Assembly (NCBI RefSeq): GCF_003326015.1
Contig: NZ_CP023860.1
Location: forward strand, 1,550,001-1,614,000
Direction of reading: 5' to 3'
Length of the DNA stretch: 64,000 nucleotides
From: Candidatus Thioglobus sp. NP1
GTDB lineage: Bacteria > Pseudomonadota > Gammaproteobacteria > PS1 > Pseudothioglobaceae
In this document: in pieces, positions 1 to 64,000 of the stretch
Layout of the letters: each line of letters opens with the position of its first letter
Position numbering within the stretch: the first letter of the stretch is position 1
Made by a program: the position numbers and the translations under genes
Notes under the pieces: model-generated
Told to the model about the DNA's origin: nothing
Databases searched by the model: none
What the model saw: only the letters and a program-made list of their open reading frames with translations

Positions 1-61
1 ATCAGCTGATTTATCTTCAAAAAAGAAACTAGTCGTAAAGCAAAAAGGTGTATTACTAATT

Positions 62-96
62 GTGGGAATATATGGTAGATAATGGTATAAAATGGT
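62..96 (+). promoter_or_regulatory. MraZ operator (four TGG repeats, 10-bp spacing)
   Basis: Four TGG elements start at 63, 73, 83 and 93, exactly one helical turn apart, directly in front of the mraZ start at 100. Known MraZ-binding repeats in enterobacteria are TGGG-type boxes with the same 10-bp period upstream of mraZ, so this is very likely the autoregulatory operator of the division cluster. The last box ends only four bases before the start codon and occupies the place where a Shine-Dalgarno sequence would be; none is visible. Confidence 0.75.
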
Positions 97-99
97 TTT

Positions 100-552
100 A
101 TGTTTCGTGGAATTCACCTCTTATCAATTGATGCAAAAGGAAGAATAAAGATTCCTATCCGACATCAAGAGCAAATTCATAAGTATTGCTCTGGACAAAT
201 GATTCTTAGCATTCATCCTGATGATGAGTGCTTAGTTCTATACCAACTTCCAGATTGGAAAATGCTTGAAAGAAAAATTGCTAAGCTACCCTCTTTAAAT
301 GTCCATTCTAAAAAACTCTCTAGAAAACTTATTGGGCATGCTCATGAATGCGATCTAGATAAGATTGGCAGAATCCTAATTCCTAATTCCCATAAAAATT
401 ATGCAAACTTAAAATCCAAAGCTATTTTAAGTGGTCAAGGCCATAGTTTTGAAATTTGGGATGAGGATCAATGGAAAATACAAATTGAAAAACTAGAAAG
501 ATTAAGTAATCAAATTGAGATACCTCAGGAAATTTTAAAGATTTCGTTGTAA
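100..552 (+). CDS. mraZ: Transcriptional regulator MraZ
   Basis: A 150-residue protein that starts MFRG, the hallmark of MraZ, and carries two SpoVT/AbrB-like beta domains, each with a DxxGR-type signature: DAKGRIKIP near residue 11 and DKIGRILIP near residue 86. MraZ is a DNA-binding repressor at the head of the division and cell wall cluster; it binds repeats in front of its own gene and is counteracted by RsmH in E. coli. Length matches the family (about 150). The gene is followed after three bases by rsmH, the standard order. The ATG at 100 is chosen because MFRG is the conserved N terminus. Confidence 0.95.
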   Translation: MFRGIHLLSIDAKGRIKIPIRHQEQIHKYCSGQMILSIHPDDECLVLYQLPDWKMLERKIAKLPSLNVHSKKLSRKLIGHAHECDLDKIGRILIPNSHKNYANLKSKAILSGQGHSFEIWDEDQWKIQIEKLERLSNQIEIPQEILKISL

Positions 553-555
553 TCC

Positions 556-1509
556 ATGAAATCGAATACAAAGACTGAAGCATTAAAAGAATCAAATCAT
601 CATGATTCAGTTCTTTTTAGAGAATCAATAGAGGGTCTTAATATTAAATCTGATGGAATTTATATTGATGCCACTCTTGGAAGAGGAGGACATACCAAAG
701 GAATTCTTGATAATCTTGGGAAATCTGGAAAAGTGATTGCGTTTGACCAGGATATTGATGCAATTAACTATGCAAAACTTAATCTTACTGATTCACGACT
801 TTCACTCATTCATAGTAATTTTTCAATGCTAGAAAATGAAATAATTAAATTAAATTTACATGGAAGAATTGATGGAATCTTAATGGATTTAGGTATTTCA
901 TCTCCACAAATAGATAATGCTGAAAGAGGATTTAGCTTTAATAAAGATGGGGCTCTTGATATGAGAATGGATCAAACCCAAAAATTAACTGCAGCTCAAT
1001 GGCTTAAAGAGAGCTCAGAGACTGAAATTGCAAATGCTCTTTATCAATACGGTGAAGAGAAAAGAAGTAGAATTATTGCTTCAAATATTAAAAAATATCA
1101 ACAAAATAATGATATTACTACAACGCTTGAATTGGCAAATCTAATAGCAAAAGTTGTAAAACCAGGCAAAAATAAGCATCCTGCTACACGTACTTTTCAA
1201 GCAATTAGAATCGTAGTTAATGACGAACTCATAAAATTATCCCAAGTACTTGAGCAAACTATTGGCACCCTCTCAGGCAATGGTCGACTTGCAGTAATTA
1301 GCTTTCACTCGTTAGAAGATCGTATTGTAAAACAATTTATTCATAAATATTCACGCCATAAAGCAGTTCCTAGAGGACTTCCTATTCCTAATAATCAGCA
1401 AGAAAAACTTATTCTCAAAGATTTATCAAAGATTAAGCCTTCCAGTGAAGAATTGCATACAAATAGAAGATCTAGAAGTGCCATCCTTAGATTAGTTGAA
1501 AAATGCTAG
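556..1509 (+). CDS. rsmH: 16S rRNA (cytosine(1402)-N(4))-methyltransferase
   Basis: RsmH (MraW) uses S-adenosylmethionine to N4-methylate C1402 of 16S rRNA in the decoding centre. The 317 residues contain the SAM-binding segment DATLGRGGHTKGIL near residue 38, the DLGISSPQ stretch near residue 111 and the C-terminal SFHSLEDRIVKQF motif, all diagnostic. Length is typical (about 310). It lies three bases after mraZ and its last seven bases overlap ftsL, so the genes are translationally linked. No defects seen. Confidence 0.96.
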   Translation: MKSNTKTEALKESNHHDSVLFRESIEGLNIKSDGIYIDATLGRGGHTKGILDNLGKSGKVIAFDQDIDAINYAKLNLTDSRLSLIHSNFSMLENEIIKLNLHGRIDGILMDLGISSPQIDNAERGFSFNKDGALDMRMDQTQKLTAAQWLKESSETEIANALYQYGEEKRSRIIASNIKKYQQNNDITTTLELANLIAKVVKPGKNKHPATRTFQAIRIVVNDELIKLSQVLEQTIGTLSGNGRLAVISFHSLEDRIVKQFIHKYSRHKAVPRGLPIPNNQQEKLILKDLSKIKPSSEELHTNRRSRSAILRLVEKC

Positions 1510-1778
1510 CAATTTTAAAAAAGACTTTCATTATTAATTCATTACTAATATTTTTAGTCGTTTTAATTTCAATTTTAACTATTCATTGGCATCATCAAAT
1601 GTATGAATTACATAATGAAGAGAAACTTGTTAGTAAAGAATATGAACACTTGAATGCAATAAATAGACAATTATTGATGGAATACTCTGAACTTGAAAGT
1701 GGTGTCCTGATTTATCAAAAATCAAAGCAAGACTTAAAGATGTTTGAGCCAATTAAGATAGATGAGGTATCAATATGA
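1503..1778 (+). CDS. ftsL: Cell division protein FtsL
   Basis: A small bitopic membrane protein of 91 residues: short cytoplasmic N terminus, one membrane segment (about residues 9-28, rich in I, L and V), then a periplasmic helix with leucine spacing expected of the FtsL/FtsB coiled coil. FtsL links FtsQ and FtsB to the FtsWI synthase at the septum. Sequence similarity across FtsL proteins is weak, so the call rests on size, topology and position between rsmH and ftsI. It overlaps rsmH by 7 bp and ftsI by an ATGA junction. Confidence 0.88.
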   Translation: MLAILKKTFIINSLLIFLVVLISILTIHWHHQMYELHNEEKLVSKEYEHLNAINRQLLMEYSELESGVLIYQKSKQDLKMFEPIKIDEVSI

Positions 1779-3628
1779 AACTCAAGCGAGTTCAGAATTA
1801 TAGTAATAGACAAGCACTAGTAAAAATTTGTTTTATTGCTATAGTTTTATTATTTATTTTCAGAGCTTTTACTATTTCTAATATTGAGGCAAATGACTCA
1901 GCCTTAAAGGTTATGGCGTCAAATAAATCAGAAAAAATATTCAATGAAAAAGCTATTAGAGGAAATATTCTTGATAGAGAAGGCAAAATTTTGGCAATAA
2001 ATTTAATTCATAAAAGAATAAATCTTGACCCAATGATTATCCAAGATGAGTATTTAGAGGCATTAGCAGAAGCTTTGATAGTTCCTGTGGATGAATTAAG
2101 AAAAACTATTGATAGTAAGAGAGCTAATAACCGTAAATATTTTATTGTTAAGAAAAATTTAAAAGTTACCGATCCAATTCTTAAAAATATTGCAAGATTA
2201 AAACAAAAAAAACAATGGTTAGATGTGTGTGAAATTAAATTTGTAAAACCCTCTAACACCCTTATGGATAAAGCTAAGCTTTTAATTAATATTAAGTTGC
2301 CAATGAAAGAAAAAATTGAAAAGAAGTCTTGTGGCAAAAAGATAATTGCAGGAGTTGCAGTTGAAACAAATGCTTTCAGGTACTATCCCAAAAAAGATAC
2401 TTTAGCACCATTGCTTGGCAAAACTAATACAGATAATTCTGGTGTATTTGGAATTGAGGCTGAATACGATCAATATTTAGCTGGAATAAATGGAATTAAA
2501 AAAATAACTGATAGTAAATCTAATTCTAATATCTATTATGAAAATGAAGTTATTAAGAAATTTAAAAATGGATTAGATATTAATTTAACTATTGATTCAG
2601 ATATCCAATTCCATGTTTTTAATGCAATAAAAGAGCAAGCAGAGTTTCATGAGGCAGATGCAGCCTCGGCTATTGTACTCTCACCAAATGGTGAAATACT
2701 TGCCCTAGCTAATTACCCCTCAACAAATCCAAATGATCAGCAAAAATATAGTGCTGATGACTATAGAAATCGTGTCTTTTCTGACAAGACTGAGCCTGGC
2801 TCAACAATGAAGCCATTTACTATGCTACTTGCTCTCGATAAAGGAGTAATTTCTGCCTCAAATGATGAATTAATCGATGTAACTGAAAGGGTTGGCAATA
2901 TAATGCCAGATGATAAATATTTTGAAATGACTATCAAATTAATTTTAGAGAAATCACATAATCTTGGAACTGTAAAGGTTGCTGAAAGACTTGAAAATGA
3001 GGATTTTTATAATTCTTGGGAAAAACTGGGATTTGGCAAATCATTAGGATTAATGCCAAGCTTAGAAAATCCAGGAATCCTAAGACATCATAGTAAATGG
3101 GGTATGAAGGATAAACGTTCATTGTCTTTTGGGCATGGACCTATGAATACTAATCTAGCACAGCTTGCAAGGGCATACCTTGTGTTTGCAAATGATGGGG
3201 GCTTACCATCACTCAAACTTATAAAAGACTCAAAGAATGAGCAAATTAAGCAGGTCTTTAGTCCTGAGTCTACAAAAAAAATTGCTGAAATACTTGATTC
3301 AGTAGCTTCTGATAATGGCTCTGGTTATCGAGCTGCAATAGAGGGTTATGATATAGCTGGAAAAACAGGTACTGCAGAAATGGTTATTGATGGAAAATAT
3401 AGTAAAGATGGAGCTAAACGTACATACTTTGTAGGTTTTTCTCCTGTTATCAACCCTAAGTATATTATGGCTGTTAGACTCGACTACCCTAAAAAATGCT
3501 ATGTTTCCTGGGATCCCACTCTAAGAAACCGATGTGAAGGGTCAAATTCTGCAGCTATGGCATTTAAAAGAGCAATGGAAAGAATACTTGTTAATGACCC
3601 AGAAATTGAGCCCAAGCTTGAGGGTTAA
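1775..3628 (+). CDS. ftsI: Peptidoglycan D,D-transpeptidase FtsI (PBP3)
   Basis: Septal class B penicillin-binding protein that cross-links new peptidoglycan at the division site. The 617 residues show one N-terminal membrane anchor (about residues 17-36), a PBP dimerisation domain opening with RGNILDREGKILA, and the transpeptidase domain with all three active-site motifs: STMK (nucleophile about Ser343), SHN (about 394) and KTGTA (about 530). It starts within the ftsL stop (ATGA). Its stop codon overlaps that of convergent dnaG by four bases (TTAA), and the usual next genes murE, murF and mraY are absent, so the cluster is split here. Confidence 0.95.
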   Translation: MKLKRVQNYSNRQALVKICFIAIVLLFIFRAFTISNIEANDSALKVMASNKSEKIFNEKAIRGNILDREGKILAINLIHKRINLDPMIIQDEYLEALAEALIVPVDELRKTIDSKRANNRKYFIVKKNLKVTDPILKNIARLKQKKQWLDVCEIKFVKPSNTLMDKAKLLINIKLPMKEKIEKKSCGKKIIAGVAVETNAFRYYPKKDTLAPLLGKTNTDNSGVFGIEAEYDQYLAGINGIKKITDSKSNSNIYYENEVIKKFKNGLDINLTIDSDIQFHVFNAIKEQAEFHEADAASAIVLSPNGEILALANYPSTNPNDQQKYSADDYRNRVFSDKTEPGSTMKPFTMLLALDKGVISASNDELIDVTERVGNIMPDDKYFEMTIKLILEKSHNLGTVKVAERLENEDFYNSWEKLGFGKSLGLMPSLENPGILRHHSKWGMKDKRSLSFGHGPMNTNLAQLARAYLVFANDGGLPSLKLIKDSKNEQIKQVFSPESTKKIAEILDSVASDNGSGYRAAIEGYDIAGKTGTAEMVIDGKYSKDGAKRTYFVGFSPVINPKYIMAVRLDYPKKCYVSWDPTLRNRCEGSNSAAMAFKRAMERILVNDPEIEPKLEG

Positions 3629-5439
3629 GTCTTTTTGCTTGAATTAGAATTACTCTTTCCTTTCATAATATTTTCCATTACTACTTTTTGTTCTTCATAG
3701 GTTTTTGCTTCAGAAATAGATGCTTTTGTTGATTTTCTTTCATGAAATTTCTCAGCAGCTGTGAGAGTATAGCTAAATTCTTCTTTCGCCTCATATTCAC
3801 TAAGAAATGGCTCCAAAACACTAAGTTCTTCTAATCTTGAAAAGATTCGAGGTTTGGATTTGTAGGGCATAAGAAGTGCGTCCTTGGACAAATCTGTTTC
3901 AACTTGGGAATAACGAATTAACTCAACTAATACATCTGAATTTGGAAGTCTTCTTGCCCTCTCTTCAATTACACTAGAAGATTCAGTTTCATTAACTATT
4001 GAGGGGTAATTTATAACGCATGAAATCATTCTTGACATCAAGCTCTTCATGCTTGAGACAGAAGAAGGGATTATCTTTTTTTGAAATGATTGATCTGACC
4101 AACTCAGATTCTCCTCAGAAACTTGACGCTCATTCGGAGGATTTTGCGCTAATGCTTTTTCTACTTGATCAATTTTTTGACCTACTTCTTGGGCCACTCC
4201 CTCTACTAATTGTTGACGATAAGTAGGATAAGTAACTAAATTTATTAATTCAGCAGTTTTTTCTAAAAAAAGAGTTTTTCCTTCAATTGTATTGAAAGGT
4301 ACCTTAGCTTTAATATGATCAAACAAAAAACTTGATAAGGTTTGAGCATCATTAATTCTCTTAGAAAAGGATTTTACTGACTCACGTTTAATTAAAGTAT
4401 CTGGATCTTCACCATTTGGCAGAATCAAAAACTTAATTAGTAATCCTGCTGTAATTGCTGGTAATGATGTCTTTAGTGCCTTCCATGCTGCATCTCTTCC
4501 TGCTTTATCGCCATCAAAGCAAAAGACAATTGTTTCTGCAGAGCGGGATAAAACTTGCAAGTGGGCTGGAGTAGTAGCTGTTCCAAGAGTAGCCACCACA
4601 CTTGTTATTCCTTGTTGATGAAGAGCAATTACGTCCATGTAACCTTCAACAACTAAAATATAATCAATCCTTCTACTATATTTGCGACAATGATATAAAC
4701 CATAAAGTTCTTTTGATTTAGAAAAAAGTGGAGTTTCAGGAGAATTGAGATATTTTGGATTATCCTTGTCAGAAAGAACCCTCCCTCCGAATCCAATAAC
4801 GTTCCCCTTAGTATTATGAATAGGGAACATTAAGCGATCTCGAAAACGATCATAGTAATCACTCTCTTTATCTTTTTTTGCTACAAGTAATCCCATAACT
4901 TCAAGATCATGAACATTCTCATCACTTCTTTTAAAGTCATCATAAAGATTCGTCCATCCAGGGGGAGCGAAGCCAAGCTCAAATCTTTTAGCAATACTTC
5001 CACTTATTCCTCGCTTCTTAGCATAATCAACAACTTTCTTTTTTGCTGCAGAATTTTTTAACTGGCTCTGATAAAAATCACTTACTTCAGACATCAATTT
5101 ATTGAAGCGCTTAAATCTAGAATCAACTGGCTTAGCAGTTTGATCATATACAACTGAAACACCAGATTCACCAGCAACCGTTTCTATAGCCTCAACAAAA
5201 GCAAGATGATCAAACTTCATTATAAAATCTATTATTCCACCACTCTCACCACAGCCAAAACAGTGGTATATTTGTTTAGTTGGTACAACGGTAAAAGATG
5301 GAGTTTTCTCCTCATGGAAGGGGCAACAGGCTTTATAGTCCTTTCCTGCCTTCTTTAAAGGCACACGCTTATTAATTAGACCAACAATATCTACTCTATT
5401 GGGCAAATCATTGATAAAATCTCTGTCAATAAATGGCAT
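3625..5439 (-). CDS. dnaG: DNA primase DnaG
   Basis: DnaG synthesises RNA primers at the replication fork together with DnaB helicase. The 604 residues contain the N-terminal zinc-ribbon (CPFHEEKTPSF followed by HCFGCGESG), the TOPRIM catalytic core with the acidic residues in VVEGYMDVIAL and FCFDGDKAGRDAAW, and a longer C-terminal helicase-binding region that is less conserved. Length is normal (E. coli 581). The common rpsU-dnaG-rpoD arrangement is missing: the neighbours are ftsI (convergent, 4-bp overlap) and a divergent acyltransferase gene. Confidence 0.96.
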   Translation of the reverse strand: MPFIDRDFINDLPNRVDIVGLINKRVPLKKAGKDYKACCPFHEEKTPSFTVVPTKQIYHCFGCGESGGIIDFIMKFDHLAFVEAIETVAGESGVSVVYDQTAKPVDSRFKRFNKLMSEVSDFYQSQLKNSAAKKKVVDYAKKRGISGSIAKRFELGFAPPGWTNLYDDFKRSDENVHDLEVMGLLVAKKDKESDYYDRFRDRLMFPIHNTKGNVIGFGGRVLSDKDNPKYLNSPETPLFSKSKELYGLYHCRKYSRRIDYILVVEGYMDVIALHQQGITSVVATLGTATTPAHLQVLSRSAETIVFCFDGDKAGRDAAWKALKTSLPAITAGLLIKFLILPNGEDPDTLIKRESVKSFSKRINDAQTLSSFLFDHIKAKVPFNTIEGKTLFLEKTAELINLVTYPTYRQQLVEGVAQEVGQKIDQVEKALAQNPPNERQVSEENLSWSDQSFQKKIIPSSVSSMKSLMSRMISCVINYPSIVNETESSSVIEERARRLPNSDVLVELIRYSQVETDLSKDALLMPYKSKPRIFSRLEELSVLEPFLSEYEAKEEFSYTLTAAEKFHERKSTKASISEAKTYEEQKVVMENIMKGKSNSNSSKKT

Positions 5440-5480
5440 AATTTATAAGGTTATTTTTACTTTCATTTCTTTTTATTTTA

Positions 5481-6386
5481 ATGTTAAAAATCGAATTTAT
5501 TCACCCTAAATTTTATCCAACCTGGATATTAATTCTACTAATGCGAATTGGAGTTTTTATTCCTTTTCAATTTCAAGTCATTCTTGGTAAGGTAATCGGT
5601 AAGTTAATCTATCCTTTTATGAAAAAATTACGGAAAACTGCATACTCTAATATCTCCAATTGTTTTCCTGAGAAAAAACAGCCACAGGTTACTTTGCTTG
5701 TTAAACAACACTTTGATGCAATTGGGATTAGTCTTTTTGAGACTGCAAATGCCTATTATGGAAGCGATAGAAAAATTAAAAAATTATTATCTATTAGTAA
5801 TAAACATTTCTTCTCTGATGCCCTTAAGGATGAAGGAGGAATAATCTTACTATGCTCACATTTTATGCCACTAATGCTAGGAAGCCGTGCTTTACTTCTT
5901 GAAAATACTATTGCTAATGTTTATCGACCTCAAAATAATAAATTATTTGACAAAGTTATGGTTAAAGGATATACAAGAAATGGTGCTGTAATGATTAAAA
6001 GTAAAGATACAAGGTCAATCTTAAAGGCAATTAAAAATAGTCTTCCAATCTGGTATGCTCCCGACCAAGATCTAGGAATCAATAATAGTGTTTTTGCACC
6101 TTTATTTGGAATAGAAACTGCGACAGCTTCTGCAACAGCAAGACTTGCAAAAAATAATAATACTAGAGTTATTCCATACAGTTTTATAAGAACTAAACAT
6201 GGCTATGAAATGTCATTTGACAAACCAATTAAAAACTATCCCTCTAATGATCCTATTAAGGATGCAACAACAACCAATAAAATTCTAGAAAATCAAATAA
6301 TTAAAGCTCCTGAGCAATATTTATGGATTCATCGTCGCTTTAAAACAAGGCCTGATGGTCAAGAAAATTTTTATAATGATATGTAA
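5481..6386 (+). CDS. Lipid A acyltransferase, LpxL/HtrB family (catalytic acid replaced)
   Basis: A 301-residue inner-membrane member of the lysophospholipid acyltransferase superfamily that adds a secondary acyl chain to Kdo2-lipid IV-A. The N-terminal membrane helix, YRPQNN, WYAPDQD and the C-terminal block EQYLWIHRRFKTRP match LpxL closely. In E. coli LpxL the catalytic pair is a His and a Glu five residues on; here His127 is kept (SHFMPLMLG) but the Glu position is Met132. This may mean altered or lost activity, or a relocated acid. It is divergent from dnaG, with 41 bases between them. Family assignment is firm, activity is uncertain, and I therefore give no gene symbol. Confidence 0.85.
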   Translation: MLKIEFIHPKFYPTWILILLMRIGVFIPFQFQVILGKVIGKLIYPFMKKLRKTAYSNISNCFPEKKQPQVTLLVKQHFDAIGISLFETANAYYGSDRKIKKLLSISNKHFFSDALKDEGGIILLCSHFMPLMLGSRALLLENTIANVYRPQNNKLFDKVMVKGYTRNGAVMIKSKDTRSILKAIKNSLPIWYAPDQDLGINNSVFAPLFGIETATASATARLAKNNNTRVIPYSFIRTKHGYEMSFDKPIKNYPSNDPIKDATTTNKILENQIIKAPEQYLWIHRRFKTRPDGQENFYNDM

Positions 6387-6403
6387 TAATATCCCATTAG
6401 AAA

Positions 6404-6432
6404 TAGAACAATTCAAAAAATTAGCGTATAAT
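6404..6432 (+). promoter_or_regulatory. Candidate rpsO promoter
   Basis: A perfect TATAAT at 6427-6432, preceded by GCG, lies 37 bases before the rpsO start. The -35 region (TAGAAC at 6404-6409, 17-base spacer) is weak. The 11-mer GCGTATAATTC recurs at 32163-32173 in front of the ZnuA-like gene, and its last nine bases recur before tRNA-Leu. Confidence 0.55.
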
Positions 6433-6469
6433 TCATTTTTTTATTTTTAATCACATATAACATCTTATT

Positions 6470-6730
6470 ATGTCAATTGATACACAAGCGATTATTAAAG
6501 AATACCAAAAAGACGCCTCTGATACTGGCTCAGTTGATGTTCAGGTTGCCCTATTAACAGCTAGAATTAAACATTTAACAGAGCATTTTCAGACTCATAA
6601 AAAAGATCATCACTCTAGAAGAGGTCTGCTTCGTTTAGTATCTCAGCGTAAAAAATTACTTACTTATATTAAGAATAGTGATATCAATTCATATGCAAAT
6701 TTAATTTCACGCTTAGGTTTAAGAAAATAA
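6470..6730 (+). CDS. rpsO: 30S ribosomal protein S15
   Basis: S15 is a primary 16S rRNA-binding protein that nucleates the platform of the small subunit. The 86 residues (family 88-89) include the invariant [12 protein letters not shown] segment ([18 protein letters not shown]) and the ending IERLGLR-like SRLGLRK. It is transcribed alone: a TATAAT box lies upstream and a strong intrinsic terminator follows. The usual partners truB and pnp are not adjacent. Confidence 0.97.
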
Positions 6731-6749
6731 GTGATAAGCTGGAATTAAT

Positions 6750-6778
6750 AAAAGCCCCTATTTTGGGGCTTTTTTTTT
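6750..6778 (+). terminator. Rho-independent terminator of rpsO
   Basis: Perfect 8-bp stem, AAAGCCCC (6751-6758) pairing with GGGGCTTT (6765-6772), six-base loop, then a run of T residues to 6778. It lies 20 bases after the rpsO stop and 22 bases before prfB. Confidence 0.93.
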
Positions 6779-6800
6779 GTTTTCAGATTAAAATAGCATT

Positions 6801-7895
6801 ATGGAACTATCAGCTAATTACCAAAAAATATCTGAACTCAAAGAACGTTTGAGTGTTTTATCAATGCATTTAGTTGTTGATGAGAAGAGAGATCGCTTAG
6901 ATGAGGTAAGACTTGAGTTAGAAAATTCTGAAATTTGGTCTGATCCAGATAAAGCTCAATCTCTAGGGAAAGAAAAGGTTAAGTTAGAAAATCTTTGCAA
7001 AGCATTTTCCCAATCTTCAAGCATTCTAAATGATGCAAAAGAGTTACTTGTTTTGTCTGAAAGTGAAAATGATGAAGATGCTGTAAATGGAATAATTTTT
7101 GATTTAAATGAAATAGAAAAAATAATTTCTCAATATGAGTTTGAGAGAATGTTTAGTGGTGAAATGGATCAAAATTCTGCTTATCTTGATATCCAATCAG
7201 GTTCAGGTGGAACAGAAGCACAAGATTGGGCTGAAATGATATTAAGAATGTATTTACGGTGGGGCGAAAAACATAACTTCAAAGTCAAACTGATGGAGGT
7301 TTCTCCTGGAGAAGTTGCTGGAATAAAATCTGCGACAATACATTTTGATGGATCTTATGCATTTGGTTGGCTTCGAAGCGAAATAGGAATTCATCGCTTA
7401 GTTAGAAAGTCGCCTTATAATGCCAATGGGAAAAGGCATACCTCATTTTCATCAGTATTTGTTTCTCCAGAAGTTGATGATGAAATTGATATAGATATTA
7501 ACCCCTCTGAACTTCGTATTGACACTTATCGAGCATCGGGTGCAGGTGGTCAGCATGTTAATAAAACTGAGTCTGCAGTTAGAATTACACATTTACCAAC
7601 TTCCACTGTGGTTCAGTGTCAAGATGGAAGATCGCAACATGCTAACAAAGACCAAGCAATGAAGCAATTAAAATCAAAACTTTATGAACTTGAAATGCAG
7701 AAAAGAAATAGCGAAAAACAAGATCTTGAGGACTTAAAATCTGATATCGGATGGGGTCATCAGATTCGCTCATATGTCCTTGATCAATCTCGTATTAAAG
7801 ATTTACGAACGGGCATCGAAAGTAGTAATACTCAAGACGTTCTTGATGGCAATTTAGATCAATTTATAGAGGCAAGTTTAAAAGCAGGACTATAA
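6801..7895 (+). CDS. prfB: Peptide chain release factor 2 (no programmed frameshift)
   Basis: RF2 ends translation at UGA and UAA. The 364 residues align from end to end with E. coli RF2, with the GGQ hydrolysis motif in [12 protein letters not shown] and the family C terminus [10 protein letters not shown]. Two points stand out. The gene is one open frame: at the place of the usual in-frame UGA after codon 25 there is HLVVDEK with no stop, so frameshift autoregulation is absent. The stop-codon-reading tripeptide is SPY (RKSPYNANG) where E. coli has SPF. Start ATG 6801 gives the same N-terminal length as other RF2 proteins. Confidence 0.96.
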
Positions 7896-7967
7896 AAATT
7901 AAGCTTCATATATTCAAGATGCATTGGTAAAATTGATTTTATAAGGAATATTGGCTTAAAAAACTAT

Positions 7968-8348
7968 ATGAGTGCTTTAGATAAAATCCAATTTAATGAT
8001 AAGGGTCTCGTACCTGTTGTTACTCAAGATTTCTCATCTAATGAGATTCTAATGATGGCTTGGATGAATAAAGAAGCGCTAACACTCTCAGTAAAAACTA
8101 AAAAGGCGGTTTACTTCTCAAGATCTAGGGAAAAACTCTGGTTCAAAGGTGAAGAGTCTGGGAATACTCAGCAAATAATTGAAATTTTTACTGACTGTGA
8201 TAAGGATGTAATTTTGCTAAAGGTCAATCAAAAAGGTGGCATTGCCTGTCACACTGGTCGTGCTAATTGTTTTTTTAATAAGCTAGAAAATGATAAATGG
8301 ATAAGTATTTCAGAAGTCATAAAGGATCCTAAAGAAATATATGGATAA
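7968..8348 (+). CDS. hisI: Phosphoribosyl-AMP cyclohydrolase
   Basis: HisI opens the purine ring of phosphoribosyl-AMP, the third step of histidine synthesis. The 126-residue protein carries the signature segments MAWMNKEAL, YFSRSREKLWFKGEESGN, the metal-binding DCDKDVIL and the CHTGRANCFF stretch whose cysteines and histidine bind zinc. HisI and HisE are separate proteins here, overlapping by 8 bp, rather than the fused HisIE of enterobacteria. Other his genes are not in the window. Confidence 0.95.
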   Translation: MSALDKIQFNDKGLVPVVTQDFSSNEILMMAWMNKEALTLSVKTKKAVYFSRSREKLWFKGEESGNTQQIIEIFTDCDKDVILLKVNQKGGIACHTGRANCFFNKLENDKWISISEVIKDPKEIYG

Positions 8349-8655
8349 AATTCTACAAGCTATAGAGAAGATTCTTGAAGATAGAAAATCAGCTTCAAAA
8401 GATAATTCATATGTTGCCTCTTTATACAATCAAGGTACAAATAAAATTTTAGAAAAGATTAGTGAAGAATCAGAAGAAGTAATAATGGCTGCAAAAAATG
8501 AAGGTAAAGAAGAAATTATTCATGAGGTTGCTGACCTTTGGTTTCATAGTTTAGTTTTACTTCGACATAAAAATATTAGCATAGAGGAAATTGAGTCTGA
8601 GCTCGCAAAAAGATTTGGAATATCTGGTCTTGAAGAAAAGGCCTCCAGAAGTTGA
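8341..8655 (+). CDS. hisE: Phosphoribosyl-ATP pyrophosphatase
   Basis: HisE hydrolyses phosphoribosyl-ATP to phosphoribosyl-AMP, the second step of histidine synthesis, just before HisI. The 104 residues form the all-alpha MazG-like fold with the metal-binding signature KISEESEEVIMAAKNEGKEE and EVADLWFHSLVLL. The start overlaps hisI by 8 bp, which implies coupled translation. It faces the minus-strand regulator gene after a 21-base gap with no clear terminator. Confidence 0.94.
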   Translation: MDKILQAIEKILEDRKSASKDNSYVASLYNQGTNKILEKISEESEEVIMAAKNEGKEEIIHEVADLWFHSLVLLRHKNISIEEIESELAKRFGISGLEEKASRS

Positions 8656-8676
8656 TAGTGAAATATACTTTTAACT

Positions 8677-9264
8677 TTACTCGAGTAACTCTACAGCACT
8701 TATAACACCTTCAGAAACTTCAGCAATCCTTTTATTTTTATCCATTGCCATCTTTCTAAGCATTTGGTAAGCTTCATCTTCAGTGATTTTTTTATGCTTC
8801 ATTAATAGGCCTTTGGCTTTTTCTACTGCTTTTCTCTCAGCTAACTGACTTCGAGTCGCATCCAGTTCATCCTTAAGTGCTTGGAACTCCCTGAATCGGG
8901 CAATTGCTACATCAATTATTGGCTGAACTCTCTTCTCTTCCAAGCCATCAACAATATAAGCATTAACTCCAGATTTAACAGCTGTGCCTGTCATTTCTTC
9001 TCCTGAGCTTTCAGTAAACATAACAATAGGCTTTGGTTTAGTTTTATTAACATCTCTGAGATTAGCAAAAACTGCTTCATCTGGAATATCTGCGTTGACT
9101 ATTACAACATCGGCATGTGTAATTTCATTACTAACAGCAAGATTAGAGCTACCCTCTAAACGACTTATAACCTCATGACCCTTATCTTGAAGAGCACGAC
9201 GCAGAATTGCTGATCGCCCCATATTTTCATCGACTAATATAATTTTAAGTGCAGTTTGTTTCAT
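8677..9264 (-). CDS. ANTAR-domain response regulator, NasT-like
   Basis: A receiver domain (about residues 7-120) is followed by a coiled linker and a C-terminal ANTAR domain (ERKAVEKAKGLLMKHKKITEDEAY and on). ANTAR proteins bind paired hexaloop hairpins in nascent mRNA and prevent termination; NasT does so for nitrate and nitrite assimilation genes under control of the sensor NasS. No nasS or nitrate gene is in the window. The receiver residue aligned with the phosphorylated Asp is Asn (VVIVNADIP), which would suit ligand or partner control rather than phosphorylation. I chose ATG 9264 over an upstream in-frame TTG at 9273. Confidence 0.85.
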   Translation of the reverse strand: MKQTALKIILVDENMGRSAILRRALQDKGHEVISRLEGSSNLAVSNEITHADVVIVNADIPDEAVFANLRDVNKTKPKPIVMFTESSGEEMTGTAVKSGVNAYIVDGLEEKRVQPIIDVAIARFREFQALKDELDATRSQLAERKAVEKAKGLLMKHKKITEDEAYQMLRKMAMDKNKRIAEVSEGVISAVELLE

Positions 9265-9307
9265 AATATTCAACTTTTTTTCATCTGTGATATTTTATGT
9301 CTTTTAA

Positions 9308-11209
9308 TTATAACTTAACAAGTTTTTGGAGATATTCTGCTTCAGAAAGAATTTCAACTCCATATTTTTCAGCAGCTTTTATTTTTGATTGACCAACATT
9401 CTCACCAATAATTAATAAATCAGTTTTTGAACTAACACTTGACCCTACAATCGCGCCAAAAGCTTTTGCTTGTTTTTGTAACTCTGCTCGAGAACTACTC
9501 ATTGATCCAGTAAAAACAATTTTTTTATTATGATATAGGTTATCACTAGTGTAAGTCTCACCTAATATAAGTGTTTTTTCTAACTCGAAACCATCTTTAA
9601 TTAAATTCTCATATTGAGGCTTGATGTTAAGAAGACCATTAAATATTAACTCTGCTGTTAATTCAGCAAATCCATCAATATTTGAGATATCGTCTACTGA
9701 TAAATCAAAGACTTTATCAAGTGGGTAGTTTTTCAATAAATTTTCACAATTTCCCATTCCTAATCTTAAAACACCAAACGCGGCCAAGAATCGCCAATCC
9801 TCAATACTTTCTTGTCGTGATCGAATTAATTGGTTAATTAGATTTTGAGAGGTTTTTTCGCCAAAACCCATTGATACTAAATTAAATTCAGTTAATTTAT
9901 AAATATCGCCAACATTTCTAATACCTTCATCATATAGCTTTTGAATTGTAGCTTCACCAAATCCATCATTGTTAGCAAGTACTTTATAAAAATATATAAT
10001 TTTTCCAATAATTTGATCTTTACAGGTCTCATGATTAAGACACATTAAAAAATCAGATTCCCACGTTAAATTTTCATCACAACTTGGACACTTTGATGGA
10101 ATTTCTGCCTTGACAGATCTTATGACTTTATTTATTTTTGGAATTACTAAGCCACTTCGAGTTAACTCAATAATACTTCCAGAGCCTAAGCCTTGTTCCT
10201 TCACAAGACCATAATGATGACCAGAAGCTCGGTATATGGTTGCTCCACTAAGTTGGGTGGGTTCTAGCTCTGCAACGGGTGTTATCTTTCCAGTTCTTCC
10301 AACTTGTGCAGTTACTGATAAGACCTTAACTTGTGCTTTTTCTTTATTTTCTTTAAAAGCTATTTGCCAGCGATGAAATTTTCTATTAGATCCCATATGC
10401 GATTTAAGCTCAGAATTTACTATTTCAAAGACTACCCCATCAATATCAAAATCAACACCACTCTCTAAATCACTTACGATAGAATTGAAATTATTTGTAA
10501 ATTCACTAATACTTCCAGCCCAAAAAGGTAACTGGCTAAAAGGGACAAATAAAGCCGCTTCATTAGCAATAGCATCTTTAGCAAACTGATCTAATTCTTT
10601 TTCTTTTATTAAACTTGCTTGAAAGTTTCTTGGATACTCAAAATGCCCACTAAGATGTTTTTCAAAATAGCTTCTTTTAACAACAATTTCTCCAGGTCCC
10701 TGACCTCTATGACTATTATTAAAAGTTCCAAGCCCTCTATCAAATACTCTAGTTATATCACTGCCTTTATTTCCATCACCTCTGGTATAAAGTTTATTAC
10801 CATCATCAAATCCCGCAAAACCATCTAATTTAGCGGTACCTTTAATTTGAATATTATCAAGTGAGAAATTTATTTCCTCTGAAAACTTCCTAATCCTTTC
10901 TAGCCATTTATTAACTTCCTCCCAACTGTATGCCTTATCAGTGGAAAGCATTTTCTCAGGAAGTTTAATTTTTTCTTCTGAAAAGCCTACATTTTCATCT
11001 TCAACTTTTTGCAAAAAAGGATGGTCTGGAAGTCTTTTTGATAGCTCAAGAGCATATATAAAATCATAATCCTCATCACTAATAATAGGGCTTCCATCCC
11101 TGTATCTTTGGTTTGCAAATTTACAAAATTCAAGTAAATCTTCATCCGTTAAATCACTTATCAGAATTCTCTGATTAGTAATATCTTGAATTTGTATGTT
11201 GGTAAGCAT
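9308..11209 (-). CDS. NAD+-dependent DNA ligase, divergent LigA type
   Basis: Seals nicks in DNA using NAD+. The 633 residues have the full LigA layout: NAD+-binding domain Ia (DGSPIISDEDYD), adenylation domain with the KxDG lysine (AKLDGFAGF, about Lys127), TRGDG motif, DIDGVVFEI, RWQIAFKE, an OB fold (VGRTGKITPVAELEP), a four-Cys zinc finger (CPSC then C and C), HhH region and a C-terminal BRCT domain (KKIVFTGSMSSSRAELQKQA). Several otherwise rigid motifs are altered (KLDGFAGF for KxDGxA plus V or I; TRSGLVIPK for the usual AGDVIPK type), so it may be a second, specialised ligase or the only, diverged one. Confidence is high for the family and low for the role. Confidence 0.85.
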   Translation of the reverse strand: MLTNIQIQDITNQRILISDLTDEDLLEFCKFANQRYRDGSPIISDEDYDFIYALELSKRLPDHPFLQKVEDENVGFSEEKIKLPEKMLSTDKAYSWEEVNKWLERIRKFSEEINFSLDNIQIKGTAKLDGFAGFDDGNKLYTRGDGNKGSDITRVFDRGLGTFNNSHRGQGPGEIVVKRSYFEKHLSGHFEYPRNFQASLIKEKELDQFAKDAIANEAALFVPFSQLPFWAGSISEFTNNFNSIVSDLESGVDFDIDGVVFEIVNSELKSHMGSNRKFHRWQIAFKENKEKAQVKVLSVTAQVGRTGKITPVAELEPTQLSGATIYRASGHHYGLVKEQGLGSGSIIELTRSGLVIPKINKVIRSVKAEIPSKCPSCDENLTWESDFLMCLNHETCKDQIIGKIIYFYKVLANNDGFGEATIQKLYDEGIRNVGDIYKLTEFNLVSMGFGEKTSQNLINQLIRSRQESIEDWRFLAAFGVLRLGMGNCENLLKNYPLDKVFDLSVDDISNIDGFAELTAELIFNGLLNIKPQYENLIKDGFELEKTLILGETYTSDNLYHNKKIVFTGSMSSSRAELQKQAKAFGAIVGSSVSSKTDLLIIGENVGQSKIKAAEKYGVEILSEAEYLQKLVKL

Positions 11210-11245
11210 GATTTAAATAAAATCTAGCTATAAATTATAAGAGGA

Positions 11246-12307
11246 TTAAAACTTTGAAGCAATTTGATTGAAAAGTTCAAAACTATAAGTTATTGTATCA
11301 TCTTCATGTTCTTCTTCTAAATCAACAAAATAAATATAAGTTGATAGTTCGCCAACTTCTCTCACAATCAACTGATATGTCTTCACAGAAGAGGCTGTGT
11401 TTAAAAGTCTAGAGAAATACCCAGAATATGGCTCAACTTGAATGAAGTAACTACCCTCAATTGAGTCTCTATCCTCTATATCAATATTTAGCTCATCAAG
11501 AGCCCAACCAAGATAACGCCATGACTGATCTTTATCATGAGGGAAATTAAGACTGGCATAGCCATTATCAGAGGTCTCTACTGAAACAATTACTTCATTA
11601 ATAAAATTATTCGATTGTATTTTTTCAATAGCCCCTTCTCTATCATTTCCTAGAAACACCATTAGCGTTAATAACATTTCTGTCTCAAGCTCAACATCTT
11701 TTTCTCTTGGTTGCCATTTTCTCATTGCACCATCAATAACCTCGCCAATTGATGAAAGAGTCAAATAAACTTCAGACTTATTTTGATCCTCTAATGGTTC
11801 AATTCGAACTCGATATTTATCAGCTATCGGAAGGCCATATTGTGTTTGCAAAACTTTTGCTAAACCAGCACGAATAGCACCAAGCGATTTATCTGGAACT
11901 ACTGTTTCTATCTCAAGGTAATCAGTTTCTAAAATACCAATTTTTTGATTTTCTTTTTCAATCTTGAAATTATAAGATCTAAAAAATTCTTTGGTGAGGC
12001 TCCAAACTTCTTCTGGAGGAAGATCTACAACAAGCCAACGTCTATATTTATCACGTTTTACTTCAACGTTTTGAATTCTTTGAGCAACATTATTATCATC
12101 ACTTAATATAACAACTTCAGTGAAAGCACCCTTTGAACTTGGTGCCGTTAAATCTGGAGGAATTACTAATGAATCAACTTTTTCATCAGCCTCATAATTC
12201 ATTACTCGATTACCTAGACTAATTTCCTTGACTGGATCAGTAATTTTAGAACAGCTTGCAATCAAAAAGCTTATCATAATAATAGTTAGATAATTGATAT
12301 TTTTCAT
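11246..12307 (-). CDS. bamC: Outer membrane assembly lipoprotein BamC
   Basis: A lipoprotein of the BAM complex, which folds beta-barrel proteins into the outer membrane. The 353 residues begin with a signal peptide ending in the lipobox IASC, followed by an extended N-terminal segment (SLVIPPDLTAPS is the BamC BamD-binding type motif) and two helix-grip domains. It starts inside the dapA stop codon (ATGA), and dapA-bamC is the classic gammaproteobacterial pair, which strongly supports the call despite low overall conservation. Confidence 0.87.
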   Translation of the reverse strand: MKNINYLTIIMISFLIASCSKITDPVKEISLGNRVMNYEADEKVDSLVIPPDLTAPSSKGAFTEVVILSDDNNVAQRIQNVEVKRDKYRRWLVVDLPPEEVWSLTKEFFRSYNFKIEKENQKIGILETDYLEIETVVPDKSLGAIRAGLAKVLQTQYGLPIADKYRVRIEPLEDQNKSEVYLTLSSIGEVIDGAMRKWQPREKDVELETEMLLTLMVFLGNDREGAIEKIQSNNFINEVIVSVETSDNGYASLNFPHDKDQSWRYLGWALDELNIDIEDRDSIEGSYFIQVEPYSGYFSRLLNTASSVKTYQLIVREVGELSTYIYFVDLEEEHEDDTITYSFELFNQIASKF

Positions 12308-13194
12308 GCTAAATTTAATTCCTCTAAGTCACGCTCAATAATTGATTTGAACTCATTAGATAATTCTAATAATGGAAGTCTAATTCCTTTGCCACATTTT
12401 CCCATTTTGTGAAGAGCCCATTTAACAGGAATTGGGTTAGACTCAATAAACAAATTTTTATGAAGCTTATAAATCTTACTATTTAATTCTATAGCTTTAT
12501 CAGACTGTCCAGATATAGCTGCTAAGTATACCTTTTGTAGTTCTTTAGGGACTATATTTGCAGTTACTGAAATACCACCATGCCCACCAGAAATAAGAAA
12601 ATCAACAGCAGTAGCATCATCTCCAGTTAATAATAAAAAATCTTCTGGACACTTTTTAACTAATTGCTTTATGACTGATAAATCACCTGTAGCATCCTTA
12701 ATTCCAATAATATTATCAATTTCTGCAAGTCTAGCAGTTGTTTCTACAGTCATATTTACTGCAGTTCTTCCTGGAACATTATAAAGAAGCTGATCAATTG
12801 CAACACTTTCAGCGATTGACTTGAAGTGTTGGAAAAGACCTTCTTGAGTTGGCTTATTATAATAAGGGGTTACTAATAAACATGCATCAGCACCAAGCCG
12901 TTTAGCTTCCTTAGTAAGGTCTATTGCTTCAGATGTAGAATTAGCACCTGTACCAGCAATAATTGGAATCCTTTGGGATGAATATTTAATAGTGTGGTCA
13001 ATGATTTTGAGATGCTCTTTAACTCCAACAGTTGCAGACTCTCCAGTAGTTCCAACAGAAACTATTGCTGTTGTTCCAGCATCTATATGAAAATCAATTA
13101 ATTGATTGAGAGCATCATAATCCACAACTCCATCATCAAACATTGGAGTAATTAATGCAACACTTGAACCTATAAATGAGTGTTTATTTTTCAT
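12304..13194 (-). CDS. dapA: 4-hydroxy-tetrahydrodipicolinate synthase
   Basis: Condenses pyruvate with aspartate semialdehyde, the first committed step to lysine and diaminopimelate. A 296-residue TIM barrel with GTTGESATV, TPYYNKPTQEG, the catalytic Tyr in LLYNVPGRTAVNM and the Schiff-base lysine in GIKDATGDL. Normal length (292 in E. coli). It has its own promoter (13221-13249), separate from trmD upstream, and overlaps bamC. dapE, a later enzyme of the same pathway, lies two genes upstream. Confidence 0.96.
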   Translation of the reverse strand: MKNKHSFIGSSVALITPMFDDGVVDYDALNQLIDFHIDAGTTAIVSVGTTGESATVGVKEHLKIIDHTIKYSSQRIPIIAGTGANSTSEAIDLTKEAKRLGADACLLVTPYYNKPTQEGLFQHFKSIAESVAIDQLLYNVPGRTAVNMTVETTARLAEIDNIIGIKDATGDLSVIKQLVKKCPEDFLLLTGDDATAVDFLISGGHGGISVTANIVPKELQKVYLAAISGQSDKAIELNSKIYKLHKNLFIESNPIPVKWALHKMGKCGKGIRLPLLELSNEFKSIIERDLEELNLA

Positions 13195-13220
13195 AAAAAA
13201 ACTAATAAAATATACCTATA

Positions 13221-13249
13221 ATTATATACGATTGGCCCTTCAAAAACAA
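13221..13249 (-). promoter_or_regulatory. Promoter of dapA-bamC
   Basis: Read on the minus strand: -35 TTGTTT (13249-13244), 17-base spacer, perfect -10 TATAAT (13226-13221). Transcription would start near 13214, about 20 bases before the dapA ATG. Confidence 0.65.
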
Positions 13250-13276
13250 TTCTACTGATGCTTTATATTGATTGTT

Positions 13277-13951
13277 TTACTTAGCTAATAAGTCGGGTCT
13301 TTTCTGCCTTGTCTTTTTGAGTGACTGTTCAATACGCCATGCATCAATTTTTGCCTGATTACCACTTAAAAGCACTTCAGGTACTTGTTGTCCATCTAAT
13401 TCGTCAGGCCTAGTATAGTAAGGATAATCAAGTAAATCATCAGTGAATGAGTCTTTTAAAGATGCAGCATTTCCCAAAACATTAGGCAATCGACGACTTA
13501 TTGCATCAATAACTACCATAGCAGCTAACTCACCTCCACTAATTACGTAATCCCCAATAGAAATCTCATAATCAATATCATTCTCAATAATCCTTTCATC
13601 AACACCTTCATATCTTCCACAAAGCATGGTTAAAGATTCAAAATTTGCTAATTCTTCTACCAATTTTTGATCTAACTTTTGGCCTTGAGGAGACAAGTAG
13701 ATAACTTTAGTATCTGAATTTTTCTTCTTAATCTCTTTAATACAATTCCTTATTGGCTCAACCTGCATAACCATGCCAGAACCGCCGCCATAGGGCTTAT
13801 CATCAACATTTTTATATTTATTAGCGCTAAAGTCTCTGAGTTGCCATGTATTAATTTCAATGATTGACTTCTTTAATGCCCTTGCAATGATGCCTTCATC
13901 CTTGATAGCAGAAAACATTTCAGGAAAGAGGGTTATAACATCAAATTTCAT
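13277..13951 (-). CDS. trmD: tRNA (guanine-N1-)-methyltransferase
   Basis: TrmD methylates G37 next to the anticodon of tRNAs reading CUN, CCN and CGG codons, preventing +1 frameshifting. The SPOUT trefoil-knot signatures are present: YLSPQGQ, LCGRYEGVDERI, the SAM-binding loop SIGDYVISGGE, and YTRPDELDGQ. I start at ATG 13951 (MKFDVITLFPEMF, 224 residues), the conserved N terminus; an in-frame TTG two codons upstream is unlikely. It is detached from its usual rpsP-rimM-trmD-rplS operon and instead follows dapE by 12 bases. Confidence 0.95.
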   Translation of the reverse strand: MKFDVITLFPEMFSAIKDEGIIARALKKSIIEINTWQLRDFSANKYKNVDDKPYGGGSGMVMQVEPIRNCIKEIKKKNSDTKVIYLSPQGQKLDQKLVEELANFESLTMLCGRYEGVDERIIENDIDYEISIGDYVISGGELAAMVVIDAISRRLPNVLGNAASLKDSFTDDLLDYPYYTRPDELDGQQVPEVLLSGNQAKIDAWRIEQSLKKTRQKRPDLLAK

Positions 13952-13963
13952 TTGCAATGAAAG

Positions 13964-15091
13964 TTACACAAGTATGTTCGTAAGCACTTGATAATAAATC
14001 TCACTTAAATCATCAAGATCCTCAGCTAAAACACATTCATTAATCTGATGAATAGTTGCGTTAATTGGCCCAAGTTCTACAACTTGTGTGCCTTCTTGAG
14101 CAATAAATCTCCCATCAGAGGTTCCCCCAGAGGTTGAGAGCTCAGGCTGAATTCCTTTAGTAGCATGAATCGCATCAACACATGCAGAAACTAGTTTTCC
14201 TTGAGGAGTCAAAAATGGATATCCAGAATGAGACCAAGTAATTTCATAATTAAGATTATGACTGTCTAAAATATTATTAACTGTTTGCTGTAACTCTTCT
14301 TTAGTTGTCTCTGTTGAATATCTAAAATTAAACATAACTTCAATTTCACCAGGAATGATATTAGTTACTCGCTGACCAGAATGAATATTTGAAATTTGAA
14401 AAGAGGTTGCAGGAAAATAATCGTTACCACTATCCCATTTTTGATTACATAAATCATTCAATGCAGGTGTAATAATATGATTAGGGTTTTCAGCTAATTG
14501 AGGATATGCAATATGGCCTTGCTTTCCTTTTACTTTTAAAACACCATTTAATGATCCTCTTCTTCCATTTTTAATAACGTCTCCAAGGACAGAGGAAGAT
14601 GAAGGTTCGCCTAGTAAGCAATAATCTATCTTTTGGTTATTTTCTTTAAGGTAATCCATAACCTTAGTAGTTCCATTAATTGCCACTCCCTCTTCATCAG
14701 AAGTTATTAAAAAAGCAATTATGCCGTTATGATTTGGATTTTTTTTAATATACTGTTCTGTTGCAGTAACCATTGAAGCAAGCCCACCTTTCATATCTGC
14801 AGCACCCCGACCATACAAAAAGCCATCTTTTATGGTTGGCTCAAATGGCTCAGTATTCCATGCATTAGTATCACCAGCAGGAACAACATCGGTATGTCCA
14901 GCAAAAGCGAATAGAGGGCCACTATTTCCATGGATTGCCCAGAAATTATCAACATCATCAAACTTAAGCTGCTTGATTGTAAAACCAATTTTTTTTAGTC
15001 GATCGATCATGATTGTTTGACAACCATTATCATCAGGTGTGACTGATGCTTTACTTATAAGTGATTTTGCTAGTTCTATTGTTTGACTCAT
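13964..15091 (-). CDS. dapE: Succinyl-diaminopimelate desuccinylase
   Basis: Zinc-dependent amidase that yields LL-diaminopimelate for lysine and peptidoglycan. M20-family metal ligands are visible in FAGHTDVVPAGD, GRGAADMKGG (bridging Asp), the general base in TSDEEG, GEPSS and the C-terminal His in NATIHQINE. The 375 residues match the family length. Together with dapA downstream it places two diaminopimelate steps in the same minus-strand block. Confidence 0.95.
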   Translation of the reverse strand: MSQTIELAKSLISKASVTPDDNGCQTIMIDRLKKIGFTIKQLKFDDVDNFWAIHGNSGPLFAFAGHTDVVPAGDTNAWNTEPFEPTIKDGFLYGRGAADMKGGLASMVTATEQYIKKNPNHNGIIAFLITSDEEGVAINGTTKVMDYLKENNQKIDYCLLGEPSSSSVLGDVIKNGRRGSLNGVLKVKGKQGHIAYPQLAENPNHIITPALNDLCNQKWDSGNDYFPATSFQISNIHSGQRVTNIIPGEIEVMFNFRYSTETTKEELQQTVNNILDSHNLNYEITWSHSGYPFLTPQGKLVSACVDAIHATKGIQPELSTSGGTSDGRFIAQEGTQVVELGPINATIHQINECVLAEDLDDLSEIYYQVLTNILV

Positions 15092-15096
15092 AGTTG

Positions 15097-15909
15097 TTAT
15101 TTTACTTGTAAATTTGAAATTGTTTCTAGAGCCTCCTCAATAATTCCTCTATCGGGGTGACTATCTGGCATTATGTAGAGTGCCTTTTCCCAATAATCCC
15201 TTGCTAAGTCAAAATTTGCTTCTTGTGCTGCTACAATTCCAGCGAAATATAGTACTTGTTCTGACTGAGGACTGATGGTAAGAGCTTTTTCAATTAGCTC
15301 TTTGGGGGCCCCAATAAAAGCACCATCTTGATTTAAGGATAATGCAGTTGCATATTGGAGAAGTAAATCAATATCATTAGAATTAATTTTAAAGGCATTT
15401 TCAAATGAAATAATAGAGTCATCCACATCACCAATTCCAGCCTGGGCCATTCCAAGCATCAGCCATGCTGAAAAATCATCTGGATTTTCAACCAAATATT
15501 CTTTCAATGCATCAAGACTTTCATCCATACTAAATGACTCTGAAGAATTATCTGATGCATTTGGAATAATTTTTGGTGCTAATTGAGAATATAGAGATAA
15601 TGAGATTATTGCAATAAATACTGCAATTGAGATGACCCATATAAGAGGTTTAATTTCAAAGTTTTTAGACTCATTACTTTTCAATTCTGATGCTAAAGTA
15701 CCAATAATCTCATTCTCAGCCTCTTTAAAATATTGTTCCTCAATTAGACCAATAGATTTATCTGATATTAATTCATTTTGTCTTTGCTTATTAATCTGAA
15801 TATTTGAATCATCATCACTAAGGGTTTCCTTTATGGGTCTATAAAGAAACCAAGATATGAAGAGAATCGATATTACAATCATTAAAATGATTTGCCAGCT
15901 AAAGATCAT
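15097..15909 (-). CDS. ccmI: Cytochrome c maturation protein CcmI (CycH-like)
   Basis: CcmI holds apocytochrome c and hands it to the CcmF haem ligase. Two membrane helices are visible (about residues 4-22, and a second at PLIWVISIAVFIAIISLSLY) with a cytoplasmic loop between, then a periplasmic domain of TPR repeats (about residues 130-260, for example NPDDFSAWLMLGMAQAGIGD). The 270 residues are short next to some CcmI but hold both parts. Its start overlaps the ccmF stop (ATGA), which supports the assignment since the sequence family is variable. Confidence 0.83.
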   Translation of the reverse strand: MIFSWQIILMIVISILFISWFLYRPIKETLSDDDSNIQINKQRQNELISDKSIGLIEEQYFKEAENEIIGTLASELKSNESKNFEIKPLIWVISIAVFIAIISLSLYSQLAPKIIPNASDNSSESFSMDESLDALKEYLVENPDDFSAWLMLGMAQAGIGDVDDSIISFENAFKINSNDIDLLLQYATALSLNQDGAFIGAPKELIEKALTISPQSEQVLYFAGIVAAQEANFDLARDYWEKALYIMPDSHPDRGIIEEALETISNLQVK

Positions 15910-17813
15910 GATTTAGCCCTTAAAAAGTAACGTCTATCAATTGCTGCAAATAGTGCTCCTAAAGCAATCATTAAGCCACCCAGCCATATCCATCTGACAA
16001 GTGGTTTATAGTATATTCTTACACTCCAAGAATTTTCAACTAGCTCCTCACCTAAAGCCACATAAAGATCTCTAGCTAGAGAGGGATGAATCGAAGCTTC
16101 TGTCATAGGCATACCACTTTGATAATAACGCTTCTCTGGCATAAGTGTCGTTACCTCTTTACCATCTTTAAATACCGTTATATTGCCCATAAAGCCAGCA
16201 TAATTATCTCTTTGATATCGATTTACCCCATTGAATACAAAGTCATAACCTGCAATATTTTGCGTCTCACCAAAACTCATTTTGATATCTTTTTCAATTC
16301 CCATTTGAGTTGTTACAGTAGCGCCCAGTGTAAAAACTGCAATCCCTAAATGGGCAATAAGCATCCCAATAAAGGCGAATGAAAAAACTGATTTAGATCT
16401 CATTCGAGCAATTAATAAAACCATAACGTGAACCAACATCCAAATAAAGAGTCCAATAGCAATTAGGACAAAAATATTATCTGTAACAAAGATTCTTGCA
16501 ATTAATATTAGAGCAAGAATACCTAACCAGTGAAGACGAAGATGAGATGAGACCCTCTTTAATGTATCTTTCTTCCAGCGTACAAAAGGGAAAATTGCCA
16601 TTAAGACAACTGCTGGCAACATAATTGGAATAAAAACTGCATTAAAGTATGGCACACCTACAGATATTTTTCCAAGATTTAAAGTATCAAGAATTAGTGG
16701 ATAAAGTGTTCCTAGTAAAACGCTAAGCATGGCTGTTACAAGCAGTATGTTATTTATGAGAAGACCCGTTTCTCTTGAAAATAAAGATATAGGATTACTT
16801 TTTTGTAATAAGTTATAGCGCCATGCATATAAAGCTAAAGAGCCGCCTATGACTATAAATAAAAATATTAAGATAAATAACCCTCTTGCAGGATCTGTTG
16901 CAAAAGCGTGGACTGATGTAAGCACTCCAGAACGAACTAAAAAAGTTCCTAATAAGCTTAATGAAAAACCACCTATACAAAGTAATACAGTCCACTTTCT
17001 TAAAATTCCTCTTTTTTCACTAACACTTAGTGAATGAATAAGCGCAGTAGCAATCAACCAAGGCATAAATGATGCATTTTCAACAGGATCCCAAAACCAC
17101 CATCCTCCCCAACCGAGTTCATAGTATGCCCACCAACTACCAAGTGTTATACCAATGGTCAAGAAGGCCCATGAAATAAGCGTCCATGGCCTAGTCCATC
17201 TCAACCAGGAACTATCAAGCTGCCCTCTAATTAATGCAGCTATAACAAATGCAAATGGAACCGCTAAACCAACATATCCCATATATAGCATTGGAGGATG
17301 AACTGCTAGTCCAAAATCTTGTAGAAGTGGATTAAGCTCTCGACCCTCTAATGGAGGAATCATTAGACGCTCAAAAGGATTTGATGTATATAGTAAAAAA
17401 AGTAAGAAGCCAAAGTTTACTGCGCCTAACACAATGAGAATTAAATTTAGTAAATTTGAAGGTATTCGCTTTGAAAAAATACTGACTGCAGTGCTCCATA
17501 TTGAAAGAACAAATACCCATAAAAGCAAAGAGCCCTCATGTGCTCCCCAAACTGCTGATGCTTTGAACAAAATTGGAAGCTGAGAATTTGAGTTATCTGC
17601 AACATACTTTACTGAAAAATCATTTGTTAGAAAAGCATTCATTAATACAAAGAATGCAACTCCAATCCAAAAAAATTGCCCCCAAACTAGTGGTTTAGCG
17701 AGTTGTGAAAGGGACGCTTTATTCTGATAAATTCCAATTGAAGGGACTACAATCAAAATTACTGAAATAACCAGTGCTAGAACAAGTGCAAAATGTCCAA
17801 CCTCTATCAACAT
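15906..17813 (-). CDS. ccmF: Cytochrome c haem lyase CcmF
   Basis: CcmF is the membrane core of the system I haem lyase that ligates haem to apocytochrome c. The 635-residue protein has many membrane segments and the tryptophan-rich WWD domain (GGWWFWDPVENASFMPWL) that binds haem, plus a large periplasmic loop near the C terminus. Length is typical (about 650). ccmI follows with a 4-bp overlap. The other ccm genes (A-E, G, H) are not seen here; the gene upstream on the plus strand is unrelated. Confidence 0.95.
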   Translation of the reverse strand: MLIEVGHFALVLALVISVILIVVPSIGIYQNKASLSQLAKPLVWGQFFWIGVAFFVLMNAFLTNDFSVKYVADNSNSQLPILFKASAVWGAHEGSLLLWVFVLSIWSTAVSIFSKRIPSNLLNLILIVLGAVNFGFLLFLLYTSNPFERLMIPPLEGRELNPLLQDFGLAVHPPMLYMGYVGLAVPFAFVIAALIRGQLDSSWLRWTRPWTLISWAFLTIGITLGSWWAYYELGWGGWWFWDPVENASFMPWLIATALIHSLSVSEKRGILRKWTVLLCIGGFSLSLLGTFLVRSGVLTSVHAFATDPARGLFILIFLFIVIGGSLALYAWRYNLLQKSNPISLFSRETGLLINNILLVTAMLSVLLGTLYPLILDTLNLGKISVGVPYFNAVFIPIMLPAVVLMAIFPFVRWKKDTLKRVSSHLRLHWLGILALILIARIFVTDNIFVLIAIGLFIWMLVHVMVLLIARMRSKSVFSFAFIGMLIAHLGIAVFTLGATVTTQMGIEKDIKMSFGETQNIAGYDFVFNGVNRYQRDNYAGFMGNITVFKDGKEVTTLMPEKRYYQSGMPMTEASIHPSLARDLYVALGEELVENSWSVRIYYKPLVRWIWLGGLMIALGALFAAIDRRYFLRAKS

Positions 17814-17972
17814 ATAGCCGTACTTTTATTGTGTTTTTTAGAGCTAATATTTTACAGGATTTCTTATGTTTAATCCTAATAGACGTTGTTAAATTAAAAA
17901 GGAATATCCCAAAAAATATTTATATGACTGACTACTCACTCATAATAAGATATAATTATTCAAAATTGAAAC

Positions 17973-19130
17973 ATGGAGGCATACTTGGAAATTCTTTTTA
18001 CAATACTTAATATCACTAAATATCTGATTTACATTCTAATAGCAATTGCTATTGTTATATTTATTTTTCTCAAAGTATCACCAGCTTTTGGAGGTATTCC
18101 AGATGATAAAGCACAAAAAACTATTGAAGATTCTCAAAATTTTATTGAAGGAAAGTTCAAAAATATAAAAACAAACTATACTAACTTTCGTTCTTCAGAA
18201 AAAAAAGCAACTTTCAAGGATTGGTTCTCTCCACCTAAAGATAAAAATCCATTAAAGCCACTTCCAACAATAAAATTTAAAGGCAAAGACTTAATTGAAG
18301 GAAAGTTTGTTTGGCTTGGCCACTCTACCCTTCTTATGAACACAGAGGGCTTAGTAGTAATGACTGATCCAGTGTTTAATAGAGCATCTCCACTGCCATC
18401 ATTTAACTCTAAAAGTAAAAGCAACTTCTTCAATGGAAAGCCATTTGAATTTGAAAATCCAATATTAATTGATGACCTTCCAAAGGTTGATGTTGTTCTC
18501 ATTTCTCATGATCACTATGATCACCTTGACTCAAAAGCAATTAAAGATTTATCTGGCCTAGTAGATTATTTTATTGTGCCCTTAGGAGTTGGAGCTCATC
18601 TAGAAAGATGGGGGGTAAATAAAAATAAAATTACTGAGCTCGACTGGTATGAGAGTAATAACTATAAAAATATTGAATTTACCTTTACGCCTTCACTTCA
18701 CTTTAGTGGTCGAGGAGTGTTCAATGGAAACTCGACGTTATGGGGCTCTTGGATAGTTAAATCAAAATCATTAAGTGCATATTTCAGTGGTGATGGAGGA
18801 TACTCAGAGACATTTAAAAAATTAGGTAATGAATATGGTCCTTTTGACATTGCCTTTATCGAGAGTGGTGCTTACAACATAGACTGGTCAAATGTTCACA
18901 TGTTTCCTGATGAATCTGTTCAAGCCAGTATCGACTTAAAAGCAGAAGTCCTTTTTCCAATCCATTGGTCTAAATTTGATTTATCGATTCATCCATGGGA
19001 TGAGCCAATCATTCGAATTACTAAGGAAGCTGCGAAAAAGAACGTCAACATTGCAACCCCAATGATTGGTGAAGTATTTGAACTAACCAACCTACCAAAT
19101 AACCCTTGGTGGGAAAAACTTAGAAATTAA
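17973..19130 (+). CDS. Membrane-anchored metallo-beta-lactamase-fold hydrolase (NAPE-PLD/UlaG-like)
   Basis: One N-terminal membrane helix (about residues 15-36) leads into a metallo-beta-lactamase domain of the type found in NAPE-PLD and UlaG relatives: WLGHSTLLM, TDPVFNRASP, the metal motif HDHYDHLD, SGDGGY and a late histidine in FPIHWSKFDL. Such proteins are zinc phosphodiesterases or lactonases; the substrate here is unknown. ATG 17973 is listed, but a GGAGG at 17975-17979 sits five bases before an in-frame TTG at 17985, which may be the true start and would remove four residues. SDR and TetR genes follow closely, so the three probably form a unit. Confidence 0.8.
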   Translation: MEAYLEILFTILNITKYLIYILIAIAIVIFIFLKVSPAFGGIPDDKAQKTIEDSQNFIEGKFKNIKTNYTNFRSSEKKATFKDWFSPPKDKNPLKPLPTIKFKGKDLIEGKFVWLGHSTLLMNTEGLVVMTDPVFNRASPLPSFNSKSKSNFFNGKPFEFENPILIDDLPKVDVVLISHDHYDHLDSKAIKDLSGLVDYFIVPLGVGAHLERWGVNKNKITELDWYESNNYKNIEFTFTPSLHFSGRGVFNGNSTLWGSWIVKSKSLSAYFSGDGGYSETFKKLGNEYGPFDIAFIESGAYNIDWSNVHMFPDESVQASIDLKAEVLFPIHWSKFDLSIHPWDEPIIRITKEAAKKNVNIATPMIGEVFELTNLPNNPWWEKLRN

Positions 19131-19152
19131 ATTAAAATATTTAAGGAAAAAA

Positions 19153-20061
19153 ATGAAAAAAGAAAATTGGAACGAATCAAATATCCCTGATCAATCAGGG
19201 AAAATTTTTATAGTAACTGGACCAACGAGTGGCCTTGGTAAAGAATCAATTAAAGTTCTTGTTCGAAAAAACGCAACCATCATTATGGCTGCTAGAAATA
19301 TTAAAAAATCTAATTCTATAAAAAAAGAAATTCTTGCTGAAAATAAAAATGCAAAGATAGATATTCAAGAGCTAGATTTATCAAGCCTCGAATCAGTCAA
19401 TAATTTCTCAATATCTATAAACAAAAAATACAAAGCACTAGACTGCCTTATCAATAACGCTGGCATAATGGCCTGCCCTTATTCAAAAACAAGAGATGGA
19501 TTTGAGATCCAGATGGGCACGAATCATTTAGGTCATTTTGCTTTAACAGGTCAACTAATATCTCTACTCAAAAAGACGCCAAATTCAAGAGTTGTAAATG
19601 TAGCTAGTATTGCTCACACCTCTGGAAATATTGATTTTGATGATCTTAATTGGGAAAAAAGAAAATATAAAACCTGGAGCGCCTATGCTGACACTAAACT
19701 AGCAAATTTATATTTCACCTATGAACTATCTCGTAAACTTGGTCAGGATAAAGGAAGTCCAATGGTATTAGCTTCACATCCAGGGTGGACTGCTACAGAT
19801 CTTCAGAGGCATTCTGGTATGGCAAATTTTATGAATATTTTTCTTGGACAGAAAGTTATGGTAGGGGCTCTTGGAGGTCTTAGAGCAGCTACTGATCCAA
19901 CTGCCAAGTCAGATAATTATTTTGGCTCTCCATCAATGGGCGGTATGAAAGGTTACCCTGTATTAGTTAAATCAAATGATTTATCATATAATGTAGATAA
20001 TGCAAAAAAACTTTGGAAGCTATCTGAAGAACTAACTGGAGTGAGTTACTCTATTGACTAA
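19153..20061 (+). CDS. Short-chain dehydrogenase/reductase (retinol-dehydrogenase-like)
   Basis: A classical Rossmann-fold SDR, 302 residues, with the cofactor motif TGPTSGLGKES, NNAGIMACP and the catalytic YADTK (serine in VASIAHTSG). The C-terminal shape resembles the WW-domain oxidoreductase/retinol dehydrogenase branch. The Arg after the second beta strand (AARN) suggests NADP(H). The substrate cannot be told. An AAGGA Shine-Dalgarno lies at 19143-19147. The gene sits between a hydrolase and a TetR regulator that probably controls the group. Confidence 0.82.
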   Translation: MKKENWNESNIPDQSGKIFIVTGPTSGLGKESIKVLVRKNATIIMAARNIKKSNSIKKEILAENKNAKIDIQELDLSSLESVNNFSISINKKYKALDCLINNAGIMACPYSKTRDGFEIQMGTNHLGHFALTGQLISLLKKTPNSRVVNVASIAHTSGNIDFDDLNWEKRKYKTWSAYADTKLANLYFTYELSRKLGQDKGSPMVLASHPGWTATDLQRHSGMANFMNIFLGQKVMVGALGGLRAATDPTAKSDNYFGSPSMGGMKGYPVLVKSNDLSYNVDNAKKLWKLSEELTGVSYSID

Positions 20062-20067
20062 AAAATA

Positions 20068-20625
20068 ATGCTCTCAACCAAAGATAAAATCTATCAAAGC
20101 GCTCTAGAACTGTTTGCTAGTCAAGGTATTCAAGCGACTTCAACTGCGCAAATTAGCAAAAAAGCAGGGGTTGCCTCTGGAACGCTGTTTGTGCACTTTA
20201 AATCAAAGCAAGAGCTTATTGATACAATATACATAAGCATTAAAAAAAATGCTTTTTCTGACTTAAATGACAATATGCCTGACAATTCAAGCATTGAACT
20301 TAAGTTCAAAGAAGCGTCTCGAAAAATTATTGAGTATTTTTCAAATAACTACAATGAATTTATCTTTTTAGGTTTAGTTGATATCGACCCAATGGTTTCT
20401 GAAGAGGCAAGAGCAATAGGCTTCAAAAATTTTGAAAAATCAATGACTGAGATGAAACTTTTCTTTAAAGAAGGTTATTTTAGAGATATTGATTTTGACC
20501 TACTCTTTCAAATAAGTTGGTCAGCAACTGAAACTATCATAAAAAACTTAAAATTAAGAAATCTTACGAAGCCAAGTGAGAGCGAACTTAATGTAATCTG
20601 GGATATTATGAAAAAGAGCTCCTGA
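20068..20625 (+). CDS. TetR/AcrR family transcriptional regulator
   Basis: 185 residues with an N-terminal TetR helix-turn-helix (about residues 8-50: KDKIYQSALELFASQGIQAT, then KKAGVASGTLFVHFKSKQEL) and a helical ligand-binding domain. It starts six bases after the SDR gene and likely regulates the hydrolase-SDR pair in cis; the ligand is unknown. Its TGA stop lies in the loop of a hairpin shared with the convergent tRNA-Leu gene. Confidence 0.88.
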   Translation: MLSTKDKIYQSALELFASQGIQATSTAQISKKAGVASGTLFVHFKSKQELIDTIYISIKKNAFSDLNDNMPDNSSIELKFKEASRKIIEYFSNNYNEFIFLGLVDIDPMVSEEARAIGFKNFEKSMTEMKLFFKEGYFRDIDFDLLFQISWSATETIIKNLKLRNLTKPSESELNVIWDIMKKSS

Positions 20626-20634
20626 GAGCTCTTT
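20611..20634 (-). terminator. Bidirectional hairpin ending tRNA-Leu and the TetR gene
   Basis: Perfect 9-bp arms, AAAGAGCTC (20613-20621) and GAGCTCTTT (20626-20634), with a four-base loop. On the minus strand the stem is followed by a run of five T, giving a plausible intrinsic terminator 12 bases after the tRNA 3' end. On the plus strand the loop contains the TetR stop codon and the T tract is only three bases. Confidence 0.7.
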
Positions 20635-20645
20635 ATAAAGTTGTA

Positions 20646-20730
20646 TGGTGCGGAGAGAGAGACTCGAACTCTCACGTCTTGCGACACTGGAACCTAAATC
20701 CAGCGTGTCTACCAATTCCACCACCCCCGC
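20646..20730 (-). tRNA. tRNA-Leu (anticodon UAG)
   Basis: 85 nt on the minus strand including an encoded CCA end (20648-20646). The acceptor stem begins GCGGGGG and pairs with the 3' arm through two G-U pairs. The anticodon stem CTGGA/TCCAG closes the loop TTTAGGT, giving anticodon UAG for CUA and related Leu codons. The long variable arm (TGTCGCAAGACG region) and TTCGAGT T-loop fit a class II leucine tRNA and resemble E. coli tRNA-Leu(UAG). Confidence 0.96.
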
Positions 20731-20741
20731 GAAGATTTTGA

Positions 20742-20769
20742 ATTATACCCAATTATTAAAGTTTTTAAA
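20742..20769 (-). promoter_or_regulatory. Candidate tRNA-Leu promoter
   Basis: Minus-strand TATAAT at 20747-20742, 11 bases before the mature 5' end, with TTTAAA (20769-20764) 16 bases upstream as a -35. It shares the 9-mer GTATAATTC with the rpsO and ZnuA-gene promoters and overlaps the last codons of hda. Confidence 0.55.
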
Positions 20770-21436
20770 GCTGAAGTGTTTTTTTGACGAATGGAATGGA
20801 GATTGCTTGTTTAGACTGAAGTGATAATTTATCTAAATCATTAATTACTGATAATAAAACTTTCAGATCACGAGAATAGTTTTTAAATAAATATTTATAG
20901 ACCTTGGAGTCTATAGTTAGGTTTCTTTCACTCATCTGATTATTTAAAACAACCATAGTAGAATCATCATCAAGAATATCAAGCTTAAAAACTACAGCTA
21001 AACTAAGGCGAGTCTTCATATCTTTCATGATATTTAGATTACTTGGAAGAAAATTACCACTAACCACGATAGTTATATTTTTAGCCTGTCTTGCTCTGTT
21101 ATAAAAATCAAAAAATAAATCTTGATTAGTATTATTAATGAAATTAATATTATCAATGCTGATCAACTTAAATTCATCTACAGAATCAAGAATATGCTCA
21201 GGAAACGAATCATTACAATCAATATAAATTGCATTTTTCCCATCATTAAGAGCCCTTATTACGGCACCTTGTAGTAGATGAGTTTTTCCAAGACCCTCTT
21301 CTCCATAGACATAGATTTCTGATGCTTCATTATTATATGAAATACTATTAATATAATTTATTAGCTCACTATTACCAATGAAATTATCCAGTAACATTTT
21401 TGAATTAAGTGAGATTGGAAGGCCAAGTTGATTCAT
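20765..21436 (-). CDS. hda: DnaA regulatory inactivator Hda
   Basis: Hda, bound to the beta clamp, stimulates ATP hydrolysis on DnaA and so limits re-initiation. 223 residues: the N-terminal clamp-binding motif QLGLPISL (E. coli QLSLPVRL), then a DnaA-like AAA+ domain with Walker A GEEGLGKTH and a Walker-B-type strand LISIDNINF; it lacks the DnaA DNA-binding domain. It overlaps pgsA by 4 bp (ATGA) and is followed by tRNA-Leu. Confidence 0.9.
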   Translation of the reverse strand: MNQLGLPISLNSKMLLDNFIGNSELINYINSISYNNEASEIYVYGEEGLGKTHLLQGAVIRALNDGKNAIYIDCNDSFPEHILDSVDEFKLISIDNINFINNTNQDLFFDFYNRARQAKNITIVVSGNFLPSNLNIMKDMKTRLSLAVVFKLDILDDDSTMVVLNNQMSERNLTIDSKVYKYLFKNYSRDLKVLLSVINDLDKLSLQSKQAISIPFVKKTLQL

Positions 21437-21993
21437 TTTTTAGCCTCTTGTAGGATAAACTTTTTGATCCAAAGCCACATATAATCTGCTCCACTAAGGC
21501 CAGTAGAAGTAGCAATGACTATATACAACATATCTTTAAAGGTATTTAATTCTATATAAATCTGCATAACTAGCAGAAAGAGAATTAATGCAATCTGAAG
21601 AACGGTATTGAACTTACTTATTAGAGTTGGCTCTAGTAGCTCAGTACTCTCATTCATTTCTCCCAAAAAATATCCTAGTGCGCCAGCAACTATAATAATA
21701 TCACGGACAAAAATTAATAATAATAGCCATAAAGGGAGAATACCCACCCAATATAAACCTAGAAAGGTACTGGCTAATAATATTTTATCTGCCATGGGAT
21801 CCAATATTGAACCCAATCTTGACTGAAAAGAAAACTGTTTAGCGATCCAACCGTCTAAAGCATCAGTAATCCCTGCAAATAAAAATAGCATCAATGTTAA
21901 AAGATACTGCTCTTTTAATAGCGCTATAACGATGGGAACTGTTAAAATTATGCGTATTATAGAAAGTGCATTAGGTAGCATTGAGAAGCTCAT
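21433..21993 (-). CDS. pgsA: CDP-diacylglycerol-glycerol-3-phosphate 3-phosphatidyltransferase (PgsA-like)
   Basis: Integral membrane enzyme for phosphatidylglycerol phosphate synthesis. 186 residues, several membrane segments, with the CDP-alcohol phosphotransferase motif: DALDGWIAK, then G and the two catalytic aspartates in GSILDPMADK. The motif's usual Ala-Arg is Ala-Lys here, a mild change. Length matches E. coli PgsA (182). It forms an operon with hda by ATGA overlap. A related CDP-alcohol transferase is possible, but PgsA is the best fit. Confidence 0.85.
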   Translation of the reverse strand: MSFSMLPNALSIIRIILTVPIVIALLKEQYLLTLMLFLFAGITDALDGWIAKQFSFQSRLGSILDPMADKILLASTFLGLYWVGILPLWLLLLIFVRDIIIVAGALGYFLGEMNESTELLEPTLISKFNTVLQIALILFLLVMQIYIELNTFKDMLYIVIATSTGLSGADYMWLWIKKFILQEAKK

Positions 21994-22048
21994 TACTATG
22001 TCTACTTTAATTGATTTTTTTAGAACTTAATTATACGGAAAAATTAAG

Positions 22049-23050
22049 ATGTCATCATTAACTTATAAGGACTCAGGAGTTGATATTACTAAAGGTAATA
22101 AGCTTATTGAGAAAATTAAACCAATTGCAAAATCAACTCTAAGACCTGGAGTTTTAAATGGTTTGGGTAGTTTTGGAGCAATGTTTGAAATCCCTCTTAA
22201 TAAATATAAAAATCCAGTTTTAGTCTCTGGCACAGACGGTGTAGGAACAAAGCTGATGGTTGCAGAAATGCTTAATAAGCATGATTCTATTGGTATTGAT
22301 TTAGTTGCAATGTGTGTTAATGATCTTATAGTGCAAGGGGCTGAACCTTTATTTTTCTTAGATTATTATGCAACTGGCTCTTTAAATACTGAAATTGCAA
22401 CTTCAGTTATTTCTGGAATTGGAGAAGGCTGCATACGATCTGGATGTTCCCTAATTGGTGGTGAAACTGCAGAAATGCCTGGCATGTATAAGGGTGAAGA
22501 GTATGACTTAGCAGGTTTTTGTGTAGGCATTGTTGAAAAAGATAATATTATTGATGGCTCTAAAGTTTCAGTTGGGGATCAAGTCATTGCTCTAGGCTCT
22601 TCTGGTCCTCACTCAAACGGCTATTCACTTATTCGAAAAGTTTTAGAAAAAACTACGCCAAGCTCTGAGCAACTTAAAGCTATTTTAGAGCCAACAAGGA
22701 TTTACGTTAAATCTATACTCTCATTAAATAAAAGTCATCCTATACATGCAATATCTCATATTACAGGTGGTGGCCTTCTTGAAAATATTCCTAGAGTTCT
22801 GCCAAAGAATTTAGCAGCAAAACTAAATTCAAACTCATGGAAGACTCCTGAAATTTTTAATTGGATTCAGGATCAAGGAAAAATTGACACTAATGAAATG
22901 TATAGAGTTTTAAACTGTGGAGTGGGAATGATCGTTATTGTTCCTAAAGAATCCCTAGATGATTCAATAAAATTATTAAATTCTAATGGTGAAGATTCAT
23001 GGTTGATTGGGGAAATTGTTAGTTCAGACGGAAATCAAGTTTTAATTTAA
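22049..23050 (+). CDS. purM: Phosphoribosylformylglycinamidine cyclo-ligase
   Basis: ATP-dependent closure of the imidazole ring (AIR synthetase) in purine synthesis. 333 residues with [10 protein letters not shown], the [19 protein letters not shown] segment, [26 protein letters not shown] and [15 protein letters not shown], all typical. It is followed by purN after four bases, as in most gammaproteobacteria, and is divergent from pgsA. Confidence 0.97.
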
Positions 23051-23054
23051 AATT

Positions 23055-23663
23055 ATGAGAGCTGTAATTCTCATTTCAGGAAATGGTTCTAATTTGCAAT
23101 CCATCATTGACAGTTCAGATAAAATTAATTTGAAAATCTGCTGTATATTAAGTAATAAAGAAAATGCTTTTGGCTTGATTAGAGCTAAAAATGCTCAAAT
23201 AAATTTTAGTTTTATTGATCCATTATTATTTGAATCAAAGCTTACTTATGATCAAGAACTTATTTCAATTATTGATAGCTATGAAGCTGAATTAATTATT
23301 TTAGCAGGATATATGAGAATCCTATCAGGCCCTTTCATAACTAGATACTTTGGGAAAATTTTAAATATCCATCCATCCCTACTTCCAAAATATCCTGGAT
23401 TAGATACGCATCAGCGCGCAATTGATAACCGTGAAAATGAACATGGGGCTTCTGTTCATTTTGTCACCAAGAAACTTGATGGAGGCCCAGTAATCTGTCA
23501 AGAACTCGTCACGGTTGAATCTTCAGATGATGCAGAAACACTCTCCTCAAAAGTTCTCAAAAAAGAGCATATTCTCTACCCAAGAGTCATTCATTGGTAT
23601 ACTCAAAATAGACTTAAGCTTATAGATGAAAATACGGTTACTCTAGATGGAAATATATTATGA
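23055..23663 (+). CDS. purN: Phosphoribosylglycinamide formyltransferase
   Basis: Transfers the formyl group of 10-formyltetrahydrofolate to GAR. 202 residues; SGNGSNLQSI at the N terminus, the catalytic Asn-His-Asp set in LNIHPSLLPKYPGLDTH and HGASVHFVTKKLDGGP. Normal length (E. coli 212). Expressed with purM (4-base gap) and the DUF3108 gene (ATGA overlap). Confidence 0.96.
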   Translation: MRAVILISGNGSNLQSIIDSSDKINLKICCILSNKENAFGLIRAKNAQINFSFIDPLLFESKLTYDQELISIIDSYEAELIILAGYMRILSGPFITRYFGKILNIHPSLLPKYPGLDTHQRAIDNRENEHGASVHFVTKKLDGGPVICQELVTVESSDDAETLSSKVLKKEHILYPRVIHWYTQNRLKLIDENTVTLDGNIL

Positions 23664-24358
23664 ATAAAGTAATAATCCTAATTATTAGTTTTTTAATATC
23701 ATCAAATATTTTAGCACTTACTCCTTATCAAGGTAGTTATGATCTATATGCAGATACAAAAATGGGGAATCTAAATATTGGCACTGCAGTATTAACTCTA
23801 AAAATAAATAATAATCAATTTGAATTTAATACAGAGGCAAAAACTGAATCTTTATGGAAGGCATTATATGACTACTCAAGATTAGAGACTAGCATTGGCA
23901 ATGAAATTGATGGAGAAATAATTAATACTTACTTTAGTGTTATTGAAAAAATCAAAGATGATGTAAAAAAGAATTATGAAATTAATATCATTACTGATAA
24001 AAATTATGCAATATCTAGTAATGGAGAGGAATTTGAAATTAAACCTGGACTTCTAGTCGACCAACTCAGTGTCTACCTAGCACTTTCAAACAATATCCAA
24101 AAAAACCCTGATCTAAGAGAATTTACTTATCAAGTGGTTGATCAAGATGGAGTGAAATATCTTAATTTTCTAGTTGAAGGCTCTGAAACTATAGTTATTA
24201 ATGAAAATGAAATTGAAACTGTTAAAGTTTTCTGTGAAGATCTTAAATTAACACTAAATCTCTCAATTCATGATAATCTACAGCCTGTAAAAATTCATAA
24301 AATTAATGGTAAAACTGAATTTACAATGGTTCTCAAGGAATTTACAGAAAACTTTTAA
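23660..24358 (+). CDS. Exported DUF3108 protein
   Basis: 232 residues with an N-terminal signal peptide ([19 protein letters not shown]) and a beta-rich body of the DUF3108 type, which is commonly found directly after purN in proteobacteria; its function is not established, and a periplasmic or outer-membrane lipid-related role is only a guess. Features seen: [19 protein letters not shown] at the start of the mature part and the [13 protein letters not shown] strand. It overlaps purN by 4 bp, and its stop overlaps the uvrA stop as TTAA. Confidence 0.75.
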
Positions 24359-27171
24359 AGATGTTTTTTAAGAAATTGCCCTGTAAATGATTGAGGGGCC
24401 TCTGAAACCTCCTCTGGAGTTCCAAATGCAATTATTTCACCACCTTTATTGCCTCCCTCTGGACCAAGATCGACAATCCAGTCTGCAGTCTTAATAACAT
24501 CAAGATTATGCTCAATAATTACAATCGTATTATTGCGCTCTCTTAGCCTGAAAATAACCGAAAGCAACTGCTTAATATCATGAAAATGAAGACCACTGGT
24601 TGGCTCATCTAGAATATATAATGTTTGGCCAGTATCGGATTTTGAAAGTTCTTTTGCAAGCTTTATACGCTGAGCTTCACCCCCAGACAATGTTGTTGCA
24701 TTTTGACCAAGTGTTATGTAAGAAAGACCAACATCCATTAAAGTTTGAATTTTTTGCTTGATTTTTGGTAATGCATGAAAAAACTCTAATGCATCCTCAA
24801 CAGTCATATTAAGAACATCTGAAATAGACTTGCCCTTATATTTAATTTCTAAGGTTTCTCTGTTATACCTATGCCCATTACACACATCACATGAAACGTA
24901 GACATCAGGAAGGAAGTGCATTTCAACTTTAATTAACCCATCACCCTTACATGCCTCACAACGACCACCTCTAACATTAAAACTAAAACGACCAGATTTA
25001 TAACCACGGGAACGAGACTCTAAGGTAAGGGCAAATAAATCTCTAATCAAAGTAAAGACTCCAGTATAAGTTGCAGGATTAGATCTAGGAGTTCGACCTA
25101 TTGGACTTTGATTAATATTCACTACTTTATCAAATAGATCCATTCCCTTTACTTCTTTAAAGGGTGCTATGTCAGTTTGGGCATTATTTAGAGTTTGTGC
25201 AGCTAATTCATACAAAGTATTATTTATAAGTGTAGATTTACCAGAGCCTGAAACTCCTGTAATACAAGTTAGGACTCCAACAGGAATTGATAGATCAACA
25301 TTCTTTAAATTATTGCCACTAGCGCCTGAAATAGTCAACCAACCAGATGCTTTTTTTCTTTCTTTTGGAGTGGAAATCTCTTGTCGGCCACTTAAATAAT
25401 CCCCAGTAAGGGATTTTGCATTGTTAATTACGTCTATAGGTGGTCCCATTGCAACAATTTCTCCACCATGAATTCCGGCGCCTGGTCCAATATCAATAAC
25501 ATAGTCAGCCTGCCTAATTGCCTCTTCATCATGCTCTACCACAATTACAGTATTCCCAAGATCTCTCAAATAAATTAGTGTATCTAATAATTTTTGATTG
25601 TCTCTTTGATGCAGGCCAATTGATGGCTCATCCAATACATACAAAACTCCTATTAATCCTGCACCAATTTGTGATGCCAACCTAATACGCTGAGCTTCTC
25701 CTCCAGAAAGTGAATTAGCCTTCCTTTCTAAATTAAGATAATCTAAACCAACATTTATTAAAAAATTTAATCTTTGTGAAATTTCATTTAAGATCTTACT
25801 TGCAATTTCACCTCGCTGACCTTTTAGCTCAAGAGAATTAAAAAAATCAAATACCTGATCAATCGTTAGCTTTGTTAAATCTGAAATATTCTTACTATCT
25901 ATAAAGACATTCCTTGCAGATTGATTTAATCTATCGCCATTACATGATGCGCAAGGCTTACTTAATACATATCTTGATAAATCTTCCCTGACTGAACGAA
26001 TTTCACTTTCTTCATAACGGCGCATCATTCTAGGGATAATTCCTTCAAAAGGTTTTTTCTTACTTGTCCATCCTCTTCTTCCCTTGATTTTGGAAAAATC
26101 AATCACCTGACTTCCACTTCCATAAAGAACTATTTTTTTATGCTCATCTTTTAATTCATTAAATGGAACAGAAATACTAAAATTATAGAAATTACCAACC
26201 AAATTTAGCATTTGATAAAAGTAAGCATTATTTTTACTCCACCCATAAACAGCACCATCTTCTAAACTTAATTCTGGATTTGCAACAACTCTATTTTCAT
26301 CAAAAACATCTTTAACACCAAGACCATCACATGTCTCACAAGCTCCAGCTGGATTATTAAAAGAAAATAACCGAGGTTCTAACTCATTTAAGGAATAGCC
26401 ACAATGCACACAAGAAAACTTAGCAGAGAATGTTAATTCTTTAAAGCCAGCGTCAGTTTCCATTGGACAAACTACTGCTATTCCAGAACTCATATTTAGA
26501 GAAGTTTCAAGAGACTCTGATAATCTTGAGGCAATATCTTGACGAACTTTAAGCCTGTCAATAACTATTTCAATAGTATGATTTTTATTTCCATCAAGCT
26601 CAGAAAGTTCTTCAAGATATATTATATCTCCATCAATCCTAGCTCTAAGAAAGCCCTCATTTGCAAGCTCCTGTAATAACTTTTGATGACTTCCTTTTCG
26701 ATTCTTTACAATTGGAGCAAGAATCATAATTTTTTCATCTTCTGGAAGTTTTAGAATATCATCAACCATTTGAGAAATAGTTTGAGATTGGAGGTCAGTT
26801 CCATGTTCTGGACATTTAGGTATCCCTACGCGTGCAAAAAGTAATCTTAAATAATCGTAAATTTCAGTTATTGTTCCAACAGTTGAGCGTGGATTATGAG
26901 AAGTAGCTTTTTGCTCGATTGATATGGCCGGAGAAAGACCTTCAATATGATCAACATCTGGCTTTTCCATTAATGATAAAAATTGCCTAGCATATGCTGA
27001 TAATGACTCAACATATCTACGTTGGCCTTCAGCATAGATAGTATCAAAAGCTAGTGATGATTTACCGGAGCCAGAAAGCCCAGTAATTACAACAAGTTTG
27101 TTTCTTGGAAGGTTGACATCAATATTCTTTAAATTATGGACTCTAGCGCCACGTATACTTATTAAATCCAT
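24355..27171 (-). CDS. uvrA: Excinuclease ABC subunit A
   Basis: Damage-sensing ATPase of nucleotide excision repair. 938 residues with two ABC modules: Walker [13 protein letters not shown] (start) and [12 protein letters not shown] (about residue 640), signature [14 protein letters not shown] and [14 protein letters not shown], the [13 protein letters not shown] segment, and Cys4 zinc sites (CVHCGYSLN with [16 protein letters not shown] with CDVCNG). Length is normal (940). It is convergent with the DUF3108 gene and divergent from pyrH. Confidence 0.98.
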
Positions 27172-27256
27172 AAACCCTGTAATTTTATGACAGACAAAGG
27201 GTTTATTATACTCATGCCTTGTGTAAAATCACAATTTTGTATTGAATTCTAAGCTA

Positions 27257-27979
27257 ATGGCCTCTTACCAAAGAATATTATTAAAACTCAGTGGAGAAGC
27301 ACTTGCAAGTGACTCTAAAAATATTGATTCAGAGATGCTTAAAAAAGTTGTTAACGTTGTTCAATCAGCTTCAGAACTTGGAGTCGAAATAGCAATTGTT
27401 ATTGGTGGAGGAAACATTTATCGGGGCGCCAATCTTACTAGTTCTGGCATGAATAAGATAACTGGTGATCACATAGGAATGCTTGCTACTGTAATGAATG
27501 CTCTTGCAATATCAGATGCATTCGATAGTCATAAAATCCCTTCCATAGTAATGTCAGGTTTTTCAATTGGTGGTGGCGTTTGTGATTCTTTTGATTATAA
27601 AAAAGCTGATAAGGCTCTTTCTGAAGGAAAGATAGTTATCTTTTCTGCTGGTACAGGAAGTCCTTGCTTCACAACTGATACTGCAGCAGCCCTTAGGGCT
27701 ATAGAAATTGGTGCAGATATAGTATTTAAAGCAACTAAAGTGGATGGCATTTATTCAAGTGATCCAGAGCTTGATTCAAGTGCTATTAAATTTGACTCAC
27801 TCAGTTTTGATACTGCAATTAAAAAGAATTTAAAAATCATGGATACTTCAGCCTTTGCTTTATGTAAAGAAAATAATATAAAAATTTGTGTTTTTAGCAT
27901 GTTTGAAGATAACTATACTTTGGCTAATATATTAAATGGTCATTCAATTGGAACCATAGTAAGTGAAAAAGGAGATTAA
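27257..27979 (+). CDS. pyrH: Uridylate kinase
   Basis: Phosphorylates UMP to UDP. Amino-acid-kinase fold with [13 protein letters not shown] at the start, [25 protein letters not shown] and the [20 protein letters not shown] segment. I start at ATG 27257 (MASYQRIL, 240 residues), which fits the family; an in-frame TTG at 27242 lies upstream. frr follows after two bases, but rpsB and tsf, the usual upstream genes, are absent. Confidence 0.95.
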
Positions 27980-27981
27980 AA

Positions 27982-28539
27982 ATGGTTAAAGAAATTATTG
28001 AAGATGCAAAGAGCCGAATGACTAAGTCCATTCAATCACTTGAGGGAAATTTTAGTAAGATTCGTGCTGGGAGAGCCCATCCATCCTTACTTGAACAAAT
28101 TAGTGTTGAGTATTATGGTGCTCAAGTTCCCCTCTCTCAAGTTTCAAATATAAATGCTGAAGATTCAAGGACTCTCAAAGTAGCTCCATGGGAAAAAGAC
28201 ATGGTTGGGCCTATTGAAAAAGCAATTTTAACTTCTGATTTAGGATTGAATCCAACCACAATGGGACAAATTATCCGTATTCCACTTCCTCCTTTAACTG
28301 AAGAAAGACGTAAAGAATTAGCGCGAGTAGTTAAAGATGAAGCTGAAAATTCAAAGATTGCAATTAGAAATATCCGTAGAGATGCAATCTCAGACTTTAG
28401 AGAGTTACTAAAAGAGAAGGAAATATCAGAGGACGAATCTCACCGAGCAGAAGAAGATATGCAAAAAATTACTGATCAACATATCGACTTAATTGATAAA
28501 TCTCTAAACGATAAAGAAAATTCACTTCTAGAAATCTAA
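27982..28539 (+). CDS. frr: Ribosome recycling factor
   Basis: Splits the post-termination ribosome together with EF-G. The 185 residues (standard length) include [44 protein letters not shown] and the NIRRDA motif. Co-transcribed with pyrH. Its TAA is immediately followed by the TAA complement of the convergent repeat-protein gene, leaving no gap. Confidence 0.97.
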
Positions 28540-30105
28540 TTACCTCTTAGAGCCTACACAATCTATATATTCTTGCCACCTATTTGCGCTGAATTCAGTC
28601 CCATTAGTTACTTCAGGTCCTACATTATATAAATAGCCTCCGGTAAGTGCTTTTTTGAAAAGCTCAATATTTTTTTCAGATAAGCCTAAGTTTGCTTTAC
28701 AGAAGTCATGAATAGCAACAGTTACAATTTCTCCTGAAATTGCCCCTACAAACTCTTCATCTAGAAGTTTTGAAGATGCTTCTTTTATAAGTTCAACAGC
28801 TATAGTTGGTTGAAATTCACTTGAAAGTTTATATTCGTCTAACTTAAGAAGAAGATCATCAAGGATTTTCGAAACCCTTTGATCATATATTAGCTTAGCT
28901 CTATAAGCAGCAGTTGCAGCAGCAGCAGCAGCTCTCTCATCTTCTAATTTCTGTTGGAAAGCAGCAAGTGCCATTTCTCTTTCAATTTCAGCCATCATTT
29001 GTTGGGCAGCTAACTCAGCTTCAAGTTGAGCCTCAAAAGCAGCAAGTTCTGCCTCAATAAGTGAGTCTCTATAAGCAGCAGTTGCAGCGGCAGCGGCAGC
29101 TTTTTCATCAGCTAGTTTTTGTTGGAAAGCAGCAAGGGCCATTTCTCTTTCAATTTCAGCCATCATTTCAGCAGAAGCCTCATCAGCAAGAAGTTTTGCT
29201 TCAAAAGCTGCAATTTCTTTTTCTGTTTCAAGTTGTGCCATACGAGCTGCAATTTCAGCATCACGTGCCACCTTAGATTGATATACAGCAGTTGAAGCAG
29301 CAGCATCAGCTCTCTCATCTTCTAATTTTTGTTGAAAAGCAGCAAGAGCTGTCTCTCTCTCAATTTCTGCCATAAGTTCATCTGAAGCTTGATCGGCAAG
29401 AAGTTTTGCTTCGAAAGCTGCAATTTCTTTTTCGACCATAAGTTCGGCCATACGAGCAGCCATTTCAGCTTCACGCGCTAACTTAGATTGGTAAACAGCA
29501 GTTGATGCTGCAGCAGCAGCTCTTTCATCTTCAAGCTTCTGTTGGAAAGCAGCAAGGGCTATTTCTCTTTCAATTTCAGCCATCATTTGTTGGGCAGCTA
29601 TTCTGGCTTTATTTGCAGCATCAGAATCAGCAAAGATAAAGATCATCTGCTCAGGATTATCTTCTATTGAGACAATAGATTCTGAACAAGGAACTATAAG
29701 ATCATACACAAACTCTTTGATAGAGGATATTCCTCCATTTTTTCCAGAAATCTTATCATCAATTAAAAATGATTTAAAACCAGTTGTAGCATTTTGATAA
29801 TATATTAGTTTATTTGAATCTTTATCAAAAGAGGAAGTAATTGCTCTGGCATTTCTTGAACTAATTACTACATCACCTTTGATAAATATAGCATTACCAG
29901 TCAAAATCATAGCTGATGTAGGTGAATTATTTTCTAAGGAATTTGACTCAGATTGATCTGAACATGGTTTATATTCTTCATTAATAACAATCTCTAGATT
30001 CTCTTGCAATAGCGACTCATCTAAATTATCTTCTGCAAAAACATTTATTGAAATTAAACAAATTAATAGTGCAGGATTTAAGCCAATTATAAAATTATTT
30101 TTCAT
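28540..30105 (-). CDS. Exported Ala/Glu-rich coiled-coil repeat protein A
   Basis: I do not recognise this 521-residue protein. Seen in it: a signal peptide (MKNNFIIGLNPALLICLISI, cleavage likely after VFA at 24); an N-terminal domain to about residue 165, probably beta-rich, with Cys48 and Cys140; then tandem repeats beginning MAEIERE at residues 175-244 (70 aa), 245-314 (70 aa), 315-370 (56 aa) and from 371. Repeat lengths are multiples of seven, consistent with heptad coiled coil. A linker leads to a 49-residue C-terminal domain (469-517) with Cys at both ends, LGLS, NGTEF and RW. Repeats 2 to 4 are identical in DNA to gene B upstream, and the C-terminal domain is shared. Periplasmic or surface structural roles are possible; nothing proves one. 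Confidence 0.8.
   Translation of the reverse strand: MKNNFIIGLNPALLICLISINVFAEDNLDESLLQENLEIVINEEYKPCSDQSESNSLENNSPTSAMILTGNAIFIKGDVVISSRNARAITSSFDKDSNKLIYYQNATTGFKSFLIDDKISGKNGGISSIKEFVYDLIVPCSESIVSIEDNPEQMIFIFADSDAANKARIAAQQMMAEIEREIALAAFQQKLEDERAAAAASTAVYQSKLAREAEMAARMAELMVEKEIAAFEAKLLADQASDELMAEIERETALAAFQQKLEDERADAAASTAVYQSKVARDAEIAARMAQLETEKEIAAFEAKLLADEASAEMMAEIEREMALAAFQQKLADEKAAAAAATAAYRDSLIEAELAAFEAQLEAELAAQQMMAEIEREMALAAFQQKLEDERAAAAAATAAYRAKLIYDQRVSKILDDLLLKLDEYKLSSEFQPTIAVELIKEASSKLLDEEFVGAISGEIVTVAIHDFCKANLGLSEKNIELFKKALTGGYLYNVGPEVTNGTEFSANRWQEYIDCVGSKR
28897..29423 (-). repeat. 527-bp direct repeat, copy 1 (inside gene A)
   Basis: Base-for-base identical to 30447-30973, exactly 1550 bp away in the same orientation. 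It encodes the end of one 70-residue unit, a full 70-residue unit, the 56-residue unit and the start of the last unit. The match stops at T28896 and T29424 relative to the other copy. Confidence 0.98.
29374..29583 (-). repeat. 70-residue repeat unit found only in gene A
   Basis: First repeat unit of gene A (residues 175-244). Most of it lies outside the 527-bp block; it is similar to the next unit (29164-29373) but differs at synonymous and non-synonymous sites. Gene B has only the last part of an equivalent unit, so gene A carries one extra unit. Confidence 0.8.
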
Positions 30106-30120
30106 AAATTTATTATAAAT

Positions 30121-30150
30121 AAAAAACCCAGAGCAAGCTCTGGGTTTTTA
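30121..30150 (-). terminator. Rho-independent terminator of repeat gene B
   Basis: Arms AAAAACCCAGAGC (30122-30134) and GCTCTGGGTTTTT (30137-30149) pair perfectly around a two-base gap (functional loop of four). On the minus strand the stem ends in a T-rich tract. It follows the gene B stop (30198) and precedes gene A (start 30105), so the two genes are separate transcription units on this evidence. Confidence 0.9.
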
Positions 30151-30197
30151 TAGTAAATTCATAATTATGATTTACAAGTTATTATCAAGCATAAATA

Positions 30198-31082
30198 TTA
30201 AAAAGGATTTACATAATTACTTACACAGTTGGCATATGCATCCCAGCGTGAAGCTCCAAATTCAGTTCCATTAGAACTCTGAGGGCCTTTATTAAATAAA
30301 GTTCCATCAGCCAATGCTGATTCGAAAAGAGCAGTATTTGCATCAGATAGGCCTAAAGCATACTTACATGCTTCATGTGCCGCTTCAGTAACCTCAATTA
30401 CCTCATCTTCGACTACAACCTCTCCAATAACTTCATCCTCAAGTGAAGCTCTATAAGCAGCAGTTGCAGCAGCAGCAGCAGCTCTCTCATCTTCTAATTT
30501 CTGTTGGAAAGCAGCAAGTGCCATTTCTCTTTCAATTTCAGCCATCATTTGTTGGGCAGCTAACTCAGCTTCAAGTTGAGCCTCAAAAGCAGCAAGTTCT
30601 GCCTCAATAAGTGAGTCTCTATAAGCAGCAGTTGCAGCGGCAGCGGCAGCTTTTTCATCAGCTAGTTTTTGTTGGAAAGCAGCAAGGGCCATTTCTCTTT
30701 CAATTTCAGCCATCATTTCAGCAGAAGCCTCATCAGCAAGAAGTTTTGCTTCAAAAGCTGCAATTTCTTTTTCTGTTTCAAGTTGTGCCATACGAGCTGC
30801 AATTTCAGCATCACGTGCCACCTTAGATTGATATACAGCAGTTGAAGCAGCAGCATCAGCTCTCTCATCTTCTAATTTTTGTTGAAAAGCAGCAAGAGCT
30901 GTCTCTCTCTCAATTTCTGCCATAAGTTCATCTGAAGCTTGATCGGCAAGAAGTTTTGCTTCGAAAGCTGCAAGCTCTTGATCAAGATTTTCATAATATG
31001 CTTCATCACGATCATCCCCTCCAGCAAAAACATTAAATGCCATTACAAAAACTATTAAAAATTTAATTAAATTGTTTATCAC
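30198..31082 (-). CDS. Exported Ala/Glu-rich coiled-coil repeat protein B
   Basis: Unrecognised protein of about 294 residues. I start at GTG 31082 because GGAG at 31091-31088 is well spaced before it; an in-frame TTG at 31094 overlaps that Shine-Dalgarno. A signal peptide (hydrophobic run ending MAFNVFA) is followed by a short acidic segment, then the same repeats as protein A (end of one unit, one 70-residue unit, one 56-residue unit, part of a last unit), an acidic valine/glutamate spacer, and the 49-residue C-terminal domain with paired Cys, LGLS, NGTEF and RW. It lacks the N-terminal domain of protein A. Upstream is a very AT-rich tract (31095-31174). Role unknown; a secreted structural or surface protein is a guess. 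Confidence 0.8.
   Translation of the reverse strand: MINNLIKFLIVFVMAFNVFAGGDDRDEAYYENLDQELAAFEAKLLADQASDELMAEIERETALAAFQQKLEDERADAAASTAVYQSKVARDAEIAARMAQLETEKEIAAFEAKLLADEASAEMMAEIEREMALAAFQQKLADEKAAAAAATAAYRDSLIEAELAAFEAQLEAELAAQQMMAEIEREMALAAFQQKLEDERAAAAAATAAYRASLEDEVIGEVVVEDEVIEVTEAAHEACKYALGLSDANTALFESALADGTLFNKGPQSSNGTEFGASRWDAYANCVSNYVNPF
30447..30973 (-). repeat. 527-bp direct repeat, copy 2 (inside gene B)
   Basis: Identical over all 527 positions to 28897-29423, checked line by line. Flanking sequences differ at once on both sides. The reading frame is the same in both genes. Confidence 0.98.
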
Positions 31083-31174
31083 GTTAATCTCCAAAGATTT
31101 GTTAGTTATATATATAAATATATATATGTCTCTTTTATTTTATACTAGATATATTTTTTAAATTTACATAATTA

Positions 31175-32140
31175 ATGAAATTATTTTTTGATAAATTTAA
31201 GCCTTTTTTTTATAATTCTAATCTTGAAGTAATCTCTAATGATTGCATGAAAGCTAGTGTTAAAGCTTTTAAAGTTAAAAATGGTAATGTACCAAAATGG
31301 GATGAAGCGATTGAAACTATCAATACTTTTTCTAAAGGAGAAGTAGTCCTCAATAGTCCATATATTCAAATTAAATGCAATGACGTAAATAGTGCTGAAC
31401 TATTAATTGCATTAGAAAAACTTCTACCATGGAGGAAAGGTCCATTCATGTTTAATGATTTTAAGCTTGAAAGTGAATGGCAGGGAGATTTAAAATGGCG
31501 ACGTATAAGTGAAAATATTAAGCCCTTAGTAAATAAAAATGTTTTAGATGTAGGCTCTGGTAATGGATACTTTACTCTTAGGATGGCAATGGAAGGAGCT
31601 CAAAAAGCACTTGGAATTGATCCTTTTTTATTATTTAATTACCAATTTCAAGCTATAAAGTCATTAATAGATTCTCCTTTAGAGGCTATGATTCTGCCAA
31701 TAAGGCTTGAAGATATGCCTAAAAAGCCAATATTTGATAGTGTTTTTTCAATGGGTGTTCTATATCATCAGAGAGATCATATGAATCATTTAAATAATTT
31801 AAAAGCTATGATGGCTCCAGGTGCTGATCTTATTCTAGAAACTCTCGTAGTAGATGGTGAAAAAGGCTACTCCCTAATACCAAATGATCGATATGCAAGA
31901 ATGAGAAATGTTCACTGCCTTCCAAGTATTGAAACTCTTAAATCTTGGTTGATTGATGCTAACTTTCGAAATATTAAGGTAATTGATATTAATAAGACAT
32001 CCCCAAAAGAGCAAAGAAGGACACCCTGGATTGGTAAAGATGCAGCCTCATTACAAGATTTTCTTGATCCAAATAACTCCTCCTATACAATAGAAGGACA
32101 TCCAGCTCCGACCAGAGTAATTATTATTTGCAACAACTAA
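31175..32140 (+). CDS. cmoB: tRNA U34 carboxymethyltransferase CmoB
   Basis: CmoB uses carboxy-S-adenosylmethionine to form 5-oxyacetyluridine (cmo5U) at the wobble position. 321 residues (E. coli 323), with LPWRKGPF, EWQGDLKW, the nucleotide-binding motif VLDVGSGNGYFTLRM, GIDPFLLF, FSMGVLYHQRD and PAPTRVII near the end. The partner CmoA, which makes the cofactor, is not in the window. Interestingly a tRNA-Leu(UAG), a typical cmo5U substrate, lies 10 kb away. Confidence 0.94.
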   Translation: MKLFFDKFKPFFYNSNLEVISNDCMKASVKAFKVKNGNVPKWDEAIETINTFSKGEVVLNSPYIQIKCNDVNSAELLIALEKLLPWRKGPFMFNDFKLESEWQGDLKWRRISENIKPLVNKNVLDVGSGNGYFTLRMAMEGAQKALGIDPFLLFNYQFQAIKSLIDSPLEAMILPIRLEDMPKKPIFDSVFSMGVLYHQRDHMNHLNNLKAMMAPGADLILETLVVDGEKGYSLIPNDRYARMRNVHCLPSIETLKSWLIDANFRNIKVIDINKTSPKEQRRTPWIGKDAASLQDFLDPNNSSYTIEGHPAPTRVIIICNN

Positions 32141-32165
32141 TTAATGATAATTTAAGCAGCTGGCG

Positions 32166-32171
32166 TATAAT
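32166..32171 (+). promoter_or_regulatory. -10 element of the znuA-bioC unit
   Basis: Perfect TATAAT within the 11-mer GCGTATAATTC (32163-32173), the same 11-mer as before rpsO. No good -35 is visible. The likely start codon (TTG 32202) is 30 bases downstream. Confidence 0.5.
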
Positions 32172-32201
32172 TCCAATTGTTTTTTTTAGGTAACCTAGAT
32201 T

Positions 32202-33092
32202 TTGAAATATAATTTTCTGTTATGTTTTATTTTATTTTTAATGACTAAAAATGTTGTTGCTCAATCAACACCTAGTATTGTAGTTAGTATTAAACCAATT
32301 CATAGTATTGTCACAAAAATTATGGATGGAGTTACTAAACCTGAGTTGCTTCTAGATTCAAATAGCTCAGCTCATACTTTCCATCTTAAACCCTCGCAAA
32401 TCAAAATGATCTCAAATGCAGATCTTGTAATAGTTATTAGTGAAAATTTTGAATTAGGATTAAGAAAAGCACTCAAAAATATTAATGAAGATTCTCATCT
32501 TAAAATTAGTGAATTAGATCAGCTAATAATTCATAATTCACGTGGTGAGGCAATATATAACAAAAATGAAGGTAGTAGTAAATTTGATTTTCATCTTTGG
32601 CTTGATGTAAATAATATGCAATTAATTGCAACATACATTAGTAATATTATTATTGAATTAGATCCAAAAAATAAACATACATATTCTGAAAATCTTAAGG
32701 AACTAAATCTGGAGCTGAATGAATTAAAGCAGCAGATAAAACAACAATTAGCCCCTTTTTCATCAACACCTTTTGCAATATATTCTGATACTCTTCAATA
32801 TTTTGAGAAAAGTCTAGAACTTAAAAGGCCAGTTATCATAACTCCTTTTCATGGAGCAGGCCTCAGTATAAAAAGAACTATTGATGCTAAAAGAAAAATA
32901 AAAGATCTAAATATTTCTTGCTTAATTTATGACACAGAAGTGAAAGCTAAACAGCTACGCGTATTGTCAGAAGGTTTAAACTTAAAGTCATTTAAAATAG
33001 ATATATTAGGTAATGAATTTACTCCAGGACCAGATCAATATTTTAATTTGATGAAAAAAACTTCAAGTCAACTTTCTTTATGTCTAAAGTAA
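32202..33092 (+). CDS. ZnuA-like metal ABC transporter substrate-binding protein
   Basis: Periplasmic binding protein of the cluster 9 (zinc/manganese) family; 296 residues with a signal peptide (MKYNFLLCFILFLMTKNVVA) that requires the TTG start at 32202. The first metal His is in SAHTFHLKPSQ and the second in FDFHLWLDV. The third His, normally in FHDAYGYFE, is replaced (IYSDTLQYFE), and there is no His-rich loop. ZnuB and ZnuC are not adjacent; instead bioC overlaps the 3' end by 13 bp. The metal specificity is therefore open, and the ABC partner must lie elsewhere. Confidence 0.82.
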   Translation: MKYNFLLCFILFLMTKNVVAQSTPSIVVSIKPIHSIVTKIMDGVTKPELLLDSNSSAHTFHLKPSQIKMISNADLVIVISENFELGLRKALKNINEDSHLKISELDQLIIHNSRGEAIYNKNEGSSKFDFHLWLDVNNMQLIATYISNIIIELDPKNKHTYSENLKELNLELNELKQQIKQQLAPFSSTPFAIYSDTLQYFEKSLELKRPVIITPFHGAGLSIKRTIDAKRKIKDLNISCLIYDTEVKAKQLRVLSEGLNLKSFKIDILGNEFTPGPDQYFNLMKKTSSQLSLCLK

Positions 33093-33865
33093 GAAAAAAT
33101 TTCAATAATGCTTCTGCTAATTATGATGACCATGCATTTCTGCAAAAAGAGATTGCAAATAGACTTTCTGAAAAATTGAATGTCATTTCTATTGATCCAA
33201 AAATAGTTATTGACCTTGGCTCAGGAACTGGCCTTCTGAGTAAAAAAATATCTGAGATATTCCCTAATACAAATTTAGTTTGTGTCGATTTTGCTCAAAA
33301 ATCACTATTAACAAATCCTGAAAAATATAAAGTCTGTGCTGATGCATATCAATTACCATTTGCATCAAATAGTATTGACTGCATTGCCTCAAATCTAATG
33401 ATGCAATGGTGTTCTGATGTAAAAACACTTCTTGATGAATGCTACAGAGTTCTAAAACCAGAAGGTCTATTTCTTTTTACTACCTTTGGACCTGATACCC
33501 TTAAGGAATTAAAACGAAGTTGGAAAGTTATTGACAATGAAGCTCATGTAAATGAGTTCATTGATATGCATGATATTGGTGATCAAATGTTGCAGTCTGG
33601 ATTTCAAAGCCCAATCATGGAAATGGAAAAGCTCATACTCACTTATGAAAAAGTCATAGATTTAATGCATGATTTAAAGGCTATTGGTGCTCAGAATGTT
33701 GAAAATCAATCAAAATCATTAACTGGAAAAACAAAATTTAAAAAAATGATTGAGATGTATGAAAGTTATCGTGAGGATGGTAAATTACCTGCAACTTATG
33801 AAGTCATCTACGGTCATGCGTGGAAAATTGAAAAGAACTTTGGAGCTATATCATTAGAAAATTAA
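33080..33865 (+). CDS. bioC: Malonyl-ACP O-methyltransferase BioC
   Basis: BioC methylates malonyl-ACP to start pimelate synthesis for biotin. 261 residues: SAM motif VIDLGSGTGLLSK, then the BioC-specific stretches SNLMMQWCSD, LFTTFGPDTLKEL, HVNEFIDMHDIGD and LMHDLKAIGAQN. It starts 13 bp inside the ZnuA-like gene. No other bio gene is in the window. Confidence 0.92.
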   Translation: MSKVRKNFNNASANYDDHAFLQKEIANRLSEKLNVISIDPKIVIDLGSGTGLLSKKISEIFPNTNLVCVDFAQKSLLTNPEKYKVCADAYQLPFASNSIDCIASNLMMQWCSDVKTLLDECYRVLKPEGLFLFTTFGPDTLKELKRSWKVIDNEAHVNEFIDMHDIGDQMLQSGFQSPIMEMEKLILTYEKVIDLMHDLKAIGAQNVENQSKSLTGKTKFKKMIEMYESYREDGKLPATYEVIYGHAWKIEKNFGAISLEN

Positions 33866-33868
33866 AAA

Positions 33869-33887
33869 AGGAATATTATTTATTCCT
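33869..33887 (-). terminator. Hairpin between bioC and the MOSC gene
   Basis: AGGAATA (33869-33875) pairs with TATTCCT (33881-33887) around a five-base loop. On the minus strand it is followed by six T, fitting a terminator for the MOSC gene (stop at 33898); it also lies just after the bioC stop on the plus strand. Confidence 0.65.
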
Positions 33888-33897
33888 CTTAAATTAG

Positions 33898-34737
33898 CTA
33901 TGTGATTTTTATCTGGTCACCAATCTTTAAAACACAATCCTCATTGGAAAGTAAAATTGCATTTTGGCCAAAAAATGCTCCATAAAGTTCATCACTAAAT
34001 CCTAGACTAACAAGACTTGATAATGGCTCTTTGGGATCAATAATTTTTCCAGTATTCTGATTGATAGTAGTTACTTTACAACGCTTACAAGGCTTTCTTA
34101 ATCCAAATTTATAATTACTTGATTCACACACTAAATCATAAGACGTTTTTTTCTCTATATCAGATAATCCTTTGAGAACTATATTAGGCCTAAATCGGTT
34201 CATTGTAACTTCTTGAGAACCTTTCTCCTTTAGACCATTATTTAATTTAGTAAGCGATTCCCATGTAGTTATTAAATAGGGGAACTGATCAGAAAAAGCA
34301 CTTTCAGCATCTATTCCATTTAGATATTCTTCAGGAACTGTTCGTTGCCCTTGATTAGAAAATCTAACGAGGCGCAAAGATTTCCCATTATATTTGCCTA
34401 ACTCATTAGTCAGCCAAGATGAAATAGCATCGCCCTCATCATTTGCATCGCAAGTATCTTCCCAAACTGAGACTCTTACTAAAGATTTTTTTTCATAAGT
34501 AAGTGAGACTTTAAATTCACTTTTATTTGATTTAAGGATAAGTTCACCAGTATTTATACTTACCTCAATTGTTGCCATTAACTCTTTTTCCCGCTGGGTA
34601 ATAAACTTATAATCACAGTCTGTTATCATCCATTCACGATCATACTTGAAGCCGCGTTGAGAAGTTTCAGCATGAGTCAATTGAATACCTTTGAGAGATT
34701 TGACAGGGTAAATAAATAGATCAGTTATTTGAGCCAT
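33898..34737 (-). CDS. MOSC domain-containing protein (YcbX-like, no ferredoxin domain)
   Basis: 279 residues with the MOSC N-terminal beta-barrel (TDLFIYPVKSLKGIQL, GFKYDREWMI) and MOSC domain (RFRPNIVLKG, then CKRC in RKPCKRCKVTTIN). MOSC proteins handle sulfur or the molybdenum cofactor; YcbX-type proteins reduce N-hydroxylated compounds. E. coli YcbX has an added C-terminal 2Fe-2S domain that is missing here, so an external electron donor would be needed. It follows the ABC-2 genes by 18 bases and may be co-transcribed. Confidence 0.85.
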   Translation of the reverse strand: MAQITDLFIYPVKSLKGIQLTHAETSQRGFKYDREWMITDCDYKFITQREKELMATIEVSINTGELILKSNKSEFKVSLTYEKKSLVRVSVWEDTCDANDEGDAISSWLTNELGKYNGKSLRLVRFSNQGQRTVPEEYLNGIDAESAFSDQFPYLITTWESLTKLNNGLKEKGSQEVTMNRFRPNIVLKGLSDIEKKTSYDLVCESSNYKFGLRKPCKRCKVTTINQNTGKIIDPKEPLSSLVSLGFSDELYGAFFGQNAILLSNEDCVLKIGDQIKIT

Positions 34738-34755
34738 AGTATTCCCATAATTAAG

Positions 34756-35517
34756 CTATTGCTTTAATTTATAACCAGTTTGAAACATCCAAGCTATCAA
34801 AGCAATACATGCGCTTAAGAAAAGCAGAATCATTAATAAACTAGTTCCAACACTTACATCTGAAACTTCAAAAAAACTCCATCTAAATCCACTAACAAGA
34901 TAAAGTACTGGATTGAAAAGGGTAATTTTTTGCCAAAGAGGTGGGAGCATAGATATTGAATAAAAGCTACCTCCTAAAAAAACTAGTGGGGTAATAATAA
35001 GGGTTGGAATGATTTGTAATTTCTCAAAATTATCAGCCCAAAGGCCAATAATAAATCCAAACAAACTAAAGGCAATACAGGTCAAAACTAAAAATGCTAT
35101 CATCCAAAAAGGATGTGCGATATTCAACTCAACGAATAGGCTTGCAGTTGCTAAAATAATAGTTGCTAGAATTAATGATTTAGTTGCAGCAGCTCCAACA
35201 TAACCAATCAATGTTTCATAAAAAGAAATTGGTGCTGACAAAAGCTCATAAATTGTTCCTGTAAACTTTGGAAAGAAAATACCAAAAGATGCATTAGAAA
35301 TACTCTGGGTTAAAACTGAAAGCATTGTTAGTCCTGGCACAATAAATAACCCATAAGATACGCCATCAATATTTGCAATTCGTGAGCCAATTGCAGATCC
35401 AAAGACAACAAAATATAATGCTGTAGAGATAACTGGTGATGCAATACTCTGAAAAAGTGTCTTCCAAAAACGCATCATTTCGTTAAAGTAAATAACCTTT
35501 ATAGCAGTGAAGTTCAT
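34756..35517 (-). CDS. ABC-2 type transporter permease (YadH-like)
   Basis: 253 residues, about six membrane segments, with the ABC-2 membrane family pattern ([21 protein letters not shown] near the start, [19 protein letters not shown] near residue 175). It forms an exporter with the ATPase encoded immediately upstream, whose stop overlaps its start (ATGA). The YadGH family is widespread and its substrate is unknown. Confidence 0.87.
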
Positions 35518-36440
35518 GATTTTTCCTTTACTAAATCTACAAAAATATCCTCTAGAGTACTTTGGACTATCTTTAGGTCTCTTATAGGCAAGCCTGAATT
35601 AGTTATATCATTTAGAACATCTGAAATCTCAGTCTCATCTTCTTTAATAATATGTGTGTAGGAAATTTGCATACCGTCTTCTGATAAAGTAATACTATGT
35701 TTATCTAATGAGGATGGTATTTTCTTTACTACCTCTTTTAAATCAATGATGAATTCTTTTTTTCCAAGAGTTTCCATTAGATGATCTTTTGATTCAACTA
35801 ATAATAACTCACCATTATTAATTACCCCTACTCTGTCGGCAATTTCTTCTGCCTCTTCAATATAGTGTGTTGTGAGAATGACTGTTACTCCATTTTCACT
35901 AAGCTTATGAACAATTTTCCACATATCTTTTCTGAGTTCTACATCAACACCAGCAGTGGGCTCATCAAGAAACAATACTTTAGGATTGTGCGATAGTGCC
36001 TTAGCAATTAAAACGCGTCTTTTCATTCCTCCAGAGAGCATTCTAATTTCAGAATTTTTTTTGTCAAAAAGAGATAGGTCTTTAAGAAGCTGCTCAAGAT
36101 ATACATCATCCTTCTTTGAACCAAATAAACCTCTACTAAATCTTACAGTACCCCAGACAGTGTCAAAGGATCCAAGAGTCAGCTCTTGAGGAACTAAACC
36201 AATCATTGCGCGAGTTTTTCTAAAGTCACTAATAATATCAAAACCATCAACTGTTACTGAACCTGAACTAGGTGAAATGATGCCACAGATAGTTGAAATT
36301 AGAGTCGTTTTACCAGCACCATTAGGACCTAAGAGAGCTAATATTTCGCCTTTTTTGACCTCAAGATTAATATTCTTAAGTGCATCAAGACCAGAGCCAT
36401 AGACTTTACATAAATCTTTTATTGAAATTATTGAATCCAT
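35514..36440 (-). CDS. ABC transporter ATP-binding protein (YadG-like)
   Basis: 308-residue ABC ATPase with Walker [12 protein letters not shown]-loop, signature [15 protein letters not shown], Walker [13 protein letters not shown] and the H-loop in [14 protein letters not shown]. The C-terminal extension of about 80 residues is typical for ABC-2 drug/polysaccharide-type exporters. Translationally coupled to the permease gene. Confidence 0.9.
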
Positions 36441-36513
36441 TAAATAAGTACGTTAGAGTTTAAAAAAGTAATGGCAATTTTACTTACTAAATTAGCCTTT
36501 ATATAACTATATA

Positions 36514-36549
36514 AATGTTGTGATTATTAATTACGTAAAGAACAACATT
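36514..36549. repeat. Inverted repeat before the ABC exporter operon
   Basis: Arms AATGTTGT (36514-36521) and ACAACATT (36542-36549) separated by 20 bases, in the 120-base gap between the PfkB-kinase stop and the ATPase start. No T-run follows, so it is not a clear terminator; it could be a regulator site or chance in AT-rich DNA. Confidence 0.35.
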
Positions 36550-36560
36550 AAACTTTTTGA

Positions 36561-37490
36561 TTATTTATTAATTTCACTCAGCCAAGGAGGATTTGCACCT
36601 TTTTTTGTTACGGTAATACTTGCTACTTTATTGGCAAAAGAAAGTGTGCTTTCAAGCTGAGTATTGTTGATACTATTTAAACTTTCTCTATCTAATAAGC
36701 CTTGTTCATCAAGGTGAAGTAAAAAACCTCCATTAAAACTATCACCCGCTGCAATAGTATCAACCACGTCAACTTTTTGACTCTTAACAAATACATCTTT
36801 GCCATTATCATAAATTACTTTTGAACCCTCAGCACCTAAGGTTAATATGACGAGCTTAACGCCATTATGAAGCCAATCTTTACTAACCTCATTAAAATCC
36901 TGTGCTCCATAAAGATAGCGATAGTCTTCATCTGATATTTTAATAATATCAACTTTAAAGGTTAGCTCAACAAAGCGGTCAAAATAGTTTTTCTTATTTT
37001 CAATAAAATCAGGTCGGATATTAGCATCAAAATAAATTGGTAAGTTACCAGCAACTTGCTCTATAAGCCACTGCCAGCTCGACCCACAAGGCTCTGCCTG
37101 AAGACTAATTCCTCCAACCAATAATGCCTTTGCCTCCTTTATTTTATTTACAAAAGGTTCGAGACTAGTTTGATCAAGCATTCTGCCTGCCGAATGTTCA
37201 TCAACAAAAGTGTATTCCGCAATGCCATTAACTACATCAGCATAAGCTAGAGTTGTTGGACGGTTAGTTTCAATAATAAAGTCTTCTTTAACCTTTGAAT
37301 GTCTTAGAGAATTCTCAATTAGCTCTCCATAACTATCATTAGATATGGCACCAAAATAATAGCTTTTAGCGCCTAATCTACCAAGTGCGATTGCTGAATT
37401 GAAGTTACTTCCACCAACATGAGGTGTGTATTCAGCCTCCCCGACAAAAGAGACCATATCGATTAAAGATTCGCCGGCGCAGATTATCAT
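36561..37490 (-). CDS. PfkB-family carbohydrate kinase (fructokinase-like)
   Basis: Ribokinase-fold sugar kinase, 309 residues, with the N-terminal GGSNFNSAIALGRLG signature and the C-terminal anion-hole/base motif DTIAAGDSFNGGFLL. The branch resembles fructokinases, but keto-deoxy-sugar or nucleoside kinases share these motifs, so the substrate is open. It is the last gene of the mgs-gmaS unit (28-base gap after csaA), an unexpected partner for amine genes. Confidence 0.82.
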   Translation of the reverse strand: MIICAGESLIDMVSFVGEAEYTPHVGGSNFNSAIALGRLGAKSYYFGAISNDSYGELIENSLRHSKVKEDFIIETNRPTTLAYADVVNGIAEYTFVDEHSAGRMLDQTSLEPFVNKIKEAKALLVGGISLQAEPCGSSWQWLIEQVAGNLPIYFDANIRPDFIENKKNYFDRFVELTFKVDIIKISDEDYRYLYGAQDFNEVSKDWLHNGVKLVILTLGAEGSKVIYDNGKDVFVKSQKVDVVDTIAAGDSFNGGFLLHLDEQGLLDRESLNSINNTQLESTLSFANKVASITVTKKGANPPWLSEINK

Positions 37491-37518
37491 TTTTACTTAC
37501 TTAGTCTAGTTTAGAAAA

Positions 37519-37854
37519 TTATAAAAGACGTGAACCATTTTTAATAGGTAAATCATTAATAGCTAAAACCACTGAATTATCTTTTCGATAAAATCCCAAA
37601 ACTAAGCATTCACTCATAATTGGTCCAACCTGTTTTGGCTCAAAATTTATAACCGCCATCACTTGTTTTTGATTTAACTGCTCTATCGAATAAAGATCTG
37701 TAATTTGAGAGCTCGATTTTTTTATACCAAACTCTGACCCAAAATCAACATGTAATATGAATGCAGGCTTTCTGGCCTCTGGAAAAATTTCAGCCTTAAC
37801 TATTGTTCCAATTCTTATGTCTACTTTTTCAAAATCCTGCCAAGTAATAGTCAT
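37519..37854 (-). CDS. csaA: CsaA-like tRNA-binding domain protein
   Basis: 111-residue stand-alone tRNA-binding (OB-fold) domain like CsaA, described as an export-related chaperone with tRNA-binding ability. Signature parts: FEKVDIRIGTIVKAE at the start, ARKPAFILHVDFG and QVMAVINFEPKQVGPIMSE. Typical length (110). It lies 8 bases after the MetX-like gene, within the same transcription unit. Confidence 0.85.
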   Translation of the reverse strand: MTITWQDFEKVDIRIGTIVKAEIFPEARKPAFILHVDFGSEFGIKKSSSQITDLYSIEQLNQKQVMAVINFEPKQVGPIMSECLVLGFYRKDNSVVLAINDLPIKNGSRLL

Positions 37855-37862
37855 GTGTTTTC

Positions 37863-38873
37863 CTAGCTCTCAAGGAGTTCATTAATACTCTGCTCAAGTG
37901 CAGCAGTAAATTCAGGATCATTACCCGGATTAGCAGCACAATGGCCCCATGGTGAGTTGAAAGGCCTAAAATCAGCATTTGATATAGATTTAGCTTCAAT
38001 GGCATTATCCTCTGGAGGAAAGTAAAGGTCATGAGTACATGGCATTAAAATAGTTTTAGCTTTAATACCCTGTAATGCCATCCCAATATCTCCATTGTAT
38101 AATGGCCCTATACTTATATCACTAGTCTGCCAAGTTGCCAGTTTACAAAGAAGATTATTAGCATCCCAATTCTCAACATGATCATTTTCCCAATCTACTA
38201 ATAAATCTTCTAAAGTTTGATAGCCAATTTCTTTAAATAACGATTCACGATAAAAGGTCTGGGAGAATGCCCATCCAGCATAGACTCTTGCAAATGCCTT
38301 TAGACCCCGAGTTGGTGGAGATATGTAATCACCTTGATTCCAACTCTGATCAGCACAAAGTGCAGATCTTACTCCTTCGAGGAATACAAAATTATGTGGT
38401 GAAGTTTTAGCTGATGCACAGAATGGTAAGATTGCATTAACAAAATTAGGGTACTGAGCAGCCCATTGGTATGCCTGGCACCCAGCCATCGACCAACCTG
38501 TAACGAGCGCAATTTTTTCAACACCAAGTTGCTCAGTCAAAAGCCTATACTGGCAAGCAATGTTATCCCAAAGAGAGATATGAGGGAATCTTGGGCCGTC
38601 CTGAGGAGCTCGAGAGTTACTTGGTGAAGAAGAAAGTCCATTACCAAATATGTTGATAGAAATAATAAAATGTTTGTCTGGATCTATAGCTCTTCCTCTT
38701 CCAAAAAAACCCTCATTTCGCTGATGAGATCCAGTATAAAAAGTAGGTAAGACTACTACATTATCTTTACTGCTATTAAGCTTACCGTATGTTTTATAAA
38801 TTAAGAAAGCTGAATTTAGTACTTCTCCTGACAAGAGAGAAACATCTCCTAATTCAAACTTATCATAATCCAT
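37863..38873 (-). CDS. MetX-like alpha/beta-hydrolase fold protein
   Basis: 336 residues related to homoserine O-acetyltransferase. The nucleophile elbow is GWSMAGCQAYQWA (MetX usually GGSMGGMQALEW), the acid is probably Asp in PCTHDLYFPPED and the His is in SPWGHCAANPG. Altered elbow and shorter length than many MetX proteins suggest a hydrolase or acyltransferase on a different substrate. It lies 36 bases after the gmaS-like gene, so a role on an ester or amide intermediate of the amine pathway is plausible but unproven. Confidence 0.75.
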   Translation of the reverse strand: MDYDKFELGDVSLLSGEVLNSAFLIYKTYGKLNSSKDNVVVLPTFYTGSHQRNEGFFGRGRAIDPDKHFIISINIFGNGLSSSPSNSRAPQDGPRFPHISLWDNIACQYRLLTEQLGVEKIALVTGWSMAGCQAYQWAAQYPNFVNAILPFCASAKTSPHNFVFLEGVRSALCADQSWNQGDYISPPTRGLKAFARVYAGWAFSQTFYRESLFKEIGYQTLEDLLVDWENDHVENWDANNLLCKLATWQTSDISIGPLYNGDIGMALQGIKAKTILMPCTHDLYFPPEDNAIEAKSISNADFRPFNSPWGHCAANPGNDPEFTAALEQSINELLES

Positions 38874-38909
38874 TAGAGCATCTTATTTTGTAATAAATAT
38901 TTAATAGAG

Positions 38910-40223
38910 CTAACAATCCAAAGTATTATCTCGCTCCCACTGACTTAAATGAGAAGAGAAATCATTCCATTGGCTTTGTTTTAATTTTATATATGCATCA
39001 ATTATATTATCGCCAAGCCTCTCTCGTAAAACGTCACTGCCTTCTAATAATCTAAGAGCATCAAGGAGATTTCGAGGAAGTTGCTTATAGCCCTCAATAT
39101 CTTTACCAAGCTCATACATATTTATATCCAGTGGATCTCCTGGATCACGATTAGCAGCAATGCCATCAAGTCCACAGGCAAGAATTGCAGCTTGCATCAG
39201 ATAAGCGTTTGCTGCACCATCCATTAAGCGTAACTCAAAACGACCAGAATCTGGAACTCTAATCATATGAGTTCGATTATTTCCTCCATAAGTGATAGAG
39301 CTAGGAGACCAAGTAGCACCAGAGAGTGTTCTTGGCGCATTGATTCGCTTATAACTATTTACTGTAGGATTAAAAATTGCAGTTAATCGATCAGCACTAT
39401 GCATAATTCCACCTAAAAATTGATAGGCAAGAGGGGATAAACCTAAACCACGTTTATCATCTTTACCATTAAATAAATTTTTAGAGCCATCAAGATTCCA
39501 TATTGATAGATGAGAGTGGCAGCCATTCCCAGTTAAATGGGTAAATGGTTTTGGCATAAATGTTGCTCGCATTCCATGGAGTTCAGCAATGGACTTAACC
39601 ATAAATTTAAAAAATACTTGGCGATCAGCAGTTTTTAGAGCATCATCATAATCCCAGTTCATTTCAAATTGACCATTAGCATCTTCATGATCATTTTGAT
39701 AAGGGCCCCAACCAAGCTCTATCATACTATCACATATCTGCTTAATGACTGGGTATTGACGCATCAAAGCTTGTTGATCATAACAAGGCTTGCTTTGCTG
39801 ATCTTTTTCATCAGCTATATCAGAGCCATCATCGTTAATAAGATGGTATTCGCACTCAACACCAGTTTTCATTCGAAACCCTAACTTCTCAGCTTCAGCC
39901 AGTTGACGTTTTAGTGCAACTCGCGGTGAAGCCTCAACAGGCTTTCCATCCATCCATAAATCTGATGCCAGCCAAGCCACTTCCTTGTTCCACGGTAATT
40001 GAATTAGGCTATCAGGATCTGGAATAGCGAACATATCAGGATGCGCAGGAGTCATATCTAGCCAAGCAGCAAAGCCAGCAAAGCCAGCACCATCTTTTTG
40101 CATATCATCTATAGCTCTTGCAGGAACAAGCTTTGAACGCAGACTTCCAAAAAGATCGATAAAGCTAATTAGAAAGTATTCAATACCTCTTTCTGCAGCA
40201 ACTTTACTAAGTTTAATAGCCAT
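38910..40223 (-). CDS. gmaS: Gamma-glutamylmethylamide synthetase / type III glutamine synthetase (GlnT-like)
   Basis: 437-residue glutamine-synthetase-fold ligase. The N terminus (ERGIEYFLISFIDLFGSLRSK), GFAAWLDMTPAHPD, ECEYHL, GQFEMNW, GNGCHSH, NNRTHMIR, GRFELR and the ending WERDNTLDC match the GMAS/GlnT group, which ligates glutamate to methylamine or ammonia with ATP. It follows mgsABC directly, the usual setting of gmaS in indirect methylamine oxidation, and has an AGGAG Shine-Dalgarno. GMAS and GlnT cannot be separated by motif alone. Ammonia, methylamine or a larger amine are all possible substrates. Confidence 0.78.
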   Translation of the reverse strand: MAIKLSKVAAERGIEYFLISFIDLFGSLRSKLVPARAIDDMQKDGAGFAGFAAWLDMTPAHPDMFAIPDPDSLIQLPWNKEVAWLASDLWMDGKPVEASPRVALKRQLAEAEKLGFRMKTGVECEYHLINDDGSDIADEKDQQSKPCYDQQALMRQYPVIKQICDSMIELGWGPYQNDHEDANGQFEMNWDYDDALKTADRQVFFKFMVKSIAELHGMRATFMPKPFTHLTGNGCHSHLSIWNLDGSKNLFNGKDDKRGLGLSPLAYQFLGGIMHSADRLTAIFNPTVNSYKRINAPRTLSGATWSPSSITYGGNNRTHMIRVPDSGRFELRLMDGAANAYLMQAAILACGLDGIAANRDPGDPLDINMYELGKDIEGYKQLPRNLLDALRLLEGSDVLRERLGDNIIDAYIKLKQSQWNDFSSHLSQWERDNTLDC

Positions 40224-40258
40224 AATTTCTCCTATTTATTCGTTATTATTTATATTAA

Positions 40259-41581
40259 TTATATTCCACCCTTACCAGGAATCCAATCAGTTCCAGCTAA
40301 AGGTACCCCCGCCATCGCAGCAGCTTCCATCGTTAATGCTACCATATCCTCAGGCTCTAGATTATGCACATGGCTCTTTCCACAAGCACGGGCCAATGTT
40401 TGCAACTCAAGAGTAAGGACATTTATATAATTTGCTAGTCGACGACCCCCTAAAATTGGGTCCAATCTCTTTGCAAGCTCTGGATCTTGAGTCGTAATTC
40501 CAGCTGGATCATTTCCTGCTTGGTAGTCATCCCAAAAACCTGCTGCTGATCCTATTGCCTTATATTCATCATCAAATTCAGGGCTCTGATCACCCAAGGC
40601 AATCAATGCAGCTGTTCCAATCGAGACAACATCGGCTCCTAATGCTAAAGCTTTAGCAACATCGGCGCCACTTCGAATTCCACCTGAAACAATTAATTGT
40701 ACCTTTCGATGCATATCCATCTCTTGAAGTGCTTCAACAGCCATTCTAACTGCAGGAAGTGTTGGTATACCTACGTGTTCAATAAAAACATCTTGCGTTG
40801 CTGCAGTTCCACCTTGCATCCCATCAACAACAACAACGTCAGCGCCCGCCTTCACAGCTAGAGTAACATCGTAAAAAACACGAGTGGCACCGACCTTGAC
40901 ATAAATTGGCTTTTCCCAGTTTGTTATTTCACGTAATTCCTGAATTTTTATTTCAAGATCATCAGGGCCAGTCCAGTCTGGGTGACGACAAGCAGATCTT
41001 TGATCGATGCCTTCTGGAAGATTTCGCATTTGAGCAACTCGCGGGGAAATTTTTTGTCCTAAAAGCATACCACCACCACCAGGCTTTGCGCCCTGACCAA
41101 GGACAATTTCAATCGCATCCGCCTTGCGTAAGTCATCTGGATTCATTCCATATCTTGATGGTAAGTATTGATAAACTAAAGTTTTAGAATGACCTCTTTC
41201 CTCTTGGGTCATCCCTCCATCACCAGTAGTTGTCGATGTACCTGCTAAAGTTGCCCCTCTTCCTAAAGACTCTTTAGCTTGCGCTGAAAGGGAGCCAAAA
41301 CTCATACCAGCAATTGTAATCGGTGTTTTCAAATGAATAGGATTTTTTGCAAAACGATTTCCTAAAACTACTTCAGTTGTGCATTTTTCTCTATAACCCT
41401 CTAAAGGATAACGCGAAGTTGAAGCCCCAAGAAAAACCAGGTCATCAAATGTAGGAATATCTCTTTTAGCGCCAAAACCCCGAATATCATAAATACCTGT
41501 TTTAGCAGCTCGCTGAATTTCAGCAATAACATGTCTTGGGAAAGTGGAAGATTCTATTAATGTTGGATTATCTTTACTCAT
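40259..41581 (-). CDS. mgsC: N-methylglutamate synthase-like subunit C (FMN-binding glutamate synthase domain)
   Basis: 440 residues matching the FMN-binding central domain of glutamate synthase as a separate protein: MSFGSLSAQAKESLGRGA, TGDGGMTQEERG, GQGAKPGGGG, VDGMQGGTAA and SGGIRSGADVAKALALGAD. In the methylamine pathway MgsC makes N-methylglutamate from gamma-glutamylmethylamide with MgsA and MgsB. In GltB a 3Fe-4S cluster is bound by three Cys around CHxxxCP; here the aligned stretch is YQAGNDPAG, with no Cys. A strong AAGGAG precedes the start. Rhizobial GlxD is the same family. Confidence 0.82.
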   Translation of the reverse strand: MSKDNPTLIESSTFPRHVIAEIQRAAKTGIYDIRGFGAKRDIPTFDDLVFLGASTSRYPLEGYREKCTTEVVLGNRFAKNPIHLKTPITIAGMSFGSLSAQAKESLGRGATLAGTSTTTGDGGMTQEERGHSKTLVYQYLPSRYGMNPDDLRKADAIEIVLGQGAKPGGGGMLLGQKISPRVAQMRNLPEGIDQRSACRHPDWTGPDDLEIKIQELREITNWEKPIYVKVGATRVFYDVTLAVKAGADVVVVDGMQGGTAATQDVFIEHVGIPTLPAVRMAVEALQEMDMHRKVQLIVSGGIRSGADVAKALALGADVVSIGTAALIALGDQSPEFDDEYKAIGSAAGFWDDYQAGNDPAGITTQDPELAKRLDPILGGRRLANYINVLTLELQTLARACGKSHVHNLEPEDMVALTMEAAAMAGVPLAGTDWIPGKGGI

Positions 41582-41593
41582 AATCTATTCTCC

Positions 41594-42268
41594 TTAGTAT
41601 TCATCAACTTGATCAATGTCAAAATTATATAATTTTCGTGCAGAACCATAACGTCGAAAATCTTCAACATTAAAACTCATTTTTGATTGGCTTAATAATT
41701 CTTCTAATTCTTTTTTATGCTCATCTCGCATTTCTTTTTCAACACAATCTGTTCCAAGGCTCTTAACCTTTCCTCTCACATAAATTTTTGCCTCATAAAT
41801 AGAATCTCCTAATGCATCTCCAGCATCACCACAAACTACTAAAGATCCAGATTGGGCCATAAATGCACTCATATGTCCAATATTGCCGCCAACAACAATA
41901 TTTACACCTTTCATTGAAATCCCACATCTTGAACTTGAATCACCCTCTATAACTAATAGTCCACCATGAGCAGTAGCAGCAGCATATTGAGAAGCATTTC
42001 CAGTTACACGAACCTCACCAGACATCATATTCTCAGCTAATCCTGGTCCAGCGTTTCCATTAATTACTATATTAGCTTGTTGATTCATACCCGCACAATA
42101 ATAACCAACATGGCCATTAATCTCAACATTGACCTTAGACTTTAACCCAACAGAAAGAGCATGTTTTCCGACAGTATTATTTATGGTAAATGTATCTCCT
42201 GCAGAACCCCCTTGTAATTTTTCATTAAGCTCTCTGACGCTGCTTTTATCTAAATTAATTTCTGTCAT
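41594..42268 (-). CDS. mgsB: N-methylglutamate synthase-like subunit B (GXGXG domain)
   Basis: 224 residues forming the right-handed beta-helix normally at the C terminus of glutamate synthase, with repeating G-x-x-x-x-x turns: GHVGYYCAGMNQQ, GNAGPGLAENMMSG, GGNIGHMSAFMAQSGSLV and GDAGDALGDSI. In GltB this domain packs between the amidotransferase and FMN domains; here it is a separate subunit. Its start overlaps mgsA (ATGA) with an AAGGAG inside the mgsA end, and mgsC follows after 12 bases. GlxC of rhizobia is the same family. Confidence 0.82.
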   Translation of the reverse strand: MTEINLDKSSVRELNEKLQGGSAGDTFTINNTVGKHALSVGLKSKVNVEINGHVGYYCAGMNQQANIVINGNAGPGLAENMMSGEVRVTGNASQYAAATAHGGLLVIEGDSSSRCGISMKGVNIVVGGNIGHMSAFMAQSGSLVVCGDAGDALGDSIYEAKIYVRGKVKSLGTDCVEKEMRDEHKKELEELLSQSKMSFNVEDFRRYGSARKLYNFDIDQVDEY

Positions 42269-43164
42269 GCTGGACTCCTTTTCCAGCTATAAATCTGCGT
42301 TGGTTCTGGCTCCCAAATACGAGCATTTTCAGCACCTGGCAATGTTGCAATAGCACGATATTCAGAAGACATTGCAGCCCAATCATCAGTTTCAGCCATT
42401 ATTGCTGGCTTACAGCCAATGGGGTCTCGCATTACAGCAAAACCATCTCTAGTTCCAATTGCAAAAGTATAGAATCCGTCTAAATCTTCAATTGCGTGAT
42501 TCAAAGCTTGGTCCAAATCATCGCCTTCACTAAGACGCCAACTCAAGTATCCAGCAGCAACCTCGCTATCATTATCGGTCTTAAATTGAACACCATTTCT
42601 GCTTAAAGTTTCTCTTAACCTATTATGGTTAGATAATGAGCCATTATGCACAAGGCACAAATCTTGCCCCGTAGAAAAGGGATGTGAATGCTCTGTTGTT
42701 ATTGCACTTTCTGTTGCCATTCGTGTATGGCCCAGAGCATGCGTACCACTCATACTTTTAATATCAAATTGATCAATGAATTCTGCAGGATTACCTTTGC
42801 CTTTAAAAATCTCAATATTTGTCCCTGCACTAGTAATACTAAGGTCACTCCAATTCTCATTAATCCAATCCTGAACCTCATCGATTTCAGAGTCTAGACT
42901 TAAAACTGCATGATTACGGGTTATAGAGATATTTTTTAAAGCAAACTTACTTTTAATTGCATCCTCTAAAACACCCCAATCAAAATCTTGCTGTTGAGTA
43001 AGAATAGTAATCTTACAACCATCCTTTTGAGGGTTGCGGTAAACCGCTATCCCTGCGCTATCTGGTCCTCTTTCAGTCATCTCACTGAGCATGGGAGCTA
43101 CTAATGAACCTAATTCAGACTCAAGAGCAGGATTTTTAATAAAAAGTCCAACAATTCCACACAT
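42265..43164 (-). CDS. mgsA: N-methylglutamate synthase-like subunit A (class II glutamine amidotransferase)
   Basis: 299-residue Ntn-hydrolase glutaminase domain. Cys2 (MCGIVGLF) would become the N-terminal nucleophile after Met removal; ERGPDSAGIAVY, GHTRMATESA, HPFS and LVHNGSLSNHNRLR are the amidotransferase motifs, and DNDSEV and DGFYTFAIG follow. It would cleave the gamma-glutamyl amide and channel the amine to the FMN subunit. First gene of the mgsABC-gmaS unit, with GGAG before the ATG and a long dyad (43185-43225) just upstream. GlxB of rhizobia is an alternative name. Confidence 0.82.
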   Translation of the reverse strand: MCGIVGLFIKNPALESELGSLVAPMLSEMTERGPDSAGIAVYRNPQKDGCKITILTQQQDFDWGVLEDAIKSKFALKNISITRNHAVLSLDSEIDEVQDWINENWSDLSITSAGTNIEIFKGKGNPAEFIDQFDIKSMSGTHALGHTRMATESAITTEHSHPFSTGQDLCLVHNGSLSNHNRLRETLSRNGVQFKTDNDSEVAAGYLSWRLSEGDDLDQALNHAIEDLDGFYTFAIGTRDGFAVMRDPIGCKPAIMAETDDWAAMSSEYRAIATLPGAENARIWEPEPTQIYSWKRSPA

Positions 43165-43184
43165 AAAAACTCCAAAAATATATC

Positions 43185-43225
43185 ATCATCTTTGAGCTTA
43201 TAGATTGAATAAACTCAAAGACGAT
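43185..43225. promoter_or_regulatory. Long interrupted dyad in front of mgsA
   Basis: Arms TCTTTGAG (43189-43196) and CTCAAAGA (43214-43221), with inner arms TTAT/ATAA (43198-43201, 43209-43212) and outer arms ATC/GAT after one mismatch. The centre of seven bases lies about 40 bp upstream of the mgsA ATG. It may be an operator (the local Lrp/AsnC regulator is a candidate) or an mRNA leader hairpin; no T-run follows. Confidence 0.55.
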
Positions 43226-43238
43226 AGTTTAAATGAAA

Positions 43239-43257
43239 AAAAACGATTAACGTTTTT
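43239..43257 (-). terminator. Weak terminator after the GS-family gene
   Basis: AAAAACG (43239-43245) pairs with CGTTTTT (43251-43257) around ATTAA; on the minus strand it runs into several more T. It lies 31 bases after the GS-family stop and separates that unit from mgsABC. Confidence 0.55.
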
Positions 43258-43287
43258 ATCTATTATTTTTTTGATAAAAAAACTGAC

Positions 43288-44706
43288 TTAGTAGAGCCTT
43301 AAAAACTCCTGCACTTCCCAGTCTGTTACAGCTTGATGATAACGATCCCACTCATCTTTCTTGTAAGAGAAAAATTGAAGAAGCATTGAGTCACCCAAAA
43401 CCTCTCTAGCAAAATCATCCTCATTTATGGCCTCAATTGCCTCTAAAAGATTACGAGGTAATGATTTAATATTCGCCTCCTGCATTTCTTCAGGACTTAA
43501 TGTGTACAAGTTTATATTTAAAGGATCTCCTGGATCAATCTTATTTTTAATCCCATCCAAAGCTGCAGCAGTTGTAAGAGCAAGTGATAAATATGGATTC
43601 ATGCACATATCAGCTGCACGATTCTCAATACAAAAACGGTTTTGAGGTAGTCGAATCATACAAGATCGATTATTATCACCATAGGCCATTGTTGTAGGCG
43701 CCCATGTATAAACTCCACCTTCAAATCCTCCAACTATTGGCACCAAACCATTATATGAGTTAACAGTTGAACAGGCTATTGCGGTAATTTCTGTTGCATG
43801 CTTTAATAATCCACCAACTACATGATAAGCTGTATCAGAGAATTTACCGTCCTTACCTTCAAAAACATTTTTGTTATCTGAATTACTTGTCATACTAAAA
43901 TTAATATGCGCTCCAGACCTCCAATCACCAATCGTTGGCTTTGGCATAAAGGTAATAAACATCCCATACTTTTTAGCAACCTCTTTAAGAAGCACTCTTA
44001 AGAAAACTAATCGATCAGCCATCTGCAGAATGTCTGTATAGGTGAAGTCAAGTTCGAACTGTGAATAAGCTCCTTCACAGACTACATCCTTCATATCCCA
44101 GCCTAATTCATTAACTGTATCAATCAATTCTTTAAGGAATTCCATTGAGTCAATTGAATATTCAACATCATATCCAAAAGCCTGTCTTCTAGGGCGTAAG
44201 CCCTCACCTGGCAATGGATCATCATCAAATGCCTTAACAGGCTTTCCATCTTCGTAACGCATCGCAATAAATTCAGGCTCAATTCCACAAAAAGCTTTAT
44301 ATCCAGCATCATCAGCATTTTGAACTGCTCTTTTAAGAGTTTGACGAGGGCATAAATTATAAGGCTTACCCTCCCACCATAAATCTGAAAAAACCCATAC
44401 ACAAGTCCTATCCCAAGGACAGATTACTAAACTATCAAGGTCAGGAACAGGAATTTGATCAGAATCATTTGGACCTAATTCAGGTACAAAAGAAACCGAA
44501 TGAACAGCAAATTGTGGGCCTTTTCCCGCACATAATGCTTCAAATTCTTTCATTGGAATTGGCTTAGTTTTTGGAAGACCAAGCATATCAATCCAACATG
44601 ATAGAATATACTTAACACCGGCTTTTTCAAGTCTTGCTTTTTCTTCTGCAACTCGCTTCTTTGATGGCAATGCATCTGCCATATTCGTATGGTAAATCTT
44701 ACTCAT
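43288..44706 (-). CDS. Glutamine-synthetase-family ligase (second type III paralogue)
   Basis: 472-residue GS-fold enzyme, clearly different from the gmaS-like paralogue. Visible motifs: SCWIDMLGLPKTKPI at the start, GIEPEFIAM and YSQFELDF (metal-binding Glu), SGAHINFSM (His), NNRSCMIRLP and NRFCIENRAAD (substrate Arg and Glu). Relatives include gamma-glutamyl-amine ligases such as those acting on isopropylamine, anilines or polyamines, as well as GlnT. It is the last gene after the Rieske-glyoxalase-cupin-AsnC genes, and TAAGGAG precedes it. I infer it glutamylates an amine released in this pathway; the substrate is unknown. Confidence 0.8.
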   Translation of the reverse strand: MSKIYHTNMADALPSKKRVAEEKARLEKAGVKYILSCWIDMLGLPKTKPIPMKEFEALCAGKGPQFAVHSVSFVPELGPNDSDQIPVPDLDSLVICPWDRTCVWVFSDLWWEGKPYNLCPRQTLKRAVQNADDAGYKAFCGIEPEFIAMRYEDGKPVKAFDDDPLPGEGLRPRRQAFGYDVEYSIDSMEFLKELIDTVNELGWDMKDVVCEGAYSQFELDFTYTDILQMADRLVFLRVLLKEVAKKYGMFITFMPKPTIGDWRSGAHINFSMTSNSDNKNVFEGKDGKFSDTAYHVVGGLLKHATEITAIACSTVNSYNGLVPIVGGFEGGVYTWAPTTMAYGDNNRSCMIRLPQNRFCIENRAADMCMNPYLSLALTTAAALDGIKNKIDPGDPLNINLYTLSPEEMQEANIKSLPRNLLEAIEAINEDDFAREVLGDSMLLQFFSYKKDEWDRYHQAVTDWEVQEFLRLY

Positions 44707-44738
44707 AATTTTTCTCCTTAAATTTATTCATTTCACTT

Positions 44739-45290
44739 TTAAAGTTTTTCATGAGACTTTAATAAGAACTGATTCTTATAAGTTGCAAGTCCTTTCATTA
44801 CTTCAATGTCTTTTATATCATCGTTATTAAAACAATGTTTTTCTAAAAACCTACTTAATGTTTCATCACCTTCGGAAGCTATTTCTACTAATAAATCATA
44901 ACGACCTGTAACCCAAATAATAAAAACAATCTCACTACAGTCTTGGAGACGCTTAGCAACCTCACTTGGACTAGAAGTAGGCGCCACTTTAATTCCCAAC
45001 ATTGAATCAGTGGCATAATTAATAGCAGAACGGTCAACTAAAGCTTTAATTTGAAGAACGCCAGCATCCTTCATCCTATTAACTCTATTTCTAACCGTTC
45101 CTTCTGATATATCAAGAGCCTTTGCAATTTCCTTAAAAGGCAAACGACCATCACTTTCGAGCATATCAATGATTTGTTGATTTAATTTATCCTTCAACGT
45201 ATCTCTTGTTGGAACTCTGGGGCTATGATCCATATCATTTGACTCATTTAATTGATTCAAATGAACTATACGACTGCTTGAATTACTCAT
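44739..45290 (-). CDS. Lrp/AsnC family transcriptional regulator
   Basis: 183 residues with an N-terminal extension of about 30, a winged helix-turn-helix (QQIIDMLESDGRLPFKEIAK then DISEGTVRNRVNRM) and the RAM ligand-binding domain (VTGRYDLLVEIASEGDET). Such proteins sense amino acids or related amines and often control neighbouring catabolic genes. It sits between the cupin and GS-family genes, 11 and 32 bases apart, and is the only regulator in the island, so it is the prime candidate for binding the dyads at 43185 and 47256/47459. Confidence 0.9.
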   Translation of the reverse strand: MSNSSSRIVHLNQLNESNDMDHSPRVPTRDTLKDKLNQQIIDMLESDGRLPFKEIAKALDISEGTVRNRVNRMKDAGVLQIKALVDRSAINYATDSMLGIKVAPTSSPSEVAKRLQDCSEIVFIIWVTGRYDLLVEIASEGDETLSRFLEKHCFNNDDIKDIEVMKGLATYKNQFLLKSHEKL

Positions 45291-45301
45291 ATATATAAAT
45301 T

Positions 45302-45703
45302 TTAGTTTTGTGGCATGTCTTCTGGATCAATACCAGGAACAAAAGTAATTCCTGCTTGCTGTTTCCAGTCATGCGGATAAGCTGCATAGAAAATTACACA
45401 CTTCTCATCACATTCATAAGCAATTAAGTTATCTTTTGGGATATATAGAACGTCACCAGGATTACATATGTATGCTTCACCATCACAGGTCAACCTGAAG
45501 GTACCTTCCATGCAATAAATAATTTCATCACAAGTTAATTCCCAAGGAACTGAGACTTGGTTTAAAAAGTTTAGACCACCACACATAGTATCACTTACTG
45601 CACTTGTTACGAAAGGCTTAATATAACTTTTCCCTGGCTCTAAAGTATGCAAACGATGCTCTATGTCACCGAATTTAAATAGTTTTGGTTGTTTATCTTT
45701 CAT
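45302..45703 (-). CDS. Cupin-domain protein (EutQ-like)
   Basis: 133-residue single-cupin protein. Cupin motif 1 is degenerate (PWELTCDEIIYCMEGTFRL, no clear His pair) and motif 2 is CNPGDVLYIPKDNLIAYE. EutQ of ethanolamine utilisation is the nearest recognisable type. It is unusually rich in Cys. It lies between glyoxalase and regulator genes with 11-base gaps on both sides. It might bind a metal weakly or act as an isomerase, lyase or sensor; the substrate is unknown. Confidence 0.7.
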   Translation of the reverse strand: MKDKQPKLFKFGDIEHRLHTLEPGKSYIKPFVTSAVSDTMCGGLNFLNQVSVPWELTCDEIIYCMEGTFRLTCDGEAYICNPGDVLYIPKDNLIAYECDEKCVIFYAAYPHDWKQQAGITFVPGIDPEDMPQN

Positions 45704-45714
45704 TATTATCCTTA

Positions 45715-46125
45715 TTAAGTTAAGTTAAGTTTCTCGTTAAGTTCTACTACATATCCATCTGGATCTTCAATGAACGCAAGAATACGCGTTCCTGCATTCA
45801 TTGGTTTGGCTGGACTGATGATTTTGGCACCACTTTGCTCAAGATCTTCAACAGCCTTATAAACATCAGGAGTTTCAATACAAATATGTCCCCACCCATT
45901 TCCTTTATCGTAATGAACTTCTTGATCCCAGTTATGAGTCAACTCTAAGGCAGGAAATTCTATTTCAGGGCCATATCCTACAAATGCATTAGTAAATCTT
46001 CCTCCTGGATAGTCAGTTCTCCTTAAAACTTGCATTCCTAAAATATCACAATAGAAATGAATTGATTTTTCTAGATCGAGCACCCTCATCATCGTATGGG
46101 CTAATCTATAGTTAGTATTAGACAT
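45715..46125 (-). CDS. Glyoxalase I-like lactoylglutathione lyase
   Basis: 136-residue vicinal-oxygen-chelate protein very like E. coli GloA. All four metal ligands are present: His in LAHTMMRV, Glu in FPALELTHNW, His in GWGHICIE and Glu in DGYVVELNE. GloA converts the hemithioacetal of methylglyoxal and glutathione to S-lactoylglutathione. Within the island it may detoxify a reactive aldehyde made by the Rieske enzymes, but a different substrate is possible. A strong AAAGGAGG precedes the start. Confidence 0.82.
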   Translation of the reverse strand: MSNTNYRLAHTMMRVLDLEKSIHFYCDILGMQVLRRTDYPGGRFTNAFVGYGPEIEFPALELTHNWDQEVHYDKGNGWGHICIETPDVYKAVEDLEQSGAKIISPAKPMNAGTRILAFIEDPDGYVVELNEKLNLT

Positions 46126-46143
46126 AATTTCCTCCTTTATTAA

Positions 46144-47211
46144 TTATTTTTTTACTTGATGCTTAGTAGCATTTAATATCATCACCTGGAAAGCATGAAC
46201 GCTATCTTCCCAATGAGGAGACAACATTCCGCCTTCATTTGCAGCTGGAGATAATCTTCCAAGCTGCATTCTTTCACAGATTGCATGGTCCTCCTTATGC
46301 ACATCCCACCATAGTTTTTTCATTGCATCAACCTCTTCCTTTGTTAAAGTTTGACCTTCAGTAGTATAAATAACTCTTTTTTGTTGGGTATGCCCCGGAT
46401 CAACTGGAACATTTAAATAAACTCCAATTTGATCGGGTGAATATCGACCAATAATAAAGTTAGGAAATAGCGTAAGGTATCTTGAGCTTACTGAAAGACT
46501 CCCTTTAACTTTATCACTATCATCTAAATCAATTGCACTTCCAACACATACATCATCGATTAAAGTGTAATGATCTTCAAGGGGTTGATTGGTAGTTGTT
46601 CGATGCACAAATTGAACATGGTAGGGTTCAATAAAGTTTTCCATAAGAAACTTCCAATTGGTAGCGATTTCACCAAAATCTAATGTCGCAACTGGCTTGA
46701 CTTGTTGAAAATTAATATCATCAAAATTCTTTATAAGTGGCTTTGCATAATCTTCAAAAGGTGGGGCTTGACCACTTAAGTTAATAAAAATCCAGTCATG
46801 CCAAAGAGCTATTTTTAATGGCTTAAGTCCATGATCGGACATGTTAAAACCATCGGGCTGATGAACTTTACCTCCAAAAAATGGTGTGGCACAAAGATCA
46901 CCATCTAAATTATATGTCCAGGAATGATATGGACAAGAAAGCATAGGTCCAACATTTGTTGGTTCATCAACTAACTTAAGGCATCGATGCGAACATACAT
47001 TATGAAAAGCTGAAATTTGACCTTCATTGTTCTTGATAAGAACTACGGGTTGTCCAGCAACTGTAATTGGTCTTGCATCTCCTGGCTCAATAAATTCATG
47101 AGCAAAGCCAACAAACACCCAAGTATTGGCAAATAAAGTCTCACACTCTTTTTTAAAGAATTCCTCACTTGTGTATGCTGAAGCTGGAAGACCATGTTTT
47201 AAATCACCCAT
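46144..47211 (-). CDS. Rieske non-haem iron oxygenase, alpha subunit (CntA/GbcA-type)
   Basis: 355 residues. Rieske 2Fe-2S ligands Cys73, His75, Cys93 and His96 (CSHRC and CPYHSW), and the mononuclear iron site NFIEPYHVQFVH (His198, His203) with a late acid near 308. Size and layout resemble carnitine oxygenase CntA/YeaW, choline monooxygenase and glycine betaine demethylase, which attack quaternary amines, rather than the two-subunit ring dioxygenases. It is the first gene of the unit with glyoxalase, cupin, Lrp/AsnC and GS-family genes. No reductase gene is nearby. Substrate unknown; an N-alkylated compound is my best inference. Confidence 0.83.
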   Translation of the reverse strand: MGDLKHGLPASAYTSEEFFKKECETLFANTWVFVGFAHEFIEPGDARPITVAGQPVVLIKNNEGQISAFHNVCSHRCLKLVDEPTNVGPMLSCPYHSWTYNLDGDLCATPFFGGKVHQPDGFNMSDHGLKPLKIALWHDWIFINLSGQAPPFEDYAKPLIKNFDDINFQQVKPVATLDFGEIATNWKFLMENFIEPYHVQFVHRTTTNQPLEDHYTLIDDVCVGSAIDLDDSDKVKGSLSVSSRYLTLFPNFIIGRYSPDQIGVYLNVPVDPGHTQQKRVIYTTEGQTLTKEEVDAMKKLWWDVHKEDHAICERMQLGRLSPAANEGGMLSPHWEDSVHAFQVMILNATKHQVKK

Positions 47212-47255
47212 CTTATTAATGGTTGACTCATCAATTGAATTATTATTAATTGTAT

Positions 47256-47468
47256 TGCTCCGAATAAATTAAGAATGATATTTTTTAAATTATAGTCCTT
47301 AATATTACATATAAAGTAAGAAAATCATTAAAAATTTGTTAATAAATTGATTTATTAGATTAAAAGTAATTAATATGTAATTATTACGAATTTAAATTGA
47401 TACGAATATTAAGTATATTTTGGGTATTATCTGTATCTATATTTAAAAAAAGGATATGATTCGGAGCA
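47256..47468. promoter_or_regulatory. Divergent control region between the two Rieske genes, with 10-bp inverted repeat
   Basis: The 258-base gap is very AT-rich but holds TGCTCCGAAT at 47256-47265 and its exact reverse complement ATTCGGAGCA at 47459-47468, 45 bases before the minus-strand gene start and directly before the plus-strand ATG at 47470. The same G+C-richer 10-mer thus reads towards both genes. It may be a shared operator; the right copy also contains the GGAG of the plus-strand gene. Confidence 0.45.
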
Positions 47469-47469
47469 T

Positions 47470-48840
47470 ATGGGTATAGGAAAAGATGACATCAACGTTA
47501 ATCTAAATGGATTTGCAGGCCATGGATTAATCCACTCAAAAGACTCTGATGATGAAATTACACTTGTAAGCCCTGGAACTCCAGCAGGTGAATATCTTCG
47601 AAGATACTGGCAACCTGTCTTCATTACTTCTGAGTTAGGTGAACTTCCTGTAGCAATCAAAATTCTTGGAGAAGAGCTAGTCTTATTTCGAGACAAGAGT
47701 GAGAATTTAGGTTTAGTACATAAACAATGTCCCCATAGGCAAGCTTCTCTTGAATTTGGTATTTGCCACGAAACAGGAATCCAATGCTGCTACCACGGTT
47801 GGCATTTTGATATTGATGGCACTTTATTAGATGTCCCTGGTCAACCTCAACATATTGCTGATATTATTAAACAAAGAGTTCGACTTGGTGCTTATCCAAC
47901 CCATGAATTTAAAGGTTTAATTTTTGCTTATTTAGGGCCAATAGATAAAAAACCTGAGTTTCCTATTTATGATAGTTTTGATCTAGAAGGCATGGAAATG
48001 GTTCCTTATAAAGCACCCTTTGAATGCAACTGGTTGCAGGTCTTAGATGCCATTGTTGATCCTATTCATACCTCATTTCTGCACTCTAATATGAGTCGAC
48101 AGCAGTTTTCAGAAGGTTTTGGAGAGGTAGGTCAGATTGACTTCTTTGAGAGAGATAGCTGGATCTTAGGCTGTAATACTAGAAGGGTAGATGATAACGT
48201 TTGGTTCAGGATAAATGAAGTTGTATTACCAAACTTTACTCAGGCAGGGGCAGCATTTGCTGCTGACGGTACAAAACAGATTTATTATGGAAGAAGTTCA
48301 TTTACAAGATGGGTTGTGCCAATCGATAATGAGTCAACAATTTGCTATGCTTGGGCTAATTTTGGTGAGCGAGGAGATCCACATGAATACAACACACCTG
48401 AGGGTCCTGAACTAATAGAGCAAGGTGAAATATTTGATCGTCCCTATGAAGAGAGGCAAAGGTTTCCTGCTGATAGAGAGGCATGTGAAGGTATGGGTGC
48501 TATAAATATTCATCAGAATGAAAATTTACTGACTAGTGATCAAGGTGTTGCAATGATGCGTCAACGAATTAGGGATCAAATTAGAGCAGTTGCCTCTGGC
48601 GAAGAACCTTATAAAGTTATGGAAATTAACTCGTTGCCAGTTCCAACTTATGGAGGCGATACCGTTCTTAATATTCCAAAAAATAACGATGATGAAAACT
48701 CTTTCTTAAGTGAGCTTGCTCACGAATTCGTAAAAATTCAATTTGAAGTGGATGGAAAGCCTGAGGAAGAGAGAGTTAAAATAGTTGTAAATAAATTAAA
48801 AGAAATACAATCAAGAGAAAATCAAAAGATTAATAAATAA
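47470..48840 (+). CDS. Rieske non-haem iron oxygenase (phthalate dioxygenase-type)
   Basis: 456 residues, one-component-oxygenase layout: Rieske ligands Cys87, His89, Cys106 and His109 (CPHRQ, CCYHGW), then the iron site DAIVDPIHTSFLH with His200 and His205. The phthalate/vanillate-type family includes O- and N-demethylases as well as ring hydroxylases. It is divergent from the first Rieske gene and followed after seven bases by a 2-hydroxyacid dehydrogenase. Its reductase is not nearby. It is not a close paralogue of the other Rieske protein, so the two probably catalyse successive or different steps. Confidence 0.85.
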   Translation: MGIGKDDINVNLNGFAGHGLIHSKDSDDEITLVSPGTPAGEYLRRYWQPVFITSELGELPVAIKILGEELVLFRDKSENLGLVHKQCPHRQASLEFGICHETGIQCCYHGWHFDIDGTLLDVPGQPQHIADIIKQRVRLGAYPTHEFKGLIFAYLGPIDKKPEFPIYDSFDLEGMEMVPYKAPFECNWLQVLDAIVDPIHTSFLHSNMSRQQFSEGFGEVGQIDFFERDSWILGCNTRRVDDNVWFRINEVVLPNFTQAGAAFAADGTKQIYYGRSSFTRWVVPIDNESTICYAWANFGERGDPHEYNTPEGPELIEQGEIFDRPYEERQRFPADREACEGMGAINIHQNENLLTSDQGVAMMRQRIRDQIRAVASGEEPYKVMEINSLPVPTYGGDTVLNIPKNNDDENSFLSELAHEFVKIQFEVDGKPEEERVKIVVNKLKEIQSRENQKINK

Positions 48841-48847
48841 GAATACT

Positions 48848-49876
48848 ATGGTAAGTCATAATAAAATAAGAGTGCACTTCAAAAGCAATCATGCTGATCC
48901 AGATTCATTTCCACCAACTATAGAAGGTGAAAGTGTTTTTGCTATTACCGAAGAAAGATTCCAAAGTGCAATTGAAAATTATCCAGATTTGAAGGATAAA
49001 ATTGAGCCAGTTTTTGATTGGGATCTTGATAATTTTTATAAATCAATGAAAACTGCAGAGGTTCTTGTTTGTTGGGACTTACCAACTGAAAATCTAGCCA
49101 AAATAGCACCCAAACTTCGCTGGATTCATATTATTGGTGCTGGGGTAGAGCATTTATGCCCCATGGACTGGGTACCAAAAAATGTCTTAGTTGTAAATAA
49201 TCGTGGGGTACATTCAGCGAAAGCAGGTGAATTTGGTCTGATGAGTATTTTAATGCTGCATACTCATATTCCTGAAATAGTTCATAATCAACAAAATAAG
49301 CACTGGGAATCACTCTATTCGTCTCCAATTTTAGGTAAGACGTTGCTAGTTATTGGAACAGGCAATATTGGTCATGCTGCTGCAAAAAAATGCAAATTAT
49401 TAGGTATGAAAGTCATTGGAGTAAGTCGACATGGCAAACCTCTAGAGGGTGTTGATCAAATGGTTAAGGTAGATAAATTAGATGAAGTGCTGCCTTTAGC
49501 TGATTACATTTTTATGTCAACCCCTAACACTAAGGAAACATTTAATTTATTAGATAAAAGGCGTCAATCATTAATGAAGCCTGGAGTAGGAATTGTTAAT
49601 GTTGGAAGAGCTGCTACTATGGACTATGATGCTCTTATAGAGAACTTAAATTCTGGCCAGGTAAAGGCTGCTATTATTGATGTTTTTGATCCTGAGCCAC
49701 TCCCTTCAAGTTCAATATTATGGAATACACCAAACTTAATGGTTATGCCTCATATCTCTGCTGATGATGGTGATACGTATATTCCTCTTACTCTTGAGCT
49801 TGTAATGATGAATATGCAACGATACATTGCTGGTGAAAAATTAAATAATTTAGTAAATCCTACTCTAGGGTATTAA
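48848..49876 (+). CDS. D-2-hydroxyacid dehydrogenase
   Basis: 342-residue NAD(P)-dependent dehydrogenase of the D-isomer-specific family, with GTGNIGHAAAKKCKLLGMKV (cofactor), the catalytic Arg in NVGRAATMDYDAL, Glu in FDPEPLP and His in MPHISADDGD. After the cofactor strand the residues VSRHG suggest NADP(H). Candidates for the substrate are hydroxypyruvate and glyoxylate; its stop overlaps that of the convergent glycerate kinase gene, which would use the D-glycerate product. Same operon as the second Rieske gene. Confidence 0.85.
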   Translation: MVSHNKIRVHFKSNHADPDSFPPTIEGESVFAITEERFQSAIENYPDLKDKIEPVFDWDLDNFYKSMKTAEVLVCWDLPTENLAKIAPKLRWIHIIGAGVEHLCPMDWVPKNVLVVNNRGVHSAKAGEFGLMSILMLHTHIPEIVHNQQNKHWESLYSSPILGKTLLVIGTGNIGHAAAKKCKLLGMKVIGVSRHGKPLEGVDQMVKVDKLDEVLPLADYIFMSTPNTKETFNLLDKRRQSLMKPGVGIVNVGRAATMDYDALIENLNSGQVKAAIIDVFDPEPLPSSSILWNTPNLMVMPHISADDGDTYIPLTLELVMMNMQRYIAGEKLNNLVNPTLGY

Positions 49877-51015
49877 AGATCTAAGTAATATTTTTTATAG
49901 TACTTGGCTGCTTTTCTGGCAGTAGCTATTAGACTATCTATTGGACTTGCCATTGCCTCTTCAATTGAAACCTCATTGGAAGTCACACTAAATACTTTAT
50001 CAATTCCATATTTAATTTCAGAGGCTTTATCATTTTCTACACTTCCTGCAATTACAAAAATATTACAATTATATCTTTTTGAGAAATTAATTACTCCCAT
50101 TGGAGCCTTTCCTCTGTCACTTTGATTATCAAATCTTCCCTCACCTGTTACGACAAGATCTGTATTTAAAAGATACTGATTAAAATTAAGTTTTTCAAGA
50201 ATAATATGGATGCCACTTTTTTGTTGAGCTTTTAAAAAAGCAAGAAAACCATAACCCATACCACCTGCTGCTCCAGCTCCAGGTTGCATCGAGACATCAT
50301 TTGATAATTTACTAGAAACAATTCTAGCGTAATGACTCAAAAGGCTATCTAATTTCTTAATCATCAAATTATCAGCACCTTTTTGAGTGCCAAAGATGGC
50401 TGACGCACCTTGATCACCAGTGAGTGGATTATCAACATCACACGCTATCTCGAAACTGACATTTTTTAGACGTGAATCCATTGAATCAATATCAATATCA
50501 AACAATTTATTCAAACTTGCTAAACCTTCTGTAAGTTCGTTACCCTTAGAATCTAAAAATCGGATTCCAATTGCCTCTAAAAACCCAAGACCCCCATCAT
50601 TTGTTGCACTCCCTCCTAAACCAATAATAATGTGATCAGCACCTTCATCCATTGCAGCCAATAAGAGCTCACCAACTCCAAAGCTAGAGGTTCTCATTGG
50701 ATTTCTATTGTTAGGTGGAATAAGATGCAAGCCACATGCTTCTGCAATCTCAATAACTGCTATTTTTGAATCGCCCAGCATCCCCCATTTAGCATCAACA
50801 TATTTTCCTAAAGGGCCTGAAACTTTGGTTAAAAAAAACTTACCTTTAGTAGATGAAACTAAAACATCAACTGTTCCTTCTCCACCATCAGCAATCGGTA
50901 ATTTACAAATATCAACATCTGGAAGAATATCTAAAAAGCCTTTCTCAATTGCATTTGCTGCAGCAGAGGATGTTAAAGTTTCTTTAAAGGAATCAGGTGC
51001 AATTAATATCTTCAT
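49873..51015 (-). CDS. Glycerate 2-kinase (GarK/GlxK family)
   Basis: 380-residue ATP-dependent glycerate kinase: MKILIAPDSFKETLTSSAAA, LPIADGGEGTVDVL, GLGGSATNDGGLGFLEAIG and GEGRFDNQS are the family signatures. Enzymes of this family convert D-glycerate to 2-phosphoglycerate, feeding glycolysis and, in many methylotrophs, the serine cycle. Full length. Convergent with the hydroxyacid dehydrogenase, sharing a TTAA stop overlap. A DMT permease gene precedes it by 16 bases and may be co-transcribed. Confidence 0.93.
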   Translation of the reverse strand: MKILIAPDSFKETLTSSAAANAIEKGFLDILPDVDICKLPIADGGEGTVDVLVSSTKGKFFLTKVSGPLGKYVDAKWGMLGDSKIAVIEIAEACGLHLIPPNNRNPMRTSSFGVGELLLAAMDEGADHIIIGLGGSATNDGGLGFLEAIGIRFLDSKGNELTEGLASLNKLFDIDIDSMDSRLKNVSFEIACDVDNPLTGDQGASAIFGTQKGADNLMIKKLDSLLSHYARIVSSKLSNDVSMQPGAGAAGGMGYGFLAFLKAQQKSGIHIILEKLNFNQYLLNTDLVVTGEGRFDNQSDRGKAPMGVINFSKRYNCNIFVIAGSVENDKASEIKYGIDKVFSVTSNEVSIEEAMASPIDSLIATARKAAKYYKKYYLDL

Positions 51016-51031
51016 ATCTTACTTCTTTAAC

Positions 51032-51898
51032 TTAATTATATTTTTTGCCCCACCTCTCAAGTGAGATTGTTGCAGTAAAGATAATAAACATGCCAAGCCA
51101 CTGATTTATACCCAGAATATCTTGAAGAAGAATTACCCCTAAAATAATAGTAAAAATAGGCTCTAAGTACATCACATTAGATGTTCGCACGGGTCCAATA
51201 ATAGATATCGACCTAAAGAAAAAGTAAATACCTCCAGTCATCCCCATTGCTGAAAGAATACTCCAAAGTAACATCTCTGAAGTTACTGAAGTTATAGGTT
51301 CTGAAGTGACTATAAAGTATATCAACACAAAAACTATAGAAGGCAATACCATAATATATTGAATTAGGCCCCATCCTGATTCTACACTTTTATGGCGAGA
51401 TAAAATATTTACAGTAACCTGTGCGAGAGATGCTATAAGGCCCCAAAAAACGCCCCATAAATTCCAATCACTTGAGTCTCCTTGCACAAGGACCCAAATA
51501 CCAAGTAATGATATTAGAAGTGCGGCAGCTGATAAAAAGTCAATGGATCTACTCTTTAGTATTGAGTTAACAAAAAAGGTAATAATTGGGAAAGTATAAA
51601 TTACTACTACGGCTAAACTTAATGGAATCAAGCTGATTGAGTACATATATGATGCAATAAAAATCGCTTGAAAAATACTAATTAGTATTAGTCTAATGTG
51701 CGTTGCCTTACTTTTAATTTTCTTAGGTGATTTATTTAAAATACTTGCAAAAATAAAAGTACTAACATAGCGCACAGAAAGAAGAAGAAATACGCCTCCT
51801 CCAACACCATAGAAATAGGGAGCAGTAGTAGCTGCAAAAGAGAAAAAGAAGGCAGATAAAATTGCTGTAAAAACACTTGAAAATATCTTGTTACTCAT
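51032..51898 (-). CDS. EamA/DMT superfamily permease
   Basis: 288 residues with about ten hydrophobic segments arranged as two EamA halves (for example PLSLAVVVIYTFPIITFFVNS and SNVMYLEPIFTIILGVILLQD). DMT-family proteins export or take up amino acids and other small metabolites; the substrate cannot be deduced. Overlaps the end of the glycerophosphodiesterase gene by 8 bp and precedes glycerate kinase. Confidence 0.85.
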   Translation of the reverse strand: MSNKIFSSVFTAILSAFFFSFAATTAPYFYGVGGGVFLLLSVRYVSTFIFASILNKSPKKIKSKATHIRLILISIFQAIFIASYMYSISLIPLSLAVVVIYTFPIITFFVNSILKSRSIDFLSAAALLISLLGIWVLVQGDSSDWNLWGVFWGLIASLAQVTVNILSRHKSVESGWGLIQYIMVLPSIVFVLIYFIVTSEPITSVTSEMLLWSILSAMGMTGGIYFFFRSISIIGPVRTSNVMYLEPIFTIILGVILLQDILGINQWLGMFIIFTATISLERWGKKYN

Positions 51899-52592
51899 TT
51901 TGAATTTGGCCTGGATTATCTGTTGTAATAGATTGTACTCTCCAGCTAATCAATTTATTTGCAATATCAATATCATCAATTGTCCATGAGTGATATTCAA
52001 AACCAGCATCAATGATTCTATCTATTAAAGTTTTTGAGTTTTTATTATCTGAGGATAGTCCATCAGCCTTAATATCATTCATTACATTTAATATGTTATT
52101 GATATTACAGTCTAACTCATATGAATACAACCAGTAAGCTTTATAATTGGGCACTTCTAATTTGAACTCCTTAATAATCTTCTCATCAAATGAAATAATC
52201 ACAGCTTGATCGGAATCTATTTTAAATCTTGACAGCTCATTAATTAGCGGCTTTATAATCTCAACACCACACTTTATTTCTATATATATTTTTTTATTAG
52301 AAGGCAAAACTTTAAGCACTTCAGCCAGTGTAGGAATTTTTACTTTTGAATTTTTAGAATCTTTATAGGATAAGTTAAGTTGTTTCAACTCCTCAAGAGT
52401 TGAGTCTTTAATAATTAACTTTTGATTACAGACTCTTTTTGTATCCTCGTCATGAATACAGACAATTGCGCCATCCTTTGTAAGATGGAAATCACCCTCA
52501 ATCCCATCTACTCCATACTCCCAAGCTGCATTGAATGCTGGTAAAGAGTTTTCAGGTAGATCAAACGAAACGCCACGATGTGAAATAATCAT
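51891..52592 (-). CDS. Glycerophosphodiester phosphodiesterase
   Basis: 233-residue GDPD-type TIM barrel: HRGVSFDLPENSLPAF (catalytic His and metal Glu), EGDFHLTKDGAIVCIHDE (second His), YIEIK and, near the end, the Trp-Thr-Ile-Asp motif HSWTIDD. The usual EtDVxxT metal motif is EGDFHLT here, close enough for activity. It would release glycerol 3-phosphate and an alcohol such as choline or ethanolamine from phospholipid head groups, an intriguing possible source of amine for the island, though this link is inference. No signal peptide, so it is cytoplasmic like UgpQ. Confidence 0.87.
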   Translation of the reverse strand: MIISHRGVSFDLPENSLPAFNAAWEYGVDGIEGDFHLTKDGAIVCIHDEDTKRVCNQKLIIKDSTLEELKQLNLSYKDSKNSKVKIPTLAEVLKVLPSNKKIYIEIKCGVEIIKPLINELSRFKIDSDQAVIISFDEKIIKEFKLEVPNYKAYWLYSYELDCNINNILNVMNDIKADGLSSDNKNSKTLIDRIIDAGFEYHSWTIDDIDIANKLISWRVQSITTDNPGQIQNE

Positions 52593-52613
52593 ACGATCAT
52601 TCTACATAATAGC

Positions 52614-54062
52614 TTAGAATAATGAAACCGAAAGTTCCATCCAAAAACTAGGCATTAAACCAACTAATAAAATAAGAATTCCATTTATAGAAAGTAGAAT
52701 CTTCATATCTAGGGGGGCATAGATAACTATCGATTTGTCCTTATCAGAAAAATACATAGTTTTAATAATTTGCAAATAGTAATATGCACTTATAACTGCA
52801 AAAATTACTGCTAATACTGCAAGAATAACATAGCCTTCAGCAACAACTTGTTGGAGAATAAATAACTTAGAGTAGAATCCAATAAATGGGGGAACTCCAG
52901 CCATTGAAAGCATAACCACCAGCATAATTAAGGCGAGCCAAGGAGAGGATTTACTTAAGCCCTGAAAGTCAGCAATTTGATCTGCTTCAAAGCCATTTTT
53001 ATTGAGAGCAATTATTACGCCAAAAGCTGCTAGACTCATTAATATATAGGTCAATACATAAAAAACTGCAGCACCATAACCATCCACCACTCCTGTAACA
53101 AAGCCCAGTAAAACAAAGCCAATATGGGATATTGTTGAGTAAGCAAGCATACGCTTAATGTTAGTTTGATTTAGCGCTACTAATGATCCTATTGCAATAG
53201 AAAGAATAGCTAAAATCATAAATAAATCTGACCAGTAGTGTTGCAGACTCCCCAAGCCATCGATTAATAAGCGAATTAAAATAGCTACGGCTGCTATTTT
53301 TGGAACCGAAGAAAGAAACATCGTCACTGAGGTCGGAGAGCCTTGATAAACATCTGGTACCCACATATGAAAAGGAACAGCTCCTAGTTTAAATGCAACA
53401 CCAATGACTAAGAAGACTAGACCAAAATTAAGAATTAATGTTTGTTGAGATCCAAGCGTTGCAGCACTTGCAAAGTTTGAAATCTGAGCAATATTTAAGC
53501 TACCACTGATACCATAAATCATAGACATTCCATAAAGTAACAGTCCTGAAGCTATCGCTCCAAGTACAAAATATTTAAGTGCTGCTTCAATAGCTGCAGT
53601 TCGATCTCTTGCAGTTGCAATAAGTGCATACAACGATAATGACATTATCTCTAAGCCTAAATATAAAGTCAGGAGGCTATGTCCAGAAACCATTATCAAC
53701 ATGCCAAGTATTGACATCATCGCAAGAATAAAATACTCATTTCTTAAAAGGTCATGCACTTTTAAATAATGACGTGTATAGGCAAGAGCAATAATTGCAA
53801 AACCCAATATGAAAACTTTAAATGTCGATCCTAAAGTATCAAGTACAAAAGTACCAGAGAAAATTATTGCACTCTCTCCAATTAAATTAAATACTGAAAA
53901 CCCTGTTAGTAGAAGTGCTAATTGAGATAAGTAATAAGTAATGTGCTTTAAGCGATCACTAATGAATAAATCAAATAATAAAATAATAGCAATTGCACTC
54001 AGTAGAAATAACTCTGGCAAAGCAAATAATAGTTCAGAAGCATTAAAGTTAAAGTTCATCAT
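52614..54062 (-). CDS. nuoN: NADH-quinone oxidoreductase subunit N
   Basis: Antiporter-like membrane subunit of complex I, 482 residues, about 14 membrane segments. LVSGHSLLTLYLGLEIMSLSLY carries the conserved membrane Glu, and FKLGAVPFHMWVPDVYQGSP is the NuoN signature around the TM lysines. Last gene of the nuo operon; starts within the nuoM stop (ATGA). The glycerophosphodiesterase gene begins 21 bases downstream on the same strand. Confidence 0.96.
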   Translation of the reverse strand: MMNFNFNASELLFALPELFLLSAIAIILLFDLFISDRLKHITYYLSQLALLLTGFSVFNLIGESAIIFSGTFVLDTLGSTFKVFILGFAIIALAYTRHYLKVHDLLRNEYFILAMMSILGMLIMVSGHSLLTLYLGLEIMSLSLYALIATARDRTAAIEAALKYFVLGAIASGLLLYGMSMIYGISGSLNIAQISNFASAATLGSQQTLILNFGLVFLVIGVAFKLGAVPFHMWVPDVYQGSPTSVTMFLSSVPKIAAVAILIRLLIDGLGSLQHYWSDLFMILAILSIAIGSLVALNQTNIKRMLAYSTISHIGFVLLGFVTGVVDGYGAAVFYVLTYILMSLAAFGVIIALNKNGFEADQIADFQGLSKSSPWLALIMLVVMLSMAGVPPFIGFYSKLFILQQVVAEGYVILAVLAVIFAVISAYYYLQIIKTMYFSDKDKSIVIYAPLDMKILLSINGILILLVGLMPSFWMELSVSLF

Positions 54063-55606
54063 AATAAAACTGGCAATTTAGTTGTAAGAGACTGCTCTAA
54101 TAGATTAACAATTGAAGCATGCATTACCTCAATAACTGGCTGAGGATATAAACCCATCCATAATATAGCAATAGCTAGTATGGATAGAATGCCAAATTCC
54201 CTAGCGTTAACATCACTCAATTTACTTACTTCAGGATTAGTAATTGTCCCCCAAAATACACGCTTGACCATCCATAAAGTATAAGCAGCGCCTATTATTA
54301 ATGTCATTGCAGCCAAAAATGCATACCAAAAATTAGCTTGCAATGCACCAAGAATAACCATGAACTCTCCTACAAAACCAGATGTGCCTGGAAGACCGGC
54401 ATTAGCCATTGCAAAAAGCACAGCAAAGCCTGTAAATTTAGGCATTGAATTAATAACACCACCATAGGTAGTAATATCTCTTGAATGAAGCCGATCATAA
54501 AGAACACCAACAACTAAAAACATAGCTGCTGATATAAAGCCATGAGAAATCATCTGAATCATTGCCCCTTCTAATCCAAGATAAGCACTTTCAATACTTG
54601 CTCCAGCAATTGACACAAGCTCACCATTTGGATCCATTTTCATTATTGAAAAAATGGCAAAAACACCAAGAGTTACAAATCCCATATGAGAAATTGAGGA
54701 ATATGCTATCAACTTCTTCATATCTTTTTGAACCAAAGCTACAAAACCAATATAAACAATTGCAATTAAAGAAAGAACAATCACAACGGTTGCAAATGAT
54801 GATGATGCATCAGGTGTAATAGGAAGCGAGAATCGGAAAAATCCATATCCACCCATCTTCAACATAATAGCCGCAAGAATAACAGAACCACCTGTAGGCG
54901 CCTGGACATGAGCGTCTGGTAGCCAAGTATGAACTGGAAACATAGGCACCTTTACTGCAAAAGCAAGGAAAAATGCCCAGAAAATCCAGCTTTGCTGAAC
55001 CATAGAAAGTGGTAAGGCATACATTTCAGAAATTGCGAATGAGCCACTTAAATTGTACATATAAATAAGTGAAACCAGCATAAATACTGACCCTAGAAAA
55101 GTATATAGAAAGAATTTAATAGAAGCATAAACACGATTTTGCCCTCCCCAAATTCCAATAATCAAAAGCATTGGAATGAGTGATGCTTCCCAAAAAACAT
55201 AGTATAGCATTGAGTCCATGGCTGAAAAAACACCAATAATGATTCCCTCCATCATTAAAAATGCTGCCATGTAATCTGCTACTCTATTTTTTATAACCTC
55301 CCATCCAGCAATAATTACTATTATTGTTGAGAAAGTTGTGAGAATAATTAGTGGCATAGAAATTCCATCTAAACCAAGATGGTAAAAAATATTAAATTGA
55401 GAAATCCAACTTACCTTTTCGACAAATTGCATTGAGGCAGTTGAAGTATCAAAGTCTAAATATAAGTTTATTGATAAAGCAAAAACTAATACAGAAATAC
55501 CAACACTCACCCATCGAGCAATTTCACTTCTATTATTTCCTATTAATAAGACAGAGCCAGCGCCTAGTATAGGAAGCCAAATTAAAATACTTAGTAATGA
55601 ATCCAT
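54059..55606 (-). CDS. nuoM: NADH-quinone oxidoreductase subunit M
   Basis: Proton-pumping antiporter-like subunit, 515 residues. Signature parts: YHLGLDGISMPLIILTTF, VFWEASLIPMLLIIGIWG (key Glu), VKVPMFPVHTWLPDAHVQAP (key Lys) and LIAYSSISHMGFV. Length as in other NuoM (509 in E. coli). Ten bases from nuoL upstream, overlapping nuoN downstream. Confidence 0.97.
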   Translation of the reverse strand: MDSLLSILIWLPILGAGSVLLIGNNRSEIARWVSVGISVLVFALSINLYLDFDTSTASMQFVEKVSWISQFNIFYHLGLDGISMPLIILTTFSTIIVIIAGWEVIKNRVADYMAAFLMMEGIIIGVFSAMDSMLYYVFWEASLIPMLLIIGIWGGQNRVYASIKFFLYTFLGSVFMLVSLIYMYNLSGSFAISEMYALPLSMVQQSWIFWAFFLAFAVKVPMFPVHTWLPDAHVQAPTGGSVILAAIMLKMGGYGFFRFSLPITPDASSSFATVVIVLSLIAIVYIGFVALVQKDMKKLIAYSSISHMGFVTLGVFAIFSIMKMDPNGELVSIAGASIESAYLGLEGAMIQMISHGFISAAMFLVVGVLYDRLHSRDITTYGGVINSMPKFTGFAVLFAMANAGLPGTSGFVGEFMVILGALQANFWYAFLAAMTLIIGAAYTLWMVKRVFWGTITNPEVSKLSDVNAREFGILSILAIAILWMGLYPQPVIEVMHASIVNLLEQSLTTKLPVLL

Positions 55607-55615
55607 ACTATTACC

Positions 55616-57577
55616 TTAACCTAAAAATGAATAATCTGATGCTAGAAGAACCCATCCTAAAACAAGCATCAAACTAACAATCATAAAAAATGCATAATGG
55701 TAAACATACCCTGTTTGAACTGGTCTAATAAATGCACCTATATAGCGTGCAAGTCTGCCACTTCCATTAACAAGAAGTTGGTCAATGATTGTCATATCTG
55801 AAATCTTCCATAAAAGATTACCAAGTTTTAAAGACCCTCTGACAAATATAAGTTCATTAAATCGATCAAAGCCATACAAGGAATTTAATACATAATTTGT
55901 GTTTTTAAATCTACTCTTAATTATGTCTGCCCAATCAGTACGGTAGATGCAAAAAACCCAAGCTGTTAATCCTCCTAGAACCATCATCCAGAATGGTAGT
56001 GTTACAACTGAATGTGTGACTAGAGAGAATGCTGAATGAAAATGACTCTTAAGTTTTGCAACTGCATGGTGCGAGGAATCTATGAATATCGAATTTTCAA
56101 GCCAACCACCAAAGAGTATTGGTTCAATTGTAAAAAACCCAATCACAACAGATGGTATTGCTAATAATATTAAAGGAATAGTAATTGATGGAGCCGTTTC
56201 ATGTAAATGTTTTTCAGTATGACTATCAACTCTTGACTCTCCATGAAAAACTAAAAATAATAGCCTTAGACTATAGAATGCAGTAATAAAAACACCCAGC
56301 ACAACTGCATAGTAAACCCATCCTGCTAAAGGAAGATCAGAATAATGAACAGCCTCTATAATCATATCTTTTGAGAAAAACCCTGCAAAACCAGGAAATC
56401 CAATCAAAGCCAGAGTACCCAATAGTGAAGTGATATAAGTTATAGGCATTTTTTTTCTTAGGCCACCCATTTTTCTAATATCTTGTTCATGATGTAGGGC
56501 AACAATTACTGAACCAGCTGCTAAAAAGAGAAGGGCTTTAAAGAAGGCGTGTGTCATTAGGTGAAAAATTGCAACTGAGTATGCGCTAACACCTAAAGCA
56601 ACAGTCATATAACCCAGTTGAGAGAGTGTAGAGTAGGCAACAACTTTCTTAATATCATTTTGGACAATGCCCAGTAATCCCATAAATAATGCTGTAATTG
56701 CACCAATAACCATAACTACTGTCAAGGCAAAATCACTTAGCTCAAAGAGTGGAGACATTCTTGAAACCATAAAGATGCCTGCAGTCACCATTGTTGCAGC
56801 ATGAATCAATGCTGAAATTGGAGTAGGTCCCTCCATAGATCCTGGAAGCCAAACATGAAGGGGTACTTGGGCTGACTTCCCCATAGCTCCAACAAAAAGC
56901 AAAAGACAAACAATAGTTATTGCTGAGACGCCACCAAATAAGGTTTGTCCAATAATTTGATCTTTTTGACTAAAAGTTTCAGCATAATCTAAAGTGCCAA
57001 AAAACATTAAAACAAATGCAATCCCTAAAAGAAATCCAAAGTCGCCAACACGGTTTACAAGAAAAGCTTTTAAGTTTGCCTGGACTGCTGATTCCTTATG
57101 ATGCCAAAATCCAATTAATAGATATGAAACAAGTCCAACTGCCTCCCATCCAAAAAATAGCTGCATAAAGTTATTAGAAATAACAAGGGTAAACATTGCA
57201 AAAGTAAATAAGGAAATGTAACTGAAAAATTTAGTGTAGCCCTTATCATCATGCATATAACCTATTGTATAAATGTGAACCATTAATGAAACAAATGAAA
57301 CAACTACCAGCATTAGAGAGGTCAAGTTATCAACTAAAAAACCAACACTTATATTAAGTGATCCAATTTGCATCCACGTATATATGTTTTGATTAAAGAT
57401 ATCACCATCATTAAGAACATGATGATTAAAGACATAGAGTGACAATATAGTAGAAATAGTTACTCCTATAATTGCAATGGAATGGGAAAGGTTTCGACCA
57501 AGTCTATTTCCTACAAACCCAACTAATAGTGCTCCGATTAAGGGGGCTAAAACAATTATTAAATATATATTTAGCAT
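55616..57577 (-). CDS. nuoL: NADH-quinone oxidoreductase subunit L
   Basis: Distal antiporter-like subunit, 653 residues, with the long amphipathic lateral helix region at the C terminus. FFGWEAVGLVSYLLIGFWHH (key Glu), KSAQVPLHVWLPGSMEGPTP (key Lys) and VAYSTLSQLGYM are characteristic. Full length, no defects seen. Follows nuoK by two bases. Confidence 0.97.
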   Translation of the reverse strand: MLNIYLIIVLAPLIGALLVGFVGNRLGRNLSHSIAIIGVTISTILSLYVFNHHVLNDGDIFNQNIYTWMQIGSLNISVGFLVDNLTSLMLVVVSFVSLMVHIYTIGYMHDDKGYTKFFSYISLFTFAMFTLVISNNFMQLFFGWEAVGLVSYLLIGFWHHKESAVQANLKAFLVNRVGDFGFLLGIAFVLMFFGTLDYAETFSQKDQIIGQTLFGGVSAITIVCLLLFVGAMGKSAQVPLHVWLPGSMEGPTPISALIHAATMVTAGIFMVSRMSPLFELSDFALTVVMVIGAITALFMGLLGIVQNDIKKVVAYSTLSQLGYMTVALGVSAYSVAIFHLMTHAFFKALLFLAAGSVIVALHHEQDIRKMGGLRKKMPITYITSLLGTLALIGFPGFAGFFSKDMIIEAVHYSDLPLAGWVYYAVVLGVFITAFYSLRLLFLVFHGESRVDSHTEKHLHETAPSITIPLILLAIPSVVIGFFTIEPILFGGWLENSIFIDSSHHAVAKLKSHFHSAFSLVTHSVVTLPFWMMVLGGLTAWVFCIYRTDWADIIKSRFKNTNYVLNSLYGFDRFNELIFVRGSLKLGNLLWKISDMTIIDQLLVNGSGRLARYIGAFIRPVQTGYVYHYAFFMIVSLMLVLGWVLLASDYSFLG

Positions 57578-57579
57578 AA

Positions 57580-57885
57580 CTAGCCTTTCAAAGTATTAGT
57601 TACGTCTATATCAATTGAGCCTCGACTCCTGAACATTAACGTCAAAATTGCAAGTCCTATAGCTACTTCTGCAGCAGCCACTGTCAAAATAAAGAAAACA
57701 AATATCTGCCCAGCAAGATCACCACCATAGTATGAGAAGGCTATGAAATTAGTATTTACTGCCGCTAAGATTAATTCAACACACATTAGCAACATAATAA
57801 TATTTGTTCTATTAATAAAAATCCCGGCAAGACCAATACATAAGACTATAGAGCTCAAAATTAAGTAATCAGATAATGCAATCAT
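57580..57885 (-). CDS. nuoK: NADH-quinone oxidoreductase subunit K
   Basis: Small three-helix membrane subunit, 101 residues, with the two buried glutamates of the proton path in [13 protein letters not shown] and [15 protein letters not shown]. Same length as other NuoK (100). Start overlaps nuoJ stop (ATGA). Confidence 0.97.
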
Positions 57886-58496
57886 TTTGATTCCTTGGGT
57901 GCTTTGGGCTTAATAGATGCAATTCTCATTCTGTCTTTAGCTTGAACATTAATCTGTTCTGAAATATTTTGTGTTTTTCTAGATGATTCATTTCGATGAA
58001 CAAGAGTAATAGCTGCAATTATTGCTATCAAAAGAAGAATTGCTGCTAATTCAAAAGGATAAACATAAAGGGTATAAAGTTGCTCTGCAATAGCGGTAAT
58101 ATTACTATATGAGGCATCATTTTTTTCTGGAACACCAACTACATCTAGACCGAACTGCCCTGCATTTAGAACTAATACCATTTGTGCAATAACAATAACA
58201 GAAACTAAAATTCCTAATGGTAAGTAACGGGTGAACTTAGCACGAAGTGTTGACTTATCAGTATCTAGCATCTTAATAACAAACATAAATAGCACCATTA
58301 CGGCGCCAACATAAATCAAAATAAGAGTAATCGCTAAAAATTCTGCCTCAAGAAGAAGCCATAAGCTTGCTGCACTGAAAAAAGTAAGTATTAAGAATAA
58401 AGCAGCTATTGCTGTATTCCTTGATGTAATCATCAGCAATGAACTGGTAACAAAGAAGAATGAGAAAACATAAAATAAAATTGAAGTAAATTCCAT
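57882..58496 (-). CDS. nuoJ: NADH-quinone oxidoreductase subunit J
   Basis: Membrane subunit of five helices, 204 residues, with the conserved TM3 segment [20 protein letters not shown]. The C-terminal tail after the last helix is long and charged, as in several gammaproteobacterial NuoJ. Position between nuoI and nuoK confirms it. Confidence 0.96.
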
Positions 58497-58505
58497 AGCT
58501 ACTTA

Positions 58506-58997
58506 TTACTTATATTTAGAGTCTTCAAGCTTAGCTTTGCTAATCTCATTTTCGTTTTCATCACCAATAGCCAATAGTGCTTTTTTATCAATAATACTTC
58601 CTTCTCTAGACTCAAATGCATAGTCAAAAATATGAGTCTCTACTATTGCATCAACAGGACAAGCCTCTTCACAAAAGCCACAAAAAATACACTTAAAAAG
58701 ATCGATATCATACTGAGTCGTTCTTCGAGTACCGTCTTCCCTCATCTCAGAATCAATGGTAATTGCATTCGCCGGACACACGGCCTCACATAGCTTACAG
58801 GCAATACATCTCTCTTCGCCATTTGGATAACGACGAAGTGCATGAAGTCCTCTAAATCTTGGTGAAATAGGCGTTCTTTCTTCAGGAAATTGAACTGTTA
58901 TACTATCATTAACAAATTCTTTACCAGTAACCTTAAGGCCTGTACGAAGCTCTCCTAAACCAAAATCTTTTACTAATTTTTTGACTTTTTTTATCAT
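58506..58997 (-). CDS. nuoI: NADH-quinone oxidoreductase subunit I
   Basis: Carries two 4Fe-4S clusters (N6a, N6b) that pass electrons towards quinone. 163 residues with two ferredoxin motifs, [12 protein letters not shown] and [12 protein letters not shown], following [18 protein letters not shown]. An AAGGAG Shine-Dalgarno lies before the ATG. Length normal. Confidence 0.97.
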
Positions 58998-59007
58998 ATT
59001 AATCTCC

Positions 59008-60075
59008 TTAAAACCAAGGTCCTAAATGAAGCTGTGTCATCAATGCAACTACAAAGATCCAGACAATCGTTAAGGGTAGAAAAATCTTCCAGCATAAACG
59101 CATAATTTGGTCATACCTAAACCTTGGGAAAGAGGCCCGAATCCAAAAATATAAAAATAGAAAAAAACTCATCTTAAAAAGTAGCCAAAATAAATCGGGA
59201 ACAAATTCAAAAAATCCTTCTAAATATGGAATACCTTCAAAAGGGGAGTGCCAACCTCCAAAAAATAATAAAACTGCAAGCATTGCCATAAAGATCATGT
59301 TGAAATATTCAGCCATAAAGAACAATGCAAAAGGCATTCCAGAGTACTCAACATGAGTACCACCAACAATTTCTGACTCACCCTCAACAACATCAAATGG
59401 TGCTCTATTTGTTTCTACCAAGGCTCCAATCCAAAATACAATCATCATTGGGAATAGAGGGATCCAGTACCAATTTAAAATTCCACCAGCTTGACTTTCA
59501 ACAACGGTATTTAAATTGACTGAACTTGCAATCATGACAACTGTAACTAGAACGAATCCAATAACAAGCTCGTAAGAGATCAGAAGAGCAGTACTTCTTA
59601 AGGCTCCTAAAAGAGGGTACTTTGAGTTGGAAGCCCATCCTGCAAGAACAATACCATAAACTCCGACTGATCCGATTGCCATAACATAAAGCAAACTTAC
59701 ATCAAGATTTGCAATATAAAAACCCTCTCCAAAAGGAACAACTGCCCATACTGCAACAGCAGGAACAAAAGCTAAAATAGGTGCTAGGAGAAAGAGATAA
59801 ATATTTGACTTAGAAGGAAAAATAATCTCTTTAAACATCATTTTAAATACATCAGCGAATGGTTGTAATAATCCAAGTGGTCCTACTCGGTTGGGTCCAA
59901 TTCTTAACTGCATAAAACCAATAATTTTTCTCTCTGCATAGGTCATATAAGCCATCATAATAATTAAAGGAAAAATAAGTGCTAAACCTTTAATTAGAAT
60001 TATCACAATAGTAGCAAACCCACCATCAAACCATGGAATAAGTTGATTTATAGAGTTTACAAATGATTGCCACAT
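59008..60075 (-). CDS. nuoH: NADH-quinone oxidoreductase subunit H
   Basis: Eight-helix subunit that forms part of the quinone chamber. [20 protein letters not shown] and [20 protein letters not shown] are the invariant segments (acidic E-channel loop). I place the start at ATG 60075 (MWQSFVNSI, 355 residues), since AGGAG is well spaced before it; an in-frame TTG at 60081 is too close to that site. Confidence 0.96.
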
Positions 60076-60086
60076 AATCAATACTC

Positions 60087-62327
60087 CTAACTTTTTCTAG
60101 AGTGATGAGTGTGGACAAAAACGCAGCCATCAGCAACGGTTTCATTAATAGAAACTGGAACGCCATGATACAAATCACCATCTGAAAGTTTTAATTTTCT
60201 CGCTGTCGATTCTGAAATAAATGCATCATTGATTTTTCCAATTTGAGTATCTTGAAGGGCTTTTGCTTTTCGAGTAACTGCATCTTTTGAATAAGGTGAG
60301 TACTGCCAGTGAGTAACTACTTGAGAATCATCAATTATTTTAATAGTTGGTTCAATTGGTTCATACATTGTGGCAGTAATAGAAAGCGCATCATCAGCCA
60401 CTTGGCTTGAATCTACATAATCAAAGCCATCAAGCTCCAATAAATCTGCAAGTACTTTTATAATCTTCCATCCAGGCTTTGACTCCCCAGGGCTTTTTAC
60501 AGATGCAGCAAATGATTGTGCAACACCATCAAAATTAATATGGGTCCCAGAACTTTCATAAAAGCCAGCCAAAGGTAATATAACGTTTGAATTTCTAAGC
60601 GTTAAGTCATCCTCAAAACTATTGAGTGAAATAACAAAAACATCATCTTTATTGAAAGTATCAGTTGCTAACTTTGAATCAAGAAAGTCGTATTTAAAAT
60701 CTACATCCATTAACAGGAATACTTTTGAATCACCTTGAAGCATTGAAACTACATCCTGACCATTTTTGGTAGGCTTAAAATTAACTTTTTCTGCTGATAA
60801 TGAATTACCAGTTAGGCTTATATTTGCAATCTTTGCATTTGCAAGCGAAGCAATTTCCAAAATGACATTGGCAATATCTGAAGAAGAGCTATTACTATTT
60901 ACATGCTCACCTAAAACTATTACTGGTCTCTCAGCTGCTATCAAATCGTCAGCAATCTTATTGTGGCTATCAACAATTTTAAATTTAGATAAATACTTTG
61001 GTAAAGTAGTATTAGTTTTTTCATAAATAGACTTTAGAACAGACTGCAACATTGTTAAGGTTTGTTGAGGTGAAGTTAAAACCTCAAAATTAGTTCGATA
61101 ATTGAAGTCAAATTTTTTATTATTAATTGTATTTATAGATGCACCATTTAATGCCGCTTTTCTGATGCGATGATTAATCATTGGTTGCTCTAATCGTAGA
61201 TATGAATTAATAATTAAAGCATGATCTATTGACTCAAGCTCAGCTAAGGTAATAGATGAAGCTATTGAGTTACTAATAATGAGATCGGCTTTATCTAGTC
61301 GATAATCAATATTTTCTGAACCGAAACTTCGAGCTAGTTTTTGCATCAAATAAAACTCTTCTAAAGTAGCATTTTTTGAAGCTAATACTCCTAATTGATT
61401 TGGATTTTTTATATTATCTTTCAGTCCACTGATTGCAAAATCAAGAGCATCATCCCAACTCACTTCTTGCCATATGTTATCTTTCTTAATTTTAGGATTT
61501 AATGCTCGGCTTTCATGATTAAGTCCTTCATAAGAAAAACGATCTCGATCAGATATCCAAGTTTCATTTACCAGATCATTATCTCTGGCAACAACTCTTT
61601 TTACTTTGCCTCTATAGGTTTGAGTAAAAATATTTGAACCAACTAAATCATGTCTTGCAATACTTTGAACAGCGTTCATTTGCCAAGTTCTTGCTTCATA
61701 CCTAAAGGGTTTAGAGGTAAGTGCTCCTACTGGACAAACATCAATCATATTGCCAGAAAGTTCTGATTGAATTCCTTCAGTTAGGAATGGTTCAATTTTC
61801 ACATGTTCGCCTCTACCAGTTCCTCCCATCTCAACAATACCAGCAACTTCAGCACCAAAACGAACACAGCGGGTGCAATGAATACATCGAGTCATGTCAG
61901 TTTGGATTAAGGCACCAATACCTTTATCTGGGACTATTCGTTTGCCTTCATTAAATTTTGAGACATCAGACCCATATTCCATTGCCACATCTTGGAGTTC
62001 ACACTCTCCACCCTGGTCACATATAGGACAATCCAGTGGATGATTAATTAATAAGAATTCCATAACTGCTTTTTGAGCAGTTTTTGCTTTATCATTTTTT
62101 GTATGAATTTTCATACCATTTGCCACTGGAGTCGAGCAGGCTGGTTGAGCCTTAGGAACTCCCTCGACATCTACTAAACACATGCGACAGTTTGCAGCCA
62201 CTGACAATTTTTTATGATAACAAAAACGAGGCACTTCTATACCCTCTCGATCAGCAATAGAGATGATAGAGTCTCCCGGGTTAGCGGTTACTAAAGAGCC
62301 ATCAATTTCAATTTCAATTTCAGACAC
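60087..62327 (-). CDS. nuoG: NADH-quinone oxidoreductase subunit G
   Basis: Peripheral-arm subunit with several Fe-S clusters. N-terminal 2Fe-2S ferredoxin domain (CYHKKL, CRMCLVD, C in KAQPACSTP), a His-Cys motif [18 protein letters not shown], a 4Fe-4S module ([10 protein letters not shown] and later CPVGALTSK), then a molybdopterin-oxidoreductase-like domain that has lost catalytic function. I start at GTG 62327 (746 residues, [10 protein letters not shown]), preceded by GAGGAAGAGG; a TTG at 62342 is the alternative. Overlaps nuoF by eight bases. Confidence 0.94.
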
Positions 62328-63621
62328 TCGCCTCTTCCTCAATAAGCTGATGCTCTTCTTCTACAATACTTCTTCCATGTTTGATATAGTATTCAAACTC
62401 AGGTCTAAAATGCCTAATAAAGCTCTCAACAGGCGTAGCAGCAGCATCACCAAGAGCACAAATAGTATTACCACTAATTTTCCCTCCAACTGAAACTAAT
62501 AAATCTAAGTCTTCATTTTTGCCATTACCATCTAAAATACGTTGTAACATCCGATATAGCCAACCTGTACCTTCCCTGCAAGGAGTACACTGGCCACAAG
62601 ATTCATCATAATAAAAATGAGCTAATCGTGTTAAGGTTTTAACCATACAAGTAGTATCGTCCATTATGATCACTGAACCTGCACCAAGCATTGAGCCTGC
62701 ATTAGCAATACTGTCATAATCCATTGTCATGTTCATTGCGGTCTCTGCTGACAATAGGGGTGTTGAAGAACCACCTGGAATAACTGCCTTAAGTGTTCTG
62801 CCTTCCTTAAGTCCTCCAGCTAACTCTAATAATTTAGAAAAAGGGGTACCCATTGGCACTTCAAAATTAGAAGGGTTCTGTACATTACCTGTCACTGAAA
62901 AACATTTCGTTCCACCAGAATTTTCAACTCCTAAATCAGCAAACCATTTCCCACCTTTAGTAAGAATTTCGGGAACGTTAGCAAACGTCTCAGTATTGTT
63001 AATAGTGGTCGGCTTTCCAAATAGCCCTACATTGGCTGGAAAAGGAGGTTTAAATCTGGGCTGACCTTTCTTGCCCTCAAGTGACTCTAATAATGCTGTC
63101 TCCTCTCCACAGATATAAGCGCCTGCACCTAAATGTGTGTATAAATCATAACTGATATCACTGCCATTAATGTTCTTACCAAGCAAACCTGCATCATATG
63201 CATCTTTAAGAGCCTCTTCAAAGCGATAATAGGGCTCCATAAACTCACCACGAATATAGTTATAACCAACTGTCGCATTCATTACGAATCCTGCAATAGC
63301 CATACCCTCTATAACTGAGTGTGGGTTATATCTTAATATATCTCTATCATGACAAGTTCCAGGCTCACCTTCATCAGAATTACAGACTACATATTTTTGA
63401 CCTTCTTGATTACGCGGCATAAAGCTCCACTTTAATCCAGTTGGAAAGCCAGCACCACCTCGGCCTCTTAATCCCGATGTTTTTAACTCTGCAAGAATAT
63501 CTTCAGGAGACATCTCACCATTAAGAATTTTTCTCCAAACTTTATAGCCACCAGTTGACTCATAGGTTGCAAAACTTGCTGGATTTTCTTTATCTAAATT
63601 TTTAAAGCAGACTTCATTCAT
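62320..63621 (-). CDS. nuoF: NADH-quinone oxidoreductase subunit F
   Basis: NADH- and FMN-binding subunit, 433 residues. [16 protein letters not shown] (NADH), [15 protein letters not shown] (FMN), [19 protein letters not shown] and the 4Fe-4S ligands in [12 protein letters not shown] with a later Cys in NTICALGD are all present. Start overlaps the nuoE stop (ATGA). Confidence 0.98.
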
Positions 63622-64000
63622 TTTAAATTATCCAAAATATCATCAATTTTTTTTGTAGTTAAATGCTCATAATATTGGTCACCAATCTGACACATTGGAC
63701 CCCCAACACAGGCACCCAAACATTCAACTTTCTTAACACTCACTAAACCATCCTTACTTACCTCACCTGTCTTTACTTCTAACTTTTCTTCTAGATATGA
63801 GATTAGCTCATCAGAGCCATTTAACATACAAGATATATTGTGACAAAAGCGAATAATGTTTTTACCAACTGGTTTGTGGTTATAGTTTTCATAGAAAGTA
63901 GCGACTTCTTGCACACTAATTGTAGGCATTTGAAGATGATCAGCAACATCTTGCATTAGCTCACCTGTCAAACTTCCACCATTTTCATTCTGCACAATTG
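63618..64000 (-). CDS. nuoE: NADH-quinone oxidoreductase subunit E (5' end beyond the window)
   Basis: Partial: about 127 C-terminal residues are present and the frame stays open to the window edge. The apparent GTG near 63995 is internal, since [13 protein letters not shown] aligns with the middle of the N-terminal helical part of NuoE. The 2Fe-2S (N1a) ligands are visible in [10 protein letters not shown] and [12 protein letters not shown], in the C-x4-C and C-x3-C pattern. nuoA-D should lie beyond the window. Confidence 0.93.

Follow-up and report, generated by a model that had tools for sequence, protein, structure and literature searches.

Homogenised repeats in two adjacent genes

Two neighbouring genes of Candidatus Thioglobus sp. 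NP1 are identical at every base over their middle parts and differ at their ends, which raises the question of how one stretch of coding DNA came to be shared by two otherwise diverged genes. The locus lies in a 64,000-nt stretch of contig NZ_CP023860.1 (positions 1,550,001 to 1,614,000), referred to here as the window; all coordinates count from its first letter. The features are as follows.

27982..28539, plus strand: frr, anchor gene on one flank (open reading frame and synteny, in every genome whose neighbourhood was read)
28540..30105, minus strand: gene2, exported protein of 521 aa (open reading frame, orthologs)
28543..28710, minus strand: C-terminal cystine domain of gene2 (match to the C-terminal-domain profile)
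28879..29610, minus strand: repeat array of gene2, ~243 residues, Ala/Glu-rich and free of Pro and Gly
28897..29423, minus strand: identical block, copy in gene2, covering 3 of its 4 repeat units
29692..29928, minus strand: small beta-barrel domain of gene2 (predicted structure, pLDDT mostly 80-93)
30122..30149, minus strand: terminator-like hairpin with a perfect 12-bp stem, between gene1 and gene2
30198..31094, minus strand: gene1, exported protein of 298 aa (open reading frame, orthologs in the genus, AlphaFold2 model)
30201..30377, minus strand: C-terminal cystine domain of gene1 (match to the same profile)
30444..31013, minus strand: predicted single uninterrupted alpha helix of gene1, 190 residues (AlphaFold2 on an alignment)
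30447..30973, minus strand: identical block, copy in gene1, spanning essentially all of its repeat array
31175..32140, plus strand: cmoB-like methyltransferase gene (PF08003), anchor on the opposite flank

The gene1 product is ordered as a signal peptide, a mature N-terminus starting with AGGDDRD, a 190-residue helical repeat rod and the C-terminal cystine domain. In the gene2 product, the signal peptide is followed by a beta-barrel N-domain, a longer helical repeat array, a pre-C-terminal helical segment and the cystine domain. The hairpin between the genes, ~17 nt upstream of the gene2 ATG, is kept in 8 of 8 aligned genomes (intergenic RNA z of -5.2) and may serve in attenuation of gene2.

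The first-pass annotation had claimed that 28897-29423 and 30447-30973 are identical at every base, and the comparison bore this out: 527 bp with 0 mismatches, an exact match that is maximal in both directions, with both copies in frame within their minus-strand genes. The repeat is by far the longest of the 64-kb window, where all other exact repeats reach 40 bp at most, and the lack of any difference over 527 bp bounds the divergence at ~0.6% (95%). At the block edges the identity falls abruptly to ~33%, and comparison of the gene1 and gene2 flanks over 15-90 bp gives ~30-47% identity, which is near random. The C-terminal domains share 26 of 48 residues from Cys to Cys, or 28 of 52, in agreement with the ~55% (27 of 49) given earlier. 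The claim that units differ within a gene and match between genes held as well. Copies spaced 210 nt within one gene are ~81% identical in the window, and gene2 unit 1 and its closest gene1 counterpart disagree at 22% of third positions, whereas matched units of gene1 and gene2 show 0 differences, third positions included. The N-terminal parts, described as unrelated, are so in NP1 but not in several congeners, where gene2 starts with a signal peptide and GGDD like gene1; gene1 and gene2 therefore descend from one ancestral gene.

Origin and distribution of the gene family

A profile of the C-terminal domain (51 residues, two cysteines) detected the domain in 76 of the family's 83 genomes, a count that includes G013, where the match is of 15 residues and lies at a contig end, and in 11 of 11 genera. 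No match came from the 365 other Gammaproteobacteria sampled, and a profile of the whole short protein matched only NP1 among 398 genomes sampled from the phylum. Sequence searches of Pfam, NCBIfam and PDB returned no family for the gene1 protein, the gene2 protein or the C-terminal domain, and a literature search on SUP05 and SUP05 symbionts found neither protein. The domain is undescribed in Pfam and appears to be family-specific. Two candidate assignments were rejected: the cwf21 domain (PF08312), a compositional helix match at 15.4 and 22.4 bits (Pfam gathering cut-off, 23.2), and the LptA/LptD N-terminal domain (PF03968) at 10.6 and 14.4 bits (gathering cut-off, 20.4).

The loci that were read in the ten other genera hold a single gene between frr and cmoB, mostly of 120-165 aa, whose product consists of a signal peptide, AGGDDRD and the C-terminal domain. 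The AGGDDRD start was present in 68 of 83 genomes by a DNA pattern. These data show that the ancestral locus held one short gene, flanked by frr and cmoB, for a protein with a signal peptide, a start of AGGDDRD and a C-terminal domain with two cysteines. Retention of this undescribed, synteny-locked exported domain even in 1.0-Mb single-contig genomes is a sign of a needed role.

An intermediate state is seen in two genus g7 genomes, in which the insertion point is the same and holds a few short repeats. In the genus of NP1, the gene is usually a pair, and each copy is lengthened by an Ala/Glu-rich repeat array. Genomes G010, G024 and G026 have apparent single-gene states, that of G026 being inferred from two contig ends. 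The apparent absence of the gene from G009, G011, G018, G020 and G028 was rejected as missing sequence, frr being missing there too, and in G013 the contig ends at the locus.

The AGGDDRD start also occurs away from this locus. A second such site is found elsewhere in the genome of many congeners, and one unlinked small protein (L125, G000:C1:1103306-1103482) combines a signal peptide and an AGGDDRD start with a hydrophobic C-terminal segment.

Predicted structure of the two proteins

AlphaFold2 modelled the gene1 array as one continuous helix with block means of pLDDT mostly between 87 and 95, the first and last blocks being lower, followed by a three-helix tail of low confidence that includes the C-terminal domain. 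At 0.15 nm per residue, the predicted helix would be ~28 nm long. The gene1 protein contains a 197-residue stretch without Pro or Gly, and across nine species this run measures 194-350 residues. Heptad or hendecad periodicity in the rods did not exceed background, and the rod is therefore not called a coiled coil. The molecular role may be that of a spacer, an exported rod whose head is capped by a cystine.

The gene2 N-domain is predicted as an 80-residue beta barrel and occurs in 14 of 83 genomes, only in the genus of NP1. Single gene2 orthologs gave weak profile matches to phrog_438 (E 2.6e-4) and phrog_460 (E 8e-4), and the NP1 protein itself gave none. In Foldseek searches, the domain matched BFVD (E 1.6e-4, 1.7 A over 72 columns), and nothing significant was found in PDB; comparison with the T4 baseplate in PDB gave a middling Z of 7.5. 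Among phage records, tblastn found only 31.6% identity over 38 residues (E about 2), and one viral-contig scan found no encoded relative of the domain; a recent transfer from phage is therefore not claimed. The weak but repeated profile and fold matches suggest that the beta barrel gained by gene2 may resemble the baseplate-wedge and structural beta barrels of marine T4-like phages (phrog_438, phrog_460; T4 gp7). Unlike those modules, it is a single 80-residue barrel on an exported bacterial protein, with no phage genes among the identified neighbours.

Concerted evolution of the repeats within the genus

From 63 repeat cores extracted from the genus, 56 units were compared, drawn from the 11 genomes with units of both genes (NP1 and 10 congeners). 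Thirty-one of the 56 units were closer to the paralogous gene in that genome than to the same gene elsewhere, which is a descriptive figure, as units within a genome are not independent; in contrast, 0 of 25 C-terminal domains were closer to the in-genome paralogue. The earlier proposal that homogenisation is confined to the repeat region was thus supported. By genome, units closest to the in-genome paralogue made up 7 of 7 in NP1, 11 of 12 in G019, 4 of 5 in "Ca. T. singularis" PS1, 3 of 5 in G027 and 2 of 3 in G025, with lower shares in G021 (2/4), G015 (1/4) and G004 (1/6). In G002, G005 and G006 there was no sharing and every unit was nearer its ortholog, so the homogenisation is episodic. 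On a maximum-likelihood tree of the units, the genome label changed 23 times, compared with 40.2 after shuffling, and 0 of 200 shuffles were as low; this grouping comes partly from near-copies, so that it adds support and is no independent test.

The shared sequence is not the same from species to species. PS1, with an ANI of 75% to NP1, has its own 225-bp exact match between gene1 and gene2, unlike the NP1 block in sequence, and exact matches between the two genes measure 147 bp in G019 and 127 bp in G027. Several congeners carry exact internal repeats of 77-308 bp, and unit number and rod length differ between species. The pattern is one of concerted evolution by gene conversion, independently repeated in several species though not in all. 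The locus documents coding repeats of adjacent bacterial genes evolving in concert, seen again in several free-living marine species and with the gene ends as a negative control.

Near-identity of the repeats across the genus also leaves its mark on assemblies, breaking contigs at the locus. Draft contigs end inside it in 15 of 18 repeat-bearing congeners, compared with 2.6 expected (P about 3e-11, from rounded contig counts and a break list read by hand), and in two congeners without repeats it is intact, with no contig break. Database entries for the gene pair are therefore usually truncated, most draft assemblies being broken there.

Probable gene conversion and its alternatives

The 527-bp block is best explained as a tract of gene conversion between neighbouring paralogues, both coding for a Thioglobaceae-specific exported protein, and to this reading we assign a probability of roughly 0.8. 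The difficulty of assembling the locus, with breaks in most drafts, might suggest instead that one copy was overwritten by the other during assembly or polishing. NP1 (CP023860), however, was assembled from PacBio RS II reads at 564x with a subread N50 of 3,817 bp (PMC6424205), above the 2,077-bp span of both copies, so a misassembly over these 2.08 kb is improbable; the assemblies of PS1 (SOLiD mate pairs and PCR gap closing; PMC4616169), G019 and G027 have the same pattern in different sequence. We therefore regard an artefact as very improbable. Selection on protein or DNA sequence alone, which the compositional constraint of the Ala/Glu-rich repeats might seem to favour, is contradicted by the synonymous positions, all of which agree between the genes, whereas about one fifth of third positions differ between adjacent units of a single gene; we give it practically no weight. 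A recent whole-gene duplication, after which the ends diverged fast or were replaced, would account for identical middles and different ends if one genome were viewed alone. Across species, however, the C-terminal domains form old, gene-specific lineages and the gene2 N-domain is present in 14 genomes of the genus, which means that the gene ends predate the identical middle, and this history is if anything a little less credible than an artefact.

The first-pass annotation had left the choice between gene conversion and unequal crossing-over. The tandem direct orientation and the changes of unit number within genes speak for crossing-over, but a single event between the genes would either delete 1,550 bp, fusing the start of gene1 to the end of gene2, or add a third gene. 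The ends of gene1 and gene2 are intact and the fused form was not seen, so that half of the proposal fits less well and is unlikely, although less so than the three readings above. Non-reciprocal conversion is favoured because both genes retain their own ends. Where the unit number of a single array changes, as in the identical 60-bp tandem units of G005 gene1, slippage or crossing-over within that array is more likely. The data would also fit a rearranged array acquired from a donor cell within the population.

Under gene conversion, homologous recombination between the direct repeats would copy array sequence non-reciprocally while selection preserves the distinct gene ends. Folded as a helical rod, the arrays would space the cystine head from the N-terminal part, either in the periplasm or on the cell surface, and recombination would also tune the length of this rod. 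Copying would more likely run from gene1 to gene2, a direction suggested by one linker motif, AAYRDSLxEAELAAFEAQ, which is found in gene1 of most relatives and in gene2 mainly where the arrays are homogenised. More speculatively, the pair may act as a built-in donor and acceptor, in which recurrent conversion and crossing-over between the arrays constantly reset rod length and sequence in two exported proteins whose heads differ and keep length variation standing within populations. We consider this possible but doubtful; if true, single populations of an abundant marine clade would hold standing variation in rod length.

Comparison with known systems

The closest concept is that of the Periscope Proteins (SasG, Rib, Sgo_0707 and CdrA; PMC8201768), which have DNA-similar repeats, an elongated exported rod, a length changed by recombination and a terminal domain that is kept, features that the present proteins would share. 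In that class repeat number varies between strains of one species; here it varies between species. Long and highly similar tandem DNA repeats, one criterion for that class, are found here at ~81% identity in the window and as exact copies of 77-308 bp in congeners. Globular repeats are another, and most, though not all, Periscope repeats are described as globular (PMC8201768), whereas the gene1 rod is predicted to be one continuous 190-residue helix. Periscope Proteins have a cell-surface anchor and a ligand-binding head, whereas a signal-peptide-like start and the mature AGGDDRD are all that is seen here. A further difference is that homogenisation acts not only inside a gene but also between neighbours. 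Long extracellular proteins are likewise encoded by Giant1-5 of Apilactobacillus kunkeei (PMC12863079), which are adjacent, duplicated genes. Those giant genes show no sign of recent gene conversion between them (PMC12863079), whereas gene conversion is the main feature of the present pair, whose proteins are ~10x shorter.

Repeat copies and variants elsewhere in the genus

Related repeats were also observed outside the gene pair. A third, unlinked copy of the repeat and C-terminal domain lies beside msrA-like and thiF-like genes in G019 (L060) and G020 (L057), and its units in G019 are identical or nearly so to gene1 and gene2 units. In G018 (L061), a VIT/VWA-type protein contains a piece of the same repeat close to its C-terminus, and a sortase-like gene comes next. 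Within the pair itself, gene2 of G019 (L045) is read in two frames with apparent frameshifts inside the repeats, from either sequencing error or real inactivation. Gene1 of G005 (L047, 3516-3884) contains tandem identical 60-bp units (20-aa EKEIAEFEAQLEADLASDAL), which suggests a very recent expansion inside the array.
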